Source: Betaproteobacteria bacterium
Lineage (GTDB): Bacteria; Pseudomonadota; Gammaproteobacteria; Burkholderiales; Casimicrobiaceae
Direction of reading: 5' to 3'
NCBI GenBank assembly: GCA_029884335.1
Contig: JAOUIA010000001.1
Span: 62,001 to 126,000, forward strand
DNA: 64,000 nucleotides
The position numbers and the translations under genes were made by a program. Shown piece after piece: positions 1-64,000 of this stretch (the first letter of the stretch is position 1; the number at the start of each line of letters is the position of its first letter). The notes below the pieces were generated by a model. The model was not told where the DNA came from. It made no database searches and was given only the letters and a program-made list of their open reading frames with translations.

Positions 1-162
1 CGCAGCCGGGTAGCGGCCGGGCTGTCCTCGGTTGCCGGGATCGCGCCAGGGACGGCAGTGACCACGGCGCGGGGAAGACGATTGCGCTGCAACAATCGGT
101 AACGATCCCGCGGCCGTCCCCCGCGGCTGCCGTGTAAACGCCGGCGACGAGGCGCGCGTTGC

Positions 163-168
163 TATGCT
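163..168 (+). promoter_or_regulatory. Possible -10 box for the crystallin-like gene
   Basis: TATGCT lies 43 nt before the ATG of the next gene, in an otherwise GC-rich stretch. No convincing -35 box is visible at the right distance. The rest of positions 1-210 shows no supportable gene. A weak call based on base composition and position only. Confidence 0.3.
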
Positions 169-210
169 TGCGAGACCGCCCCCGGCGGCCGGCCGTTCGA
201 CGGAGACCCC

Positions 211-993
211 ATGCCGATCAAGCACATCCTCGCCGCCCTCGGCTTGCTGCTGGCCACGCCGGCCACCCATGCCCAGGTCACGTTCTATTCGCAGGAGGGC
301 TTCACGGGCCGCGTCTACGTCGTCGGCGGCGCCGTTCCGGATTTCTCGGGCACGGGTTTCAACGACCGCGCCTCGTCGGTGATCGTCGACAGGGGGCGCT
401 GGGAATTGTGCGAGCACGCCGGCTACCAGGGACGCTGCGTGCTGCTGCAGCGCGGCCAGTACCCGTCGCTGGCATCGATGGGAATCAACAACCAGGTCTC
501 GTCGGTGCGCCCGGCACAAGCGCGGCCACCGCAGGCCTACGTGCCGCCGCCCCCGCCGGGGCCGCCGGCGTACTCGTACTACCAGCGCCACGGCGAGCGG
601 CTCTACCAGGCCGATGTGGTCGCCGTGCGCGTGGTCATGGGCCCGCCCGAGCAGCGCTGCTGGGTCGAGCGCGAGCGGCTCGGCCAGTACGGGCCGAACG
701 TGCCCGGCGCGATCCTCGGCGGCGTCATCGGCGGCGTGCTGGGCCACCAGATCGGCGGCGGCAGCGGGCGCGACGTCGCGACGGCGATCGGCGCCATCGG
801 CGGCGCCGCGGTCGGTGCGAACACGCGCGGGCCGTCGTACGACGTGCAGCGCTGCGCGGCGGTGCCCGGGACGGGGCAGCCATCCTACTGGGACGTCACC
901 TACCTGTTCCGCGGGCGCGAGTACCGCGCGCAGCTTGCTTTCGACCCCGGCCCGACGATCACCGTGAACGGGCGCGGCGAGCCGCGCGTGTAG
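211..993 (+). CDS. Exported beta/gamma-crystallin and glycine-zipper protein
   Basis: A 260-residue protein of unknown precise role, probably in the cell envelope. Residues 1-22 form a signal peptide ending in THAQ. Residues 23-101 hold two beta/gamma-crystallin Greek-key motifs (VTFYSQEGFTGR, then WELCEHAGYQGR), a fold that often binds calcium. A proline-rich linker follows at about 109-120. Residues 166-204 are a glycine zipper (GAILGGVIGGVLGHQIGGG) like those of 17-kDa-antigen or OmpA-associated lipoproteins, which may insert in or pack against the outer membrane. No lipobox cysteine is seen, so it is probably not a lipoprotein. It stands alone on the plus strand. The domain assignment is good; the function is not known. 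Confidence 0.85.
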   Translation: MPIKHILAALGLLLATPATHAQVTFYSQEGFTGRVYVVGGAVPDFSGTGFNDRASSVIVDRGRWELCEHAGYQGRCVLLQRGQYPSLASMGINNQVSSVRPAQARPPQAYVPPPPPGPPAYSYYQRHGERLYQADVVAVRVVMGPPEQRCWVERERLGQYGPNVPGAILGGVIGGVLGHQIGGGSGRDVATAIGAIGGAAVGANTRGPSYDVQRCAAVPGTGQPSYWDVTYLFRGREYRAQLAFDPGPTITVNGRGEPRV

Positions 994-1001
994 CAGATCG
1001 A

Positions 1002-1059
1002 TGCAAAAGGCGTTCGGGAGCGCGGTGGATGCCGCGACGCCGGCGCAGCGCCTTTTGCA
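1002..1059. repeat. Inverted repeat downstream of the crystallin-like gene
   Basis: Perfect 11-bp arms (TGCAAAAGGCG at 1002-1012 and its complement at 1049-1059) enclose a 36-nt loop that is itself partly self-complementary. It starts 8 nt after the stop of the crystallin-like gene and sits between converging genes, so a terminator role is plausible, but there is no T run. The rest of 1060-1220 shows no supportable gene. Confidence 0.55.
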
Positions 1060-1220
1060 GCGAGCCAGGAATCACGCGAGCGCCCTCGGGGCGGCCCGTC
1101 GGGCGCTCGCCGGCAACGGCACGAAGCAACGCGCGCCGTGCCCGCGTTGGTGTTCCAGTTGTCCTTCCACATCATGCGGTTGGTCGTCGGGCGCCATTGG
1201 CCGCCGGGCCGCGCCGGCCG

Positions 1221-1682
1221 TCACTTTCGCGTTCTCGCGCCGCCGCTTGCAGCCAGCTGCTCGAGCCGGCGCGCGGCCTCGCGCTTGCCGAGGCCGCGCA
1301 GCGTCGCCAGCCGCGCGAGCTGCGCCTTGCCCGGACGCGCGTTCTCGCGCTCCCAGTTGTAGATGGTCTGGGCGCTCACGCTGGCGAGCTTGCCGAAGTC
1401 CGACGCCGACAGCCCGAGCCGGCTGCGCTGCGACCGCAGGCCCTTGGCGACGAAGCGCACGCGATGGCCCGCAGGCTGGTCGGAGCTCGCTTCGCCGTTG
1501 ACGCGCGCGCGGCGCGCGAGGCCGGCGAGCTGGCGCTGCTGCACGGCCAGCAGCCGCCGCAGCGCAGCGACGTGCTTGCGCTGCTGCGCGCTCGCCTTCT
1601 TGAGCGCGTCGACTTCGGCGCGCAGGCTGCGACGCGCGACGCGCGCGATTTCCTCCCTCAACGTGCTGGCGAGATTGGGCAC
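1221..1682 (-). CDS. XRE-type helix-turn-helix DNA-binding protein
   Basis: A 153-residue probable transcription regulator. The GTG start at 1682 is preferred because AGGAGG lies just upstream (1686-1693); longer upstream starts lack a ribosome site. Residues 8-60 are a charged, Arg/Lys/Gln-rich helix that is probably a coiled coil. Residues 84-115 form a Cro/C1-type HTH (LRSQRSRLGLSASDFGKLAS, then TIYNWERENARP). The C-terminal 35 residues are basic. The layout (long helix first, HTH near the C-terminus) differs from phage repressors and resembles small conserved proteobacterial XRE proteins. Targets are unknown. It converges with the crystallin-like gene. Confidence 0.75.
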   Translation of the reverse strand: MPNLASTLREEIARVARRSLRAEVDALKKASAQQRKHVAALRRLLAVQQRQLAGLARRARVNGEASSDQPAGHRVRFVAKGLRSQRSRLGLSASDFGKLASVSAQTIYNWERENARPGKAQLARLATLRGLGKREAARRLEQLAASGGARTRK

Positions 1683-1763
1683 TGCCACCTCCTCGTGGGC
1701 GATGGGACGCAGTGTAGCGCGAACAGCGGCAGCCCATGGTTCGCCACGCTGCGCAATTGGGAC

Positions 1764-1769
1764 TATGCT
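1764..1769 (+). promoter_or_regulatory. Possible -10 box for the exported protein at 1797
   Basis: TATGCT, identical to the candidate before the first gene, lies 28 nt before the ATG. A poor -35 candidate (TTCGCC, 1740-1745) is 18 nt upstream. Weak call. Confidence 0.3.
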
Positions 1770-1796
1770 GCGCACTTTCCCCGGAAGAGGAACGCC

Positions 1797-2387
1797 ATGA
1801 GCCGCCCGATCCGTTGCCGAATCGCGCAGCGCCCGCTCGCCGTCCTCGCGTTCGCGCTAATGCCTGCGCTCGCCGCCCCTGCGCACGCGCAGAACAAGTG
1901 CACTGCGACCGGCGTCATGGCCGGCGAGAAGTTCTCCACGGGCCACTGCGCGGTCGCGTTCATGGACGATCAGCGCAGCGTGACGATCTGGTTCAACGAG
2001 AGCCCGATCACGCCACAGGAGGAGAAGGCGTTCCAGCAGAGCGCGTTCGCCGACTCGACCAAGGGAGGCAAGGAGCGCACGATGCTGCTGGTCGCCTTCT
2101 GCCCGGGCGGCGGCAAGCCGGCCGCGTCCGCCGGCTCGGTCAGGTCGATCGACCTCAACCTCACTCACGCGAAGTCGGCGATGGCCGGAGCGCAGTGGGT
2201 GATCCAGGCACCGAAGGAGTTCAAGGTCGAGCGCATCGCCGGCGAGGTGAAGGCCGGCGGCAAGCTCGCCGGTCGCATCACCGGCAGCCGTACCAGCGAC
2301 GGGCGGCCCTACGCCTGGGACCTCGCGTTCGACGTGACGCTGCCGGCGAACGAAGCGGCGTCGGGGATCAGCTGCGGCGGCAAGTAG
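1797..2387 (+). CDS. Small exported protein of unknown function
   Basis: A 196-residue protein with a clear Sec signal peptide (hydrophobic stretch about 12-27, cleavage after AHAQ near residue 31). The mature part has four cysteines (in NKCTATG, GHCAVAF, AFCPGGG and GISCGGK) that could form two disulfides in the periplasm, and no transmembrane segment. The ATG at 1797 follows GAAGAGG, a fair ribosome site; the frame stays open far upstream, but that part is not protein-like. I do not recognise the family. It reads divergently from the XRE regulator, with 114 nt between the starts. Confidence 0.75.
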   Translation: MSRPIRCRIAQRPLAVLAFALMPALAAPAHAQNKCTATGVMAGEKFSTGHCAVAFMDDQRSVTIWFNESPITPQEEKAFQQSAFADSTKGGKERTMLLVAFCPGGGKPAASAGSVRSIDLNLTHAKSAMAGAQWVIQAPKEFKVERIAGEVKAGGKLAGRITGSRTSDGRPYAWDLAFDVTLPANEAASGISCGGK

Positions 2388-2454
2388 GCGCGCGCCGAAC
2401 GCTTTCGGCTCGCGCGGCGGAAGCCCGCGCACAACGCTTCGGCGAGGCGAACTC

Positions 2455-3261
2455 ATGCAGCGAGCGGAGATCGTGCAGGCGATAGGCGCCGACGGCGCGG
2501 AGATCGGCGCACGCGCGGCCGGGCATCTCGACCTCGCCTTCCGCCAGATGATGGTCGGGCGCGGCGCGGAAGCCGGGCGCGGATTCCTCCGCCTGGTGAC
2601 CGGCGAGCGGCATCCGCTGGGCAACGTCGCGATCGTCTCCGACGCTGGCGACCTCCAGGTCATGTGCGCCGCCGTGCTGCCGCTGCTCGAATGCGGGCAA
2701 CCGGCTGCGGTGCTGTACACGCGCGGTGTCTCGCAGGCCGTGGCCGAGGCGGTCGCGGCGCTCGGCTTTGCGGGGCCGGCGGACATGCCGGCGATGGCCG
2801 TGGACATCGCACGCCTGGCAAGCACGGAGCTGCCTCCGGGCTGCGACCTGGTCCGCGTAGGTGACTTGGCCGGGAGCCGCGCTTGGACCGCCGTGCTGGC
2901 CGAGGGGTACCCGCTGCCGCCCGGCCTCGCGCACCGCTTCTCGCCCGAGTTCCTCGGTGCCGGCGTTGCCGCCGACGCACCGCTCCAGTTCTTCGCCGTC
3001 ATGCGCGACGGCCGCGCGGTGGCGACCTCGATGCTCTGCCTCGAGGACGGGCTCGCCGGCATCTACTGCGTGGCCACGCTGCCCGGGGAGCGCGGCAAGG
3101 GCCTGGGCGCCCACGTGACGGCTGCCGCGCTGCTCGCCGCACGCCGGATCGGCTACCGCGTCGGCATCCTGCAATCGTCCCCGGAGGGACACTCGATCTA
3201 CCGGCGACTGGGCTTCGCCGACGTCGGCGCCGTGGCCATGTTCGTGCGCATGCCCGACTGA
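2455..3261 (+). CDS. GNAT-family N-acetyltransferase
   Basis: A 268-residue acetyl-CoA-dependent transferase of unknown substrate. The C-terminal half (about 130-265) is a GNAT fold: the acetyl-CoA loop is visible as PGERGKGLGAHV near residue 205, followed by the typical YRRLGF motif near 248. The N-terminal half is poorly conserved and may be a second, degenerate GNAT lobe, as in two-domain GNAT proteins. The ATG at 2455 follows a modest purine-rich stretch. It converges on nrdB, with 10 nt between the stops. The family call is firm; the substrate cannot be read from sequence. Confidence 0.82.
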   Translation: MQRAEIVQAIGADGAEIGARAAGHLDLAFRQMMVGRGAEAGRGFLRLVTGERHPLGNVAIVSDAGDLQVMCAAVLPLLECGQPAAVLYTRGVSQAVAEAVAALGFAGPADMPAMAVDIARLASTELPPGCDLVRVGDLAGSRAWTAVLAEGYPLPPGLAHRFSPEFLGAGVAADAPLQFFAVMRDGRAVATSMLCLEDGLAGIYCVATLPGERGKGLGAHVTAAALLAARRIGYRVGILQSSPEGHSIYRRLGFADVGAVAMFVRMPD

Positions 3262-3271
3262 ACGCTCCCGG

Positions 3272-4456
3272 TCAGTCCCAGTTCAGCGCGCCCCCGGTCT
3301 GGTACTCGGTGACGCGCGTCTCGAAGAAGTTCTTCTCCTTCTTGAGATCGATCATCTCCGCCATCCACGGGAACGGGTTGTCGGCCTTGTCGTAGAGCGG
3401 GTCGAGGCCGATCTGCTGGCAGCGGCGGTTGGCGATGAAGCGCAGGTACTCCTTGAACATCGGCGCGTTCAAGCCCAGCACGCCGCGCGGCATCGTGTCC
3501 TCGGCGTAGCGGTACTCGAGCTCCACGCCCCTGCGCATCAGCTCGGCGATCTCGTCGCGGAACTCGCCGGTCCACAGCTGCGGGTTCTCGAGCTTGATCG
3601 TGTTGATGAGGTCGATGCCGAAGTTGCAGTGCATCGACTCGTCGCGCAGGATGTACTGGTACTGCTCCGAGCTGCCGGTCATCTTGTTCTGCCGGCCCAT
3701 CGCGAGGATCTGCACGAACCCGACGTAGAAGAACAGCCCCTCCATGATGCAGGCGAACACGATCAGGCTCTTCAGGAGCTGCTGGTCGGCTTCCGGCGTG
3801 CCGGTGGTGAACCGCGGGTTGGTCAGCACCTCGATGAACGGAATCAGGAACTCGTCCTTGTCGCGGATCGACGGGATCTCGTGGTAGGCGTTGAAGATCT
3901 CGCCCTCGTCGAGGCCCAGGCTCTCGACGATGTACTGGTAGGCGTGCGTGTGGATCGCCTCCTCGAAGGCCTGGCGCAGCAGGTACTGGCGGCACTCGGG
4001 CGCCGTGATGTGGCGATACGTCCCCAGCACGATGTTGTTCGCGGCGAGGCTGTCGGCCGTGACGAAGAAGCCGAGGTTGCGCTTGACGATGAGCCGCTCG
4101 TCGTCGGTGAGCCCGTGCGGGTTCTTCCACAGCTCGATGTCGCGCTGCATGTTGACTTCCTGCGGCATCCAGTGGTTCGCGCAGCCGGCGAGGTACTTCT
4201 CCCACGCCCACTTGTACTTGAAGGGGACGAGCTGGTTGACGTCGGCCTGGCCGTTGATGACGCGCTTGTCCTCGAGCCGCACGCGGCCCGTCGGCGTGGC
4301 CGGCTGCTGGCGCTCGACGTCGAGGTCGTGCACCGGCTCGCGGGAGAGCAGCCCGCCGCCGATCGTGCCCACGCTCTGCGCGCGGATCGTGTCGGCGGTG
4401 CGCGGCGCCGTCGGCGCGAGCCTGGCGGCGGGGATGTCGTCTTCGAAGGTCAGCAT
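3272..4456 (-). CDS. nrdB: Class Ia ribonucleotide reductase, small (radical) subunit
   Basis: NrdB holds the diiron centre and tyrosyl radical that start reduction of ribonucleotides by NrdA in the cytoplasm. This 394-residue copy has the iron-ligand motifs EEAIHTHAY (with the radical Tyr four residues after the ligand His), EGLFFYVGF and [10 protein letters not shown], plus the C-terminal tail that docks on NrdA. The ATG at 4456 is chosen over a longer frame because AGGAG lies about 10 nt upstream and the extra N-terminus is low-complexity Arg/Ala. It is the last gene of a minus-strand run nrdA, hypothetical, DUF2442, nrdB, so it is not directly adjacent to nrdA as is usual. Confidence 0.97.
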
Positions 4457-4526
4457 GCTTGCTCTGCTCCTGCTTGCGGTTGCTCGTCGTTCCGTCCGCG
4501 GGGCCGCGGCCCCGCGCATCCTGCGT

Positions 4527-4790
4527 TCAGTGCATCGCCTTCAGCCGCTCGTAGAGGAACTCGGGCGCGAAGTCGCAGCCGTCGTGCCAGGCGATCGAGG
4601 CGAGCCCGTAGTCGAGGTAGAGCTGCGCGAAGCGCTCGCGGTCGCGCAGCGCCGAGTGCGCGTCGCCGTTGAGCTCGTCGGCAAGGTCCACCACGCCCTT
4701 GCGCCCGTCGTTGAATTCCAGCCACACCTTGTAGTCGCCGAGGTAACGCGCGTCGATGACGTGCCGCGGGGATTGCTCGTAGCGGGCCAA
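4527..4790 (-). CDS. DUF2442-type small protein, TTG start
   Basis: An 87-residue protein with the DUF2442 pattern: [20 protein letters not shown], then [10 protein letters not shown] and a C-terminal [10 protein letters not shown]. The domain is common near toxin-antitoxin genes and in small stand-alone proteins; its function is unknown. The TTG at 4790 is favoured because a full GAGGAGG lies 6 nt upstream, and the sequence before it is not protein-like. It sits 70 nt before nrdB in the same direction, so the two are probably co-transcribed. No toxin partner is recognised next to it. Confidence 0.75.
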
Positions 4791-5175
4791 GTGAAGCCTC
4801 CTCGTGAAGTGGAAGAAAGCGCTCCTTTGCACGATCCGCGTTCGACGCGGTACCAACCCTCGCCGGAAAAGCCGGCGCACGGCGGCGATGCCCCGCCGCC
4901 GCGCGCCCTCCGGTCCAGCTCCAGGGCCCGCCCCGCTTGCCTCGCGGGGTCGCGCCCCCGGTCCCGGGAACGGCGCGGCGTTGTCCATCCCTGCCGCGCT
5001 CGAACGAGCTTCCCGGCACCGCTTCGGTCGGTCCGAGCCACGAATGCGCGCACGACTTCACGGTCCTGTCCGGGTTCGCGCTCCGGGTCTTCTCCCGACG
5101 AATGCCTCCACACTGCCTTGGCTTGCCTCTCCTTACGCCGGCACCTGGCCGGCACGCGTTGTCCGTGCGCCGCCT
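4791..5175. other. Gene-free stretch inside the nrd region
   Basis: About 385 nt between two minus-strand genes. I see no convincing gene, tRNA or riboswitch. It holds a short hairpin (CGCCGG-AAAAG-CCGGCG, near 4862-4878) and, at its left end in transcription order, a GCCGCCTTCAGGCGGC palindrome near 5162-5177 that overlaps the 3' end of the next gene. Part of this motif (GCGCCGCCTTCAGGC) recurs in the nrdA leader near 8790. Confidence 0.5.
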
Positions 5176-5589
5176 TCAGGCGGCGCTGCGTCGTTCACCG
5201 GCGAGCCCGAGCAGGCCCGGGGCCGGTCCTTCGTTGCGGTTCGCGACCGGCCGATAGCTCTCCACCAGCGCGGCCACGATCCGCCGCAACGTGTCCACTG
5301 CCGTGCACGGCAACGCGGCGTAGGCGACGTACAGGCCGGTCCCGGCGCGCGGGTGCGCGATCCAGCGCCCGTACGACGGGTGCGTCGCGACGACCGAGCC
5401 CTGCAGGCTCTGCGCGTGGCCGAAGTAGATCGGCTCGAACGGGCAGGGCGACCACGCGGCGTTCAGCACCTGGACCGCGAACAGCCCGGCGCAGCGGGGC
5501 GCGGCGGCGTCGGCGAACGAGGCGGGCACGGAGAACAGCCAGCCGCCGTAGCGGACGGCGCGGTCGGCGGGAGCGGGAGGGCGTGGCAC
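5176..5589 (-). CDS. Hypothetical protein between nrdA and nrdB, GIY-YIG-like
   Basis: A 137-residue protein from a GTG start at 5589 with no clear ribosome site. I do not firmly recognise it. The core reads GLFAVQVL, then EPIYFGHAQSL about 20 residues later, which resembles the paired GIY and YIG strands of GIY-YIG nucleases; however, the catalytic arginine expected after the second strand is not evident, so any nuclease activity is doubtful. It lies 137 nt downstream of nrdA and may share its transcript. Codon use looks coding, with no shadow pattern. The function is left open. Confidence 0.55.
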   Translation of the reverse strand: MPRPPAPADRAVRYGGWLFSVPASFADAAAPRCAGLFAVQVLNAAWSPCPFEPIYFGHAQSLQGSVVATHPSYGRWIAHPRAGTGLYVAYAALPCTAVDTLRRIVAALVESYRPVANRNEGPAPGLLGLAGERRSAA

Positions 5590-5610
5590 GGGGCGGCGCG
5601 CGCGCGTCTT

Positions 5611-5643
5611 CTACTGGCAGGCTTCGCAGGTGGGGTCGGAGCG
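5611..5643 (-). repeat. Second copy of the NrdA C-terminal coding segment
   Basis: On the minus strand this stretch would encode RSDPTCEACQ and a stop, nearly the same as the true NrdA end DDPTCEACQ at 5727-5754. It is in another reading frame, after the nrdA stop, so it is not translated as part of NrdA. The two copies flank a GC-rich palindrome. Confidence 0.75.
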
Positions 5644-5700
5644 ACCGCCGCCCGCGCGCGCGGGCTTAACCTGCGCGCGCGCGCGCAGGTTAGCGGTCGC
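5641..5700. repeat. Nested palindrome with a (CG)n core downstream of nrdA
   Basis: A perfect 26-nt palindrome at 5667-5692 has TAACCTG arms around an alternating CG core. Outer arms GCGACCGC (5641-5648) and GCGGTCGC (5693-5700) enclose it, and a further imperfect match extends outward. It could act as a transcription terminator or an mRNA 3' stabiliser for nrdA; the CG alternation also has Z-DNA potential. No T run follows. Confidence 0.7.
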
Positions 5701-5726
5701 CGCTCCCCGACCACGCATCGCCGACC

Positions 5727-8648
5727 TCATTGGCACGCTTCGCAGGTCGGGTCGTCCAACGCGCAGAACTTCGGAGCTTCGGGCTCCGCCGCTTTCGGCG
5801 CGGCCCTCGCCGCGGTGGCGGACGCGGCGATGCCGCCCGATGCCGGCACCGCGTTGAGTTCGCCGCCGCGGCCGGTCGACTTCTCGGCCGACGTCGCTGC
5901 CAGCGTGCGCAGGTAGTAGGTCGTCTTGAGGCCGCGCACCCAGGCGAGCTTGTAGGTCTCGTCGAGCTTCTTGCCGGACGCGCCCGCCATGTAGATGTTG
6001 AGGCTCTGCGCCTGGTCGATCCACTTCTGCCGCCGCGCGCCGGCTTCGACGATCCACGTCGAGTCGACCTCGAACGCGGTCGCGTAGAGCTCGCGCAGCT
6101 CCGCGGGGACGCGGTCGATGCGGGCCAGCGACCCGTCGAAGTACTTGAGGTCGGAGACCATCACGTCGTCCCACAGGTCGCGCTCCTTGAGGTCGCGCAC
6201 CAGCTGCTCGTTGACGACGGTGAACTCGCCGGAGAGGTTCGACTTGACGTAGATGTTCTGGTACTCGGGCTCGATGGACGCCGACACCCCGATGATGTTG
6301 CTGATCGTGGCGGTGGGCGCGATCGCCACGCAGTTCGAGTTGCGCATGCCGTGCTCGCGGATGCGCGCGCGCAGGCTCTCCCAGTCCATCGTCGAGGACT
6401 CGTCGACCTCGACGTAGCCGCCGCGCTCCTCGCGCAGCAGCCTGAGCGAGTCCTGCGGCAGGATGCCGCGGTCCCACAGGCTGCCGCGGAAGCTCGCGTA
6501 GCGGCCGCGCTCCTGCGCGAGCTCGGTGGACGCCCAGTAGGCGTGGTAGCAGACCGCCTCCATCGACGCGTCGGCGAAGTCCAGCGCCTCCTTCGACGCG
6601 TACGGCACGCGCAGCAGGTGCAGGCAGTCCTGGAAGCCCATGATGCCGAGCCCCACCGGGCGGTGCTTCAGGTTGCTGTTGCGCGCCTTCGCCACCGCGT
6701 AGTAGTTGATGTCGATCACGTTGTCGAGCATGCGCATCGCCGTGGCGATCGTCCGCTTGAGCTTCGCCTGGTCGAGCGCCCAGGCGCCGTCGTCGCGGCG
6801 CGCCATGTGCGCGAGCAGGTTGACCGAGCCCAGGTTGCACACCGCGATCTCGGTCGCGCTGGTGTTGAGCGTGATCTCGGTGCACAGGTTGCTGCTGTGC
6901 ACGGTGCCGACGTGCTGCTGCGGCGAGCGGACGTTGCACGCGTCCTTGAACGTGATCCACGGATGCCCGGTCTCGAAGAGCATCGACAGCATCTTGCGCC
7001 ACAGCTGCACGGCGGGGATGCGCTTGTGGAGCTTGAGCTCGCCGCGCGCCGCCTTGTCCTCGTAGCGGACGTACGCCTCCTCGAACGCGCGGCCCCACTT
7101 GTCGTGCAGGTCGGGGACGTCGGAGGGCGAGAACAGCGTCCAGTCGCCGCCCTCCGCCACGCGCTTCATGAACAGGTCGGGGATCCAGTTCGCCGTGTTC
7201 ATGTCGTGCGTGCGGCGGCGGTCGTCGCCGGTGTTCTTGCGCAGCTCGAGGAACTCCTCGACGTCGAGGTGCCAGGTCTCGAGGTAGGTGCACACGGCGC
7301 CCTTGCGCTTGCCGCCCTGGTTCACCGCCACCGCGGTGTCGTTGACCACCTTGAGGAACGGCACGACGCCCTGCGAGCGGCCGTTGGTGCCCTTGATGTG
7401 CGAGCCCATCGCGCGCACGTTGGTCCAGTCGTTGCCCAGCCCGCCGGCGAACTTGGACAGCAGCGCGTTCTCCTTGATCGCCTCGTAGATGCCGTCGAGG
7501 TCGTCGGAGACCGTGGTGAGGTAGCACGACGACAGCTGCGAGCGGTGCGTGCCCGAGTTGAACAGCGTGGGTGTCGACGACATGAAGTCGAATGTCGAGA
7601 GCACGTCGTAGAACTCGATCGCGCGCGCCTCGCGGTCGACCTCGTTGAGGGCCAGGCCCATCGCGACGCGCATGAAGAAGCACTGCGGCAGCTCGAAGCG
7701 CCGCCCGCCGGCGTACTGGTCGACGAGGAAGTAGCGGTCGTAGAGCGTCTGCAGGCCGAGGTAGCCGAACGCGAGGTCGCGCTCGGGCTTGAGCGCGGCG
7801 CCCAGCCTGGCCATGTCGTACTGCGCCAGCGCCTCGTTGAGCAGGCCGATCTTGATGCCGTGGCGGACGAACTGCGGGAAGTACTCGGCGTACTTCGTGG
7901 CCATGTCGGCCTGCGTGGCTTCCTCGCCCATCGCCTCGTAGCGCAGCGCGTCGAGCAGCAGCCGCGCGGTCACGTAGCTGTAGTGCGGGTCCTTCTCGAT
8001 CAGCGTGCGGGCGGCGAGCACCACGCACTTGCGCACCTCGTCCATCGGTACGCCGTCGTAGAGGTCCTTGAGCGTCGCCTTGAGGATGCGGTCGGGCTCG
8101 ACGTCGGCGAGCCCGGCGCAGGACTCGCGCACCAGCGCGGTCAGGCGCGCGTGGTCGAGCGGCTTGCGCACGCCGTGCTCGACGACGAAGATCGCCGGCG
8201 CGTCCGGCTGCGGCGCGCTCTTCTGCGCGGCGCGCTCCTGCGAGCGCTTCTCGCGATAGAGGACGTAGGCGCGCGCCACCTCGTGCTCGCCGCCGCGCAT
8301 GAGCGTGAGCTCGACCTGGTCCTGGATCTCCTCGATGTGGATCGCGCCGCCCTCGGGCTTGCGCTTCATCAGCGCCGCGACGACGGTGTCGGTCAGCTTC
8401 ACGACTTCGTCGCGCACGCGCGCCGACGCGGCGCCCTGGCCGCCGTTCACCGCGAGGAACGCCTTCGTCATCGCGATGGTGATCTTCATCGGCTCGAAGC
8501 CGACCACCGAGCCGTTGCGCCGGATCACCTTGTACTGCGCGAAGCGGGGATCGATCCCCGATCCCACCGGTGCGCCCGATTCCGCGGCGACGGGCTCGCG
8601 CGGAACGTTCTGGCTCGATGCGCCTGGGGCGTTGGCGGCGATGTGCAT
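5727..8648 (-). CDS. nrdA: Class Ia ribonucleotide reductase, large (catalytic) subunit
   Basis: NrdA reduces ribonucleoside diphosphates for DNA synthesis, using the radical from NrdB. The 973-residue protein is longer than the E. coli enzyme (about 760). An ATP-cone starts near residue 40 (YKVIRRNGSVVGFEPMKI), and a second ATP-cone-like segment starts near 155 (IFVVEHGVRKPLDHARL). Catalytic residues are present: the Cys in GTHRSQLSSCYLTT, Asn-Leu-Cys-Thr-Glu in SSNLCTEITLNTS, the partner Cys in AVCNLGSVNL, the radical-path Tyr pair in TTYYLRTLAA, and the C-terminal CEACQ shuttle cysteines. The ATG at 8648 follows AGGAGAG. Upstream lie two NrdR-like boxes. Confidence 0.97.
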   Translation of the reverse strand: MHIAANAPGASSQNVPREPVAAESGAPVGSGIDPRFAQYKVIRRNGSVVGFEPMKITIAMTKAFLAVNGGQGAASARVRDEVVKLTDTVVAALMKRKPEGGAIHIEEIQDQVELTLMRGGEHEVARAYVLYREKRSQERAAQKSAPQPDAPAIFVVEHGVRKPLDHARLTALVRESCAGLADVEPDRILKATLKDLYDGVPMDEVRKCVVLAARTLIEKDPHYSYVTARLLLDALRYEAMGEEATQADMATKYAEYFPQFVRHGIKIGLLNEALAQYDMARLGAALKPERDLAFGYLGLQTLYDRYFLVDQYAGGRRFELPQCFFMRVAMGLALNEVDREARAIEFYDVLSTFDFMSSTPTLFNSGTHRSQLSSCYLTTVSDDLDGIYEAIKENALLSKFAGGLGNDWTNVRAMGSHIKGTNGRSQGVVPFLKVVNDTAVAVNQGGKRKGAVCTYLETWHLDVEEFLELRKNTGDDRRRTHDMNTANWIPDLFMKRVAEGGDWTLFSPSDVPDLHDKWGRAFEEAYVRYEDKAARGELKLHKRIPAVQLWRKMLSMLFETGHPWITFKDACNVRSPQQHVGTVHSSNLCTEITLNTSATEIAVCNLGSVNLLAHMARRDDGAWALDQAKLKRTIATAMRMLDNVIDINYYAVAKARNSNLKHRPVGLGIMGFQDCLHLLRVPYASKEALDFADASMEAVCYHAYWASTELAQERGRYASFRGSLWDRGILPQDSLRLLREERGGYVEVDESSTMDWESLRARIREHGMRNSNCVAIAPTATISNIIGVSASIEPEYQNIYVKSNLSGEFTVVNEQLVRDLKERDLWDDVMVSDLKYFDGSLARIDRVPAELRELYATAFEVDSTWIVEAGARRQKWIDQAQSLNIYMAGASGKKLDETYKLAWVRGLKTTYYLRTLAATSAEKSTGRGGELNAVPASGGIAASATAARAAPKAAEPEAPKFCALDDPTCEACQ

Positions 8649-8905
8649 GAGACGGCTCTCCTGGACGGGCTTGTATGTGTTGTGAATGGCGTTCCCGGCG
8701 GGCGCGGGTGCGCGCCCGGCGGGTGACAGCGTTGCGCTTTGCGTCGGCGTAGCGAAGATGTACCGGGACTCCGCGCGCGATGTGCTGCGCGCCGCCTTCA
8801 GGCACCTCTCTTGGGGCGACCGCCTCCCCGGTCCCCTTTCACTGTGGGCCTTCGCATTCCCGCCCCGGGCAGGCCCGGGCGGGGATTCCGGCAACAAATC
8901 AACGA

Positions 8906-8921
8906 CTACTATATCTAGTAT
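8906..8921. promoter_or_regulatory. NrdR box, strong copy
   Basis: CTACTATATCTAGTAT has the complete central ten bases of the NrdR consensus (CwATATaTwG). NrdR is the ATP/dATP-sensing repressor of nrd genes, and its boxes usually come in pairs about three helical turns apart. The site lies 258 nt upstream of the nrdA start. No nrdR gene is in the window. Confidence 0.8.
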
Positions 8922-8936
8922 TGAAGTGCCGGCTGA

Positions 8937-8952
8937 ACACAGGATAGTGGGT
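8937..8952. promoter_or_regulatory. NrdR box, degenerate copy
   Basis: ACACAGGATAGTGGGT matches about 12 of 16 positions of the NrdR consensus. Its centre is 31 bp from the centre of the strong box, the spacing expected of paired NrdR sites, which is the main reason to accept it. Confidence 0.6.
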
Positions 8953-9107
8953 CGGAGGCGCTTGCGCAAGGGGCAAACGTTCCACAGCCCGGGAGGCCGG
9001 CAATGGCGCGTCCGGCGCGCCTTCCGGCGCTCCGCCCGGGCGGCATCCACGGTCTCTCAACCGCCTGTCCACCGCGTTGTCCACAAGCGGCCGTCCCGCC
9101 GCGGGAA

Positions 9108-9821
9108 TCAGGCGCCCGGGAGACGGAACAGCGCGTTGCCGGCGATGGCGACCACGCTCTCGTCGGGCGCGGGGGCGACGATCGCGAGCCCGGTCAGTCG
9201 GCCGAACGCCGGCAGCAGCGCGCGGCGCCGTCCGAGCACGAAGCACGGCAGCCGCGCCGAGTCGCCGGCACGGCCGGTCACGCGCACGCCCGGGTGCACG
9301 TGGCCGCACAGCGCGTAGCCGGTGCGCGGCTCCAGCGGGGCGTGGCAGGCCAGGAACGGCGGCAGCGCGTGGGGCTCGGCCACCACGCGCACGCGCCACG
9401 CCTCGGGGGGATCGCCTGCGTGCAGGTCGTGGTTGCCGCGCACGAGCACGACGTCCAGCGACGCGTGCGCCTCGCGCCACGCTGCGAACGCGCGGTCCAG
9501 CGCCGCCACGCGGCCGGCCGCCGCGTGCAGGAAGTCGCCCAGCACGCACAGCGTGGCAGCGCGCGTGCGAGCGAGGAGCGCGGACAGGCGCGCGAGATCG
9601 CCGGCGGTCGCGCCGCGGGGCAGCGGCACGCCCGCGGCGCGAAACGAGGCGCCCTTGCCGAGGTGCGGGTCGGCGACGAACAGCGTGCGGCCGCGCGGCC
9701 AGTAGAGCGCGCGCTGCGCGTGCAGCTCGACCGCTTCGCCGCCCGCCGACGCGACGAGCACGCCGTCCGCCCCGGTGGCGCGCGTCGCGGGCTGCGGGAA
9801 AGTGAGCTGGGCGGGAGGCAT
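9108..9821 (-). CDS. pdeM: Ligase-associated DNA damage response endonuclease PdeM
   Basis: A 237-residue calcineurin-like metallophosphoesterase. The metal-binding motifs are in order: VADPHLGKG (D-x-H), GDFLH, VRGNHD, CHAPLEP and GHVHPG. The N-terminal [18 protein letters not shown] is typical of PdeM, which works with an Lhr-type helicase, an ATP-dependent ligase and an exonuclease in a repair set. The matching helicase is about 1.8 kb away on the same strand, with two metabolic genes between them; the ligase and exonuclease are not in the window. The ATG at 9821 was chosen; a GTG at 9863 would add 14 residues, and neither has a strong ribosome site. Confidence 0.85.
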
Positions 9822-9922
9822 GGCGAACACGGGGTCGTTGCGCGTCACCCGTCGCGAAGGCACACTGGATCGGTCCGCATTCTAATCGAGCAGGGCCGGC
9901 CGCTTGCGCGGCCGGCGCGACC

Positions 9923-10711
9923 ATGCCGCGCTTCTGCGCCAACCTGACGATGCTGTTCAACGAGGTCGCGTTTCCCGAGCGCTTCGCCGAGGCGGCGCGC
10001 GCGGGATTCCGCGCCGTCGAGTTCCTGTCGCCCTACGACTACCAGCCCAGGGAAGTCGCGGAGCGGGCGCGCGGCAACGGCCTCGAGGTGATCCTGTTCA
10101 ACGCGGCGCTCGGCGACTGGCGCGGCGGCGACCGCGGTCTCGCGGCGCTGCCCGGCCGCGAGCACGAGTTTGCCGCCGAATTCGAGAAGGCCCTGCGCTA
10201 CGCCGGCGAGCTCGGCACGACCCGCCTGCACGTGATGGCGGGGCTCGTGTCCGGGACGGCAACGGCCGAGGAGCGCGAGCGGCACCGCCGCACCTACGTG
10301 CGCAACCTGCGCGACGCCGCCGCGGAGGCGGCCGCGAGGGGCGTCACGCTCACCATCGAGCCGATCAACCAGCGCGACATGCCGGGCTACTTCCTGGTGA
10401 CGCAGGCGCAGGCTCACGCGATCCGCGAGGAGGTCGGCGCCGCCAACCTCAAGGTGCAGATGGACTTCTACCACTGCCAGGTCGTCGAGGGCGACATCGC
10501 CGAGAAGTTCCGCCGCTGGCAGCCGCACATCGGCCACGTCCAGGTCGCCGGCAACCCCGGGCGCCACGAGCCCGACGTCGGCGAGGTCAACTACCCGTTC
10601 CTCTTCGCGCTGCTCGACGAGCTGGGCTACGAAGGCTGGGTCGGCTGCGAGTACAAGCCGCGCGGCCTCACGCACGCCGGGTTCGGCTGGCTGCAATCCT
10701 GGCTGAAATGA
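9923..10711 (+). CDS. hyi: Hydroxypyruvate isomerase
   Basis: A 262-residue TIM-barrel enzyme of the AP-endonuclease-2 superfamily that interconverts hydroxypyruvate and tartronate semialdehyde in glyoxylate or glycerate metabolism; the related OtnI acts on tetronate sugars. The start [17 protein letters not shown] is typical of Hyi. Metal ligands are visible in [16 protein letters not shown] (Glu), [10 protein letters not shown] (Asp), [14 protein letters not shown] (His) and GCEYKPRG (Glu). No gcl or glxR is beside it. The stop codon TGA lies inside a degenerate copy of the local 27-bp repeat. It reads divergently from pdeM and converges on an SDR gene. Confidence 0.9.
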
Positions 10712-10730
10712 GGGTCAGACTCGCATTACC
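10705..10730 (+). repeat. Degenerate copy of the GTCAGACTCG repeat
   Basis: Matches the repeat consensus at 21 of 26 positions, with the central AGGGTCAGACTCG intact. It contains the hyi stop codon (TGA, 10709-10711). Confidence 0.65.
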
Positions 10731-10749
10731 GCTCGCCGCAGTGGGCTTT

Positions 10750-10836
10750 GAAAAGTAGGGTCAGACTCGACTTTCCTTCGGCTGCGGCGCAAGTTGTGGC
10801 CCCTGTGGCGGAAAGTCGAGTCTGACCCTGCTTTTC
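10750..10836. repeat. Inverted pair of 27-bp GTCAGACTCG repeats, locus A
   Basis: A plus-orientation copy (10750-10776) and a minus-orientation copy (10810-10836) are separated by 33 nt and can form a 27-bp stem with a G-T/A change. Each copy is itself an imperfect palindrome (GGAAAGT near one end, GACTTTCC at the other). The element fills the gap between convergent hyi and the SDR gene; its right end touches the SDR stop codon. It may act as a two-way terminator. Confidence 0.85.
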
Positions 10837-11599
10837 AGACGCTGGTGCTCATCCCGCCGTCGACGAAGATCGTCTGGCCGGTGATGAAGCTGGCGGCGTC
10901 CGAGGCGAGGAACACGGCGATGCCGGCGAGCTCGTCGGGGTCGCCCCAGCGGCGCATCGGCGTGCGGCCGCGCACCCAGGCGTCGAACTCCTTGTTGTCG
11001 ATGAGCGCGCGGTTCATCTCGGTCATGAAGTAGCCGGGCGCGATCGCGTTCACGCGGATCCCGCTCGGGCCGAGCTCGGTGGCAAGCCCGCGCGTGAGCT
11101 GCCGCACGCCGCCCTTCGCCGCCGTGTACGGCACGATCGTGGGGCGGCCGAGCTCGCTCATCAGCGAGGCGATGTTGACGATCGCGCCGCGGCCGCGCTT
11201 CTTCATGCCGGGGATGACGGCCTGCGCGACGAGGAACGGCGCGGTCAGGTTCGTCGCGATGATGGCGTCCCAATCCTCGGCGGGAAATTCCTCGGCCGGG
11301 TGGCGGCGCTGGATGCCGGCGTTGTTGACGACGACGTCCACGGCGCCGTGGCGCGCCTCGATGGCGGCCACTCCGGCGCGCACGGCGTCGCGGTCGGCGA
11401 CGTCGAACACCGCGACGTCGCTGCGCGCGCCATCAGTGTCGATCTCGCGGCGCGCGCGCTCGAGCGCTGCCGCATCGCGGCCGTTGAGCACGACGAGCGC
11501 GCCGGCACGGTAGAGGCCGCGCGCGATGGCGAAGCCGAGGCCGCGCGCGGCGCCGGTGACGAGGGCGACGCGGCCGGAGAGATCGAGGGGGAAGGACAT
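10835..11599 (-). CDS. SDR-family oxidoreductase
   Basis: A 254-residue classical short-chain dehydrogenase. The Rossmann glycine motif is TGAARGLG near residue 13, NNAG is near 87, and the catalytic Tyr-Lys appears as YTAAKGG near 156; the ending TGQTIFVDGGMS is typical. It resembles gluconate 5-dehydrogenase or 2-deoxygluconate dehydrogenase relatives, but the substrate is not certain. The ATG at 11599 begins MSFPLDLSGRVALVTG; the sequence further upstream is Arg-rich and not protein-like. Its neighbour hyi hints at a sugar-acid pathway. It follows the helicase gene by 70 nt on the same strand. Confidence 0.85.
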   Translation of the reverse strand: MSFPLDLSGRVALVTGAARGLGFAIARGLYRAGALVVLNGRDAAALERARREIDTDGARSDVAVFDVADRDAVRAGVAAIEARHGAVDVVVNNAGIQRRHPAEEFPAEDWDAIIATNLTAPFLVAQAVIPGMKKRGRGAIVNIASLMSELGRPTIVPYTAAKGGVRQLTRGLATELGPSGIRVNAIAPGYFMTEMNRALIDNKEFDAWVRGRTPMRRWGDPDELAGIAVFLASDAASFITGQTIFVDGGMSTSV

Positions 11600-11669
11600 G
11601 GAAGGTCGGTTGGATGTGCGACGCCGGCGATCGTCACATCTTCGCACGCCCGGCGCAACCGTTGCGGCG

Positions 11670-14195
11670 TCACGCGGAAGCGCCGGCTGCCGCCTCCAGC
11701 TCCCCCACCATCCGCGCCACGCGCGCTTCCAGCGCCTCGGTCGAGAGCTGCTCGCGGAAGAGCTCGACCATCAGCGGAAAGCTGAACGGCGTGGGACGCG
11801 CCGGGCGCGTGACGACGACGCGGCTCGACCGCAGCCGCGCCAGCGCCTGCGCGATGCGCTGCGCCTCGAGCTGGCGGTCGAGCACTTCGCGCGTGGCCTG
11901 CCGGAGCAGTGGATTGTCCGGATCGTATTCGGCGAACACGTCGTAGAGCAGTCCCGAGGACGCCTGCAGCTGCCGGCTCGACTGTCCCTGTCCCGGATAG
12001 CCCTGGAACACGAGGCCCGCGACGCGCGCGATCTCGCGAAACTGGCGGCGACCGAGCTCCGCAGCGTTGAGTCCCGCGAGCACGTCCTCCTCGACGCGCG
12101 CGCCCGCAAGCAGTCGCCCGAGGTCGCGAAGCCCGATGTCCACCGGCTCGGCGGAGAGGAGCCCGAAGCCGTAGTCGTTGACCGTGAGGCTGAACGTGCG
12201 CGGCTGCGCCGCCGACAGGCGGTAGCTGAACAGCGTGGCAAGCCCGAGGTGCGCGAGCCGGCCCTCGAACGGATAGAAGTACCACGCGTGGCCTTCGCGC
12301 GTGCGGATGCGCTCGACGAGCCACTCGCCTGTCGCGGGCAGCGCCGACCAGCGCGCCTGCAGCTCCAGCAGCGGACGCACCAGACGCATCTCCGGCGACT
12401 CGTAGCGCCCGGCCTTCGCCTGTCCGATCAGCGCGCGCGTGCGCTCGGCAAGCAAGGTGGACAGCGCCATCTTGCCGCCCGCCCAGCGCGGCACGACGGC
12501 GGCGCGCGGCGGCGCGGGCTTCACCCACGCGGTCATCTCGCGCACGCGCACGAACTCGAGCACGCGGCCGGCGAACACGAACGCGTCGCCGGGCGCGAGC
12601 CGCGCGACGAACGACTCCTCGACGTGGCCAAGGGCCTTGCCGCTGCCGAGGCGCACCGTGATGCTCGCCTCCGAGACGATGGTGCCGATCGACATGCGGT
12701 GGCGGCGCGCGATGGCCGCGTCGGGCACGCGCGCGACGCCGTCCTCGCCGATCGCGACGCGCCGGTACTCCGGGTAGGCATTGAGGCTCGCGCCGCCGTG
12801 CGTCACGAAGTCGAGCGTCCAGCGCCAGTCGTCGTCGGACAGGCCGGCGTAGGCGCGCGTGCCGCGCAGCTCGTCGCGCAGCGCGCCGGGCACGAAGCCG
12901 CCGCCGAGCGCGCAGGTCACCAGGTGCTGCACCAGAACGTCGAGCGGCCCCTGCTGCGGCAGCCGCGGCTCGAAGACCGCGTCCGCAGCCGCGTCGCGCG
13001 CGGCGGCGGCCTCGACGAGCTCGAGCGCGTGCGTGGGCAGCACGGTGACGCGCGAGATCTCGCCCGGGCGGTGGCCGCTGCGCCCGGCGCGCTGCAGCAG
13101 CCGCGCCACGCCCTTCGGGCTGCCGACCTGCAGCACCTGGTCGACGGGCGCGAAGTCCACGCCGAGGTCGAGGCTGGACGTGCAGACGACGGCGCGCAGC
13201 TTGCGCGAGCGCAGCGCGTCCTCGACCCACTCGCGCACGTCGCGCTCGATCGAGCCGTGGTGCAGCGCGATCGTGCCGGCCCAGTGCGGGCGCGCCTCGA
13301 GCAGCGCCTGGTACCAGATCTCCGCCGACGAGCGCACGTTGGTGAACACGAGCGTGGTGCCGGCGCGCTCGATCGCCGCGACGACCTCGGGCAGCAGCTT
13401 GAGGCCGATGTGGCCCGCCCAGGGGAAGCGCTCGATCGTCGGCGGAGCGAGCGTGGCGATCTCCACGCGCTTGGCGGCGAGTCCGCGCACGATCCGCCCG
13501 CGCGGCGCCGCCGCGGGACCGACCAGCGCGGCGAGCGCGTCGTCGAGGTTCGCGAGCGTCGCCGAGAGTCCCCAAGCGGGCAGGCCCGGTCGCAGCGCGC
13601 GCAGGCGCGCGAGCGCGAGCTCGACCTGCACGCCGCGCTTGCTCGACAAGAGCTCGTGCCACTCGTCGACGACCACGGCGCAGAGGTGGGCGAAGCGCTC
13701 GCGCCAGTCCGCGCGCGACAGCAGCAGCGACAGGCTCTCCGGCGTGGTGACCAGCGCGCTCGGCAGCCGCTTGGCCTGCCGCGCCCGCGCGGCCTCGGCG
13801 GTGTCGCCGGTGCGCACGTCGATGCTCCAGTGCGGCCGCAGCGCCCGCGCCGCGCGATCCAGCGCCAGCCCCGTGTCGCTCGCCAGTGCCCGCAGCGGCG
13901 TGATCCACACGACGGCGAGCGGCGGGGGATCCTCCGGGGCCCCTTCCGGCCCAAGCAGGAGCGGGCCCAGCCACGCCGCGAAGGTCTTGCCCATGCCGGT
14001 GGGTGCGTGCAGCAGGCCCGACTCGCCCCGCGCAAATGCGGCCCAGGTTTCCTCCTGGAACGCGAATGGCGCCCATCCCTGCGCGGCGAACCAAGCCCGC
14101 GCAGGGTCGAGCCGGGGATCGGGCGCCGGGACGGGGGGGGCGGCCGCGTCGCGCCGGGTCGCTGCCGCTGCCGCCGGGACGGGGAAAGGCGCCAT
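11670..14195 (-). CDS. Ligase-associated DNA damage response DEXH-box helicase
   Basis: An 841-residue superfamily-2 helicase of the Lhr type. Helicase motifs are visible: Walker A APTGMGKT near residue 52, TTPESLS, the Walker B DEWHE, SATLAN, and motif VI QRAGRSGHRPGE. The C-terminal half carries the Lhr winged-helix/beta-barrel and DUF4175-like regions. The length is right for the short, ligase-associated Lhr group rather than the about 1500-residue Lhr. It is expected to act with PdeM (9108-9821). The ATG at 14195 is used; a long open frame upstream is not protein-like. The start lies 207 nt from the divergent IPTL-type gene. Confidence 0.92.
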   Translation of the reverse strand: MAPFPVPAAAAATRRDAAAPPVPAPDPRLDPARAWFAAQGWAPFAFQEETWAAFARGESGLLHAPTGMGKTFAAWLGPLLLGPEGAPEDPPPLAVVWITPLRALASDTGLALDRAARALRPHWSIDVRTGDTAEAARARQAKRLPSALVTTPESLSLLLSRADWRERFAHLCAVVVDEWHELLSSKRGVQVELALARLRALRPGLPAWGLSATLANLDDALAALVGPAAAPRGRIVRGLAAKRVEIATLAPPTIERFPWAGHIGLKLLPEVVAAIERAGTTLVFTNVRSSAEIWYQALLEARPHWAGTIALHHGSIERDVREWVEDALRSRKLRAVVCTSSLDLGVDFAPVDQVLQVGSPKGVARLLQRAGRSGHRPGEISRVTVLPTHALELVEAAAARDAAADAVFEPRLPQQGPLDVLVQHLVTCALGGGFVPGALRDELRGTRAYAGLSDDDWRWTLDFVTHGGASLNAYPEYRRVAIGEDGVARVPDAAIARRHRMSIGTIVSEASITVRLGSGKALGHVEESFVARLAPGDAFVFAGRVLEFVRVREMTAWVKPAPPRAAVVPRWAGGKMALSTLLAERTRALIGQAKAGRYESPEMRLVRPLLELQARWSALPATGEWLVERIRTREGHAWYFYPFEGRLAHLGLATLFSYRLSAAQPRTFSLTVNDYGFGLLSAEPVDIGLRDLGRLLAGARVEEDVLAGLNAAELGRRQFREIARVAGLVFQGYPGQGQSSRQLQASSGLLYDVFAEYDPDNPLLRQATREVLDRQLEAQRIAQALARLRSSRVVVTRPARPTPFSFPLMVELFREQLSTEALEARVARMVGELEAAAGASA

Positions 14196-14402
14196 GGACG
14201 CTGGAGTATAGGCGGGGGCGGGGCGATCGCCGCGCGCGCACGCGGCGGCGGCGTGGCTGTCGCTCCGCCCCGACAGCCCGATGTGTCCGGTTCGCGACGC
14301 GCCCCGCATAAGCGGCAGTCGACCTGCCATCCCCCTTGCCCCCTGGCGCGCAGCCCCCTTAGCATCGGCTGCAACCGCAGGAAATCCAGGCCCCGACTCC
14401 TC

Positions 14403-14969
14403 ATGCTCGTACGTCTGCTGGGCGGCGCGCTCGCCGCCCTCGTCGCCGGCTCGGCGCTGGCCGATTCCGTCGCCGGGCCGGTGTCGCTCGCCGCCACCGC
14501 CGACTGCTCGGCGCGGGCCGACGCGCAATGGTCGTTCACGTACACGCAGAACCCGCAGCGGGAGTTCGGCCGGATCACGAATCTCTCGGGAACGGTGCTC
14601 GGCAGCTACGACATCCCCAGCCCGCTCACCGGCGGCAGCTTCAGCGGCACGTGGCGGCAGGACATCGGGATCCCGCAGCCGCCCAACGCGCTGATCGGAA
14701 GCTACGGCGGGGCCGGCGACAATCCGCCGACCGCGGCCAACACCGCCGAGTTCTTCATCCTCTACAACTGCACGACGCGGCAGGTGATCTACCGGTGCTC
14801 GGGCAATCTCGGTACCTGTCCGACCACGGCCCAGCAGGGACTCGGCCGCGCCTCCGAGGCGATCCCGTCGCACTCGCCCGCCACGCTCGCCGCAATGCTG
14901 CTCGTGCTGGCAGGCACCGGCGTCTGGCTGCTGCGGCGTCGCGCCGTGATCCGCAACCAGGAAAAGTAG
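14403..14969 (+). CDS. Exported protein with IPTL-CTERM-like sorting tail
   Basis: A 188-residue surface protein of unknown function. Residues 1-20 are a signal peptide (LLGGALAALVAGSALA). The middle is polar and rich in Gly, Ser, Thr and Asn, with cysteines in LYNCTTRQVIYRCSG and LGTCPTT. The C-terminus reads IPSHSPATLAAMLL, then a hydrophobic helix and WLLRRRAV, the layout of IPTL- or PEP-CTERM anchors that are cleaved and sorted by an exosortase-like protease. No exosortase gene is in the window. The last codons and the TAG stop are supplied by a 27-bp repeat copy, so the original end may have been longer. Confidence 0.7.
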   Translation: MLVRLLGGALAALVAGSALADSVAGPVSLAATADCSARADAQWSFTYTQNPQREFGRITNLSGTVLGSYDIPSPLTGGSFSGTWRQDIGIPQPPNALIGSYGGAGDNPPTAANTAEFFILYNCTTRQVIYRCSGNLGTCPTTAQQGLGRASEAIPSHSPATLAAMLLVLAGTGVWLLRRRAVIRNQEK

Positions 14970-15119
14970 GGTCAGACTCGACTTTCCGGCCCCCCCCGGC
15001 CCAGAAAGTAGGGTCAGACTCGACTTTCTTTGCAGCGCGTCGTTGCTCCGCGAATCGTCGTCGGGAACGTCCGGTCTGACACTGCTTGCCGGGGAAAGTC
15101 GAGTCTGACCCTACTTTCC
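14960..15119. repeat. Three copies of the GTCAGACTCG repeat, locus B
   Basis: Two copies in plus orientation (14960-14987 and 15004-15028) and one in minus orientation (15093-15119) fill the space between the IPTL-type gene and the S9 peptidase gene, which converge. Copy one carries the TAG stop of the former; copy three carries the TAG stop of the latter. A partial copy (GGTCTGACACTGCTT) lies near 15073. No transposase is nearby. Confidence 0.9.
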
Positions 15120-17303
15120 GGCGGGCTGGAAGTCGGGGTGCCCGGCGCGCCAGAGCGCGAAGCTGTAGCGGTCGACCAGCAGTTCGCGCGCCTGCTCGCG
15201 CGTGCGTCCCGGCCCGTGCCCCGAGTCGTAGTCGAGGCGCAGCAGGACCGGCGCGTCGGCCGACGTCGCCGCGGCGAGCCGCGAGGCGAACTTGAGCGAC
15301 ATCCACACGTCCACACGCGTGTCGTTGACGCCGTGGTCGAGCATCACGGCGGGATAGCGCGTTCCTGCCTTGACGTTCGCGTAGGGGCTCATGGCGAGCA
15401 GCGCGTGGAACTCGTCTTCCTTCTTCACCGTTCCGTACTCGGGAATGTTGCCAACACCGTTGGCGCGCGTCTCCGAGCGGATCGAGTCGACGTTGCCCAC
15501 GCTCACCAGCGCGGCTGCGAAGAGGTCCGGCCGTTCGGTGATCGCGCGGCCGGCGAAGATGCCGCCGGCGCTGCCGCCTGAGACGACGAGGCGGTCCCGC
15601 GACGTGTAGCCGCCGGCGACCAGCCACTCGGCGGCCGCGATGCCGTCCTTCCACGTGTTCGGCTTGGTCGCCTTCCACCCGGCGCGCCGCCACGCGTCGC
15701 CGTGCACGCCGCCGCCGCGCACGTGCGCGATCGCGTAGATGCCTCCGCGCTCGAGCCACGCGATGAGGCGCGGGGAGAACCCGGGCTCCTCGACGTTGCC
15801 GTACGCGCCGTAGCCGTAGAGCACCAGCGGATTGCGGCCGTCGAGCTTCGTGCCCTTGGCGAGCAGGATCGACACCGGCACCTCGACGCCGTCGTGGCTG
15901 CGCACGCGGACCTCGCGCGATTCCACGCCCGGCGCGTCGTCGAAGCGGCCCGCGGGCGCCAGCGCGAGCGGGCGGACCTCGCCGCTGGCATCGGCTGCGT
16001 GGTGCTTCGCGGCGCGCGTCCAGCTGCCCAGGGTCACGAGGACGCCATCGCGCGTCGGATGCGAGTCGGCCAGCCCCACGCTGCCCTCGAACGGCAGCGC
16101 GACGCGGCGCAGCGCCGGCTCCGCGTCGTGCGTCAGGCGCGCGAGGCTCTCCGCCACGCCCTCGCGCCGCGTGAGGTAGACGCCGTCGCGCGCCGCCGCG
16201 AAGCCGGTGAGCACGCCGTCGCCCTCGGGGACGACCGCGGTCGCCTTGGCGAGGTCCGGCGCGTCGACGGGCGTGCGCAGCAGCTTGAAGCGCGGCGCGC
16301 CCTGCGCGCTGCGCAGGTACAGCCAGGGCCCCGCTGCCGCGATCCCGTGGACCTGCGCGGAGGCGTCGAACACCTTGCGCCAGCGCGCGGTCCCCGCGAC
16401 CACCGCCGAGAGCGGCGCCTGGTAGAGCGCCAGCTCGCGTTGCACGCCGCGCGCGACGACCGCGACCGCGAGGTCGCGACCCTCGACGGGGACGACGTAC
16501 GCGCCTTCGTCGCGGTCGAGCGCGATGTCGGCGTGCACGCCGGGCCCGAAGACAGCAGGGTCCTCGCCCGCCGCCCCCAGCCTGCGCAGATACGTGAGGC
16601 GGTCCTGGAACTGCTCGCTGCGCGGCCGCTTCTGCCAGTCGGGGGCGAGCCGGCCGTAGAAGAAGCCGCTGCCGTCGGGCAGCCACGCGACGCCCCCGCC
16701 GCGGATGCGGTCGATCGGCGCCGTCACCTCCTTGCCGCTGGCGACGTCGAGGACGTGCAGCGTGCCGATCTCCGCGCCGGAGGCCGACAGCGAGTAGGCG
16801 ACGCGCTCGCCGTCCGGCGACGGGCGGAACGCGCCGATCGCGTGCGGCCTGCCGGTCGCCTTCGCGACCGCCTCGGGGTCGACCAGCAGGCGCTCCGGCG
16901 CGTCCGTCGCATCCCGCCGGTAGAGCTTGAACTGGCTCTCATCAGCGCCGCGCTTGAGGTAGGTCAGGCGTCCTCGCCCATCGCGGTGGATCGCGCTCAC
17001 CGCCGCGCTCGCCGCCGCGTCGATCTCGGCGACGCGCGCGGCCAGTGCGGCGCGGCCGGGCAACCTGTCGAGGATGCTTCGCGTCGCGTCGGCCTGCGCG
17101 CGCATCCACTTCTGCACGCCCGCGTCGGCGGTGTCCTCGAGGAAGCGATACGGGTCCTCGACCGCGACGCCCCAGTGCAAGTCGACGACCGGCCGCGCGG
17201 GCAGCGGCGGCGGCACCTCGACGCCGGCGAACGTCGCGGCGGCGGCAGGCAGCGCTGCGAACCAGGCGGCGAGCGCCGCGAGGCGCAGCGTCGCAACGCT
17301 CAC
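15111..17303 (-). CDS. S9-family prolyl oligopeptidase, second of a tandem pair
   Basis: A 730-residue serine peptidase, predicted to cut short peptides after proline in the periplasm. A signal peptide covers about residues 1-23 (LAALAAWFAALPAAAA). The N-terminal beta-propeller starts with HWGVAVEDPYRFLED, and the C-terminal alpha/beta hydrolase has the nucleophile in SGGSAGG, the acid in DHGVNDTRVD and the His in YDSGHGPG. The GTG start at 17303 overlaps the stop of the upstream paralogue and follows AAGGAG. The last two codons and the TAG stop lie inside a repeat copy, so the C-terminus (PAGK) is repeat-encoded. It is clearly a duplicate of the gene at 17300-19486, now diverged. Confidence 0.93.
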   Translation of the reverse strand: MSVATLRLAALAAWFAALPAAAATFAGVEVPPPLPARPVVDLHWGVAVEDPYRFLEDTADAGVQKWMRAQADATRSILDRLPGRAALAARVAEIDAAASAAVSAIHRDGRGRLTYLKRGADESQFKLYRRDATDAPERLLVDPEAVAKATGRPHAIGAFRPSPDGERVAYSLSASGAEIGTLHVLDVASGKEVTAPIDRIRGGGVAWLPDGSGFFYGRLAPDWQKRPRSEQFQDRLTYLRRLGAAGEDPAVFGPGVHADIALDRDEGAYVVPVEGRDLAVAVVARGVQRELALYQAPLSAVVAGTARWRKVFDASAQVHGIAAAGPWLYLRSAQGAPRFKLLRTPVDAPDLAKATAVVPEGDGVLTGFAAARDGVYLTRREGVAESLARLTHDAEPALRRVALPFEGSVGLADSHPTRDGVLVTLGSWTRAAKHHAADASGEVRPLALAPAGRFDDAPGVESREVRVRSHDGVEVPVSILLAKGTKLDGRNPLVLYGYGAYGNVEEPGFSPRLIAWLERGGIYAIAHVRGGGVHGDAWRRAGWKATKPNTWKDGIAAAEWLVAGGYTSRDRLVVSGGSAGGIFAGRAITERPDLFAAALVSVGNVDSIRSETRANGVGNIPEYGTVKKEDEFHALLAMSPYANVKAGTRYPAVMLDHGVNDTRVDVWMSLKFASRLAAATSADAPVLLRLDYDSGHGPGRTREQARELLVDRYSFALWRAGHPDFQPAGK

Positions 17304-19486
17304 ATCGGCTCCTTCGGCTGGAACGCGGGATCGCCGAACTGCCAGAGCATGAACGACCAGATGTCCGCGATGCGCCTCTGCTGCTGGTCGCGCGTGCTGC
17401 CCTGGCCGTGGCCGCTGTCGTACTCGAGCCTCATCAGCACCGGCTTGCCGCTCGACGTCGCCTCGGCAAAGCGCGCGCCCGCCTTCAGCGTCTGCCAGAC
17501 GTCCACGCGAATGTCGTTGACGCCGTGGACGAGCAGGAGGCCCGGGTAGGCCGTGCCGTCCTTCACCGCGTGCAGCGTGCTCATCGCCATCAGCGCGCGG
17601 AACTCGGCCTCGTCCTTCACGGTCCCGAACTCGGGGATGTTCGCCACGCCGTTCGCGCTGGTCTCGGCGCGCGGGCCGTCGAGGACGCCCACGGCGGGCA
17701 CCGCGGCGGCGAAGAGGTCGGGACGTTCGGTGATCGCGCGGCCGACGAAGATGCCGCCCGCGCTCCCGCCGAAGATGCCCATCCTCGACTTCGCCGTGTA
17801 GCCGTTGGCGACCAGCCACTCGGCGCAGGCGATCGCATCCTTCCAGGTGTTCGGCTTCGTCGTCTTGCGCCCGGCGTGGTGCCACTCCTCGCCGAATGCG
17901 CCGCCGCCGCGCACGTGCGCGATCGCGTAGACGCCGCCGCGAGAGAGCCACGCGTGGATGCGCGGGGTGAAGGACGGGTTGTCGGTGAGCCCGTAGGCGC
18001 CGTACCCGTAGAGGATCGCGGGGCTCGACCCGTCGAGCTTCGCGTCGCGGCGGGCCAGGATCGACATCGGGACCTCCACGCCGTCGTGGCTCGTCACGCG
18101 CACCTCGCGCGCCACGATGTCGTCGGGCGCGTCGAATGCGCCGGGGGCCACGAGCGGCAGCGGCTGCAGTCCCGACTTCGCGTCGTAGGCGTAGGGCTTC
18201 GCCGCGCTTGTCCAGCCGGAGAGCGTCAGCACCACGCCGTCGCGGTCCGGCCAGCCGTCCGTGATCCACGCGCTGCCCTCGAACGGCAGCGCAACGCGCT
18301 CGAGCGCCGCCCCGGGCGCGTGCGCCCTGCGCCACAGCGAGTGCGCGACGCCGTCGCGGCGGACGACGTAGAGCGCGTCCTTCGCGGCCCGGATCGTCGC
18401 GACGACGCTGCGCGACGGCGGCACGACGACCTCCGCCTTCGCGAGGTCCGGCTTCGCGAGCGGCACGCGCAGCACCTGGAAGCGCGGCGCGCCCTTCGAC
18501 GTGCGCAGGTACAGCCAGCCGCCCGCCGGCCACGCGGACGACACCTGGTCGTCCTTCGTCACGACCTGGCGCCACTTCGCCTCGCCCCGCTTCGCGTCCT
18601 CGAGATCGCCGAGGTAGTACAGGAGGTAGCGCTCCACGCCGAGCGACACGGCCACCCCGGCGAGCTTCGTGCCGGGAATCTGGAACACGTGCCCCTGCGC
18701 GTACCGCGGTAGCCCGAGGTCCGCGTTCAGGCTCGCGCTGAACACCCGGCGGTCGGCGGCGGGCGCGGCGAGGCTGACGAAGTGCGCGGCGTGGTCGTTG
18801 AAGCGCTGCTCGGCAGGGAGCCTGTCGTAGCCTTCGCGCAGCCGCGAGTAGAAGAAGCCGCTGCCGTCGTCGAGCCACGCGACGCCGGCGTAGCGGATGC
18901 GGTCGATCGGCGGCATCAGTTCCTTGCCGGACGCCAGATCGACGACGTGCAGCGTGCCGATCTCGCCGCCGCCCGCCTGCACCGCGTAGGCGACGCGCCT
19001 GCCGTCGGGCGACGGCGCGAAGTCCATGATCGCGTGCGGCCGGCCCGTCTTGCGCGACAGTTGCTCCGGGTCGAGGATCAGCCTGTCCGGCCCGTTGGCG
19101 CTCTCGCGCCACACGAGGCGGAACTGGTTGTCCTGAGGGTCGCGCTTCTCGTAGAAGTAGCGCCCGCCCGCCGTGCGCACGGTCCTGCTGGCGTTGCCCG
19201 AGGCCTGCGACTCGATCTCGCGGATGCGCGCGAGCAGCGCCTCGCGGCCGGGGATGCGGGCGAGGATCGCGTCGGTCGCATCCGCCTGCGCCTTCATCCA
19301 CGACTGGACGCCGGCGTCCTTCGTATCCTCGAAGTAGCGGTACGGATCCTCGACCGGCGTGCCCCAGTGCGTCTCGACGACGGGCCGGGGCGACAGCGGG
19401 GCGGGGACCTCCACGCCGCCGAACTTCGCGGCGGGAAGCGGGGCGGCGAGCGCGGCACACAGCACGCCCAGAGCGATGCGTTTCAT
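17300..19486 (-). CDS. S9-family prolyl oligopeptidase, first of a tandem pair
   Basis: A 728-residue exported prolyl oligopeptidase. The signal peptide is short (MKRIALGVLCAALAAPLPA). The propeller begins HWGTPVEDPYRYFEDT; the catalytic domain has GGSAGG (Ser), VHGVNDIRVD (Asp) and YDSGHGQG (His). The ATG at 19486 begins the signal peptide; an earlier in-frame start adds a non-signal segment. Translation is probably coupled to the next gene by the ATGTGA overlap at 17300-17303. Two S9A copies in tandem suggest use of proline-rich peptides as a nutrient. Confidence 0.93.
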   Translation of the reverse strand: MKRIALGVLCAALAAPLPAAKFGGVEVPAPLSPRPVVETHWGTPVEDPYRYFEDTKDAGVQSWMKAQADATDAILARIPGREALLARIREIESQASGNASRTVRTAGGRYFYEKRDPQDNQFRLVWRESANGPDRLILDPEQLSRKTGRPHAIMDFAPSPDGRRVAYAVQAGGGEIGTLHVVDLASGKELMPPIDRIRYAGVAWLDDGSGFFYSRLREGYDRLPAEQRFNDHAAHFVSLAAPAADRRVFSASLNADLGLPRYAQGHVFQIPGTKLAGVAVSLGVERYLLYYLGDLEDAKRGEAKWRQVVTKDDQVSSAWPAGGWLYLRTSKGAPRFQVLRVPLAKPDLAKAEVVVPPSRSVVATIRAAKDALYVVRRDGVAHSLWRRAHAPGAALERVALPFEGSAWITDGWPDRDGVVLTLSGWTSAAKPYAYDAKSGLQPLPLVAPGAFDAPDDIVAREVRVTSHDGVEVPMSILARRDAKLDGSSPAILYGYGAYGLTDNPSFTPRIHAWLSRGGVYAIAHVRGGGAFGEEWHHAGRKTTKPNTWKDAIACAEWLVANGYTAKSRMGIFGGSAGGIFVGRAITERPDLFAAAVPAVGVLDGPRAETSANGVANIPEFGTVKDEAEFRALMAMSTLHAVKDGTAYPGLLLVHGVNDIRVDVWQTLKAGARFAEATSSGKPVLMRLEYDSGHGQGSTRDQQQRRIADIWSFMLWQFGDPAFQPKEPM

Positions 19487-19550
19487 CGGGACTCGGGGGA
19501 GAGTTGGCGGCACGTACAGCTGCGATCTTACCGGGGCGGGCAACGCCACC

Positions 19551-19619
19551 GGGCTCCCGCGAAGGCGGGAGCCCGGCGTTCTTCCTTCGTCGCCCCCGCG
19601 AAGGCGGGAGCCCAGCGTC
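19551..19619. repeat. Two direct copies of a CCCGCGAAGGCGGG palindromic repeat
   Basis: Copy one (19551-19580) is a hairpin with perfect 10-bp arms (GGGCTCCCGC, GCGGGAGCCC). Copy two (19591-19619) shares the core and the AGCGTC tail. The repeat resembles the inverted pair at 36001-36074, so it is a second dispersed family. It lies between the fused oxidoreductase gene's 3' end and the S9 gene's start. Confidence 0.8.
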
Positions 19620-19628
19620 TCTCGCGCA

Positions 19629-22600
19629 CTACGCCACGGCTACGATCGGGATGCTCTTCGCCGCGGCGGTCGACGGATCGCGGAAGCGCGCGAGCAGCTC
19701 GGCCTCCTTGCGCTTCGCCGCCTCGACGTGGCGTTCCTTCACATGGCCGAAGCCGCGAAACTCCAGCGGCAGGCGGGCGAGCTCGGTGGCCAGCGCGATG
19801 TTCGAGGGCGCGACCTTCGCGAGCAGCTCATCGACGAGCGTCTCGTAGTCGCCGATCAGCGCCCGCTCGCGCCTGCGCTCCCCGGTACGCCCGAACACGT
19901 CGAGCGCCGTGCCACGGAAGCGCCGCAGCTTGGCGAGCACGCCGAACGCCTTCATCATCCACGGGCCGTACTCGCGCTTGCGCGGCACGCCGGTCGCCGG
20001 GTCCGGGCCGGCGAGGAGCGGCGGGGCGAGGTGGAAGCGCAGCGCGAAGTCGCCCTCGAACTGCGCGGCGACGCGCTGCGCAAAGTCGGTCTGCGCGTAC
20101 AGCCGGGCGACCTCGTACTCGTCCTTGACGGCGAGCAGCTTGAAGTACGCGCGCGCGACGGCGTCGGCGAGCGCCGTCTCGCCCGGGAGCAGGGCGCGCT
20201 CGCGCTCGCGAACGCGCGCCACGAGCCTCGCATAGCGCTGCGCGTAGGCCGCGTCCTGGTAGTCGGTGAGGAACGCCACGCGACGCGCCACGACCTCGTC
20301 GAGCGTCGCGGAGAGCCGCTGCGAGTCGGGCAGCTCCTTCGCGATCGCGGCCTGCGCGACGCGCTGCGGGTCGACGGCCGCGAGGCGGCCCCACTGGAAC
20401 GAGCGCGTGTTCGCCTCGATGGCCGTGCCGTTGAGCTCGATCGCCTTCACGATCGCCGCCTCCGAGACCGGCAGGCGGCCGCGCTGGTACGCGAAGCCGA
20501 CCATGAACAGGTTCGTCGCGATCGAGTCGCCCATCAGCCCTGTCGCGAGCTTCGTCGCGTCGAGGAACTCGGCGTCGCCCGGGCCGACCGCGTCGGCGAT
20601 CTCCTGCTCCATCGAGCCGCGCGGGAAGGCGAGGTCCGGCTCGCGGGTGAACGACGCGGGCATCACCAGCGCGGTGTTCACCAGCGCCCGCGTGTGGCCC
20701 TTGCGCATCTTGGCGAGCGCCTCGATGTTGACGCTGGTGAGGATGTCGCAGGCCAGCACGAAGTCGGCCTCGCCCGCGGCGATGCGCGTCGCGTGCAGCT
20801 GCTCGGGCGAGCGCGCGATGCGCACGTGCGAGACGACCGCGCCGTTCTTCTGCGCGAGCCCGGTCATGTCGAGCACCGAGCAGCCCTTGCCCTCGAGGTG
20901 CGCGGCCATGCCGAGCAGCGCGCCGATCGTGACCACCCCGGTGCCGCCGATGCCGGTGACGAGGACGCCGTAGGGCGCCTCGCAGGAGGGGAGCGCCGGG
21001 GCGGGCAGGGCGGAGAAGTCGGCCGCCTCGGCCTTCGGCGGCTTGCGCAGCCGTCCGCCTTCGACCGTCACGAAGCTCGGGCAGAACCCCTTGAGGCACG
21101 AGTAGTCCTTGTTGCAGGACGACTGGTCGATCGTGCGCTTGCGGCCGAACTCGGTCTCCAGCGGCGCCACCGACACGCAGTTCGACTGCACGCCGCAATC
21201 GCCGCAGCCTTCGCAGACCAGCTCGTTGACGAACACGCGCTTCGCCGGGTCGGGGAACTTGCCGCGCTTGCGGCGGCGGCGCTTCTCCGCCGCGCAGGTC
21301 TGGTCGTAGAGCAGGATCGTGGTGCCGGCGACCGCGCGCAGCTCGCGCTGCACCTGGTCGAGCTCGTCGCGGTGGCGGATGGCGACGTCGCCCGCGAAGT
21401 AGCCGGACGGGTACTTCGCCGGCTCGTCGCTCACCACGACGATCCGCGCCACGCCCTCGGCGGCGCACTGCCGCGCGATGTCGGCGGGCGTGAGCGGGCC
21501 GTCGAACGGCTGGCCGCCGGTCATCGCCACGGCGTCGTTGTAGAGAACCTTGTAGGTGATGTTGACCTTCGCCGCCACCGCGGCCCGGATGGCGAGGATG
21601 CCGCTGTGGTAGTAGGTGCCGTCGCCGAGGTTCGCGAAGATGTGCTTCTCGTCGGTGAACGGCGCCTGGCCGATCCACGGCACGCCCTCGCCGCCCATGT
21701 GCGTGAACTCGGTGGTGGCGCGGTCCATCCAGATCGCCATCACGTGGCAACCGATGCCGGCGGTCGCGCGGCTGCCCTCGGGGACCTTCGTCGACGTGTT
21801 GTGCGGGCAGCCCGAGCAGAAGTAGGGGACGCGCGCGAGGCCGATCTTCGGCGTGGCGAGCGCGGCCTCCTTCGCGTTGATCCACGCCACGCGGTCCTCG
21901 ATGCGGCGGCGGTCGGCGTCGCTGGGATGCAGGCCCAGGCGCTCCATGCGCTTCGCGATCACGCGCGCGATCATCGCCGGCGTGAGCTCGCCCGCCGCGG
22001 GCAGCAGCCACTCGCCGTGCGGGCGAACCCATTCGCCCTTCTCGTCGAACTTGCCGACCACGCGCGGGCGCACGTCGTCGCGCCAGTTGTACAGCTGCTC
22101 CTTCAGCTGGTACTCGACGATCTGCCGCTTCTCCTCGACGACCAGGATCTCCTCGAGCCCCTCGGCGAAGTGCCGCACGCCCTCCGGCTCGAGCGGCCAG
22201 GGCATCGCCACCTTGAACACGCGGATGCCGAGCTCCCCGCATTCGCGCTCGGTCAGGCCGAGGTCGTCGAGCGCCTGGCGGACGTCGAGGTAGCTCTTGC
22301 CGCTGGTGACGATGCCCAGGCGCGGCCGCGGCGAGTCGATGACGATGCGATTGAGGTTGTTGACGCGGCAGTAGTGCAGCGCCGCGTACACCTTGTAGTC
22401 CTGCATCCTCGCCTCGGTGGCGAGGAAGCCGTCGGGCCAGCGGATCGACACGCCGTCGGCGGGCAGCGGGAAGTCGCCGGGCACGACGATGCTCACGCGC
22501 GCCGGATCGACGATCACCGACGCCGAACTCTCCACCGTGTCCGCCACGCACTTGAAGCCCACCCAGCAGCCCGAGTAGCGGCTCATGGCCCAGCCGTGCA

Positions 22601-23165
22601 GGCCGAGGTCGAGGATCTCCTGCACGGACGACGGATAGAGCACCGGCATCAGCGCGGCCGAGAACGCGTGGTCCGACTGGTGCGGCAGCGTCGAGGACTT
22701 CGCGGCGTGGTCGTCGCCCGCCAGCGCCAGCACGCCGCCGTGCCTGGACGTGCCCGCGTAGTTCGCGTGCTTGAACACGTCGCCGCAGCGGTCCACGCCG
22801 GGGCCCTTCCCGTACCACATGGCGAACACGCCGTCGACCTTCGCTCCGGGATGCAGGTTGACCTGCTGCGTGCCCCAGATCGAGGTTGCCGCGAGGTCCT
22901 CGTTGAGTCCCGGCTGGAAGCGCACGCTCGCGCGCTCGAGGAACGGCGCGGCCTTCCACAGCGCCTGGTCGAGCCCGCCCAGCGGCGACCCGCGGTATCC
23001 GGATACGAACCCGCCGGTGTTGAGGCCGGCCAGCCTGTCGCGCTGGCGCTGCAGGATGAGCAGGCGGACGAGCGCCTGCACGCCGGTGAGATACACGCGC
23101 CCCGCTTCGAGCGCGTACTTGTCGTCCAGCGCGACTTCGCGCAGGACCGGGGCGGCAGACGCCAT
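19629..23165 (-). CDS. Fused indolepyruvate:ferredoxin oxidoreductase
   Basis: A 1178-residue single-chain enzyme that oxidatively decarboxylates aryl- or branched 2-oxoacids to acyl-CoA, passing electrons to ferredoxin. Domains in order: an N-terminal pyrimidine-binding TPP region (TGVQALVRLLILQ, GYRGSPLGG), the TPP pyrophosphate region (NLGDGTYYHSG, then YNDAVAMTGGQP), a ferredoxin-like cysteine cluster (CEGCGDCGVQSNC, then KDYSCLKGFCP), and a C-terminal gamma domain (VTGIGGTGVVTIG, MTGLAQKNGAV). The length fits the known fused form in Proteobacteria, where separate iorA/iorB are absent. The ATG at 23165 has GGAG about 12 nt upstream; a TTG at 23183 is less likely. Confidence 0.93.
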   Translation of the reverse strand: MASAAPVLREVALDDKYALEAGRVYLTGVQALVRLLILQRQRDRLAGLNTGGFVSGYRGSPLGGLDQALWKAAPFLERASVRFQPGLNEDLAATSIWGTQQVNLHPGAKVDGVFAMWYGKGPGVDRCGDVFKHANYAGTSRHGGVLALAGDDHAAKSSTLPHQSDHAFSAALMPVLYPSSVQEILDLGLHGWAMSRYSGCWVGFKCVADTVESSASVIVDPARVSIVVPGDFPLPADGVSIRWPDGFLATEARMQDYKVYAALHYCRVNNLNRIVIDSPRPRLGIVTSGKSYLDVRQALDDLGLTERECGELGIRVFKVAMPWPLEPEGVRHFAEGLEEILVVEEKRQIVEYQLKEQLYNWRDDVRPRVVGKFDEKGEWVRPHGEWLLPAAGELTPAMIARVIAKRMERLGLHPSDADRRRIEDRVAWINAKEAALATPKIGLARVPYFCSGCPHNTSTKVPEGSRATAGIGCHVMAIWMDRATTEFTHMGGEGVPWIGQAPFTDEKHIFANLGDGTYYHSGILAIRAAVAAKVNITYKVLYNDAVAMTGGQPFDGPLTPADIARQCAAEGVARIVVVSDEPAKYPSGYFAGDVAIRHRDELDQVQRELRAVAGTTILLYDQTCAAEKRRRRKRGKFPDPAKRVFVNELVCEGCGDCGVQSNCVSVAPLETEFGRKRTIDQSSCNKDYSCLKGFCPSFVTVEGGRLRKPPKAEAADFSALPAPALPSCEAPYGVLVTGIGGTGVVTIGALLGMAAHLEGKGCSVLDMTGLAQKNGAVVSHVRIARSPEQLHATRIAAGEADFVLACDILTSVNIEALAKMRKGHTRALVNTALVMPASFTREPDLAFPRGSMEQEIADAVGPGDAEFLDATKLATGLMGDSIATNLFMVGFAYQRGRLPVSEAAIVKAIELNGTAIEANTRSFQWGRLAAVDPQRVAQAAIAKELPDSQRLSATLDEVVARRVAFLTDYQDAAYAQRYARLVARVRERERALLPGETALADAVARAYFKLLAVKDEYEVARLYAQTDFAQRVAAQFEGDFALRFHLAPPLLAGPDPATGVPRKREYGPWMMKAFGVLAKLRRFRGTALDVFGRTGERRRERALIGDYETLVDELLAKVAPSNIALATELARLPLEFRGFGHVKERHVEAAKRKEAELLARFRDPSTAAAKSIPIVAVA

Positions 23166-23350
23166 CGGGAAGTGCTCCGGCAAAGATCGTGTCTTCGGGG
23201 ATGCCGCCGGAACCGGATCGGTCCCCCGCGCGGCGCCGCGGCCACCCTTGTGGGGCCCCGCGAGTTGGGCGCGCAGTTTACGCTTCCGCCGGCCCGCTGA
23301 ACAGGTCAGAATGTCCCGGCGCCGCGCGCACCGCGCGCGGGAGGGTCGCC

Positions 23351-24028
23351 GTGACGGACTTCGCGCTGCTGCCGGCCGTCGAGATCGAGACTTCCGCGCA
23401 CCCGGACGCGGCGGTGGTGTTCCTCCACGGGCTGGGCGACGACGGCCACGGCTGGTCGGACGTCGTGCCCGCGCTGCGCCTGCCCGCCGCGCTGCGCGTG
23501 CGCTTCGTGTTTCCCCACGCGCCCGAGACGCCGGTCACGCTGAACGGCGGTTACGTCATGCCGGCGTGGTACGACCTCTACGACGCCGACCTCGGCAGCC
23601 GTGTGGACATGGCGGGCATGCGCGCCACGCGCGAGCGCATCGAGAGGCTGATCGCGCGCGAGCGCGCTCGGGGCGTCGCGGCCGGCCGGATCGTGCTGGG
23701 CGGCTTCTCGCAGGGCGGCGCGGTCGCGCTGCACGCGGCGCTGCGTCACGGGGAGCGGCTGGCCGGCGTCGCAGCGCTGTCCGCGTATCTCGCCGATGCC
23801 GCGAACCTCGTCGCGGAGGCCGCGCCGGCCAATCGCGACCTGCCGGTCTTCATGGCCCACGGCACCGCCGACGACGTCGTGCGCTACGCGTGGGGCGAGT
23901 CGGCGCGCCGCGCGCTGGAAGCCTCCGGCTGGCCGGTCGAGTGGCACGCGTACCCCATCGCCCACGGCGCGGCTGTCGAGGAAATCGAGGCGCTCGGTCG
24001 CTTCATCGCGCGCGTGCTGGCGGTCTGA
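23351..24028 (+). CDS. Phospholipase/carboxylesterase family hydrolase
   Basis: A 225-residue alpha/beta hydrolase that cuts ester bonds of small acyl esters. The oxyanion region FLHGLGDDGHGW, the nucleophile elbow GGFSQGGA, the acid in HGTADDVV and the His in YPIAHG are all present, as in EstB of Pseudomonas and related carboxylesterases. The GTG at 23351 is chosen because GGGAGGG lies 6 nt upstream; the open frame before it is GC-rich noise. It reads divergently from the fused oxidoreductase. Its 3' end overlaps the convergent glycine-rich gene by 26 nt. Confidence 0.9.
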   Translation: MTDFALLPAVEIETSAHPDAAVVFLHGLGDDGHGWSDVVPALRLPAALRVRFVFPHAPETPVTLNGGYVMPAWYDLYDADLGSRVDMAGMRATRERIERLIARERARGVAAGRIVLGGFSQGGAVALHAALRHGERLAGVAALSAYLADAANLVAEAAPANRDLPVFMAHGTADDVVRYAWGESARRALEASGWPVEWHAYPIAHGAAVEEIEALGRFIARVLAV

Positions 24029-24554
24029 CCGCAGGCATCGGCAGTTCGAGGCCGACGCTCGCGAACAGTTCGACCACCTCGGGGTCGACGCGCTGCGGCC
24101 CCGCGACGTAGGTGCCGTTCGGAGCGCCGCCGACCGCGTAGTGACCGACGGCGCCGCCGCCCACGGCGACGGTCCCGAGCGCGCCGCCGCCGAATGCGAT
24201 CCCGAGCGACAGCGCCGCGCCGCCGACCGCGGCGAGCAACCCGATCGACAGCCCGCCGAACGAGAACAGCCCGAGCGCGACGCCGCCCAGCGCGAACACG
24301 CCGCGGGCGATGCCTCCCAGCGCGACGATGCCGGTCGCGACGTCGCCGATCGCGATCACGCCCTTCGCGTGGCCGCGCGCCTGGCCCGACATCGGGTCCG
24401 GCCCCATGGCGATGTCGTAGAACGGCAGGCCGAGGAACTCGCGCTCGCTGCGGCGGCGCACGCCGAAGCGCACGAGCAGGCGGCGCTGCTCGGGCGTGAG
24501 CGCAGCCAGCGCGTCCTGCACCGCCTTCGGCGAGGGCTTGCGGGAGTCGGTCAT
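24003..24554 (-). CDS. Glycine-rich decapeptide-repeat protein
   Basis: A 183-residue protein of unknown function. Residues 1-45 are helical and charged (KAVQDALAALTPEQRRLLVR), followed by FLGLPFYDIAMGPDP. Residues 65-150 are about eight repeats of ten residues of the type xAxGxxAxGG, for example GIVALGGIARGVFALGGVAL, with glycines at exact ten-residue intervals. The repeats are hydrophobic and could form a stacked beta structure or membrane-associated surface. The tail is polar. The ATG at 24554 follows AAGGAGG and overlaps the stop of the upstream gene (ATGA). It is the last gene of the SPFH operon. Confidence 0.8.
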   Translation of the reverse strand: MTDSRKPSPKAVQDALAALTPEQRRLLVRFGVRRRSEREFLGLPFYDIAMGPDPMSGQARGHAKGVIAIGDVATGIVALGGIARGVFALGGVALGLFSFGGLSIGLLAAVGGAALSLGIAFGGGALGTVAVGGGAVGHYAVGGAPNGTYVAGPQRVDPEVVELFASVGLELPMPAVRPPARAR

Positions 24555-24745
24555 CGTCGGTCCTCCTTCGGTCGGGCGGCGTCGGCGCGCGCAGCGGAAG
24601 GCAGCGCCCCGCGCCGCGAAAGCGCTTCGCGCAGCAGGTACTCGACCTGGGCGTTGGTGCTGCGCAGCTCGGCCTGCGCGAGGCGCTCGAGCGCCGCCCA
24701 CAGTTGCGGGTCGACGCGCAGCAGGAACGCCTTGCGCTCGGCCAT
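24551..24745 (-). CDS. Ribbon-helix-helix (Arc-like) DNA-binding protein
   Basis: A 64-residue protein. Residues 1-45 (MAERKAFLLRVDPQLWAALE, then STNAQVEYLLREAL) match the Arc/MetJ ribbon-helix-helix fold: a short beta strand with alternating residues, then two helices. Such proteins bind DNA as dimers and are often antitoxins or local repressors. No toxin gene is recognised beside it; it is instead in an SPFH operon. The start lies 7 nt after the stop of the DUF1648 gene, and the stop overlaps the next start. It probably regulates this operon, perhaps at the ATGATATCAT site (26240-26249). Confidence 0.8.
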   Translation of the reverse strand: MAERKAFLLRVDPQLWAALERLAQAELRSTNAQVEYLLREALSRRGALPSAARADAARPKEDRR

Positions 24746-24752
24746 CGATGCG

Positions 24753-25250
24753 CTACGGGATGCGGCGGAACTTCGCGTACAGCGCGATCGTGCCGCCGAC
24801 CAGCGCGAGGACGAACGCGGCGAGCACAGCGAAGAACGCGGTCTCGTCCAGCCGCGCCGGCGCACGCGAGTTGGCATCGAGGATCAGCGCGTGCACGCCG
24901 ATGGCGAACAGCGCGCTCGCCAGCCCCATGGCGGCTCCGAAGCCGCGCAGCCAGGCGAGCGTCGCCTCGCGGCGCGGCGGCGCGAGCCAGTGGTCGCGGT
25001 GCGGCAGGTTCACGAACTTCGGGAACCGCGCCGGCAGGAACCCGATCGAGACCATCACCGCGAGCGGCAGCAGCAGCGAGAAGCCGAGCGCGAACCACGT
25101 GTAGCCCTCGCGCGTCATCCAGCCGTTCGCGGCCCCGCCGTGGCCGAAGTGCGTCGCCACCCTCGGCGGCAGCGCGCCCGACGTGGCGGCGACGAATGCG
25201 AGGCCGCACAGCACCACGCTGACCACGAGCCATGAAGCGAGCCGCGCCAT
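24753..25250 (-). CDS. DUF1648-type membrane protein
   Basis: A 165-residue inner-membrane protein. The pattern GALPPRVATHFGHGGAANGWMTREGY near residues 25-50 matches DUF1648 (found in SdpI-type immunity proteins and their relatives); about four hydrophobic helices are predicted near residues 5-22, 52-70, 100-120 and 138-158. The ATG at 25250 has GGGAGG about 5 nt upstream, and the gene starts 11 nt after the SPFH stop. The role is not known. The partner SPFH protein suggests membrane-domain organisation. Confidence 0.82.
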   Translation of the reverse strand: MARLASWLVVSVVLCGLAFVAATSGALPPRVATHFGHGGAANGWMTREGYTWFALGFSLLLPLAVMVSIGFLPARFPKFVNLPHRDHWLAPPRREATLAWLRGFGAAMGLASALFAIGVHALILDANSRAPARLDETAFFAVLAAFVLALVGGTIALYAKFRRIP

Positions 25251-25261
25251 GTCGCCTCCCG

Positions 25262-26182
25262 TCAGCTGTAGAGGGTGCCGGTGTTGATCACCGGCTGCAC
25301 CTCGCCCTCGGCGCACAGCACGGTCATCAGGTTGCTGACCATCGCCGCCCGGCGCTCGTCGTCGAGGTCGACGACCTTCTTCGCCGAGAGCTCGGAGAGC
25401 GCCATCTCCACCATCGACACCGCGCCGTGCACGATCTTCTGCCGCGCGGCGATGATCGCCTCGGCCTGCTGTCGGCGCAGCATCACCTGCGCGATCTCCG
25501 GCGCGTAGGCGAGGTGCGTGAGGCGCGCCTCCTCGACGATTACGCCGGCCTGGTCGAGCCGCGCCTGCAGCTCCTTCTCCAGCGCGCGCGCGACGGCCTC
25601 CGCCGAGCCGAGCAGCGTCGGCTCGCGGACCGCCATCGTGTCGTCGTCGTCGTAGGCGAACGAGGAGGCGAGGTGGCGCACGGCGGCCTCGCTCTGCACC
25701 TTGACGAAGTTCTCGTAGTCGTCGACGTCGAAGGTCGCCTTCGCGGAGTCGGCGACGTGCCAGACGACGACCGCGGCGATCTCGATCGGGTTGCCGCGCT
25801 TGTCGTTGACCTTGAGCCGCTCGCCGTTCAGGTTCCGTGCGCGCAGCGAGATCTTCTTGCGCGTGTAGAACGGGTTGGTGCCGCGCAGGCCCGCGGCGCG
25901 GCTGGTGCCGCGGTAGGCGCCGAAGAGCTGCAGGATCGCCGCCTCGTTGGGCTGCAGCGTGTACAGGCCGGCGAGGACGAACGCCGCGGCGACGATCAGC
26001 AGCGCGACAAGCAGGATGCCGGCGAGCGTGGGCCGGCCGTAGCCGACCATCCTGAAGACGCGCCACAGCGCGGCGCCGAGCAGCGCGAGCCCGATCGCGA
26101 GCGTGGCGAAGCCGTTCCAGGTGCCGATCGGTCGCTCGACGCTGGTGCCCGCGTCCGACCGGTCGCCCGTTGTGCTGGCCAT
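25262..26182 (-). CDS. SPFH/Band 7 domain membrane protein
   Basis: A 306-residue membrane-anchored scaffold of the SPFH (stomatin/prohibitin) superfamily. Two hydrophobic segments lie near residues 20-37 and 50-75; the SPFH core starts at LQPNEAAILQLFGAYRGT and runs through PIEIAAVVVWHVADSAKATF; a long helix (AVARALEKELQARL, MLRRQQAEAIIAARQKIV) follows. This group forms oligomers that organise membrane proteins or proteases. The ATG at 26182 is chosen over one 12 nt upstream because GGGAGG falls between them. It is the first gene of a four-gene run. Confidence 0.88.
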   Translation of the reverse strand: MASTTGDRSDAGTSVERPIGTWNGFATLAIGLALLGAALWRVFRMVGYGRPTLAGILLVALLIVAAAFVLAGLYTLQPNEAAILQLFGAYRGTSRAAGLRGTNPFYTRKKISLRARNLNGERLKVNDKRGNPIEIAAVVVWHVADSAKATFDVDDYENFVKVQSEAAVRHLASSFAYDDDDTMAVREPTLLGSAEAVARALEKELQARLDQAGVIVEEARLTHLAYAPEIAQVMLRRQQAEAIIAARQKIVHGAVSMVEMALSELSAKKVVDLDDERRAAMVSNLMTVLCAEGEVQPVINTGTLYS

Positions 26183-26239
26183 GGTGCCTCCCATTGGATT
26201 CGTTTTCGGGGCGGCCCGGGTGCCGGGTCGCGTATCGAA

Positions 26240-26249
26240 ATGATATCAT
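26240..26249. promoter_or_regulatory. ATGATATCAT palindrome upstream of the SPFH operon
   Basis: A 10-bp perfect palindrome in an AT-rich island (about 26233-26258) within GC-rich DNA, 58 nt before the SPFH start. Candidate operator, possibly for the ribbon-helix-helix protein of the same operon. Confidence 0.45.
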
Positions 26250-26363
26250 CAAGAAATCGCAGGTCAACGGTCCCCGACGGACGGTCGAGGGCGCGCGGTG
26301 CCCGGGGTGTCCGGCCGCCGCCGTCGACGACCCGGCAGGCCCCGTCGGGAGCGAGGTCGGAAC

Positions 26364-27290
26364 CTAGCTCGCGCGGCGAAACAGCCGCCGCACCAGATCG
26401 CGCAGCCACGCGTGCGCCGGCTCGCGCGTCGCCGTGGCGTGCCACACCATGCGCACGTCGTACTGCGGCGCCTCGCCGGGCAACGCCCACACGCGCACCG
26501 GCCAGCGCGCGGCCATCGTGCGCGCGTACATCTGCGGCACGATCGCGAGCAGGTCGGTCGTCGTCACCAGGTCCGGCAGCGCGGCGTAGTGGCGCGTGTG
26601 TACGACGGTGCGCTGCGCGATGCCCAGCGCGTCGAGCATGCGCTGCACGCTCTCGTGGTAGGTGGCCGTGGGCGAGGCGACCGCGAGCGACGCCCCCGCG
26701 AGCTGCGGCGCGGTGAGCGCGCGGCCCCGCGGCCCCGTCGCCGGTCGCCACCCGCGCGAGGTGACGGCGACGTAGCGCTCGCGGAACAGCGTCTCGCCGG
26801 CGATGTCGCGCTGCGCGGGCGACAGGATGCCGATCGCGAGGTCGATGTCGCGCGCCTCCAGCGCCGCGCCGACGGCCTCGACCGCCACCCCGGCATTGTC
26901 GACCTGCGCGAGCGGCGCCTCGCGACGCAGCGCCGCGACCAGCGGGGGCAGGAACAGGATCTCGCCCAAGTCGGACATCGACAGGCGCCACGTCGCGGCG
27001 TCGGTGGCCGGGTCGAACGTGGCCGCCTCGGCGAGCGCCGACTCCAGCGCGCGAAGGTAGGCGGTGACCGCGGGAACGACGCGCCCGGCCAGCCTCGTCG
27101 GGTGCAGGCCGGTGGGGGAGCGCACGAACAGCTCGTCGCCGAAGAACCCCCTCAGCCGGGCGAGCGCGTGGCTCACCGCCGGCTGCGACAGCGCGAGCGC
27201 GCGCCCGGCGCCGGTGACCGAGCCGGCGGCCTGGATCGCGGCCAGCACGCGCAGCAGGTTGAGGTCGAGCTGCCGGAAGTTGCCTTTCAT
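26364..27290 (-). CDS. LysR-family transcriptional regulator
   Basis: A 308-residue regulator. Residues 9-68 form the LysR winged HTH (LDLNLLRVLAAIQAAGSVTG, then SQPAVSHALARLR), and residues about 95-300 are the substrate-binding-like effector domain. It belongs to the NodD/PnbR-like subgroup with the DLNLLRV start. The gene is divergent from the 2-oxoacid oxidoreductase operon, with 111 nt between starts, which makes that operon its likely target. The intergenic region holds palindromes suited to LysR binding. The effector is unknown; a 2-oxoacid or precursor is a reasonable guess. Confidence 0.9.
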   Translation of the reverse strand: MKGNFRQLDLNLLRVLAAIQAAGSVTGAGRALALSQPAVSHALARLRGFFGDELFVRSPTGLHPTRLAGRVVPAVTAYLRALESALAEAATFDPATDAATWRLSMSDLGEILFLPPLVAALRREAPLAQVDNAGVAVEAVGAALEARDIDLAIGILSPAQRDIAGETLFRERYVAVTSRGWRPATGPRGRALTAPQLAGASLAVASPTATYHESVQRMLDALGIAQRTVVHTRHYAALPDLVTTTDLLAIVPQMYARTMAARWPVRVWALPGEAPQYDVRMVWHATATREPAHAWLRDLVRRLFRRAS

Positions 27291-27317
27291 GCATCAAAAG
27301 AATACACCAAATTAGAA

Positions 27318-27358
27318 CAATCGATTGGACGAATGTGCGGCGCCCGCCTACATTCGTC
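27318..27358. promoter_or_regulatory. Palindromic sites between the LysR gene and the oxidoreductase operon
   Basis: CAATCGATTG (27318-27327) is a 10-bp palindrome; GACGAATGT (27328-27336) and ACATTCGTC (27350-27358) form a perfect 9-bp inverted repeat. They sit in the only AT-rich stretch of the gap and are probable LysR binding sites. Confidence 0.55.
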
Positions 27359-27401
27359 GGCGAAGCGCCCGCGCAGGCGGCGGGCCGGACGGGAGGCAGG
27401 C

Positions 27402-27962
27402 GTGCTCGAGATCGTCATCCAGGGCCGGGGCGGGCAGGGCGCGCAGACCGCGGGCAACCTGCTCGCGGCGGCGTTCTTCGGCGAAGGCGCTCACGTGCAG
27501 AGCTTCGCGAGCTACGGCGGCGCGCGCCGCGGCACGCCGGTGTCCTCGTTCATCCGCGCCGACGTCGCCCCGGTGCGCCTGCGCTGCGACATCGAGCGCG
27601 CCGACGCGATCCTCTGCTTCGACGCCACGCTGCTCGAAGGCCGCCTGCTCGCGGCGGCGGACGAGCGCACGGTGATCGTCGTCAACTCCGGACGCGGCGT
27701 GGCCGACTTCGCGCGCACGTTGCCCGGGTATCGCGTGGTCCCCATCGACGCCATCGGCATCTCGCTGCGCTGCGGCCTCGGCCGCATAGTCAACTCCGCG
27801 CTGCTCGGCGCGCTCGCCCGCGCGGTCGGATCGCCGGCGCTGGGCTCGCTGGAGCGCACGATCGCCGAGCGCTCGCCGAAGCTCACGCAGGAGAACCTCG
27901 CCGCGTGCGAGGAGGGCTTCCGCGCGGCCGACGCGGTGCTCGGCGAGGGAGTCGCGGCATGA
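27402..27962 (+). CDS. 2-oxoacid:acceptor oxidoreductase, gamma subunit
   Basis: A 186-residue gamma subunit (PorG/PadE type) that helps bind CoA in pyruvate/phenylglyoxylate/2-oxoacid oxidoreductases. The start IVIQGRGGQGAQTAGNLLA and the following SFASYGGARRGTPV are hallmark motifs. The GTG at 27402 is preferred because GGGAGG lies 6 nt upstream. It is first in a four-gene operon with the FAD/ferredoxin fusion, alpha and beta subunits. The stop TGA abuts the MITE-like element at 27963-28091. Confidence 0.9.
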   Translation: MLEIVIQGRGGQGAQTAGNLLAAAFFGEGAHVQSFASYGGARRGTPVSSFIRADVAPVRLRCDIERADAILCFDATLLEGRLLAAADERTVIVVNSGRGVADFARTLPGYRVVPIDAIGISLRCGLGRIVNSALLGALARAVGSPALGSLERTIAERSPKLTQENLAACEEGFRAADAVLGEGVAA

Positions 27963-28091
27963 GCCCTCACCCCCGACCCCTCTCCTTGCTACCGCGGGGC
28001 GAGGGGAGCAAGAGCCCACAGGGCCGCCCCGCGGCGCTCACTTCTCCCCCCCGAGGGGCAGCGAAGCGGCGCCTGCCGCAAGCGTGAGGGC
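27963..28091. repeat. MITE-like palindromic element inside the oxidoreductase operon
   Basis: A 129-nt insert with perfect 8-bp terminal inverted repeats (GCCCTCAC, GTGAGGGC), rich in internal inverted matches such as CTCCTTGCT against AGCAAGAG and CCGCGGGGC against GCCCCGCGG. It fills the entire gap between the first two genes. Its last bases (GAGGG) serve as the ribosome site of the next gene. It codes for nothing supportable. Confidence 0.7.
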
Positions 28092-28097
28092 AGTTCA

Positions 28098-29777
28098 ATG
28101 AACTCCATCCCACCGATCTGGACGACCGCGACCACCGAGTCGATCCGCACCGGCACCTGGCGCGCCGCGCTGCCGCGGCACGTGCAGGCGTCCTCGCCCT
28201 GCCGCGAAGCGTGCCCCGTGAGCGGCGACATCGCGACGTGGATCGGCCTCGCCCGCGAGCGCGACTTCCGCGGCGCGTGGGAGGCGTTGACGCGTCACAA
28301 CCCGTTCCCCGCGATCGCCGGGCGCATCTGCCACCACCCCTGCGAGGCTGCGTGCAACCGCGCGGGCTTCGACGAGGCGCTGTCGATCTGCAAGCTCGAA
28401 CGCTTCGTCGGAGACCTCGCGATCGAGCGGGGCTGGGCGTTCGAAGCGCCCACAGTCGAGCGCGAGGAGCGCGTTGCGATCGTCGGCGGCGGCCCCGCCG
28501 GCCTCTCCGCGGCGTTCCAGCTGCGCCGCCTCGGCTACCGGGTCACCCTCGTCGAGGCGCGCGGCGAATTGGGCGGTCTCATGCGCCACGGCATCCCGTC
28601 CTACCGCCTCGCACGCGAGGTGCTCGACGCCGAGGTCGCGCGCGTCGTCGCGCTCGGCGTCGACGTGCGCCTGAACGCGAAGCCGGAGGCGGCCCCCGCG
28701 TGGGCGGAGCTTCGCCGGACGCACGACGCCGTGTTCGTCGCCACCGGCGCGCAGCGGCAGAAGCGCCTGCCCGCGCTCGACTACGGCCAGCCGTGGGTGG
28801 CCGACGGCGCGGCGTGGCTCGCGAGCGCGAACGCGGGCGAGATTCCCGCGCTCGGCAAGCGCCTCGTGGTGATCGGCGGAGGCAGCGCGGCGCTCGACGT
28901 CGCCCGCAGCGCCCGGCGCGCCGGCCACGAGGTCACGCTGCTTGCGCTGGAGGCGCGCGGGCAGATGCCGGCGCAACGCGAGGAAGTCGACGAGGCGCTG
29001 GAGGAGGGCATCGCGCTGGTCGATGGCGCGATGCTCCAGGAGGCCTCGCACGCCGGAGGCGAGGTGCGCCTGGCCTGCCGGAGAGTGCGGTTCGTGCCCG
29101 GCGAGCGGCGCGGCCAGTTCAGCGTAGTGCCGTTCGCGGACGGCGCGTTCGAGCTTCGCGCCGACGCGATCGTCACCTCGATCGGCCAGGACCCCGACAC
29201 CGCCGCGCTGGGCGACGGCGTCGCGCTGGACGGCTCGCTGGTGGCCGTCGACGCGCAGCAGGCGACCGCGCGCGACGACACCTGGGCCGGCGGCGACGTC
29301 GCCAGCATGGCGCGCTTCGTCACCGACGCGATCGGGCAGGGCAAGCGTGCGGCGTTCGCCATCGACCGCGCGCTGCGTGCCCGGCGCGGCGAGGCGCCGG
29401 CGGCGGAGCGCTGGCGGCCCGGCCCGGCGGCGGCCATCGCCATCGAAGCGAGCGTGCCGCTGCCGGCGATCGCCACGCACGCCTACGCGCCGCAGGCGCG
29501 CGCGGCGGCGCGACGCCTCGAGCCGGCCGCGCGGCTCGCCTCCGGCGCCGAGGTGCAGCTGGCGCTCGACATCGAGCAGGCGCTCGCCGAGACGACGCGC
29601 TGCTTCTCGTGCGGTACCTGCATCCGCTGCGACACCTGCGTGGCCGTGTGCCCGGATCTCGCCGTCGTGCGCGAGGGCGACGGCTACCGCGTGCTGGGCG
29701 ACTACTGCAAGGGGTGCGGGCTGTGCGTCAAGGAGTGCCCGACGGGTTCGATGGATATGGTCCAAGAGGTACGGTAG
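28098..29777 (+). CDS. FAD/NAD oxidoreductase fused to a 2x[4Fe-4S] ferredoxin domain
   Basis: A 559-residue electron-transfer subunit. The N-terminus is GltD-like with Fe-S cysteines (CREACPVSGD near 35, CHHPCEAACNRAG near 79). FAD binds at IVGGGPAGL near 128, and NAD(P) probably at VIGGGSAALDVA near 257. Residues about 495-550 are a bacterial ferredoxin-like domain with two clusters (CIRCDTCVAVCP and CKGCGLCVKECP), the usual job of a separate delta subunit. In phenylglyoxylate:NAD oxidoreductase, FAD and ferredoxin-type subunits are separate genes, so the fusion is notable. The ATG at 28098 takes its ribosome site from the end of the repeat element. Confidence 0.88.
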   Translation: MNSIPPIWTTATTESIRTGTWRAALPRHVQASSPCREACPVSGDIATWIGLARERDFRGAWEALTRHNPFPAIAGRICHHPCEAACNRAGFDEALSICKLERFVGDLAIERGWAFEAPTVEREERVAIVGGGPAGLSAAFQLRRLGYRVTLVEARGELGGLMRHGIPSYRLAREVLDAEVARVVALGVDVRLNAKPEAAPAWAELRRTHDAVFVATGAQRQKRLPALDYGQPWVADGAAWLASANAGEIPALGKRLVVIGGGSAALDVARSARRAGHEVTLLALEARGQMPAQREEVDEALEEGIALVDGAMLQEASHAGGEVRLACRRVRFVPGERRGQFSVVPFADGAFELRADAIVTSIGQDPDTAALGDGVALDGSLVAVDAQQATARDDTWAGGDVASMARFVTDAIGQGKRAAFAIDRALRARRGEAPAAERWRPGPAAAIAIEASVPLPAIATHAYAPQARAAARRLEPAARLASGAEVQLALDIEQALAETTRCFSCGTCIRCDTCVAVCPDLAVVREGDGYRVLGDYCKGCGLCVKECPTGSMDMVQEVR

Positions 29778-30950
29778 ATGGATGCGATCGCGAAGTCCGC
29801 CAGGGGGGCCACGCAGCTGCTCACCGGCAACGAGGCCGTCGCTTGGGGCGCGCGGCTCGCCCGCCCGCAGGTGTGCCCCGTCTACCCGATCACGCCGCAG
29901 ACGCCGGTGCTCGAGACGCTGACGGCCTTCCAGGCCGAGGGGACGTTCGACGCCGAGATCATCACGCCGGAGTCCGAGCACTCGGTGATGTCGGCCTGCA
30001 TTCCCGCCTCGCTCGCGGGCACGCGCGTGTTCACCGCGACCGCGTCGCAGGGCCTGCTGCTGATGCACGAGCTGCTGCACTACGCGAGCGGCGCGCGCGC
30101 GCCGATCGTGATGGCGAACGTCAACCGCACGGTGGCCTCGCCGTGGGCGTTCTGGCCCGACCAGACCGACAGCCTCGCGCAGCGCGACACCGGCTGGGTG
30201 CAGTTGTACGTCGAGAGCGCGCAGGAAGCGCTCGACAGCGTGATCCAGGCGTTTCGCGTCGCCGAGCAGGCGCTGCTGCCGGTGATGGTCAGCCTCGACG
30301 CGTTCTACGTCTCGCACGCGATGGAGCCGGTGGACGTGCCCGCGCAGGCCGACGTCGACGCCTTCCTGCCGCCATTCGCGCCGGAGCGCAGGCTCGACAC
30401 CGCGCAACCCAGTTCCTGGGGCAACGTCGTATCGCAGGACATGTACTACCGGCACCGGCAGGCGATCGAGGAAGCCATGGCGCGCGTTCCCGCGCTGCTC
30501 GCGCAGGCCGACGGCGATTGGCAGCGCCGCTTCGGCCGCGGCTGGGGCGTGGTCGAGCGCTACCGCTGCGACGGCGCGCAGGCCGTGGTCGTCACGATGG
30601 GCAGCATGTGCGGCACCGCGCGCGTCGCCGTCGACGACATGCGCGAGGCGGGGCTTCCGGTCGGGCTGGTGAAGGTGCGGCTGTTCCGGCCCCTGCCGGT
30701 CGCCGCGCTGCGCGCCGCGTGCGCCGGTGTGCGCGACGTCGTCGTGCTTGACCGGAACCACTCGCCGGGCGCCGGCGGGGTGCTGCACCAGGAGCTGCGC
30801 GCTGCGCTGTACGGCACGACGAATGCGCCACGCATCCACGGGCTGCTGGCTGGCGTGGGTGGGGTCAACGTGCCGCCGCGGAAGATCGCCGAGTTCGTGC
30901 GCGAGGCGCGCGACTCGGAGCCGCGGCCCGAATCGGTCTGGGTGAGGTGA
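29778..30950 (+). CDS. 2-oxoacid:acceptor oxidoreductase, alpha subunit
   Basis: A 390-residue alpha subunit (PorA/PadG type). The start NEAVAWGARLARPQVCPVYP, then ITPQTPVLE, is the signature of the pyrimidine-binding domain; ESEHSVMSACIPASLAGTRV follows. The transketolase-like C-terminal domain (VVVTMGSMCGTARVAVDDMR) is near residue 265. It starts directly after the stop of the FAD fusion gene, with GAGG in that gene's last codons as ribosome site. With the beta subunit it would form the TPP active site. The substrate (pyruvate, phenylglyoxylate or another 2-oxoacid) is not decided by sequence. Confidence 0.92.
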   Translation: MDAIAKSARGATQLLTGNEAVAWGARLARPQVCPVYPITPQTPVLETLTAFQAEGTFDAEIITPESEHSVMSACIPASLAGTRVFTATASQGLLLMHELLHYASGARAPIVMANVNRTVASPWAFWPDQTDSLAQRDTGWVQLYVESAQEALDSVIQAFRVAEQALLPVMVSLDAFYVSHAMEPVDVPAQADVDAFLPPFAPERRLDTAQPSSWGNVVSQDMYYRHRQAIEEAMARVPALLAQADGDWQRRFGRGWGVVERYRCDGAQAVVVTMGSMCGTARVAVDDMREAGLPVGLVKVRLFRPLPVAALRAACAGVRDVVVLDRNHSPGAGGVLHQELRAALYGTTNAPRIHGLLAGVGGVNVPPRKIAEFVREARDSEPRPESVWVR

Positions 30951-30952
30951 GC

Positions 30953-31843
30953 ATGATCGCGATTGCACCTGTGCAGGACGAGATGCTGTGCTCGGGGCAC
31001 GCCGCGTGCCCGGGCTGCATCGACGCGCTCGCCGCGCGGCACATCCTCGCGGCGATGGGGCCGGACACGATGGCCGTCATACCGCCGTCCTGCATGGCGA
31101 TCATCGCCGGCCCGCAGCCGATGTCGTCGCTGAAGATTCCTGTCTACCAGCCGACGCTCGAGTCGAGCGCGGCGGCCGCCTCGGGGCTGCGCCGGGCGCT
31201 CGATGCGCAGGGCAAGCGCGACACGCAGGTGCTGGTGCTCGCCGGCGATGGCGGCACGTACGACATCGGCTTCCAGTGCCTCTCGTCCGCCGCCGAGCGC
31301 AACGAGGACATCCTGTACGTGTGCCTCGACAACGAGGGCTACATGAACACCGGCGCGCAGAAGTCGTCGTCGACGCCGCACTTCGCGCGCACCGGATCCA
31401 CGCCCTCCGGCAAGCTCTCGCGCAAGAAGAACATGGTCGAGATCATGGCCGCGCACGGCATTCCCTACGTCGCCACCGCGAGCGCCTCGCACCTGGCCGA
31501 TCTCCGGTACAAGGTGGAGAAGGCGAAGGCCATTCGCGGCACGCGCTTCATCACGGTGCTGATCCCCTGCCTCGACGGCTGGGGGCTGCCGGACGACGCG
31601 GGCCTCACGGCCGCGCGCTACGCGGTCGAGTCCGGCGCGTTCCCGCTCTACGAGATCGAGGACGGCGCGCGCGTCACGCTCAACGTGACGGCGAGGCCGC
31701 GGCCGGTGGCCGACTACCTCGCGCTGCAGCGCCGCTACCGCGGCATGGCGGAGGCGGACGTCGCCACGCTGCAGGCGGAAGTGGACGCCGCCTGGGAGGC
31801 TCTGGAAAGGCGCGCTGCCGCGGGAGCGGCCGCTCCCGCCTGA
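30953..31843 (+). CDS. 2-oxoacid:acceptor oxidoreductase, beta subunit
   Basis: A 296-residue beta subunit (PorB/PadI type) that binds TPP and a [4Fe-4S] cluster. The cluster cysteines are in CSGHAACPGC near residue 12; the TPP pyrophosphate motif is GDGGTYDIG near 100 with DNEGYMNTGAQKSS near 126. It starts 3 nt after the alpha stop, with GAGG as ribosome site; a GTG 6 nt earlier overlaps the alpha stop and is less likely. Its last codons contain a 20-nt perfect palindrome (31820-31839) that could act as a terminator stem. Confidence 0.92.
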   Translation: MIAIAPVQDEMLCSGHAACPGCIDALAARHILAAMGPDTMAVIPPSCMAIIAGPQPMSSLKIPVYQPTLESSAAAASGLRRALDAQGKRDTQVLVLAGDGGTYDIGFQCLSSAAERNEDILYVCLDNEGYMNTGAQKSSSTPHFARTGSTPSGKLSRKKNMVEIMAAHGIPYVATASASHLADLRYKVEKAKAIRGTRFITVLIPCLDGWGLPDDAGLTAARYAVESGAFPLYEIEDGARVTLNVTARPRPVADYLALQRRYRGMAEADVATLQAEVDAAWEALERRAAAGAAAPA

Positions 31844-31890
31844 CCGCAAAGCCGGTTAGACTGCCCGCTCCGGCACGCCGGCATCGGGCC

Positions 31891-32931
31891 ATGGACCGTC
31901 TCGCCATCCGCTTCGTGCACCGCCTCGCGAGCGCGCTCTCGGCGGTCGTCCTCGCGCTGGCCGCGCCGGGTGCCGCCCGCGCGCAGGAGCCCTCGCCGCA
32001 CGCGATCGACATCCCGCCGTGGTTCGCGAACACGTTCCTCGACGTCAAGGAGGACGTCGGCGATGCCGCGCGCGAGGGCAAGCGGCTGCTGGTCTACTTC
32101 GGCCAGGACGGCTGCCCGTACTGCAAGTTGCTGATGGTCAACAACTTCGCCCAGAAGGCCATCGTCGACAAGACGCGCCGCCACTTCGTCGCCGTCGCGA
32201 TCAACATGTGGGGCGACCGCGAAGTCACGTGGACCGACGGCCGCACGATGAGCGAGAAGGCGTTCGCGCGGCACCTGGACGTGCAGTTCACGCCCACACT
32301 GCTCTTCTTCGACGAGCAGGGCAGGGTCGTCGCGCGGCTCAACGGCTACTACCCGCCGAACCGCTTCGAGGCGGTGCTGGACTACGTGGCCGAGCGGCGC
32401 GAGCGGGACGGGCCGCTGTCGGACTACCTCGCGCGCAACGTGCGCGAGCGCGCCAGCGTGCGCCTCGCCGACGAGCCGTTCTTCGCCGGGCCACCCTACG
32501 ACCTTCGTCGCAAGCCTGGTGGCAGGCCGCTCGCCGTCGTCTTCGAGACGACCGACTGCCCGGGCTGCGACGAGCTGCACCAGGTGAGCTTCAAGCGCAA
32601 GGAGGTGCTCGAGCAGGTCGCGCGCTACGACGTGGTCCGCTTCGCGCTCGCCGCGCGCACCGAGGTCACGCTGCCGGACGGGCGCGCGGCCATCGCGCAG
32701 GACTGGGCGCGCGAGCTCGGCGTGGCCTACGCGCCGACGATCGTGCTGTTCGACCGCGCCGGCCGCGAGGCGCTGCGCCTCGAGGCGTACATGCGCCCAT
32801 TCCACGTCGCCGGTGGATTCGCCTACGTCGCCGACGACGCGCACCGCAGCGAGCCGTCGTTCCAGCGCTACCTCCAGGCGCGCACCGAGCACCTGCGCGC
32901 GAGCGGGCAGCGCATCGACCTGATGGAGTGA
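31891..32931 (+). CDS. Exported protein with two thioredoxin-like domains
   Basis: A 346-residue periplasmic protein. A signal peptide spans about residues 1-32 (ending GAARAQ). Domain one (about 45-170) has the redox motif GQDGCPYCKLLMVNNF and cis-Pro in QFTPTLLFF; this domain is close to SoxW/thioredoxin_2. Domain two (about 205-320) has TTDCPGCDELH and cis-Pro in AYAPTIVLF. Both CxxC pairs are intact, which suggests an electron relay or two-site disulfide reductase. There are no sox or ccm genes beside it. A TAGACT (31857-31862) upstream may be a -10 box. Confidence 0.85.
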   Translation: MDRLAIRFVHRLASALSAVVLALAAPGAARAQEPSPHAIDIPPWFANTFLDVKEDVGDAAREGKRLLVYFGQDGCPYCKLLMVNNFAQKAIVDKTRRHFVAVAINMWGDREVTWTDGRTMSEKAFARHLDVQFTPTLLFFDEQGRVVARLNGYYPPNRFEAVLDYVAERRERDGPLSDYLARNVRERASVRLADEPFFAGPPYDLRRKPGGRPLAVVFETTDCPGCDELHQVSFKRKEVLEQVARYDVVRFALAARTEVTLPDGRAAIAQDWARELGVAYAPTIVLFDRAGREALRLEAYMRPFHVAGGFAYVADDAHRSEPSFQRYLQARTEHLRASGQRIDLME

Positions 32932-33019
32932 GGGGCCGCGCGACGGTCGTCGGCGCGGCGCTCGCCTGGCGGGCGGCTGTCGCGTAAGCTGCATCCACTC
33001 GCTCGCCTCGGAGACGTCG

Positions 33020-33994
33020 ATGGACCGCCGTACCGCCTGTGTCGCGCTCGCTGCGTCGCCGTGGTTTCCGCCCGCGTGGGCGCAGCCGCGGCGCGAAGCG
33101 CGCGTGGCCTGGGTTTCGCTCGACCGGTCGGCGGCGGATTCGCCGAGCTTCGACGCGTTCAAGCGCGGCATGCGCGAACTGGGGTGGGTCGAACGGCGCA
33201 ACCTGACCGTCGATGCGTGGTGGGGCGAGGGTTCGTCGTCGGCGCTGCGCGACGCCGTGCCCCGCATTCTCGAACGCAAGCCCGACGTCGTCGTCGCGCA
33301 GGGCGGCCCCGTCGCGCGGGTGATGGTCGACGCGGACGTGAAGCTGCCGCTGGTGTTCACGTTCAGCGGCGATCCCGTGATAGGCAAGCTCGTCGCGAGC
33401 TTCGCCCGGCCAGGCGGCAACCGCACCGGCGTCACGTTCTTCGCGCTCGAGCTCGTGCCCAAGCGCCTGCAGATCATGAAGGAGGCGCTGCCGCGACTGC
33501 AGCGCGTTGCGACGCTGTCGTCGCCGCTGCACGCCGGCGAGCAGCGCGAGCTCGAGGCGGCGTCGCGGGCCGCGAAGGGGCTGGGGCTCGCGCACGACTA
33601 CCATCCGGTGACCAGCGCGGCGGAGCTCGACGCCGCGCTGGAGGCGATCCGGCGCGAACGCGCCGACGCGATTCTCGCCTACGCAGACGCGCTGGTGATG
33701 GGCTTCGCAGAGCGCATCGCGGCCTTCGCGACGAAGCACCGCATCCCCGCCGTGTCCGGCTGGGCCATCTTCGCCGAGCGAGGCAACCTGATGACCTACG
33801 GCCCCGTCCTGGTCGACAGCTACTACCGGCTGGCGACCTTCGCCGACCGCATCCTGAAGGGGGCGAACCCGGGCGACATCCCGGTCGAGTTCCCGACGAC
33901 CGTGGAACTGGTCGTCAACCGCAAGGCTGCGCAGGCGATGGGCATAGCGCTGCCCCCGGCGCTGCTCGCGCGGGCGAGCCGCACCATCGCCTGA
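33020..33994 (+). CDS. ABC transporter substrate-binding protein (TrpX/DUF534-like)
   Basis: A 324-residue periplasmic binding protein. The first about 21 residues act as a signal peptide (ending AWAQ). The pattern FDAFKRGMRELGWVERRNLT, ERKPDVVVAQGGPVA and FARPGGNRTGVT is typical of the ABC_sub_bind (DUF534) family, which is common in Betaproteobacteria and Rhizobiales. No permease or ATPase gene is nearby, so it is an orphan. The ligand is unknown. Confidence 0.88.
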   Translation: MDRRTACVALAASPWFPPAWAQPRREARVAWVSLDRSAADSPSFDAFKRGMRELGWVERRNLTVDAWWGEGSSSALRDAVPRILERKPDVVVAQGGPVARVMVDADVKLPLVFTFSGDPVIGKLVASFARPGGNRTGVTFFALELVPKRLQIMKEALPRLQRVATLSSPLHAGEQRELEAASRAAKGLGLAHDYHPVTSAAELDAALEAIRRERADAILAYADALVMGFAERIAAFATKHRIPAVSGWAIFAERGNLMTYGPVLVDSYYRLATFADRILKGANPGDIPVEFPTTVELVVNRKAAQAMGIALPPALLARASRTIA

Positions 33995-34085
33995 CCCGCA
34001 TCGGGCGCATTCCGGGCGGACTCGGCAGCCGCTCGCGCGAGCCCGGTTCTTGAGGGCGCGCAAGCGCCGCGTCCGGTGTGCTCGG

Positions 34086-34091
34086 TAGAAT
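34086..34091 (+). promoter_or_regulatory. Possible -10 box for the KDPG aldolase-KDG kinase pair
   Basis: TAGAAT lies 80 nt before the aldolase start in a GC-rich leader. No good -35 box at 16-18 nt. Weak call. Confidence 0.35.
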
Positions 34092-34171
34092 CTCCCGCCG
34101 GGCGTGGCCACGCATCCGGCGCAGGATTTCGCACGCGGCAAGCGCGCCGCCGACACCCAGGAGAACCGCCG

Positions 34172-34846
34172 ATGGCAGCGAAGGACCGCATGGCCGTCCT
34201 GGCCCAGATGATGGACCAGGGCGTGATTCCCGTCTTCTATCACCCCGACCTCGAGGTCTGCCGGCACGTCATCCAGGCGTGCGCGAACGGCGGCGCCAAG
34301 TGCATCGAGTTCACCAACCGCGGCGACTTCGCCGCCAGCGTGTTCCTCGACGTGGCCCGGCACTTCGCGAAGGCCGATCCGAGCGTGATCATGGGCGTGG
34401 GCTCCGTCGTCGACGCGCCGACGGCAGGCGTCTACATCGCCAACGGCGCGAAGTTCGTCGTCGGCCCGGTCCTCAACCCGGACGTCGCGAAGGTCTGCAA
34501 CCGCCGCAAGATTCCCTACAGCCCGGGGTGCGGCTCGGCCTCCGAGATCAGCTACGCCGAGGAGCTCGGCTGCGAGATCGTCAAGGTCTTCCCCGGCGGC
34601 TCGGTGGGGGGGCCGGACTTCGTGAAGTCGATGCTCGGCCCCTGCCCGTGGACCCGCATCATGCCCACCGGCGGCGTGGAGTTCGACGAGAAGTCGCTGA
34701 CCGCGTGGTTCAAGGCCGGCGTCGCCTGCGTCGGCATGGGCAGCAACCTCATCACCAAGGCGCTGCTCGACAAGCAGGACTACGCCGGGATCGAGGCGAA
34801 CGTCCGGACCTGCATCGCGATGATCCGCACCATCCGCGGGAAGTGA
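34172..34846 (+). CDS. eda: 2-dehydro-3-deoxy-phosphogluconate / 4-hydroxy-2-oxoglutarate aldolase
   Basis: A 224-residue class I aldolase that splits KDPG to pyruvate and glyceraldehyde-3-phosphate. The Glu of KCIEFTNRG near residue 45, the KFVVGPVLNPDV segment and the Schiff-base Lys in CEIVKVFPGG near 136 are present. The ATG at 34172 has AGGAGAA 9 nt upstream. It is 5 nt from the KDG kinase start, so the pair would turn 2-keto-3-deoxygluconate into pyruvate and triose phosphate (Entner-Doudoroff branch for hexuronates or gluconate). No edd is seen. Confidence 0.93.
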   Translation: MAAKDRMAVLAQMMDQGVIPVFYHPDLEVCRHVIQACANGGAKCIEFTNRGDFAASVFLDVARHFAKADPSVIMGVGSVVDAPTAGVYIANGAKFVVGPVLNPDVAKVCNRRKIPYSPGCGSASEISYAEELGCEIVKVFPGGSVGGPDFVKSMLGPCPWTRIMPTGGVEFDEKSLTAWFKAGVACVGMGSNLITKALLDKQDYAGIEANVRTCIAMIRTIRGK

Positions 34847-34851
34847 ACGCC

Positions 34852-35958
34852 ATGACCGACGACATCCTCAGGATCAAGTCCGCCGCCGAGACCCGGTGGG
34901 ACTGCGTGGCCTTCGGCGAAGTGATGCTGCGCCTCGACCCCGGCTTCGGCCGCGTGCGCAACGCGCGGAGCTTCCAGGTGTGGGAGGGCGGCGGCGAGTA
35001 CAACGTCGCGCGCGCCATGCGCAAGTGCTGGGGCAAGCGCGCTGCCGTGGTGACGGCGCTGCCGAAGAACGACCTCGGCTGGCTGGTCGAGGACCTCATC
35101 ATGCAGGGCGGCGTGGACATGTCGCACGTCAGGTGGCGCGACCACGACGGCATCGGCCGCAACACGCGCGTGGGGCTCAACTTCACCGAGAAGGGCTTCG
35201 GCATCCGCGCGGCGCTCGGCTGCTCGGACCGCGGCCACTCGTCGGCGTCGCAGATCAGGCCCGGCGAGTTCGACTGGGAGCGCATCTTCGGCGAGGAGGG
35301 CGTGCGCTGGTTCCACACCGGCGGCATCTTCGCGGCGCTCGACGCCGGCACCGCCGAGGCGGTCATCGAGGCCGTCGAGGCGGCGCGCAAGCACGGCACC
35401 GTCGTGTCCTACGACCTCAACTACCGCGCGTCGCTGTGGAAGAGCCAGGGCGGCCAGGCCGCGGCGCAGAAGGTCAACCGGCACATCGCCAGGTACGTCG
35501 ACGTGATGCTCGGCAACGAGGAGGACTTCACCGCCTGCCTCGGCTTCGAGGTCGAGGGCCTCGACGAGCACATCTCGGAGATCGACCCGGCGAACTTCAA
35601 GAAGATGATCGTGGAGGCGACGCGCCAGTTCCCGAACTTCAAGGTGGCGGCGACGACGCTGCGCAACGCGAAGACGGCGTCGTTCAACGACTGGTCGGCG
35701 ATCCTCTACGCCGGCGGGCAGTTCTACCAGTCGATGCTGCGCGAGGACCTCGAGATCTACGACCGCGTGGGCGGCGGCGACGGCTTCGCCTCGGGGCTCG
35801 CCTACGCGTTCCTCGAAAGCAAGGGACCGCAGGCGGCGGTCGAGTACGGCGCCGCGCACGGCGCGCTCGCCATGACCACGCCGGGCGACACGTCGATGGT
35901 GCGCGCCCCGGAGGTCGAGGCGGTGATGAAGGGCAAGGGGGCGCGCGTCATCCGCTGA
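34852..35958 (+). CDS. kdgK: 2-keto-3-deoxygluconate kinase (PfkB family)
   Basis: A 368-residue sugar kinase. The PfkB signatures are visible: FGEVMLRLDPG at the start, GGGEYNVARAM near residue 44, and the catalytic-base motif DRVGGGDGFASGLAYAF near 304, followed by GAAHGALAMTTPGD. The length is above the usual about 310-340 because of an insert near 225-250 (FEVEGLDEHISEIDPANFKK). It is coupled with the aldolase gene just upstream; substrate inferred from this pairing. It converges on msrB across a perfect inverted repeat. Confidence 0.9.
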   Translation: MTDDILRIKSAAETRWDCVAFGEVMLRLDPGFGRVRNARSFQVWEGGGEYNVARAMRKCWGKRAAVVTALPKNDLGWLVEDLIMQGGVDMSHVRWRDHDGIGRNTRVGLNFTEKGFGIRAALGCSDRGHSSASQIRPGEFDWERIFGEEGVRWFHTGGIFAALDAGTAEAVIEAVEAARKHGTVVSYDLNYRASLWKSQGGQAAAQKVNRHIARYVDVMLGNEEDFTACLGFEVEGLDEHISEIDPANFKKMIVEATRQFPNFKVAATTLRNAKTASFNDWSAILYAGGQFYQSMLREDLEIYDRVGGGDGFASGLAYAFLESKGPQAAVEYGAAHGALAMTTPGDTSMVRAPEVEAVMKGKGARVIR

Positions 35959-36000
35959 GCGCGGTCGCACGGGTCTCGTGCAAGTGACCTGGAAGGTTCC

Positions 36001-36074
36001 GTCGTCCCCGCGCAGGCGGGGACCCAGCGTCGTTCGAGTGAGAGTCACTGGGTCCCCGCCTGCGCGGGGACGAC
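36001..36074. repeat. Perfect inverted repeat, GTCCCCGCGCAGGCGGGGAC family
   Basis: Two 27-nt arms (36001-36027 and 36048-36074) are exact reverse complements around a 20-nt loop. Each arm is also nearly palindromic by itself. It sits between the convergent kdgK and msrB genes. It shares the core with the copies at 19551-19619. Confidence 0.88.
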
Positions 36075-36102
36075 GAATTGAACTAGCCGACTTGTAGGGG
36101 CC

Positions 36103-36504
36103 TCAAGACGCCTTCGGCTCGAACCTGAGCGCCGCCGAGTTCATGCAATAACGCAGCCCCGTGGGCTCCGGGCCGTCGGGGAACACGTGGCCGAGGTGGG
36201 CGTCGCACGACGCGCAGACGACCTCGGTGCGGCGCATGAAGAAGCTGCTGTCGTCCTTTTCCGCGACGCTCTCCCTGGCCATGGGCGCGTAGAACGACGG
36301 CCAGCCGGTGCCGGAGTCGAACTTCGTCGCCGCATCGAACAGCGGCCGGCCACAGCACACGCAGGCGTAGGTGCCCGCCCGGTGCTCGTCCCAGTGCTCG
36401 CCGCTGAAGGCGCGCTCGGTGCCCTTCCTGCGCGTCACGCGGTACTGCTCGGGGGTCAGCTCGGCGCGCCACTGCGCGTCGGTCTTCGTCACCTTTTCCG
36501 CCAT
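36103..36504 (-). CDS. msrB: Peptide-methionine (R)-S-oxide reductase
   Basis: A 133-residue cytoplasmic enzyme that repairs oxidised methionine. The two zinc CxxC motifs (CVCCGRPLF and CASCDAHLG), the core [10 protein letters not shown], and the catalytic Cys in [11 protein letters not shown] are present; the length is normal. The ATG at 36504 has AAGGAGG at the correct spacing. It stands alone; the kdgK gene converges from the other side. Confidence 0.95.
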
Positions 36505-36533
36505 GGCACGGGCCTCCTTGCCCGGTCGCTTGG

Positions 36534-36539
36534 TATAGT
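36534..36539 (+). promoter_or_regulatory. Possible -10 box upstream of the MFS gene
   Basis: TATAGT lies 57 nt before the MFS start. No clear -35 box. Weak call. Confidence 0.3.
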
Positions 36540-36595
36540 CCGATGGTACGCCACGCGCCGTAGGTCGATCGCGCGCGCCCCCTCCTTACACCCCA

Positions 36596-37792
36596 TTGGA
36601 CGCCGCCCCCGCCGATTCGTTGCGCCGCGATGCCCGCGTCATCGGGCTGGTGGGACTCGCGCACGCGACATCGCACGTGTTCCAGCTCGCGCTGCCTCCG
36701 CTCTTTCCGCTGCTGCGCGCGGAGTTCGGGGTCTCCTGGACGCTGCTCGGCGCGCTGGTCGGCGTGTTCTACGCGGCATCGGGCATCACGCAGTTCGCCG
36801 CCGGCTTCTGGGTCGACCGGCTCGGCGCGCGGCCGGTGCTGCTCGCGGGTCTCGCATTGCTGGCGGGCGGCGCGCTCGCCGGGTCGCTCGCTCCCGGCGT
36901 GGGCTGGCTGTTCCCCGTGGCGGCGCTGATGGGGGTGGGCAACGGCGTGTTCCACCCCGCCGACTTCGCGATCCTCAACGCGAACGTCGCGCCGGGGCGG
37001 CTGGGCCACGCCTACTCGACGCACGGGATAGGCGGCACGCTGGGCTATGCGCTCGCGCCGGTTGCGAGCTTCGGGCTCGCCACGGCCATCGGCTGGCGTG
37101 GCGCGCTGGCGGTGTTCGGCGTCGTCGGGCTGGTGATGCTCGGGCTGATGGCGACCCAGCGCGCGTGGCTGCGCTCCGAGCGTCACCCGGAGGCGCACGC
37201 GCACACGTTGCGCGGCAGCTTCGCGCTCTTCGCGCAGGCGCCGATCCTCGCGTGCTTCGCCTACTTCATCGTGCAGACGATGGCGAGTGTGGGCATGCAG
37301 ACGTTCGGCGGCAGCGCGCTCAACGACGCATTCGCCGTCCCGCTCGCGATCGCGAACTCGGCGGTCACGGCCTACCTGCTCGGGGGCGCGCCCGGCATCC
37401 TCGCCGGCGGGTTCCTCGCCGCGCGCACGGACCGGCACGACCGCGTGGCCGCGATCGGGCTCGGCGTTGCGGCAGTGTTGACGGCCGTCGTCGCGACGGG
37501 GGTGCCGATGCCGCTGCTGCTGCCGCTGTTCGCGGCGATCGGCTTCGCCATGGGCGCGACCGGCCCTTCGCGCGACCTGATCGTGCGCAGCGCGACGCCG
37601 CGCGGCGCATCGGGCCGGGTCTACGGATTCGTCTACTCCGGGCTCGACCTCGGCGCGACGCTGGGGCCGCTGTGGCTGGGCTTCATGCTGGACCAGCGCA
37701 TGGCCCAGGGGATGTTCGTCGCCATCGCGGGCCTGTTCGCCTTGTCGATCGTCACCGTGCTGTCGGCGCGGCGGGCGATCGCAGCCACCTGA
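36596..37792 (+). CDS. Major facilitator superfamily transporter
   Basis: A 398-residue inner-membrane transporter with about 12 hydrophobic segments. The MFS loop motif is visible as GFWVDRLGARPVLLAG near residue 75. The N-terminal HATSHVFQLALPPLFPLL and the central GIGGTLGYALAP are typical of the fosmidomycin-resistance (Fsr)-like group of MFS exporters. The TTG start at 36596 has no clear ribosome site; a GTG about 18 codons further would also be possible but would trim the first helix. The substrate is unknown. It lies 11 nt before the SDR gene. Confidence 0.85.
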   Translation: MDAAPADSLRRDARVIGLVGLAHATSHVFQLALPPLFPLLRAEFGVSWTLLGALVGVFYAASGITQFAAGFWVDRLGARPVLLAGLALLAGGALAGSLAPGVGWLFPVAALMGVGNGVFHPADFAILNANVAPGRLGHAYSTHGIGGTLGYALAPVASFGLATAIGWRGALAVFGVVGLVMLGLMATQRAWLRSERHPEAHAHTLRGSFALFAQAPILACFAYFIVQTMASVGMQTFGGSALNDAFAVPLAIANSAVTAYLLGGAPGILAGGFLAARTDRHDRVAAIGLGVAAVLTAVVATGVPMPLLLPLFAAIGFAMGATGPSRDLIVRSATPRGASGRVYGFVYSGLDLGATLGPLWLGFMLDQRMAQGMFVAIAGLFALSIVTVLSARRAIAAT

Positions 37793-37803
37793 AGGATCAT
37801 CGC

Positions 37804-38583
37804 ATGGACCTCGGCATCGCAGGGCGGCGCGCGCTGGTGTGCGCGTCGAGCAAGGGGCTGGGACGCGGCTGCGCGCAGGCGCTGGCGGATGCCGGCTGCG
37901 AAGTGACGATCCTCGCGCGCACCGCGGCGGAGGTCGAGCGCGCGGCGCAGGAGATCGGCGCGCGCGCGGGGCGCAAGGTGGCGTGGGTCGCCTGCGACAT
38001 CACTACCGCGGAAGGCCGCGCGCAGGCGCTGGCCGCGTGCCCGCAGCCGGACATCCTCGTCAACAACGCGGGCGGCCCGCCGCCGGGCGACTTCCGCGAC
38101 TGGACGCGCGAGCACTGGATCCGCGCGCTGGAAGCGAACATGCTGACGCCGATCGAGCTGATCAAGGCGACGGTCGACGGCATGATCGAGCGCAAGTTCG
38201 GGCGCATCGTGAACATCACGTCGTCGGCGGTGAAGGCGCCCATCGACATCCTCGGCCTGTCCAACGGCGCGCGCAGCGGCCTCACCGGCTTCGTCGCCGG
38301 CATTGCGCGCAAGGTGGCGCGCCACAACGTGACGATCAACAACCTGCTGCCGGGGCCGTTCGACACCGACCGGCTGGCGTCGAACTTCGCCACGCGCGCG
38401 AAGTCGACGGGAGCGAACGTCGAGACGCTGCGCGCCCAGGCGGCGGCGACGAACCCCACGGGGCGCTTCGGCCTGCCCGAGGAGTTCGGCGCGGCCTGTG
38501 CGTTCCTGTGCAGCGAGCGGGCGAGCTTCATCGTCGGCCAGAACCTGCTGATCGACGGCGGCCAGTACCCCGGCACATTCTGA
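37804..38583 (+). CDS. Atypical SDR-family protein lacking the Tyr-Lys pair
   Basis: A 259-residue short-chain dehydrogenase relative. The glycine-rich motif CASSKGLGRG is near residue 13, VNNAGG near 87, and the active-site Ser in NITSSAV near 140. Where the catalytic YxxxK is expected (13 residues after that Ser), the protein has SNGAR (153-157), so Tyr and Lys are replaced. This subgroup is known in many bacteria and may use another mechanism or have lost redox activity. The C-terminus (GQNLLIDGGQYPGTF) is normal. It is probably in an operon with the MFS and GST genes. Confidence 0.85.
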   Translation: MDLGIAGRRALVCASSKGLGRGCAQALADAGCEVTILARTAAEVERAAQEIGARAGRKVAWVACDITTAEGRAQALAACPQPDILVNNAGGPPPGDFRDWTREHWIRALEANMLTPIELIKATVDGMIERKFGRIVNITSSAVKAPIDILGLSNGARSGLTGFVAGIARKVARHNVTINNLLPGPFDTDRLASNFATRAKSTGANVETLRAQAAATNPTGRFGLPEEFGAACAFLCSERASFIVGQNLLIDGGQYPGTF

Positions 38584-38619
38584 CCTGTGCCCCCGATGCC
38601 CGATCCCTGATACCTCAGC
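38584..38619. repeat. CCCGATCCCTGAT intergenic repeat, copy 1
   Basis: The entire gap between the SDR and GST genes is a C-rich motif (CCCGATGCCCGATCCCTGAT) with no ribosome site. The same motif, in the same orientation relative to the downstream gene, fills the prpD-acnA gap (45227-45268). Confidence 0.55.
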
Positions 38620-39318
38620 ATGATCGACTTCCACTACTGGACCACGCCCAACGGCCACAAGGTCACCATCTTCCTCGAGGAGACCGGGCTGCCCTACCGC
38701 ATCAGGCCGGTGAACATCGGCAAGGGCCACCAGTTCGAGGACGAGTTCCTCGCGATCTCGCCCAACAACCGCATTCCGGCGATCGTCGACCACGCTCCCC
38801 CCGACGGCGGGGCGCCGCTGACGCTGATGGAGTCGGGCGCGATCCTGCTCTACCTGGCCGGCAAGACCGGTCGTTTCTACCCGCGCGACCTGCGCGGTCG
38901 CTGCGAGGTCGTGCAGTGGCTGTTCTGGCAGATGGCGGGCCTGGGGCCGATGGCGGGGCAGACCCATCACTTCGTGCACTACGCGCCGCAGCCGATCGAC
39001 TACGCGATCGACCGCTACGTGCGCGAGACGGGACGCCTCTACGGCGTGCTCAACAAGCGCCTCGCCGACCGCGAGTATGTCGCCGGCGACTACTCGATCG
39101 CCGACATGGCCTGCTACCCCTGGGTGCTGCCGCAGCGGCAGAAGCAGGACATGGCGCACTTCCCGCACCTCGCGCGCTGGAAGGAGGCGATCGCTGCGCG
39201 GCCCGCCGTGCAGCGGGCCTACGCGATCGCGAAGGAGGTCAACCCGCAGCCGCAGGCACCGACCGGCGCGGAGGAGCGCAAGGTGCTGTTCGGCCAGGAT
39301 CGCACCACCGTCCGCTGA
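38620..39318 (+). CDS. Glutathione S-transferase family protein (YfcG-like)
   Basis: A 232-residue glutathione transferase. The N-terminal thioredoxin-like domain has DFHYWTTPNGHKVTIFLEE, GNNRIPAIVDH-type region (seen as PNNRIPAIVDH) and the glutathione-binding ESGAILLYLAGKTG; the all-helical domain follows from about 90. The TTPNG motif fits the YfcG/YghU group of disulfide-bond oxidoreductases of the Nu class. No ribosome site is evident; the gap upstream is a repeat. It converges on ttcA across repeat locus C. Confidence 0.88.
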   Translation: MIDFHYWTTPNGHKVTIFLEETGLPYRIRPVNIGKGHQFEDEFLAISPNNRIPAIVDHAPPDGGAPLTLMESGAILLYLAGKTGRFYPRDLRGRCEVVQWLFWQMAGLGPMAGQTHHFVHYAPQPIDYAIDRYVRETGRLYGVLNKRLADREYVAGDYSIADMACYPWVLPQRQKQDMAHFPHLARWKEAIAARPAVQRAYAIAKEVNPQPQAPTGAEERKVLFGQDRTTVR

Positions 39319-39322
39319 CATC

Positions 39323-39399
39323 GGAAAGTAGGGTCAGACTCGACTTTCCCGATTCGGCCTCGCCAGCGCTGCGGAAAGTCGAGTCTGACCCTACTTTCC
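39323..39399. repeat. Inverted pair of 27-bp GTCAGACTCG repeats, locus C
   Basis: A plus copy (39323-39349) and a minus copy (39373-39399) are exact reverse complements over 27 bp with a 23-nt loop. The pair lies between convergent GST and ttcA, 4 nt after the GST stop. Confidence 0.9.
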
Positions 39400-39419
39400 G
39401 CCGGGGGCGGGCTGGCGCG

Positions 39420-40385
39420 TCACTGGTCCGCAGCGATGGTGATCGCGCCGGGGGCTGCAACGGTGCGCTCGATCGCCGCCTCGAGCGAAGTGTCGACGTC
39501 GAAAGCCATGTCGCCCTCGGCGTCGGGCGCGCCGGTCGCGCGCACGCCTGCGAAGTCGTGCAGGCGCCGGTCGAGCAGGTGCGACGGCGTCACCGTGGAC
39601 AGCGCCGAGAAGATCGAGTCGAGCCGGCCCGGGTGCCGGCGCTCCCACTCGCGCAGCATCGCCGTCACCTGCTTGCGCTGCAGGTGCTCCTGCGAGCCGC
39701 AGAGGTTGCAGGGGATGATCGGGAAGGCCATCGCTTCGGCGTAGCGGGCGAGGTCGCGCTCGCGCACGTAGGCCAGCGGGCGGATCACCACGTTGCGGCC
39801 GTCGTCGGAGAGGAGCTTCGGCGGCATCGTCTTGAGCTTGCCGCCGAAGAACAGGTTGAGGAAGAACGTCGCCATCAGGTCGTCGCGGTGGTGGCCGAGC
39901 GCGATCTTCGTCGCTCCCACCTCCTGCGCGACGCGGTAGAGCACGCCGCGACGCAGCCGCGAGCACAGCGAGCACATCGTCCCGCCCTCGGGGATCACCC
40001 GCCTGACGACGCTGTAGGTGTCCTGCTCCTCGATGCGGTACGGCACGCCGCGCTCGGCGAGGTAGCGGGGCAGCACGTCGGCGGGAAAGCCCGGCTGCTT
40101 CTGGTCGAGGTTGACCGCGATGACGTCGAACTGCACGGGCGCCGCGTCCTTGAGCGTCAGCAGGATGTCGAGCAGCCCGTAGCTGTCCTTGCCGCCGGAG
40201 AGGCAGACCATCACGCGGTCGCCCTGCCCGATCATCGCGTAGTCGGCGATCGCCTGGCCCACGAGGCGGCGCAGGCGCTTCCGCAGCTTGTTCGTCTCGA
40301 ACTCGGCCTTGCGCGGGTCGCGCGAGCGCGCCGGCGCCGCCTCGCGGGCGGGAGCGTCGTCCGGAGCGGGAGAGGCTCGTTCCAT
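39420..40385 (-). CDS. ttcA: tRNA 2-thiocytidine(32) synthetase TtcA
   Basis: A 321-residue enzyme that thiolates cytidine 32 in some tRNAs using an Fe-S cluster and ATP. The PP-loop motif [10 protein letters not shown] near residue 62, the cluster cysteines in [11 protein letters not shown] and the IPCNLCGSQ motif are present. The N-terminal 30 residues are Ala/Pro-rich and variable. The ATG at 40385 is the only plausible start. It sits 32 nt from the wHTH-like gene's stop on the same strand. Confidence 0.95.
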
Positions 40386-40417
40386 GGCGACGGATTCTAC
40401 CGCCGCCGGGGAGAGGG

Positions 40418-40693
40418 TCAGTCGGCGGCGGCGACCTGTGGCTCGCCGGCGAGCGCGCGCGCCTCGTCGGCCGAGAGCAGCGCGATCAATCCGAGGCCGG
40501 CGAGGTGCGTGAGGTCGCGCTCGAGGCGCACGGGAGCGATGTGATGCAGCGCCGCGAACTGGGCGAGCCCGCGCGGCCGGTCGAGCAGCACCAGCACGCG
40601 GCGCTGCACGATCGACAGGCCGTGCGCCGGCTGCTGCACCTCCGCCTCGCCGGCGAACGTGCGCACGCAGATGGTGGTCGGGTCGAAGTGCAT
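40418..40693 (-). CDS. Small winged-helix-like protein
   Basis: A 91-residue protein. The middle ([20 protein letters not shown], then [17 protein letters not shown]) has the spacing of a winged-helix DNA-binding domain, as in MarR- or DprA-type wHTH parts. It reads divergently from the ParA-like gene with 135 nt between starts. The ATG at 40693 is followed by a protein-like sequence, and the frame before it is Arg-rich noise. The role is unknown; regulation of the adjacent parA-like gene is possible. Confidence 0.65.
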
Positions 40694-40828
40694 CGGACGG
40701 GTCGCGGACGTCGGCTTGCAGCGCAGCAATCGACGTGCCTGCCGGCTCCGTGCCCGACGGGCGGTCGCCCCACCCGCGGTTCCGCTAGACTTGCGGCGGA
40801 CAAGCGTGCCTACGAAAGGCGGAGCAAC

Positions 40829-41464
40829 GTGCAGACGATCCTGGTCGCGAACCCGAAGGGCGGCAGCGGCAAGACCACCGTGGCGACGAACGTTGCCGGC
40901 TTCCTGGCGGGGAAGCGCCAGCGCGTGGTGCTCGCCGACGAGGACCCGCAGCAGTCGTCCACCCAGTGGCTCGCGCGACGCCCCGCGCTGTTTCCCGCGG
41001 TGAAGCCGATGCCGCCGGAACGGCGGGAGCTGCGGGAACTCGACCCGCACTACGTGGTGATCGACAGCCCCGCCGGACTGCACGGCGAGCGCCTGCGCGA
41101 CGAGGTCCGCCGCGCCGACGTCATGCTCGTGCCGATCACGCCGTCCGTGTTCGACATGGCGGCCACCGCGCGCTTCCTCGCACAGATTGCGGAGTACAAG
41201 GCGGTGAAGGAGGGCGGGCTGGCGATCGCGGTCGTCGCCAACCGCGTCGACGCGCGCACGCACAGCGCGGCGGAACTGGACGCGTTCCTGCAGGGCGCGC
41301 CGTTCCCCCTGGTCGCCCACCTGCGCGACACGCAGGTCTACGTGCACTGCGCGCGCGACGGCGCCTCGGTGTTCGACCTGCCGCGCTCGCGCGCCGAGGC
41401 CGACTGGGAGCAGTGGCGGCCGCTCACGCGCTGGCTGGCGAAGCAGGCGCGCGCGGCCGGCTGA
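40829..41464 (+). CDS. ParA-family ATPase
   Basis: A 211-residue P-loop ATPase of the ParA/MinD group. The deviant Walker A is NPKGGSGKTTVATNVAG (9-16 core), the switch region is VVIDSPAG near 77 and LVPITPS near 97. The short size and the absence of a ParB gene beside it resemble plasmid-type or orphan ParA proteins that place protein clusters in the cell. The GTG at 40829 has GGAG 5 nt upstream. Cargo is unknown. Confidence 0.9.
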   Translation: MQTILVANPKGGSGKTTVATNVAGFLAGKRQRVVLADEDPQQSSTQWLARRPALFPAVKPMPPERRELRELDPHYVVIDSPAGLHGERLRDEVRRADVMLVPITPSVFDMAATARFLAQIAEYKAVKEGGLAIAVVANRVDARTHSAAELDAFLQGAPFPLVAHLRDTQVYVHCARDGASVFDLPRSRAEADWEQWRPLTRWLAKQARAAG

Positions 41465-41482
41465 CCGCGGCCGGACGCCGCG

Positions 41483-41875
41483 TCACTTCTTGGCGGCGAA
41501 CTTCTTGCGGCACTCGCCGATCGGCTCGTTGTACACCTTCGGCTTCCAGTCGCCGCCGGTCCTCGACACGTAGTTCGCCACCAGGCGGTAGCGCGTGCAC
41601 GGCGCCATGTCGATCTCGATGTCCTGGTACTCCGGGCGGAACATGCCGCGCGCGCTCTCGAAATGCACGCTGACCAAGTGCTTGCCGGGCGGGAGGGGAT
41701 CGGAGCGCCGCGGGTTGCGCGGGCTCGCACCGTCGATCCTGTTGATCGTCGCCGGGGCCTCCTTGCGCGTTTCCCGGGCGTCACCGGACTCGACGAGCGC
41801 GTAGGGCTGGTCGTAGGGGCCGGCGATGGCAGCGCCGGCGAGAAGCGCAAGGCTGGCGGCAAGCAAGCGGATCAT
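41483..41875 (-). CDS. Small exported protein of unknown function
   Basis: A 130-residue protein with a signal peptide (MIRLLAASLALLAGAAIAG). The mature part contains DPLPPGKHLVSVHFES and DIEIDMAPCTRYRLVANYVS, a pattern of a beta-sandwich domain, and two cysteines (near 93 and 121) that may pair in the periplasm. I do not recognise a family. The ATG at 41875 has GAGG about 7 nt upstream. It converges on the ParA gene. Confidence 0.75.
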   Translation of the reverse strand: MIRLLAASLALLAGAAIAGPYDQPYALVESGDARETRKEAPATINRIDGASPRNPRRSDPLPPGKHLVSVHFESARGMFRPEYQDIEIDMAPCTRYRLVANYVSRTGGDWKPKVYNEPIGECRKKFAAKK

Positions 41876-41933
41876 CGGAACCTCACGTGTTGACCTGCAC
41901 GGCAAGCCGATTGTAGCCCGGCGCCGGATGCGA

Positions 41934-41958
41934 AAACGCCGGCGCTGGGCCGGCGTTT
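41934..41958 (-). terminator. Hairpin terminator after the repeat lipoprotein gene
   Basis: A perfect 10-bp stem (AAACGCCGGC and its complement) with a 5-nt loop, followed in the minus direction by TTTT. It lies 24 nt after the stop of the lipoprotein gene, so it probably ends that transcript. Confidence 0.75.
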
Positions 41959-41981
41959 CGTCCTGCCGAGCGGTTGGCTCT

Positions 41982-42323
41982 TTACTTCTTTGCGGCGTCC
42001 TTCGCGGCGTCGACGGCCTTCGCCGCGGCGTCCTTGGTCGCGTCGGCGGCCTTGGCGGTCGCGTCGGCGGCGGCCTTGGCCGCGTCGGCGGCGGCATCCT
42101 TGGTCGCGTCGGCGGCCTTGGCGGTCGCGTCGGCGGCGGCCTTGGTTGCATCGGTCGCAGCGGCCTTGGTGGCGTCGACGGCGGCCGAGGCGGCGGCCTT
42201 GGTCGCTTCGGCAGCCTTGGCGGCTTCGGCCTTCGCCTTGTCGGCGGCCTGTTGCGAGGACTGGCCGCAGGCGGCCAGCGTGGCCGCGAGCGCCAGCGCG
42301 GTCAGCGTGGCAATGGTGCGCAT
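41982..42323 (-). CDS. Alanine-rich repeat lipoprotein
   Basis: A 113-residue probable lipoprotein. A signal peptide ends in the lipobox LAAC (Cys19). The rest is built of ATKAAADATAKAADATKDAA-type 11-residue units, alternating Ala, Lys, Asp and Thr, and is predicted to be one amphipathic helix like LEA or apolipoprotein helices. The repeats are nearly identical at DNA level over about 170 nt. The ATG at 42323 follows GGAGAG. A stress role is possible but not shown. Confidence 0.8.
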   Translation of the reverse strand: MRTIATLTALALAATLAACGQSSQQAADKAKAEAAKAAEATKAAASAAVDATKAAATDATKAAADATAKAADATKDAAADAAKAAADATAKAADATKDAAAKAVDAAKDAAKK

Positions 42324-42490
42324 GTTCGAGGACTCTCCGGAGTGTGTGGGGGCCAGCGTCGCTGGCTCATGGAGCGGCGCACAATAGAAGGCGCCGCAAC
42401 CTTGGAAGTATAGCCGAACCGGCCGGTCGTCTACAGTCGGGGTGGCAATCTGCCGGATAGCCGCCGCTGGCGTTGCGGCACTGCAACATC

Positions 42491-42514
42491 GGCGGGCGGC
42501 CCGGGCCGCCCGCC
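42491..42514 (-). terminator. GC palindrome after acnA
   Basis: A 24-nt perfect palindrome (GGCGGGCGGCCC and its complement) lies 6 nt beyond the acnA stop. It has no T run; it may be a terminator stem or an mRNA end protector. Confidence 0.5.
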
Positions 42515-42520
42515 GGCCCT

Positions 42521-45226
<2,706 letters not shown>

Positions 45227-45268
45227 GGGTGTCGGGGATCGGGAATCAGGGATCGGGGGTCGGGGAGG
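45227..45268. repeat. G-rich GGGATCGGG repeat in the prpD-acnA gap, copy 2
   Basis: The gap consists of five or more runs of three or more G on the plus strand (GGGGATCGGGAATCAGGGATC and further), i.e. C-rich on the transcribed strand, with G-quadruplex potential on the template. It matches the motif at 38584-38619. Confidence 0.6.
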
Positions 45269-46711
45269 TCAGATCGCCATCAGGTCGACGAACTCGTGCA
45301 CCGGCGTGGCGGCGAGCTTCTTCGCGTCGAGCGCGACGTCGAGGATGGCGGCCTGCTGCTTCGCCGGGAAGCGGCGCGCGAGGTTCGTGCGGAACTTCTC
45401 GACGAGGAGCGGCATGCCCTCCTTGCGGCGGCGGCGGTGGCCGATCGGGTACTCGACGACGACCTCGCGCGTGCGGCTCCCGTCCCTGAACTCGACGGTG
45501 ACGCCGTTGGCGATCGAGCGCTTGTCCGGGTCGAGGTAGTCGCGGGTGAACTGCGCGTCCTCGACGCAGGTCATCTTGTCGCGCAGCGCGTCGATGCGCG
45601 GGTCGGCGGCCACGCCGTCCTCGTAGTCGGCGGCGGTGAGGCGGCCGAAGATCAGGGGCACTGCGACCATGTACTGGATGCAGTGGTCGCGGTCGGCGGG
45701 GTTCGCGAGCGGCCCCTTCTTGTCGATGATGCGGATCGCGGACTCGTGCGTGCGGATCGTGATCTTCGCGACGTCGTCGATGCGGTCGCGCACGAGCGGG
45801 TGGAGCTGCATCGCGCACTCGGCAGCAGTCTGCGCGTGGAACTCCGCCGGGAAGCTGATCTTGAACAGCACGTGCTCCATCACGTAGCTGCCGTAGGGGC
45901 GCTGGAAGCGGAACGCGTTGCCCTTGAACAGCACGTCGTAGAAGCCCCAGGTCTTCGCCGTGAGCACCGACGGATAGCCCATCTCGCCGGTGCGCGCCAT
46001 CAGCGCGAGGCGCACGGCGCGCGAGGTGGCGTCGCCGGCCGCCCAGCTCTTGCGCGAGCCGGTGTTCGGCGCGTGACGGTAGGTGCGCAGCGACTGGCCG
46101 TCGACCCAGGCGAGCGACACCGCGTCGATCACCTCCTCGCGTGAGAGCCCCAGCATCTGCGCGACGACGGCGGTCGAGGCGACCTTCACCAGCACCACGT
46201 GGTCGAGGCCCACGCGGTTGAAGCTGTTCTCCAGCGCCAGCACGCCCTGGATCTCGTGGGCCTTGATCATCGCCGTCAGCACGTCGTGCATCGTCAGCGG
46301 CGCCTTGCCGGCCGCCACGGCGGTGCGCGAAAGCCAGTCGGCGGTCATCAGGATGCCGCCGAGGTTGTCGGACGGATGCCCCCACTCGGCGGCGAGCCAG
46401 GTGTCGTTGAAGTCGAGCCAGCGGATCATCGCGCCCAGGTCGAATGCCGCCTTCACCGGGTCGAGCTGGAACGGCGTGCCGGGCACCTTCGCGCCGTTGG
46501 GCACCACCGTTCCCGGCACCACGGGGCCCAGCAGCTTCGTGCACGCCGGGTAGGACAGTGCCTCGAAGCCGCAGCCGAGCGTGTCGATCAGGCAGTACTG
46601 CGCCGTCTGGTAGGCCTCCTTGCTCGCGATCCTGTAGCTCGCGACGTAGTCGGCGATGTCGACGAGGACCTGGTCGGGCTTGGGGCGGACGTTGCTGATG
46701 GGAGCGGACAT
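45269..46711 (-). CDS. prpD: 2-methylcitrate dehydratase
   Basis: A 480-residue MmgE/PrpD-family enzyme that dehydrates 2-methylcitrate to 2-methyl-cis-aconitate in propionyl-CoA breakdown. The N-terminal [20 protein letters not shown], the active region [19 protein letters not shown] and the [19 protein letters not shown] segment are characteristic. The ATG at 46711 lacks a strong ribosome site. It lies 16 nt after the mliC-like gene and follows prpB and prpC in the operon. Confidence 0.95.
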
Positions 46712-46727
46712 GGTCGTGGCGGGTGCG

Positions 46728-47090
46728 CTAGAAGGTCTCGCAGCGGGAGAGGACCGGCGTGCTGACGCCCGGCACGCCGAGCGTGGCGGCGCCGCCGTGC
46801 GTCCACCACTCGAGGCGCCGGTCGCGCGTGACGTAGCGTGCGCCCGAACCCGTGCCGACGTGGTGGAGCGTGTAGCGGCGACCGTCCCACGACAGCGTGA
46901 TCGGCTGGGTGCGAGCGTCCTTGAAGGCCGGGTACCTGACGGCGACCGCATCGCCGCCATCGCAGCGGTAGGCCACCACGAACGGGCTGTTCTCGCGCGG
47001 GTCCTCGGCGGGCTTCTGCGCGGACGCGGCCGCGGTCGCGAGGGCGGCCAGCAGGACGACCGCGGCGGGGCCGGGGCGTCCTGCGCTCAC
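46728..47090 (-). CDS. MliC-family lysozyme-inhibitor-like protein inside the prp operon
   Basis: A 120-residue exported protein. A signal peptide spans residues 1-24 ([14 protein letters not shown]). The mature part matches Mli[18 protein letters not shown], then [20 protein letters not shown], ending in [14 protein letters not shown]. MliC proteins block C-type lysozyme in the periplasm. There is no lipobox, so it would be soluble. The GTG start at 47090 overlaps the prpC stop (GTGA), hence translation is coupled. A cell-wall protection gene within a propionate operon is unexpected. Confidence 0.8.
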
Positions 47091-48235
47091 GGCCGTGCCT
47101 CGAGCGGCACGAACTTCTGATCCTCCGGCCCGACGTAGTTCGCGGAGGGCCGGATGATCTTGCCGTCCTCGCGCTGCTCGATGACGTGCGCGGCCCAGCC
47201 GGAGGTGCGCGAGATCACGAAGAGCGGCGTGAACATCGCGGTGGGCACGCCCATCATGTGGTAGCTGACCGCGGAGTACCAGTCGAGGTTGGGGAACATC
47301 TTCTTCGCGTCCCACATCACCTGCTCGAGGCGCGCGGCGATGTCGAACAGCTTCATGCTCTTCGCCGACTGCGAGAGCTGGCGCGCGACCTCCCTGATGA
47401 TCTTGTTGCGCGGGTCGGAGATCGTGTAGACCGGGTGGCCGAAGCCGATGATCACCTGCTTCGCCTCGACCCGGCGGCGCACGTCGGCTTCCGCCTCGTC
47501 GGGGGTCACGTAGCGGTTCTGCACGTCGAACGCCACCTCGTTGGCGCCGCCGTGCTTGGGGCCGCGCAGCGCGCCGATCGCGCCGGTGATCGCCGAGTAC
47601 ATGTCGGACCCGGTGCCGGCGATCACGCGCGCGGTGAACGTCGAGGCGTTGAACTCGTGCTCCGCGTACAGGTTGAGCGAGGTGTGCATCGCCTTCACCC
47701 ACTCGCCGCCGGGCTTGCGCCCGTGCAGCAGGTGCAGGAAGTGGCCGCCGATCGAGTCGTCCTCGGTCTCGACGTCGATGCGCCGGCCGTTGTGGCTGAA
47801 GTGGTACCAGTAGAGCAGCATCGATCCGAACGAGGCCATCAGCCGGTCGGCGATGTCGCGCGCGCCCGGCACGCTGTGGTCGTCCTTCTCGGGCAGCACG
47901 CAGCCGAGCGCCGAGCACCCGGTGCGCATGACGTCCATCGGGTGGGCGCCCGCGGGCAGTGCCTCGAGCGCCGCGCGCACGGGGCCGGGCAGGCCGCGCA
48001 GCGAGCGCAGCTTGTCCTTGTAGCCGGCCAGCTCGGCGACGTTCGGCAGCTTGCCGTGGACCAGCAAATAGGCGACTTCCTCGAACTCGCACTCGGCGGC
48101 GATGTCGAGGATGTCGTAGCCGCGGTAGTGGAGGTCGTTGCCGGTGCGGCCGACCGTGCACAGCGCGGTGTTGCCGGCGGTCACGCCCGACAGTGCCACC
48201 GACTTCTTCGCCTTGGGAACCGTTGCTTCGCTCAT
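47087..48235 (-). CDS. prpC: 2-methylcitrate synthase
   Basis: A 382-residue citrate-synthase-family enzyme that joins propionyl-CoA and oxaloacetate. The start [20 protein letters not shown], the central [12 protein letters not shown] and [14 protein letters not shown] (with Pro where GltA has Arg) identify PrpC. It follows prpB by 25 nt and overlaps the next gene. GltA (55172) is encoded separately. Confidence 0.95.
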
Positions 48236-48260
48236 CGTCGTTCTCCCGATTGCGCTCGCG

Positions 48261-49148
48261 TCACTTGCCCGGGCGGGCGAAGAGCGCGTCCAGCTTCTGC
48301 TCGTAGTCGTGGTAGCCGAGGAACTCGTAGAGCTCCGCGCGCGTCTGCATCGCGTCCACCACGTTCGCCTGCGTGCCGTCCCGGCGCAGCGCGCGGTACA
48401 CGCCGAGCGCCGCCTTGTTCATCGCGCGGAACGCCGACAGCGGGTACAGCGCGACGGCGACCCCGGCGACGGCGAGCTCGTCGACGGTGAAAAGCGGGGT
48501 CGCGCCGAACTCGGTGATGTTCGCGAGCACAGGCACCTTCACCGCGGCGGCGAAGCGCCCGTACATCGCGAGATCCGTCACCGCCTCGGGGAAGATCATG
48601 TCGGCGCCGGCCTCGACGCAGGCCACCGCGCGGTCGACCGCGGCCTCGAGCCCCTCGACGGCGAGCGCGTCGGTGCGCGCCATCACCACGAACTGCGGGT
48701 CCGTGCGCGCGTCGACGGCGGCCTTCACCCGGTCGACCATCTCCTCCTTGCCGACGATCGCCTTGCCCGGCCGGTGGCCGCAGCGCTTGGCGCCGACCTG
48801 GTCCTCGATGTGCATCGCCGCGGCGCCCACCTTGATCAACGAGCGCACGGTGCGCGCGATGTTGAACGCCGACGCGCCGAAGCCGGTGTCGACGTCGACG
48901 AGCAGCGGCAGCCCGCAGACGTCGGTGATGCGCCTGGCGTCGACGAGCACGTCGTCGAGGTTGCTGATGCCGAGGTCGGGCATGCCGAGCGACCCGGCGG
49001 CCACGCCGCCGCCGGAGAGATAGATCGCCCGGAAGCCCGACTTCTCGGCGAGGATCGCGTGGTAGGCGCAGATCGCCCCCGGCACCTGCAGCGGCCGCTC
49101 GGCGGCGACCGCGGCCCGGAAGCGGGCCCCCGCGCTGGCCTGCGCCAT
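48261..49148 (-). CDS. prpB: 2-methylisocitrate lyase
   Basis: A 295-residue lyase that splits 2-methylisocitrate to pyruvate and succinate. The KRCGHRPGK loop near 123 is the PrpB signature (KKCGH-type), with DVDTGFG near 85 and [11 protein letters not shown] near 157. Its ATG overlaps the mdh stop by one base (TGATG), so mdh and prpB are coupled. It feeds pyruvate and succinate to the TCA genes nearby. Confidence 0.95.
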
Positions 49149-50134
49149 CAGCCGAGCAGCGACGCCACGCCGGCGCGCTCCTCCTCGAGCTCCTTCAGCG
49201 TCGCGTTCATCCTCTCGCGCGAGAAGTCGTCGACGGGCAGGTCGCGCACCAGCTCGTAGCGGCCGCCCGACGTGGTCACCGGGAATCCGTACATCACGTC
49301 CTTCGGGATGCCGTAGTCGCCGTTGCTGGGGATGCCCATCGTGACCCACTTGCCGTTGGAGCCCAGCAGCCAGTCGCGCACGTGGTCGATGGCCGCGTTC
49401 GCGGCCGAGGCGGCCGACGACAGGCCGCGCGCCTCGATGATCGCCGCGCCGCGCTTGCCGACCTTGGGCAGGAACTCGTTGCGGTTCCACGCCTCGTCGT
49501 TGATCAGCTCCTTCACGGACTTGCCGCCGGAGGTCGCGAAGCGGTAGTCGGCGTACATCGTCGGCGAGTGGTTGCCCCAGACGACCATCTTCTCGACGGA
49601 GCCGACGGCAACGCCCGCCTTCGCCGCGACCTGGGAGAGCGCGCGGTTGTGGTCGAGGCGCAGCATCGCGGTGAAGTTCTCGCGCGCAAGCGAGGGCGCG
49701 GACTTCATGGCGATGTAGGCGTTCGTGTTGGCCGGGTTGCCGACGACGAGCACCTTGATGTCGCGGGCGGCGACGGCGTCGAGCGCCTTGCCCTGCTCGA
49801 TGAAGATCTTCGCGTTCTCCATCAGCAGGTCCTTGCGCTCCATGCCCGGGCCGCGCGGCTTCGCGCCGACCAGCAGCGCCACGCCCGCGTCCTTGAACGC
49901 CACCTTCGGGTCGGCCGTGCCGCTCATCCCGGCGAGCAGCGGGAATGCGCAGTCCTCGAGCTCCATCATCACGCCGCGCAGCGCGGCCTGCGCCTTGTCC
50001 ACCGGCAGCTCGAGCATCTGGAGGATCACCGGCTGGTCGGGACCGAGCATCTGTCCGGAGGCGATGCGGAAGAGGAGGCTGTAGCCGATCTGGCCGGCGG
50101 CGCCGGTCACGGCGACGCGGACGGGTGTCTTCAT
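49148..50134 (-). CDS. mdh: Malate dehydrogenase
   Basis: A 328-residue NAD-dependent malate dehydrogenase of the cytosolic-type group common in Betaproteobacteria. The NAD motif [12 protein letters not shown] is near residue 9, the substrate Arg in [18 protein letters not shown] near 88, and the catalytic His in [13 protein letters not shown] near 187. It is first in the minus-strand run and starts next to the GntR control region. RBS GAGGAA is 6-12 nt upstream. Confidence 0.97.
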
Positions 50135-50304
50135 GGAGGAACGCTCCTCGAGGAAAGGGGACGTGGCTCGCGAAGCCGCGCTGCGCGGCGCCCGCGAGGT
50201 CGGACCGACCCCGCGGAGCGCGGGCCTGCGGCTCCCGCCGGCGGCGCGCGCTACCGGGGTCGTTCGACGCGATTCTAGGAGCCGGGGCAGGGCGTGTCAA
50301 TGCG

Positions 50305-50326
50305 GTCCTGTATCTTATATAAGAGT
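50305..50326. promoter_or_regulatory. GntR operator-like site 1
   Basis: The core TCTTATATAAGA (50313-50324) is a 12-bp perfect palindrome. The site precedes mdh and gntR and is repeated 32 bp further. A GntR/HutC binding site is the obvious reading. Confidence 0.7.
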
Positions 50327-50336
50327 TGGCGACGCG

Positions 50337-50358
50337 GTCTTGTATCTTGTATAGGAGT
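50337..50358. promoter_or_regulatory. GntR operator-like site 2
   Basis: TCTTGTATAGGA at 50345-50356 within a 22-nt block matching site 1 at 18 of 22 positions. Start-to-start spacing is 32 bp, three helical turns. Confidence 0.65.
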
Positions 50359-50458
50359 GCGCGAGAATTGCCATGCGGTGCGGCAGCGTTCGTCCGGAAT
50401 CTCGCGCCGACGGGCCGGCACGTTGCCGGAAAGCCGCACGCCGCCAAGCCGCAACGCA

Positions 50459-51241
50459 ATGCCGCGCCCGAGCCCAGCAGCGACCGCCAAGCCCGCCGGC
50501 GGGCCCGCCGCACTCCCCGCCCCGCCGGCGTTCCGGCCGCTCTACCTGCAGATCAAGGACCTGCTGGTGCGCAGCCTCGATGCGCGCGAGTGGCACCCGG
50601 GCGAGGCGATACCTTCCGAGCCGGTCCTCGCGGCCCGCTTCGGCGTCTCGCAGGGGACGGTGCGCAAGGCGATCGACGCGCTCGCGGCCGACAACCTCGT
50701 CGTGCGGCGTCAGGGCAAGGGCACGTTCGTCGCGACGCACACGGAGGAGGCGCACTCGACGTTCCGCTTCCTCCACATCCGCCGCGACGACGGCGTCGAC
50801 GAGTATCCGGCAAGCCGCATCGTGGACGTGAAGCGGGGCAAGTCGGGCGACGAGGTCGCGAGGCTCCTCGGCCTCGCGCCGGGCGACGCGGTCGTCGTCG
50901 TCCGCCGCCTCCTCGACTGGGACGGCGCGGCGGCGGTGCTCGACGAAATCACGCTTCCGGCCGCCCTGTTCCGCGGGTTGACCCGCGCAAAGCTCGCGGC
51001 CTACGAGGGATCGATGTACGGCTTCTTCGAGACGGCGTTCGGCGTGCGCATGATCGCTGCGCACGAGCGCCTCAAGGCCGTTGCCGCGCCCGCCGAGGCC
51101 GCGGCGCTGCTCGGCGTGGCTCCGGGCACGCCGCTTCTCGAGGTCGATCGCGTGGCGTTCACCTACGGAGGACGTCCCGTAGAGTTCCGGCGCGGCCTTT
51201 GCAGCACCACGCGGCACCACTACTTCAACGCGCTGGGCTGA
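50459..51241 (+). CDS. GntR-family regulator (HutC type) of the TCA cluster
   Basis: A 260-residue repressor. Residues about 25-95 form the GntR winged HTH ([20 protein letters not shown], then [20 protein letters not shown]), and residues 110-255 form the UTRA effector domain ([50 protein letters not shown]). It lies between mdh/prp genes and the sdh-gltA-odh genes, both likely targets. The ATG at 50459 gives the usual length; a longer frame from 50294 would run through the operators and is not used. The effector may be a TCA acid or citrate. Confidence 0.9.
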
Positions 51242-51546
51242 CCGTGGACGTGGCGCTTGCCGGCCTGCCGAACGGTTCAGGGGGGACCTCGGCGCCGCCC
51301 CTCCGCGCCGTTTCGTCGAAGCGGCTGCCGGCGCCGGCAGGCTATAATTTCCCGCAGCGCACAATCGGCATCCGAGGGTGCGCGCCGCCGGCCGCGCCGC
51401 GCGCCGGTGCGTTCGCCGCACTCTCGCAAACCGTCCCGATGCGCAACGCCCGCATTGCATCCGCGAAAGCCCGCCCGGGCCGCGCCGGCTGCCCCAGCCC
51501 GCGGGCGGGCGAAGCCGCGCACTTCGCCCTTCCGGGAGTCACGTAG
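51242..51546. promoter_or_regulatory. sdhC leader and promoter
   Basis: A 305-nt gap. A consensus -10 box TATAAT lies at 51343-51348, the best promoter element in the window; the -35 region is GC-rich and poor, so an activator may be needed. The roughly 190-nt leader includes a possible 35-codon frame that ends just before sdhC, which I do not accept as a gene. GGGAG precedes the sdhC ATG. Confidence 0.6.
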
Positions 51547-51939
51547 ATGGCCGCACCGACGCGACCCAAGCCGCGCCCGGTCTACCTCAACCTGCTCGCG
51601 ATCCGCATGCCGGTGCCGGCCATCGCCTCGATCCTGCACAGGCTGAGCGGGGCGGTGCTGTTCTTCGTCGGCGTGCCCGCGGGCCTGTGGGCGCTGCAGG
51701 CGAGCCTCGGCAGCGCCGACGCCTACGACGCGATGCGCTCCTGCCTCGCCCATCCGCTCGCCAAGCTCGCCGCGCTCGGCCTGCTGTGGGCGTACCTGCA
51801 CCACCTGTTCGCCGGGCTGCGCCACGTGCTCGCGGACGTCCACGTCGCCAGCGAGCTCAAGCCCGCCCGGCAGACGGCGGTGCTCACGATCGTCGCCGCG
51901 CTCGCGGTCACGGTGATCGTCGGGGTGCGCGCATGGTGA
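51547..51939 (+). CDS. sdhC: Succinate dehydrogenase cytochrome b556 subunit
   Basis: A 130-residue membrane anchor of succinate dehydrogenase (complex II) with three hydrophobic helices. The quinone-site HRLSGAVLFF near residue 31 and the haem ligand region HHLFAGLRHVLAD near 80 are present; the start RPVYLNLLAIRMPVPAIASI is typical. It overlaps sdhD by 7 nt. Confidence 0.94.
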   Translation: MAAPTRPKPRPVYLNLLAIRMPVPAIASILHRLSGAVLFFVGVPAGLWALQASLGSADAYDAMRSCLAHPLAKLAALGLLWAYLHHLFAGLRHVLADVHVASELKPARQTAVLTIVAALAVTVIVGVRAW

Positions 51940-52292
51940 CGCGGGAGAGGAAGCACCCGGTCGGCGCGCACTACGGGCTCGTCGACTGGCTGGCGCAGCG
52001 GGTCACCGCCGTGGTCATGATCCTCTACACGCTGCTGGTGCTGGGGGCGATCGCCTGGCACGGCGGCCTCGACCACGCGGCGTGGAAGGCGCTGTTCGCC
52101 CACCAGGCCTTCCGCGTGGCGACGTTCCTGTGCGTGGCGGCGCTGCTCTACCACGCGTGGGTCGGCATGCGGAACATATCGATGGACTACGTGAAGCCGC
52201 TCGCGCTGCGGCTGCCGCTGCAGGCGGCGATCGTCGCGGCGCTGGTCGCGTACGGCGGCTGGACGATCGGCATCCTGTGGGGGCAGCCGTGA
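51933..52292 (+). CDS. sdhD: Succinate dehydrogenase membrane anchor subunit
   Basis: A 119-residue partner of SdhC with three membrane helices. HYGLVDWLAQRVTAVVMILY near residue 13 and the haem-ligand YHAWVGMRNISMDY near 72 match SdhD. The ATG at 51933 overlaps the sdhC end. A hairpin (CCCCGCG-CGGAG-CGCGGGG, 52309-52327) lies in the 115-nt gap before sdhA. Confidence 0.93.
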   Translation: MVTRERKHPVGAHYGLVDWLAQRVTAVVMILYTLLVLGAIAWHGGLDHAAWKALFAHQAFRVATFLCVAALLYHAWVGMRNISMDYVKPLALRLPLQAAIVAALVAYGGWTIGILWGQP

Positions 52293-52407
52293 GCTACGCG
52301 ACGAGGGGCCCCGCGCGGAGCGCGGGGATCGGCGCCAGGGCGAATCGGCTGCGCGACCGTCGCGCAGGTGCTGCGCTGACCGGCGGCGGTCCAATGAGGG
52401 CGCCGCG

Positions 52408-54174
52408 ATGAGCGCACTTCCCGTCCGCAGGTTCGACGTCATCGTCGTGGGCGCCGGCGGCTCCGGCATGCGCGCATCGCTGCAGCTTGCCGAGGCGGGA
52501 CTGTCGGTCGCCGTCCTCTCGAAGGTCTTCCCGACGCGCTCGCACACGGTGGCGGCGCAGGGCGGCATCGGGGCCTCGCTCGGCAACATGAGCGAGGACA
52601 GCTGGCTGTGGCACATGTTCGACACGATCAAGGGCTCCGACTGGCTCGGCGACCAGGACGCGATCGAGTTCATGTGCCGCATGGCGCCGAAGGTCGTCTA
52701 CGAGCTCGAGCACTTCGGCATGCCGTTCGACCGCAACCCGGACGGGACGATCTATCAGCGCCCGTTCGGCGGCCACTCGGCGAACTTCGGCGAGAAGCCG
52801 GTGCAGCGCGCCTGCGCCGCAGCCGACCGCACCGGCCACGCGATGCTGCACACGCTCTACCAGCGCAACGTGCGCGCCCGCACGCAGTTCTTCGTCGAGT
52901 GGATGGCGCTCGACCTCGTGCGCGCCGCGGACGGCGAGGTCCTCGGCGTGGTCGCCTACGAGATGGAGACCGGCGAGGTCATGATCCTGCAGGCGAAGGC
53001 CACGGTCTTCGCCACGGGCGGGGCCGGGCGCATCTTCGCCGCCTCGACCAACGCGTTCATCAACACCGGCGACGGGCTCGGGATGGCCGCGCGGGCCGGC
53101 ATCCCGCTCGAGGACATGGAATTCTGGCAGTTCCACCCGACGGGCGTGGCCGGCGCCGGCGTGCTGATCACCGAAGGGGTGCGCGGCGAGGGCGGGATCC
53201 TGCTCAACGGCAACGGCGAGCGCTTCATGGAGCGCTACGCGCCGAACCTCAAGGATCTCGCGTCGCGCGACGTCGTCTCGCGGTCGATGGACCAGGAGAT
53301 CAAGGAAGGGCGCGGCTGCGGGCCGAACAAGGACCACGTGCTGCTCAAGCTCGACCACCTCGGGCCCGAGGTGATCAACAAGCGGCTGCCCTCGATCCGC
53401 GAGATCGCGATCAAGTTCGCCAACGTCGACCCGATCCGCGAGCCGATCCCGGTGGTGCCGACGATCCACTACATGATGGGCGGCATCCCGACGAACATCC
53501 ACGGCGAGGTCGTGGCGCCCCGCGACGGCAACCCCAGCGCCGTCGTCCCCGGCTTCTACGCGGTGGGCGAGTGCTCGTGCGTGTCGGTGCACGGCGCGAA
53601 CCGGCTGGGGACGAATTCGCTGGTCGACCTCCTCGTCTTCGGGCGCTCGGCGGGCGAGCACATCGTCGCGCAGCGCCTCGACCGCCGGCCGCACCGCGAG
53701 CTGCCGCGCGACGCGGGCGAGACGGCGCTGGCGCGGCTCGCCCGCATCGACGCCAACGCGGGCGGCGAGTCGACCGCGGCGATCGCCCGCGACCTGCGCG
53801 ACACGATGCAGGCGCACTGCGGCGTGTTCCGCAACCACGAGCTGCTGACCGCGGGCGTGGCCAAGGTGCTGGAGATCGAGCAGCGCGCGCAGGCGGTGGT
53901 GCTGAAGGACAAGAGCCGGACGTTCAACACGGCGCGCGTGGAGGCCCTCGAGCTCGACAACCTTGTCGAGACGGCGAAGGCGACCGTCGTTTCCGCCGCG
54001 GCGCGCAGGGAGTCGCGCGGCGCGCAGGCGCGCAGCGACTTCCCCGCGCGCAACGACGCCGAGTGGCTGAAGCACACGCTGTGGTACCGCGAGGGCAACC
54101 GCCTCGACTACAAGCCGGTCAACCTGAAGCCGCTGTCGGTGGAGGCGTTTCCCCCGAAGGCGCGGACGTATTGA
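52408..54174 (+). CDS. sdhA: Succinate dehydrogenase flavoprotein subunit
   Basis: A 588-residue catalytic subunit. The FAD motif VVGAGGSGMRASLQLAEAG is near residue 12; covalent FAD attaches to the His of TRSHTVAAQGG near 44; substrate residues are in EFWQFHPTG, HYMMGGIPTN and GANRLGTNSLVDLLVFGR. The C-terminal RxxD region (KHTLWYREGNRLDYKPV) is intact. SdhE (54888) would insert the flavin. Confidence 0.97.
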   Translation: MSALPVRRFDVIVVGAGGSGMRASLQLAEAGLSVAVLSKVFPTRSHTVAAQGGIGASLGNMSEDSWLWHMFDTIKGSDWLGDQDAIEFMCRMAPKVVYELEHFGMPFDRNPDGTIYQRPFGGHSANFGEKPVQRACAAADRTGHAMLHTLYQRNVRARTQFFVEWMALDLVRAADGEVLGVVAYEMETGEVMILQAKATVFATGGAGRIFAASTNAFINTGDGLGMAARAGIPLEDMEFWQFHPTGVAGAGVLITEGVRGEGGILLNGNGERFMERYAPNLKDLASRDVVSRSMDQEIKEGRGCGPNKDHVLLKLDHLGPEVINKRLPSIREIAIKFANVDPIREPIPVVPTIHYMMGGIPTNIHGEVVAPRDGNPSAVVPGFYAVGECSCVSVHGANRLGTNSLVDLLVFGRSAGEHIVAQRLDRRPHRELPRDAGETALARLARIDANAGGESTAAIARDLRDTMQAHCGVFRNHELLTAGVAKVLEIEQRAQAVVLKDKSRTFNTARVEALELDNLVETAKATVVSAAARRESRGAQARSDFPARNDAEWLKHTLWYREGNRLDYKPVNLKPLSVEAFPPKARTY

Positions 54175-54189
54175 GAAGCCGGGCGCCCG

Positions 54190-54885
54190 ATGAAATTCCG
54201 CATCTACCGCTACGACCCCGAAGCCGATGCCGCGCCGCGGCTGCAGGAGTACGACATCCCGCTCGACCCGCACGACCGCATGCTGCTCGACGCGCTGGTG
54301 CGCATCAAGTCGATCGACGAGACGCTCGCGTTCCGCCGCAGCTGCCGGGAGGGCGTGTGCGGCTCCGACGCGATGAACATCAACGGCCGCAACGGGCTCG
54401 CGTGCACGACGAACCTGCGCGAGCTGAAGGAGCCCGTCGAGCTGCGCCCGCTGCCGGGGCTGCCGGTGATCCGCGACCTGATCGTGGACATGAGCCAGTT
54501 CTTCAAGCAGTACCACTCGATCAGGCCGTACCTCGTCAACGACACGCCGCCGCCGGAGAAGGAGCGGCTGCAGTCGCCGGAGGACCGCGAGGAGCTCGAC
54601 GGCCTCTACGAGTGCATCCTCTGCGCCTGCTGCTCGACGGCGTGCCCGTCGTTCTGGTGGAACCCCGACAAGTTCGTCGGGCCGGCCGGCCTGCTGCAGG
54701 CGTACCGCTTCGTCGCCGACAGCCGCGACCTGGGCGTCAACGCGCGGCTCGACGACCTCGAGGACCCCTACCGGCTGTTCCGCTGCCACTCGATCATGAA
54801 CTGCGCGGACGTCTGCCCCAAGGGGCTCAACCCGAACAAGGCGATCGCCAGGATCAAGGACCTGCTGGTGAAGCGGGCCGTGTGA
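54190..54885 (+). CDS. sdhB: Succinate dehydrogenase iron-sulfur subunit
   Basis: A 231-residue subunit with three clusters: [2Fe-2S] in [19 protein letters not shown] with a further Cys at GLAC, [4Fe-4S] in [17 protein letters not shown], and [3Fe-4S] in [17 protein letters not shown]. It starts 15 nt after sdhA and ends 2 nt before sdhE. Confidence 0.97.
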
Positions 54886-54887
54886 CG

Positions 54888-55171
54888 ATGAGTGCCATCG
54901 ACGCCGTCCGCCTGCAGCGCCTGCGCTGGCGCTGCCGGCGCGGCATGCTCGAGAACGACCTCCTGCTCACGCGCTTCCTCGACGCGCGCGGGGCGGCGCT
55001 CACGGACGCCGAGCTCCGCGCGCTCGACGCCCTGCTCGATCTTCCCGACAACGATCTCTGGGACCTGCTGGCCGGCCGCGCCGCGCCGGCGGACCCGACG
55101 CTTGTACCGCTCGTCGCGGCGATGGCCGCGACCGGCGCCGACCCGCTTCAACGTCCACGAGGGACCTTGCC

Positions 55172-55175
<4 letters not shown>
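54888..55175 (+). CDS. sdhE: SdhE flavinylation factor
   Basis: A 95-residue assembly factor that promotes covalent FAD attachment to SdhA. The [15 protein letters not shown] motif (RGMxExD) near residue 18 is the family signature, followed by [11 protein letters not shown]. The stop overlaps the gltA start (ATGA, 55172-55175), which couples the two. Confidence 0.93.
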
Positions 55176-56476
<1,301 letters not shown>

Positions 56477-56522
56477 GGCGGTGCCGCCGGCGCGGCGCGC
56501 CGGCGGGCAGTCGTTGCGGCAG

Positions 56523-56555
56523 CCGCGGGGCGCGCATCGCCCCGCGGGCGTTTTT
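56523..56555 (+). terminator. Rho-independent terminator between gltA and odhA
   Basis: A perfect 10-bp GC stem (CCGCGGGGCG with its complement, 5-nt loop), then GCG and TTTTT. It is 46 nt after the gltA stop and 16 nt before the odhA start. It would reduce read-through from sdh-gltA into odh genes. Confidence 0.8.
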
Positions 56556-56571
56556 CGAGCCTGGAGAGACC

Positions 56572-59412
56572 ATGGGCAGCATGAAGGAACTCGAGTCGTC
56601 GTCGACGCTGTTCGGCGCCAACGCCCCGTTCATCGAGGAGCTCTACGAGAGCTACCTCGCGGACCCGCAGGCGGTCTCGGCCGAGTGGCGCGCGTACTTC
56701 GACGAGCTGCGCGGCGGCGCCGCGGACGTGGCGCACGCGCCGGTGGTCGAGTCGTTCCGCGAGCTCGCCCGCAGCCGCAAGGCGGCCTACGCGATGGTCG
56801 ACTCGGCGTCGATGCACAAGCAGGTGCTCGTCCTGCAGATGATCGGCAAGTTCCGCACGCTGGGGATGTTCCTCGCCGACCTCGACCCGCTCAAGCACAC
56901 GCAGCAGCCGTACATCGCCGAACTCGACGTCGCCACCTGGGGCTTCAGCGAGGCGGACATGGACACCGAGTTCGACGTGGGCTCGTTCCGCGCGGGGCCC
57001 GCGCGGATGCGCCTGCGCGACATCGTCGCCGCGCTGCAGGACACGTACTGCCGCACGTTCGGCGCCGAGTACATGTACATCGCCGACACGCCGACGAAGC
57101 GCTTCCTGCAGGAGCGGCTCGAGCCGGTGCGCGCGCGGCCGGGCTACGACGCCGCGCGCAAGCGCCACATCCTCGAGCGCCTCACCGCCGCGGAGACGCT
57201 CGAGCGCTACCTGCACACGAAGTACGTCGGGCAGAAGCGCTTCTCGGGCGAGGGCGGTGAGACGCTGATCCCCCTGCTCGACCACCTGATCCAGGTCGCG
57301 GGCGCCGCGGGCGTGCAGGAGACCGTGATCGGCATGGCGCACCGCGGCCGGCTCAACGTGCTGGTCAACACGTTCGGCAAGATGCCGGCGGACCTGTTCA
57401 GCGAGTTCGAGGGCAAGCAGGCGCAGGCGCTCTCCGCCGGCGACGTCAAGTACCACCAGGGCTTCTCGTCGGACGTGATCACGCCCGGCGGCCCGATGCA
57501 CATCACGCTCGCGTTCAATCCCTCGCACCTCGAGGCCGTGAACCCCGTCGTCGAGGGCAGCGTGCGCGCGCGCCAGCACCGCCGCGGCGACGCGACCGGC
57601 GGAGAGGTGCTGCCCGTGCTGATCCACGGCGACGCCGCGATCGCGGGGCAGGGCGTGCTGCAGGAAGTGCTGAACATGGCGGCCACGCGCGGCTACCGCA
57701 CCGGCGGCACGATCCACGTCGTCGTGAACAACCAGATCGGCTTCACCACGTCGGACCCGCGCGACACGCGCGGCACGCCGTTTTGCACCGACATCGCGAA
57801 GATGGTCGACGCGCCGGTGTTCCACGTGAACGCCGACGACCCGGAGGTGTGCCTGTTCGCCGCGGAGCTCGCGATGGAGTACCGCCGGCGCTTCCGCCGC
57901 GACGTGTTCATCGACCTCGTCTGCTTCCGCCGGCTCGGCCACAACGAGGCGGACGAGCCGATGGTCACGCAGCCGCTCATGTACCGCAAGATCGCCGCGC
58001 ATCCCGGCACGCGCGCGCTGTACGCGCGCCGCCTCGAGGCCGAGGGCGTGATCGCCGCGGGCGAGGCGGACGCGATGATCGCCGAGTTCCGGGCGGAGAT
58101 GGACAAGGGGCACCACACGAACCGCACGATCCTGGCGAACTACAAGCGGCCGTTCGCCACCGACTGGTCGTCGCTCAAGGGGCGCCACTGGACCGTCGGC
58201 CACGACTCGACGTTCCCGATGGCGCGCCTGAAGGAGCTCGGGCTCAAGGTGGCGAGCGTGCCCGAGGGCTTCAGGCTGCACGGCCGCGTCGAGCGCGTGC
58301 TCGCGGACCGGCGCGCGATGGCGGAGGGCACGCTGCCCCTGGACTGGGGCATGGGCGAGACGCTCGCCTACGCCACGCTGCTCGACCAGGGCATCGGCGT
58401 GCGGCTGTCCGGCGAGGACGTCGGGCGCGGGACGTTCAGCCACCGCCACGCGGTGCTGCACCCGCAGGACCGCGAGGAGCGCGGCGCCGGCTCGCACGTG
58501 CCGCTCGCCCACCTGAGGGAAGGCCAGCCGACGTTCGAGGTGTTCGACTCGGTGCTGTCCGAGTACGGCGTGCTGGGCTTCGAGTACGGCTACTCGACCT
58601 CCGATCCGGGGCGGCTCGTCGTGTGGGAGGCGCAGTTCGGCGACTTCGCCAACGTCGCGCAGGTCGTCATCGACCAGTTCATCGCCGCCGGCGAGGTGAA
58701 GTGGGGCCGCATCTGCGGGCTCGTCCTGCTGCTGCCGCACGGCTACGAAGGCCAGGGCCCGGAGCACTCGTCCGCGCGCCCCGAGCGCTTCCTGCAGCTC
58801 TGCGCGGAGCACAACATGCAGGTGTGCGTGCCGACGACGCCGGCGCAGATCTTCCACCTGCTGCGCCGGCAGATGCTGCGCCCTTACCGCAAGCCGCTGG
58901 TCGTCATGAGCCCGAAGAGCCTGCTGCGCCACAAGGAGGCGGTGAGCTCGCTCGGGGAGCTGGCGGAGGGGCGCTTCCACAACGTGATCGGCGAGGTCGG
59001 GAAGGTGAACGCGAAGAAGGTGCGGCGCGTGATCGCCTGCTCGGGCAAGGTCTACTACGAGCTGGCGGCGTACCGGCGGGAGCACGCGATCGGCGACGTC
59101 GCGATCGTCCGCTTCGAGCAGCTCTACCCGTTCCCGCACGACGCGTTCAAGGAGGCGCTGGCCCCCTTCGCGAACGTGAAGGAGGTGGTCTGGTGCCAGG
59201 AGGAGCCGCAGAACCAGGGGGCGTGGTACCGGCTGCGCGCGTACCTTCGCAACGACATGCCCGCGGGCGCGGTGCTCGCGTACGCCGGCCGCCCGGTGAG
59301 CGCGTCGCCCGCGGTCGGCTACCTGTCGAAGCACAACGCGCAGCAGAAGGCGCTCATCGAGGACGCGTTCGGGGACACGCTCGCCGACGGCGAGATGCTC
59401 GTCCGGACCTGA
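56572..59412 (+). CDS. sucA: 2-oxoglutarate dehydrogenase E1 component
   Basis: A 946-residue TPP enzyme that decarboxylates 2-oxoglutarate. The N-terminal E2-binding segment ([20 protein letters not shown]), the TPP region ([17 protein letters not shown] near 253 and [11 protein letters not shown] near 350), and the C-terminal [10 protein letters not shown] are all in place. The ATG at 56572 has GGAG 5 nt upstream; a second ATG 9 nt on is too far. The length is normal. Confidence 0.97.
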
Positions 59413-59425
59413 CGGGAAGAGTTCA

Positions 59426-60652
59426 ATGCGAGTCGAAGTCAAGGTGCCGCAGCTGCCGGAGTCGGTGGCCGAGGCCACGCTGGTCAGCTGGCACAGGAAG
59501 CCGGGCGAGGCGGTCCGGCGCGACGAGAACCTGGTCGACGTCGAGACGGACAAGGTGGTGCTCGAGCTCCCGGCGCCTTCCGATGGCGTGCTTGCGGAGA
59601 TCGTCAGGGGCGACGGGTCGACGGTCACTTCGGGCGAGGTGATCGCGATCCTCGACACCGACGCGAAGCCTGCGGCCGCGCCCGCGCCGGCGGCGAAGAC
59701 CGCGGCGAGCGCTCCTGCCCCCCCGGCAGCCGAGGCAAGAACGGCGCTTCCCGCTGCGCGCAAGTTGATGGCCGAGCAGGGCGTGGCCGCCGCCGACGTC
59801 ACGGGCACCGGCCGCGGCGGGCGCATCACGAAGGGCGACGTCGTCGCGGCCGCGCAGGCGAGGCCCGCGGCGCCGCAGGCGGCGTCGGCGCCGGCCCCCG
59901 CTCCGAAGGCGCCGGCCGCGCCGGCGGTCGCCCTTCCCGCGCGCCTCTCGGGGCGTCCCGAGCAGCGCGTGCCGATGTCGCGCCTGCGCCAGCGGGTGGC
60001 CGAGCGGCTGGTGCAATCGCAGTCCACCGCGGCGATCCTGACGACGTTCAACGAAGTGAACATGCAGCCGGTCATCGAGCTGCGCAACCGCCACAAGGAC
60101 CGCTTCGAGAAGGAGCACGGCGTCAAGCTCGGCTTCATGGGCTTCTTCGTGAAGGCCGCCGTGCACGCGCTCAGGAAGTTCCCGCTGGTGAACGCCTCGA
60201 TCGACGGCGCCGACATCGTCTACCACGGGTACTACGACGTCGGCATCGCGGTGGGCAGCCCGCGCGGCCTGGTCGTGCCGATCGTGCGCGACGCCGACCA
60301 GCTGTCGATCGCCGAGATCGAGAAGCAGATCGCCGACTTCGGCAAGCGCGCGCAGGAGGGCAAGCTCACCGTCGAGGAGCTGACCGGCGGCACCTACACG
60401 ATCAGCAACGGCGGCGTGTTCGGCTCGATGCTGTCCACGCCGATCATCAACCCGCCGCAGTCGGCGATCCTCGGCGTGCACGCGACGAAGGACCGCGCGG
60501 TGGTGGAGAACGGGCAGGTCGTCGTGCGCCCGATGAACTACCTCGCGCAGTCCTACGACCACCGCATCATCGACGGCCGCGAGGCGGTGCTCTCGCTGGT
60601 TGCCATCAAGGAAGCGCTGGAGGATCCGGCGCGGCTCCTCCTCGATCTGTGA
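59426..60652 (+). CDS. sucB: Dihydrolipoyl succinyltransferase (E2)
   Basis: A 408-residue E2 core. The lipoyl domain has the Lys in [14 protein letters not shown] near residue 43; an Ala/Pro linker; the E1/E3-binding domain ([27 protein letters not shown]) near 110-145; a second linker; and the catalytic domain with [12 protein letters not shown] near 378 (HxxxDG). It starts 13 nt after sucA. Confidence 0.96.
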
Positions 60653-60767
60653 TCCTGCCGGAACGGGGCCGGGGACCGGGGGCGGAGACCGGGCGTCCGG
60701 GTTCCCGTCCCGCTGAGGCGCCCGCCCTTCAACTCCAGTCCCCGGCTACCCGCAACTTCCTCTCGCC

Positions 60768-62198
60768 ATGCCAGACACCTACGACGTAGCGGTCATCGGC
60801 GCCGGCCCCGGCGGCTACATCGCCGCGATCCGCGCCGCGCAACTCGGCTTTTCGGTCGCGTGCATCGACGACTGGACGCGCGCCGACGGGAAGCCTGCGC
60901 CGGGAGGCACGTGCACGAACGTCGGGTGCATCCCCAGCAAGGCGCTGCTGCAGTCCTCCGAGCACTACGAGCACGCCGGCCACGCGTTCGCCGAGCACGG
61001 CATCGACGTCAAGGGCCTGGCGATCGACGTCGGGCGCATGCTCGCGCGCAAGGAGAAGGTCGTCGCGCAGAACAACGACGGCATCCTGTACCTGTTCAGG
61101 AAGAACAAGGTGAAGTTCGTGCATGGCCGCGGCGCGTTCGCCGGCGGCAGCGCGAAGGACGGCTGGCTGCTCGCGGTCGAAGGGCCGCAGGCCGGCGAGA
61201 TCCGCGCGAAGCACGTGATCGTCGCCACCGGCAGCAAGCCGCGCCCGCTGCCGGGTGCGCCGTTCGACAGCGTGCGCGTGCTCGACAACGCCGGCGCGCT
61301 GACGATTCCCGAGGTCCCGAGACGCCTGGGCGTGGTCGGCGCCGGCGTCATCGGCCTCGAGATGGGCAGCGTGTGGCGGCGGCTCGGCGCCGAGGTCACC
61401 GTGCTCGAAGCGCTGCCGGCTTTCCTCGGCGCGGCCGACGAGGCGGTGGCGAAGGAAGCGCAGAAGCTCTTCGCCAGGCAGGGCCTCGCGATCCACCTCG
61501 GGGTCTCGATCACCTCCGTCAAGGCCGGAAGGAGCGGCGTCAAGGTCGACTGGAACGACGCCGGCGGCGCGGCGCAGTCGGCGGCTTTCGACCGGCTGAT
61601 CGTTTCGATCGGTCGCGTCCCGAACACCGAAGGGCTCAACGCGGCGGCCGTGGGGCTAGCCATCGACGAGCGCGGCTTCGTCGCCGTCGACGGCGAGTGC
61701 CGGACCAACCTGCCGCAGGTGTGGGCGGTCGGCGACGTCGTGCGCGGGCCGATGCTCGCTCACAAGGCCGAGGAGGAGGGTGTCGCCGTCGCCGAGCGCA
61801 TCGCCGGGCAGCACGGGCACGTCGACTTCGACACCGTGCCGTGGGTGATCTACACCTCGCCGGAGATCGCCTGGGTCGGGCGCACCGAGCAGCAGCTCAA
61901 GGCCGCGGGAGTCGCCTACCGCGCGGGCTCGTTCCCGTTCGCGGCCAACGGCCGCGCGCGGGCGCTCGGCGACACCAGCGGCTTCGTGAAGATCCTCGCG
62001 GACGCTGCGACGGACCGCATCCTCGGCGTGCACGTGATCGGCCCGTTCGCGAGCGAGCTCATCGCCGAGGGCGTGGTGGCCATGGAGTTCGGCGCGTCGT
62101 CCGAGGACCTGGCACGCATCTGCCACGCGCACCCGTCGCTCTCCGAGGCGACGAAGGAAGCCGCGCTCGCGGTGGACAAGCGCACGCTCAACCTCTGA
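60768..62198 (+). CDS. lpdA: Dihydrolipoamide dehydrogenase (E3)
   Basis: A 476-residue flavoenzyme that reoxidises the lipoyl group of E2. FAD motif [19 protein letters not shown] near residue 8, redox disulfide [16 protein letters not shown] near 47, NAD motif [19 protein letters not shown] near 187, and the catalytic His in [16 protein letters not shown] near 452. The 115-nt gap before it has no clear regulatory element beyond GC hairpins. Confidence 0.96.
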
Positions 62199-62200
62199 CG

Positions 62201-63301
62201 GTGCCCGGCTCCCTCGACGCGGCGCTCGCCGCGCGCGGCTTCGCGCTCGACGCGTCGCAGCGCGAGGCGGCGGCGCGGCTGCAGCGGCTGTCCGACGAAC
62301 TGGCGGCGTTCCGCGCCGCGCGCGAGTCGCGCCTGCGTCGCGTGTTCAGCCCGCCGCAGGTGCCGCGCGGCGTCTACCTGTGGGGAGGCGTCGGGCGCGG
62401 CAAGAGCCTGCTGATGGACGCGTTCTTCGTCGCGGTCCCGATCCGGCGCAAGGAGCGCGTGCACTTCCACGCCTTCATGCGCGACGTGCACGACGAGCTC
62501 GCCGCGCTCAAGCGCGAGGCGGATCCGCTGGCCAGCGTCGCCGCGCGCATCGCCCGCCGCCACCGGCTGGTGTGCTTCGACGAGTTCCACGTCTCGGACA
62601 TCGCCGACGCCATGATCCTCGGCCGCCTCCTCGCTGCGCTGCTGGACCTCGGCGTCGTCTTCGTGACGACCTCCAACTACCCGCCGTCGCGGCTCTACCC
62701 GGACGGCCTGCAGCGGCAGAACTTCCTGCCCACCATCGACCTGATCGAGGAACGGCTCGACGTCGTCGAAGTGGACGGCGGCGTCGACTACCGCCTGCGC
62801 GCGCTCGAGCAGGCCAACGCGTACCACGTGCCGGCGGACGCCGCGGCGGAGGCCGCGATGGCGCGGACGTTCGACGCGCTGGCGACCGGGCCCGACGAGC
62901 CGCCGGACCTCGCGATCGAGGGGCGCACGATCCGGGCGAAGCGCCGGGCCGGCGCGGCCGCGTGGTTCGACTTCGCCGCGCTGTGCGAGGGTCCGCGCTC
63001 GCAGCGCGACTACCTCGAGCTCGCTCGCCGCTTCGCCGTGATGCTGGTGTCCGGCGTGCCGCGCATGGGCGCGGCGCAGGCGGACGCGGCGCGCCGGTTC
63101 ACCTGGCTGGTGGACATCCTGTACGATCATCGCGTGAAGCTCGTCGTGTCCGCCGACGCTCCCGCCGACGCGCTGTTCGTCGAGGGGCGCAACGCCCACG
63201 AGTTCGCGCGAACGGCGAGCCGGCTCGCCGAGATGCGCTCGCACGGCTACATGGCGCTCGCGCACGCGAGCGAGGAGGCGCCGGCCGCGCCCGGCGCCTG
63301 A
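62201..63301 (+). CDS. zapE: Cell division protein ZapE (AFG1-like ATPase)
   Basis: A 366-residue AFG1-type ATPase; ZapE acts at the division ring in E. coli. Walker A is LWGGVGRGKSLLMDA near residue 58, the conserved FHAFMRDVH near 88, and Walker B CFDEFHVSDIADAM near 125; sensor region TTSNYPPSRLYPDGLQR follows. The GTG at 62201 begins 2 nt after the lpdA stop. Its position at the end of the odh genes is common in Betaproteobacteria. Confidence 0.94.
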   Translation: MPGSLDAALAARGFALDASQREAAARLQRLSDELAAFRAARESRLRRVFSPPQVPRGVYLWGGVGRGKSLLMDAFFVAVPIRRKERVHFHAFMRDVHDELAALKREADPLASVAARIARRHRLVCFDEFHVSDIADAMILGRLLAALLDLGVVFVTTSNYPPSRLYPDGLQRQNFLPTIDLIEERLDVVEVDGGVDYRLRALEQANAYHVPADAAAEAAMARTFDALATGPDEPPDLAIEGRTIRAKRRAGAAAWFDFAALCEGPRSQRDYLELARRFAVMLVSGVPRMGAAQADAARRFTWLVDILYDHRVKLVVSADAPADALFVEGRNAHEFARTASRLAEMRSHGYMALAHASEEAPAAPGA

Positions 63302-63342
63302 CGACCCCGTTCATTCCGCACACCGGAGAGGAGACAGACCCC

Positions 63343-64000
63343 GTGCACAAGTTCAAGGCCTACCGGACTTTCCAGGACGAGGCGAAGGCCGTCGCGAGCC
63401 GCTTCGTCGAGATGACGCTCGGCGAGCTGGACCCGGGCGACGTGGTCGTGCGGACGAAGTACTCGACGATCAACTACAAGGACGCGCTGTCGTACAACGG
63501 CGCCGGCCGGATCATGCGCAAGTACCCGACGAACGCCGGCATCGACATGGCCGGCACGGTCGAATCGTCGGCCGACGCGCGCTTCCGGCGCGGCGACAAG
63601 GTGATCGTGCACGGCTACGACATGGGCGTGTCGCACGACGGCGGCTACAGCGAGTACGTGCGCGTGCCGGGCGACTGGGTCGTGCGGCGCCCCGAGAGCA
63701 TGACGGCGTTCGACGCGATGACGATGGGCACGGCGGGCTACACCGCGGCGCTGGCGATCATGCTGATGGAGCACAACGGCCTCAAGCCGGGCAACGGCCC
63801 CGTTGCCGTCACCGGCGCGACGGGCGGCGTCGGCTCGGTCGCCGTCGAGATCCTCGCCAAGTCGGGCTACGAGGTCGTCGCGATCACCGGCAAGCCGGAG
63901 GAGCGCAGCTACCTGCTGGGCCTGGGCGCGAAGGAGGTGCTCGACCGGCGCACGATCGACGCAGGCAAGCTGAAGCCGCTGGAGAAGGCAACCTGGGCGG
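63343..64000 (+). CDS. acuI: YhdH/AcuI-like quinone oxidoreductase, 3' end cut
   Basis: The first 219 codons of a zinc-free medium-chain reductase that goes on past the window end. The start FKAYRTFQDEAKAVASRFVE and ELDPGDVVVRTKYSTINYKD, then AGIDMAGTVESSAD and GTAGYTAALAIMLME, are typical of acrylyl-CoA reductase AcuI/YhdH (NADPH-dependent). The NADPH motif VTGATGGVGSVAVEIL is near 155. The GTG at 63343 has GAGGAG about 11 nt upstream. AcuI would convert acrylyl-CoA to propionyl-CoA, which the prp genes here could use. Confidence 0.9.
   Translation, partial: MHKFKAYRTFQDEAKAVASRFVEMTLGELDPGDVVVRTKYSTINYKDALSYNGAGRIMRKYPTNAGIDMAGTVESSADARFRRGDKVIVHGYDMGVSHDGGYSEYVRVPGDWVVRRPESMTAFDAMTMGTAGYTAALAIMLMEHNGLKPGNGPVAVTGATGGVGSVAVEILAKSGYEVVAITGKPEERSYLLGLGAKEVLDRRTIDAGKLKPLEKATWA

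Follow-up and report, generated by a model that had tools for sequence, protein, structure and literature searches.

The function of bacterial SPFH proteins and the timing of their expression are poorly known. Nine SPFH proteins of Pseudomonas aeruginosa are described in a 2026 study as largely dispensable in laboratory conditions and as having no conserved genomic context (PMC13086221). In the SPFH-NfeD operons (YbbK/QmcA-YbbJ, YqiK-YqiJ and YuaG-YuaF) the gene of an SPFH membrane protein and its partner gene have stayed together as one operon. The paper on these operons (Hinderhofer et al. 2009, PMC2636767) gives subfamilies 6-12 as having no documented member proteins, and the genes beside the non-NfeD subgroups as sharing no recognisable conservation with the genes of the remaining SPFH operons. 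The locus described here is like these operons in pairing an SPFH gene with a partner, but the partner is a ribbon-helix-helix (RHH) DNA-binding protein, and an operator is added. It is not of the SPFH-NfeD type; no NfeD was found among the four proteins of the window (the whole stretch of 64,000 nucleotides that was analysed, from a betaproteobacterial contig), its five flanking ORFs, or the aligned middle genes A3 (17 proteins) and A4 (12 proteins).

A second parallel is the SdpR-SdpI system of Bacillus subtilis, in which an autorepressor and a polytopic membrane protein are encoded in one operon and, according to a review, SdpI sequesters SdpR at the membrane (PMC1626106). The locus differs in that the DUF1648 gene, present in the window, is missing from most of the SPFH-RHH loci. 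SdpI carries DUF1648; to our knowledge SdpR is not an RHH protein, and we know of no SPFH protein that is part of the SdpR-SdpI system. In the open-licence PMC literature, as far as its text was accessible, we found no description of an SPFH operon with its own RHH regulator. Searches there for SPFH with Arc family DNA-binding or HicB, and for flotillin-like with Arc repressor, gave nothing, and among the matches listed for TGATATCA as a palindrome, again from partly accessible texts, no title concerned SPFH. The initial annotation proposed the locus as a candidate for an undescribed system, which within the accessible part of that literature holds for an SPFH protein with its own DNA-binding protein in this form.

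Layout of the locus

The features of the locus are as follows.

25262-26182, minus strand: SPFH/Band 7 protein, 306 aa (ORF, Pfam Band_7, hydropathy)
24753-25250, minus strand: DUF1648-like membrane protein, 165 aa, four hydrophobic segments (ORF, DUF1648 match below cut-off, hydropathy)
24551-24745, minus strand: Arc-like RHH protein, 64 aa, conserved partner of SPFH and proposed autorepressor (ORF)
24003-24554, minus strand: glycine-rich repeat (decapeptide) protein, 183 aa, accessory and rare (ORF)
26241-26248, minus strand: palindrome TGATATCA, central box of the proposed operator, within ATGATATCAT at 26240-26249
26252-26259, minus strand: weaker flanking box CGATTTCT, match 5/8, 11 bp upstream of the central box
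26230-26237, minus strand: weaker flanking box CGATACGC, match 4/8, 11 bp downstream of the central box
26240-26267, minus strand: promoter-like sequence, TTGACC at 26267-26262, 16-bp spacer, TATCAT at 26245-26240

The four ORFs are tightly packed, with gaps of 11 nt and 7 nt followed by a 4-nt overlap, exactly as annotated at first; the strand, which had not been given, is minus for all of them, and the order along it is SPFH, DUF1648-like, RHH and decapeptide. A second candidate ATG for SPFH lies at 26194, but it is the ATG at 26182 that has a GGGAGG 4 nt before it. Pfam Band_7 matches the SPFH protein at E 9.4e-23 (81.6 bits, cut-off 23.6), which places it in the SPFH/Band 7 superfamily, and hydropathy predicts two hydrophobic segments at the N-terminus, at about residues 25-46 and 53-71, by which it may be anchored in the membrane. 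QmcA (E 2.6e-4), HflK (1.3e-3) and stomatin (9.3e-3) are the nearest solved relatives of its profile by sequence, yet they are distant, and no NfeD partner is seen here.

Linkage of the SPFH and RHH genes and the upstream palindrome

The comparative set consisted of 80 loci, out of 369 confirmed SPFH relatives. An RHH gene lies downstream of SPFH in 79 of them, and in the 80th the contig ends first; since the adjacency recurs in this way it is more than chance. In a phylum sample of 200 evenly drawn genomes there were 14 SPFH relatives at E <= 1e-40, and all 12 at E <= 5.5e-116 were followed, after about 10 to 520 nt, by the RHH gene in the same orientation; the two weaker ones were without it. 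One genome of this sample has a weak RHH match (9.3e-8) with an internal stop and no SPFH match. Four SPFH genes were found in a sample of 145 Verrucomicrobiota genomes, all four with RHH and the exact site, and in all eight phyla are represented. Rivibacter subsaxonicus DSM 19570 (L048) and Pelagicoccus mobilis KCTC 13126 (L037) are among the culturable environmental bacteria that carry the unit. SPFH genes without RHH also exist, and nine such loci were examined. Judged from the compared sequences, the conserved unit is SPFH and an Arc-like RHH protein with a putative operator in front, and not the four-gene set.

In an SPFH tree of 86 rows, five long ones being unsurely placed, the phyla stay largely together, with three changes for Verrucomicrobiota and one for each of the other three groups. 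This disfavours frequent transfer between phyla, and we therefore lean towards loss as the explanation of the patchy spread of the unit.

In 75 of the 79 loci the 300 nt upstream of SPFH contain the palindrome TGATATCA, as compared to 9/79 for the runner-up 8-bp palindrome; the remaining 716,520 bases contain it twice. Three of the four loci missing it have sites with one mismatch, and in one locus (L046) the exact site is placed before an extra ORF of 358 codons that precedes SPFH. Averaged over 77 sites, the box match is 4.77/8 at -11 and 5.18/8 at +11, and at most 2.81 at other offsets from 8 to 20. A -35-like hexamer is found at a fitting distance in 47 of the 77 sites (14.8 expected by shuffling), and in the window the TATCAT of the promoter-like sequence falls inside the palindrome. 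It is, in our judgement, unusual that an exact operator core is kept across phyla.

The exact upstream site was present in 18 of 22 SPFH loci with RHH and in none of the nine without it. The SPFH proteins lacking RHH are on average more distant relatives, so that in this comparison the joint loss of site and RHH may in part reflect distance. Even so, the SPFH proteins of Deinococcus radiophilus and D. proteolyticus (348 and 340 bits) are without RHH and site, and Bosea (331 bits) has both. Three of the nine RHH-lacking stretches contain an exact TGATATCA outside the upstream window; in L126 it precedes SPFH by about 1.07 kb, and in L134 and L135 it is downstream of SPFH. For the base after the box and residue 8 of the RHH protein, T goes with Leu in 17/20 and Pro with C in 24/27, in counts that ignore kinship and on which we base no claim.

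The RHH protein and the proposed control of the operon

The window's RHH protein matches RHH families only weakly, with a best E of 0.0041 and all scores below the cut-offs, but 24 of 43 RHH members match RHH_5 (best E 2.6e-7), which assigns the group to the ribbon-helix-helix fold. The monomer model has helices at 13-26 and 30-45 (mean pLDDT 75.9) and no assigned strand, because the ribbon needs a dimer. In the PDB it matches the Arc repressor-operator complex best (E 0.078, probability 1.00), and Arc, CopASO and AmrZ head the Foldseek list, all with weak E-values of 0.078 or more. All 43 aligned sequences have K5, R10 and the RSxN turn; in Arc, strand and turn residues of this kind contact DNA. 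The likeness to Arc of phage P22 thus lies in the fold, the aligned RSVN turn and the operator complex as best match. Arc operator boxes are about one helical turn apart, and so are the boxes here. The differences are that the operator is another one, that the RHH protein is cellular and Arc a phage protein, and that the sequence match is weak (E 0.18).

We consider it likely that the locus is a compact SPFH scaffold operon, predicted to be controlled by its own RHH repressor through a three-box operator. The comparison of sequences establishes the gene linkage, the candidate operator and the association of this site with RHH; that the RHH protein binds the operator and represses the SPFH operon is what we infer from them. 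RHH dimers would bind the perfect TGATATCA and the weaker copies 11 bp on either side, and as the bound operator would overlie the core promoter, expression would be held low. The working part would be the SPFH protein, assembling at the inner membrane; between it and RHH different small membrane proteins, here DUF1648, would have been inserted by lineage, and in some lineages further genes, here the glycine repeat protein, appended. What stands of the self-regulated membrane module first proposed is an operon that encodes a membrane scaffold together with a DNA-binding protein of its own and is probably self-regulated, and not the four genes as one system. Because this subfamily has a dedicated regulator and its operator is sharply defined, a simple promoter reporter should be enough to find out in which condition the scaffold is needed, and the operator core can serve as a tag by which the module is recognised and annotated in other sequences.

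A narrower version of this explanation, to which we give about an even chance and whose confidence overlaps with that of the whole, is plain homeostasis, where RHH would be a constitutive negative autoregulator that only keeps the copy number of SPFH constant, without responding to the membrane and without contact between RHH and the membrane proteins. The operator and the RHH pairing require nothing further, and the distance from the SPFH stop to the RHH match is 100 nt or less in 34/79 loci; the middle membrane genes, being absent in many loci, are therefore not needed for control. It leaves unexplained why the pairing with this one SPFH subfamily persists across phyla while the four other Band_7 places in the same genome have neither RHH nor operator site within 3.5 kb.

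The proposed autorepressed scaffold operon could also be switched on from the membrane. It is conceivable that the SPFH assembly, or the small protein that goes with it, senses membrane stress, and that the repressor is then drawn away and the operon turned on. Such a relief of repression by membrane proteins, as by SdpI for SdpR, is plausible by analogy, and we hold it with low confidence. The wider version, a dedicated membrane-state sensor in at least eight phyla where the SPFH assembly, alone or together with a small DUF1648 or PH-like protein, titrates RHH to the perturbed membrane, is tentative and rather doubtful. If true, the scaffold would gauge its own demand and set its own amount through the operator, with an 8-bp core unchanged from Clostridia and actinomycetes to betaproteobacteria.

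It is improbable that another widespread regulator binds the palindrome and that RHH has a different role. A genome of the same genus (G361) that has DUF1648-RHH, no SPFH and zero exact TGATATCA in its assembly would fit this, and also counts against the proposed autorepression, but the upstream site goes with RHH rather than with SPFH and is nearly unique in its own genome, which makes a global regulator unlikely. ATGATATCAT occurs a single time in the 3.66 Mb assembly, and the one further copy of TGATATCA, elsewhere, is without flanking boxes; a regulon beyond the operon was rejected on these grounds.

RHH proteins are often antitoxins, and 33 of the 43 RHH members match ParD_like, 33 match HicB weakly, and one is named a HicB family antitoxin by NCBI. 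That RHH is the antitoxin of a membrane toxin, SPFH or DUF1648, is still less probable; the window's four proteins include no toxin family of Pfam, NCBIfam or PADLOC, as a type II system would, past about residue 45 the RHH proteins have no conserved tail, unlike proteins with a tail that binds a toxin, and SPFH occurs without RHH.

The middle gene and the decapeptide gene

The least probable reading of all is that the four genes form a functional system, perhaps for defence. It has in its favour the tight packing and one further genome, from this genus, in which all four are found in this order (L008, which is identical with locus L106). However, the decapeptide gene is present in only 2 of 22 same-genus genomes, so the co-occurrence expected of the set fails for this gene, and DUF1648 is replaced or absent elsewhere; the distribution already largely refutes the reading. 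Moreover, the window's four proteins have no PADLOC match at E <= 0.01 (best E 0.023, a TPR model), and the scan of five flanking ORFs gave metabolic or regulatory genes. Defence and toxin-antitoxin readings were both rejected, with no partner in PADLOC, Pfam or NCBIfam.

The glycine repeat protein has no family in Pfam, NCBIfam or PADLOC, and its fold model from two sequences is unusable (mean pLDDT 37.7). Decapeptide relatives in four other genomes of the class have no RHH match within stretches of 2.2-3.4 kb.

The middle protein had been related to immunity proteins. The basis for this is a DUF1648 match just below the Pfam cut-off (27.4 against 28.7 bits), and for an SdpI domain no match is listed for the window's protein or the A4 middle-gene members; by these matches it is not of the SdpI type. 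By aligned position the DUF1648 gene is present in 16/79 loci; the profiles of the middle genes were made with 12 and 17 sequences, almost all of them taken from the counted loci, which match by construction. Within the genus, each of the 11 loci where RHH matches strongly has the DUF1648 gene, and elsewhere its position holds a PH-like gene, another gene, or nothing. From its distribution among the aligned loci, the putative DUF1648 gene is a lineage-specific insert.

The SPFH operon and its relatives

The operon and its neighbours in the window are the following.

26182-25262, minus: SPFH/Band 7 gene
25250-24753, minus: DUF1648-like gene for a four-span membrane protein, just below the family cut-off
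24745-24551, minus: gene for a small RHH protein
24554-24003, minus: decapeptide gene; its glycine-rich repeat protein matches no family
23189-24028, plus: carboxylesterase gene
19629-23183, minus: ORF with POR and DUF6537 domains that reads as indolepyruvate ferredoxin oxidoreductase-like
26298-27962, plus: second POR ORF
28098-29777, plus: ORF for an FAD/NAD plus 4Fe-4S protein

The four reading frames and their spacing are exactly as in the initial annotation: 11 and 7 nt separate the first three, and the last two overlap by 4 nt. The convergent carboxylesterase gene overlaps the 3' end of the decapeptide gene by 26 nt (24003-24028), and the POR-type and FAD/NAD plus 4Fe-4S frames flank the region, with the SPFH operon, the esterase gene and a LysR gene between them.

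The SPFH-RHH linkage, the putative operator and the tie between operator and RHH gene were shown by comparison of related loci. Relatives were sought in a genome collection by exact SPFH peptide patterns, and the best 80 of the 369 confirmed were analysed by tblastn with the four window proteins. An RHH gene was found downstream of SPFH in 79 of these 80, and in 34 of the 79 the RHH match starts at most 100 nt after the SPFH stop. The remaining locus, L011, has no RHH match; its sequence stops 72 nt past the SPFH match. All four genes had been put forward as one unit, and of this the SPFH-RHH pair held, but a DUF1648 gene was found in only 16 of the 79 loci and a decapeptide gene beside the operon only in L008 (L106 and L145 are this locus too). 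The decapeptide gene is present in 2 of 22 same-genus genomes, the window's own counted. Relatives of its protein occur in four further genomes among 274 of the class, and no RHH match was found in the stretches that hold them (L137-L140).

A candidate operator

Upstream of the SPFH gene in the window lies one site of interest.

26240-26249: ATGATATCAT, 5' of the SPFH gene, containing the 8-bp palindrome TGATATCA

The palindrome occurs within 300 nt upstream of SPFH in 75 of 79 loci, as compared to 9 for the runner-up 8-bp palindrome; this count leaves out L050, whose contig begins 25 nt upstream, and retains L011, which ends before any RHH match. Only two copies were found in the remaining 716,520 bases of the loci. 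One of them, in L046, is shifted 1.1 kb upstream by a 358-codon ORF before SPFH, so that the site still heads the operon, and the other, in L043, is a solitary box. L014, L023 and L028 have one-mismatch sites. Over 77 sites (the window included, L033 counted twice), the mean box likeness is 4.77 and 5.18 of 8 at the two flanking positions 11 bp away, and at most 2.81 at other offsets from 8 to 20. These boxes form an array of three, spaced by one helical turn, the arrangement that cooperating RHH dimers would call for; Arc on similarly spaced boxes is the precedent. A -35-like hexamer stands 16–18 bp ahead of a box-overlapping hexamer at 47 of the 77 sites, against 14.8 in shuffles, and the other 30 do not fit; in the window the promoter-like sequence is TTGACC-16-TATCAT, and its -10-like element falls inside the palindrome.

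The whole assembly of the window holds ATGATATCAT once and TGATATCA twice, the second copy without flanking boxes, and the operator therefore looks like a private switch rather than part of a regulon. In three Bacteroidota loci (L122, L128, L129) the operator has drifted with its 11-bp tandem spacing retained, appearing as two copies of TAATATCA, two copies of TGATATTA, or an exact box with TAATATCA after it.

The site, the RHH gene and their spread

Three further sets of sequences were compared. The first was an even draw of 200 genomes across the phylum, made without regard to similarity, with the window's own included and a subset of the first-look candidates scored. In it, 14 genomes matched the SPFH profile (E <= 1e-40) and 13 the RHH profile (E <= 1e-6). 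All 12 genomes with SPFH at E <= 5.5e-116 have RHH at E <= 2.4e-18, on the same strand and about 10–520 nt downstream. RHH is absent from the two genomes of this sample with weaker SPFH matches (1.5e-83 and 1.9e-73), and one weak RHH match (9.3e-8, with one internal stop) has no SPFH match. The second was 17 plasmid and phage records, chosen for breadth from 29 with a relative; RHH was found in 10 and not in 7.

The upstream site goes with the RHH gene. With RHH, the exact site was found in 11 of 12 genomes and 7 of 10 plasmid or phage records; without it, in neither of the 2 genomes and none of the 7 records. Pooled, this is 18/22 against 0/9 (Fisher p 3.5e-5), a comparison in which the rows are related and the SPFH proteins of the RHH-less loci are on average more distant. 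The four RHH loci without an exact site (L090, L122, L129, L133) all have one-mismatch boxes, in the first three as two boxes spaced 11 bp. In three RHH-less stretches the palindrome lies outside the upstream interval scored, about 1.07 kb upstream in L126 and downstream of SPFH in L134 and L135. RHH and site are both absent at the four other Band_7 places of the window's genome (3.5 kb examined). In the third set, 145 genomes from the phylum to which Pelagicoccus mobilis belongs, SPFH was found in four, one being L037 of the first locus set, and all four have both RHH and the site. SPFH and RHH gave one match each per genome in the 200- and 145-genome samples at the limits used.

By record taxonomy, the RHH-bearing plasmid and phage records include Deinococcota, Actinomycetota, Bacillota (Clostridia), Bacteroidota and Pseudomonadota. 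Titles of relatives, many of them bins whose titles may be wrong, add Verrucomicrobiota, Acidobacteriota and Planctomycetota, eight phyla in all. The spread is patchy, with the RHH gene at E <= 5.7e-26 in 10 of 22 same-genus genomes, many of which are incomplete bins. The 11 strong RHH loci of the genus all have DUF1648, and 10 have SPFH. The exception, G361 (L149/L114), has DUF1648-RHH without an SPFH gene or operator, and by reading an MsrB-like frame upstream. Another genome of the genus, G357, carries the SPFH-DUF1648-RHH module twice in one assembly (L015, L016).

The RHH protein and possible regulation

When the window's RHH protein is aligned with 42 from the 79 loci, K5, R10, A23, R28, S29, N31, E35 and L38 are invariant across all 43 sequences, and the tail is unconserved past about residue 45. 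Of the 43, 33 match ParD_like, 33 HicB, 24 RHH_5 (best E 2.6e-7) and 11 Arc, which fits an RHH protein that has no family of its own. The AlphaFold monomer has both RHH helices and no assigned strand, and the closest solved structure is operator-bound Arc (E 0.078, probability 1.00).

None of the protein classes is new, and individual members carry the NCBI names SPFH domain-containing protein, Arc family DNA-binding protein, HicB family antitoxin or hypothetical protein. The SPFH-RHH pairing with an operator was not found in the open-access literature, searched largely by title. Where the partner in NfeD-type SPFH operons is NfeD, the present operon appears to carry its own putative repressor instead. 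The RHH protein would bind the box array and block the promoter, and it is conceivable that membrane proteins then release it. The nearest precedent for release is SdpI, which holds the autorepressor SdpR sequestered at the membrane (PMC1626106). In 36 of the 79 loci, small membrane genes sit precisely in the SPFH-RHH interval, which hints at a release role but goes no further. Simple homeostasis, in which the repressor acts without any release step, accounts equally well for the data, and release by membrane proteins is therefore rather unlikely in our estimate.

Between SPFH and RHH, 15 of the 79 loci have a DUF1648 gene, 20 have a gene for a PH-like membrane protein and 1 has both. The other 43 have neither, with a gap of at most 250 nt in 39 of them and a longer one in 4. 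The PH-like protein (for example L030, 5916-6371) is recurrent, replacing DUF1648 in the 20 loci and adjoining it in the one. Its name comes from a reading of the 17-member alignment (A3) and from one member with a bPH_5 match (E 1.3e-14). In one PH-like locus, L017, a CPBP-like intramembrane protease gene (3166-4122, by reading alone) also lies between SPFH and RHH.
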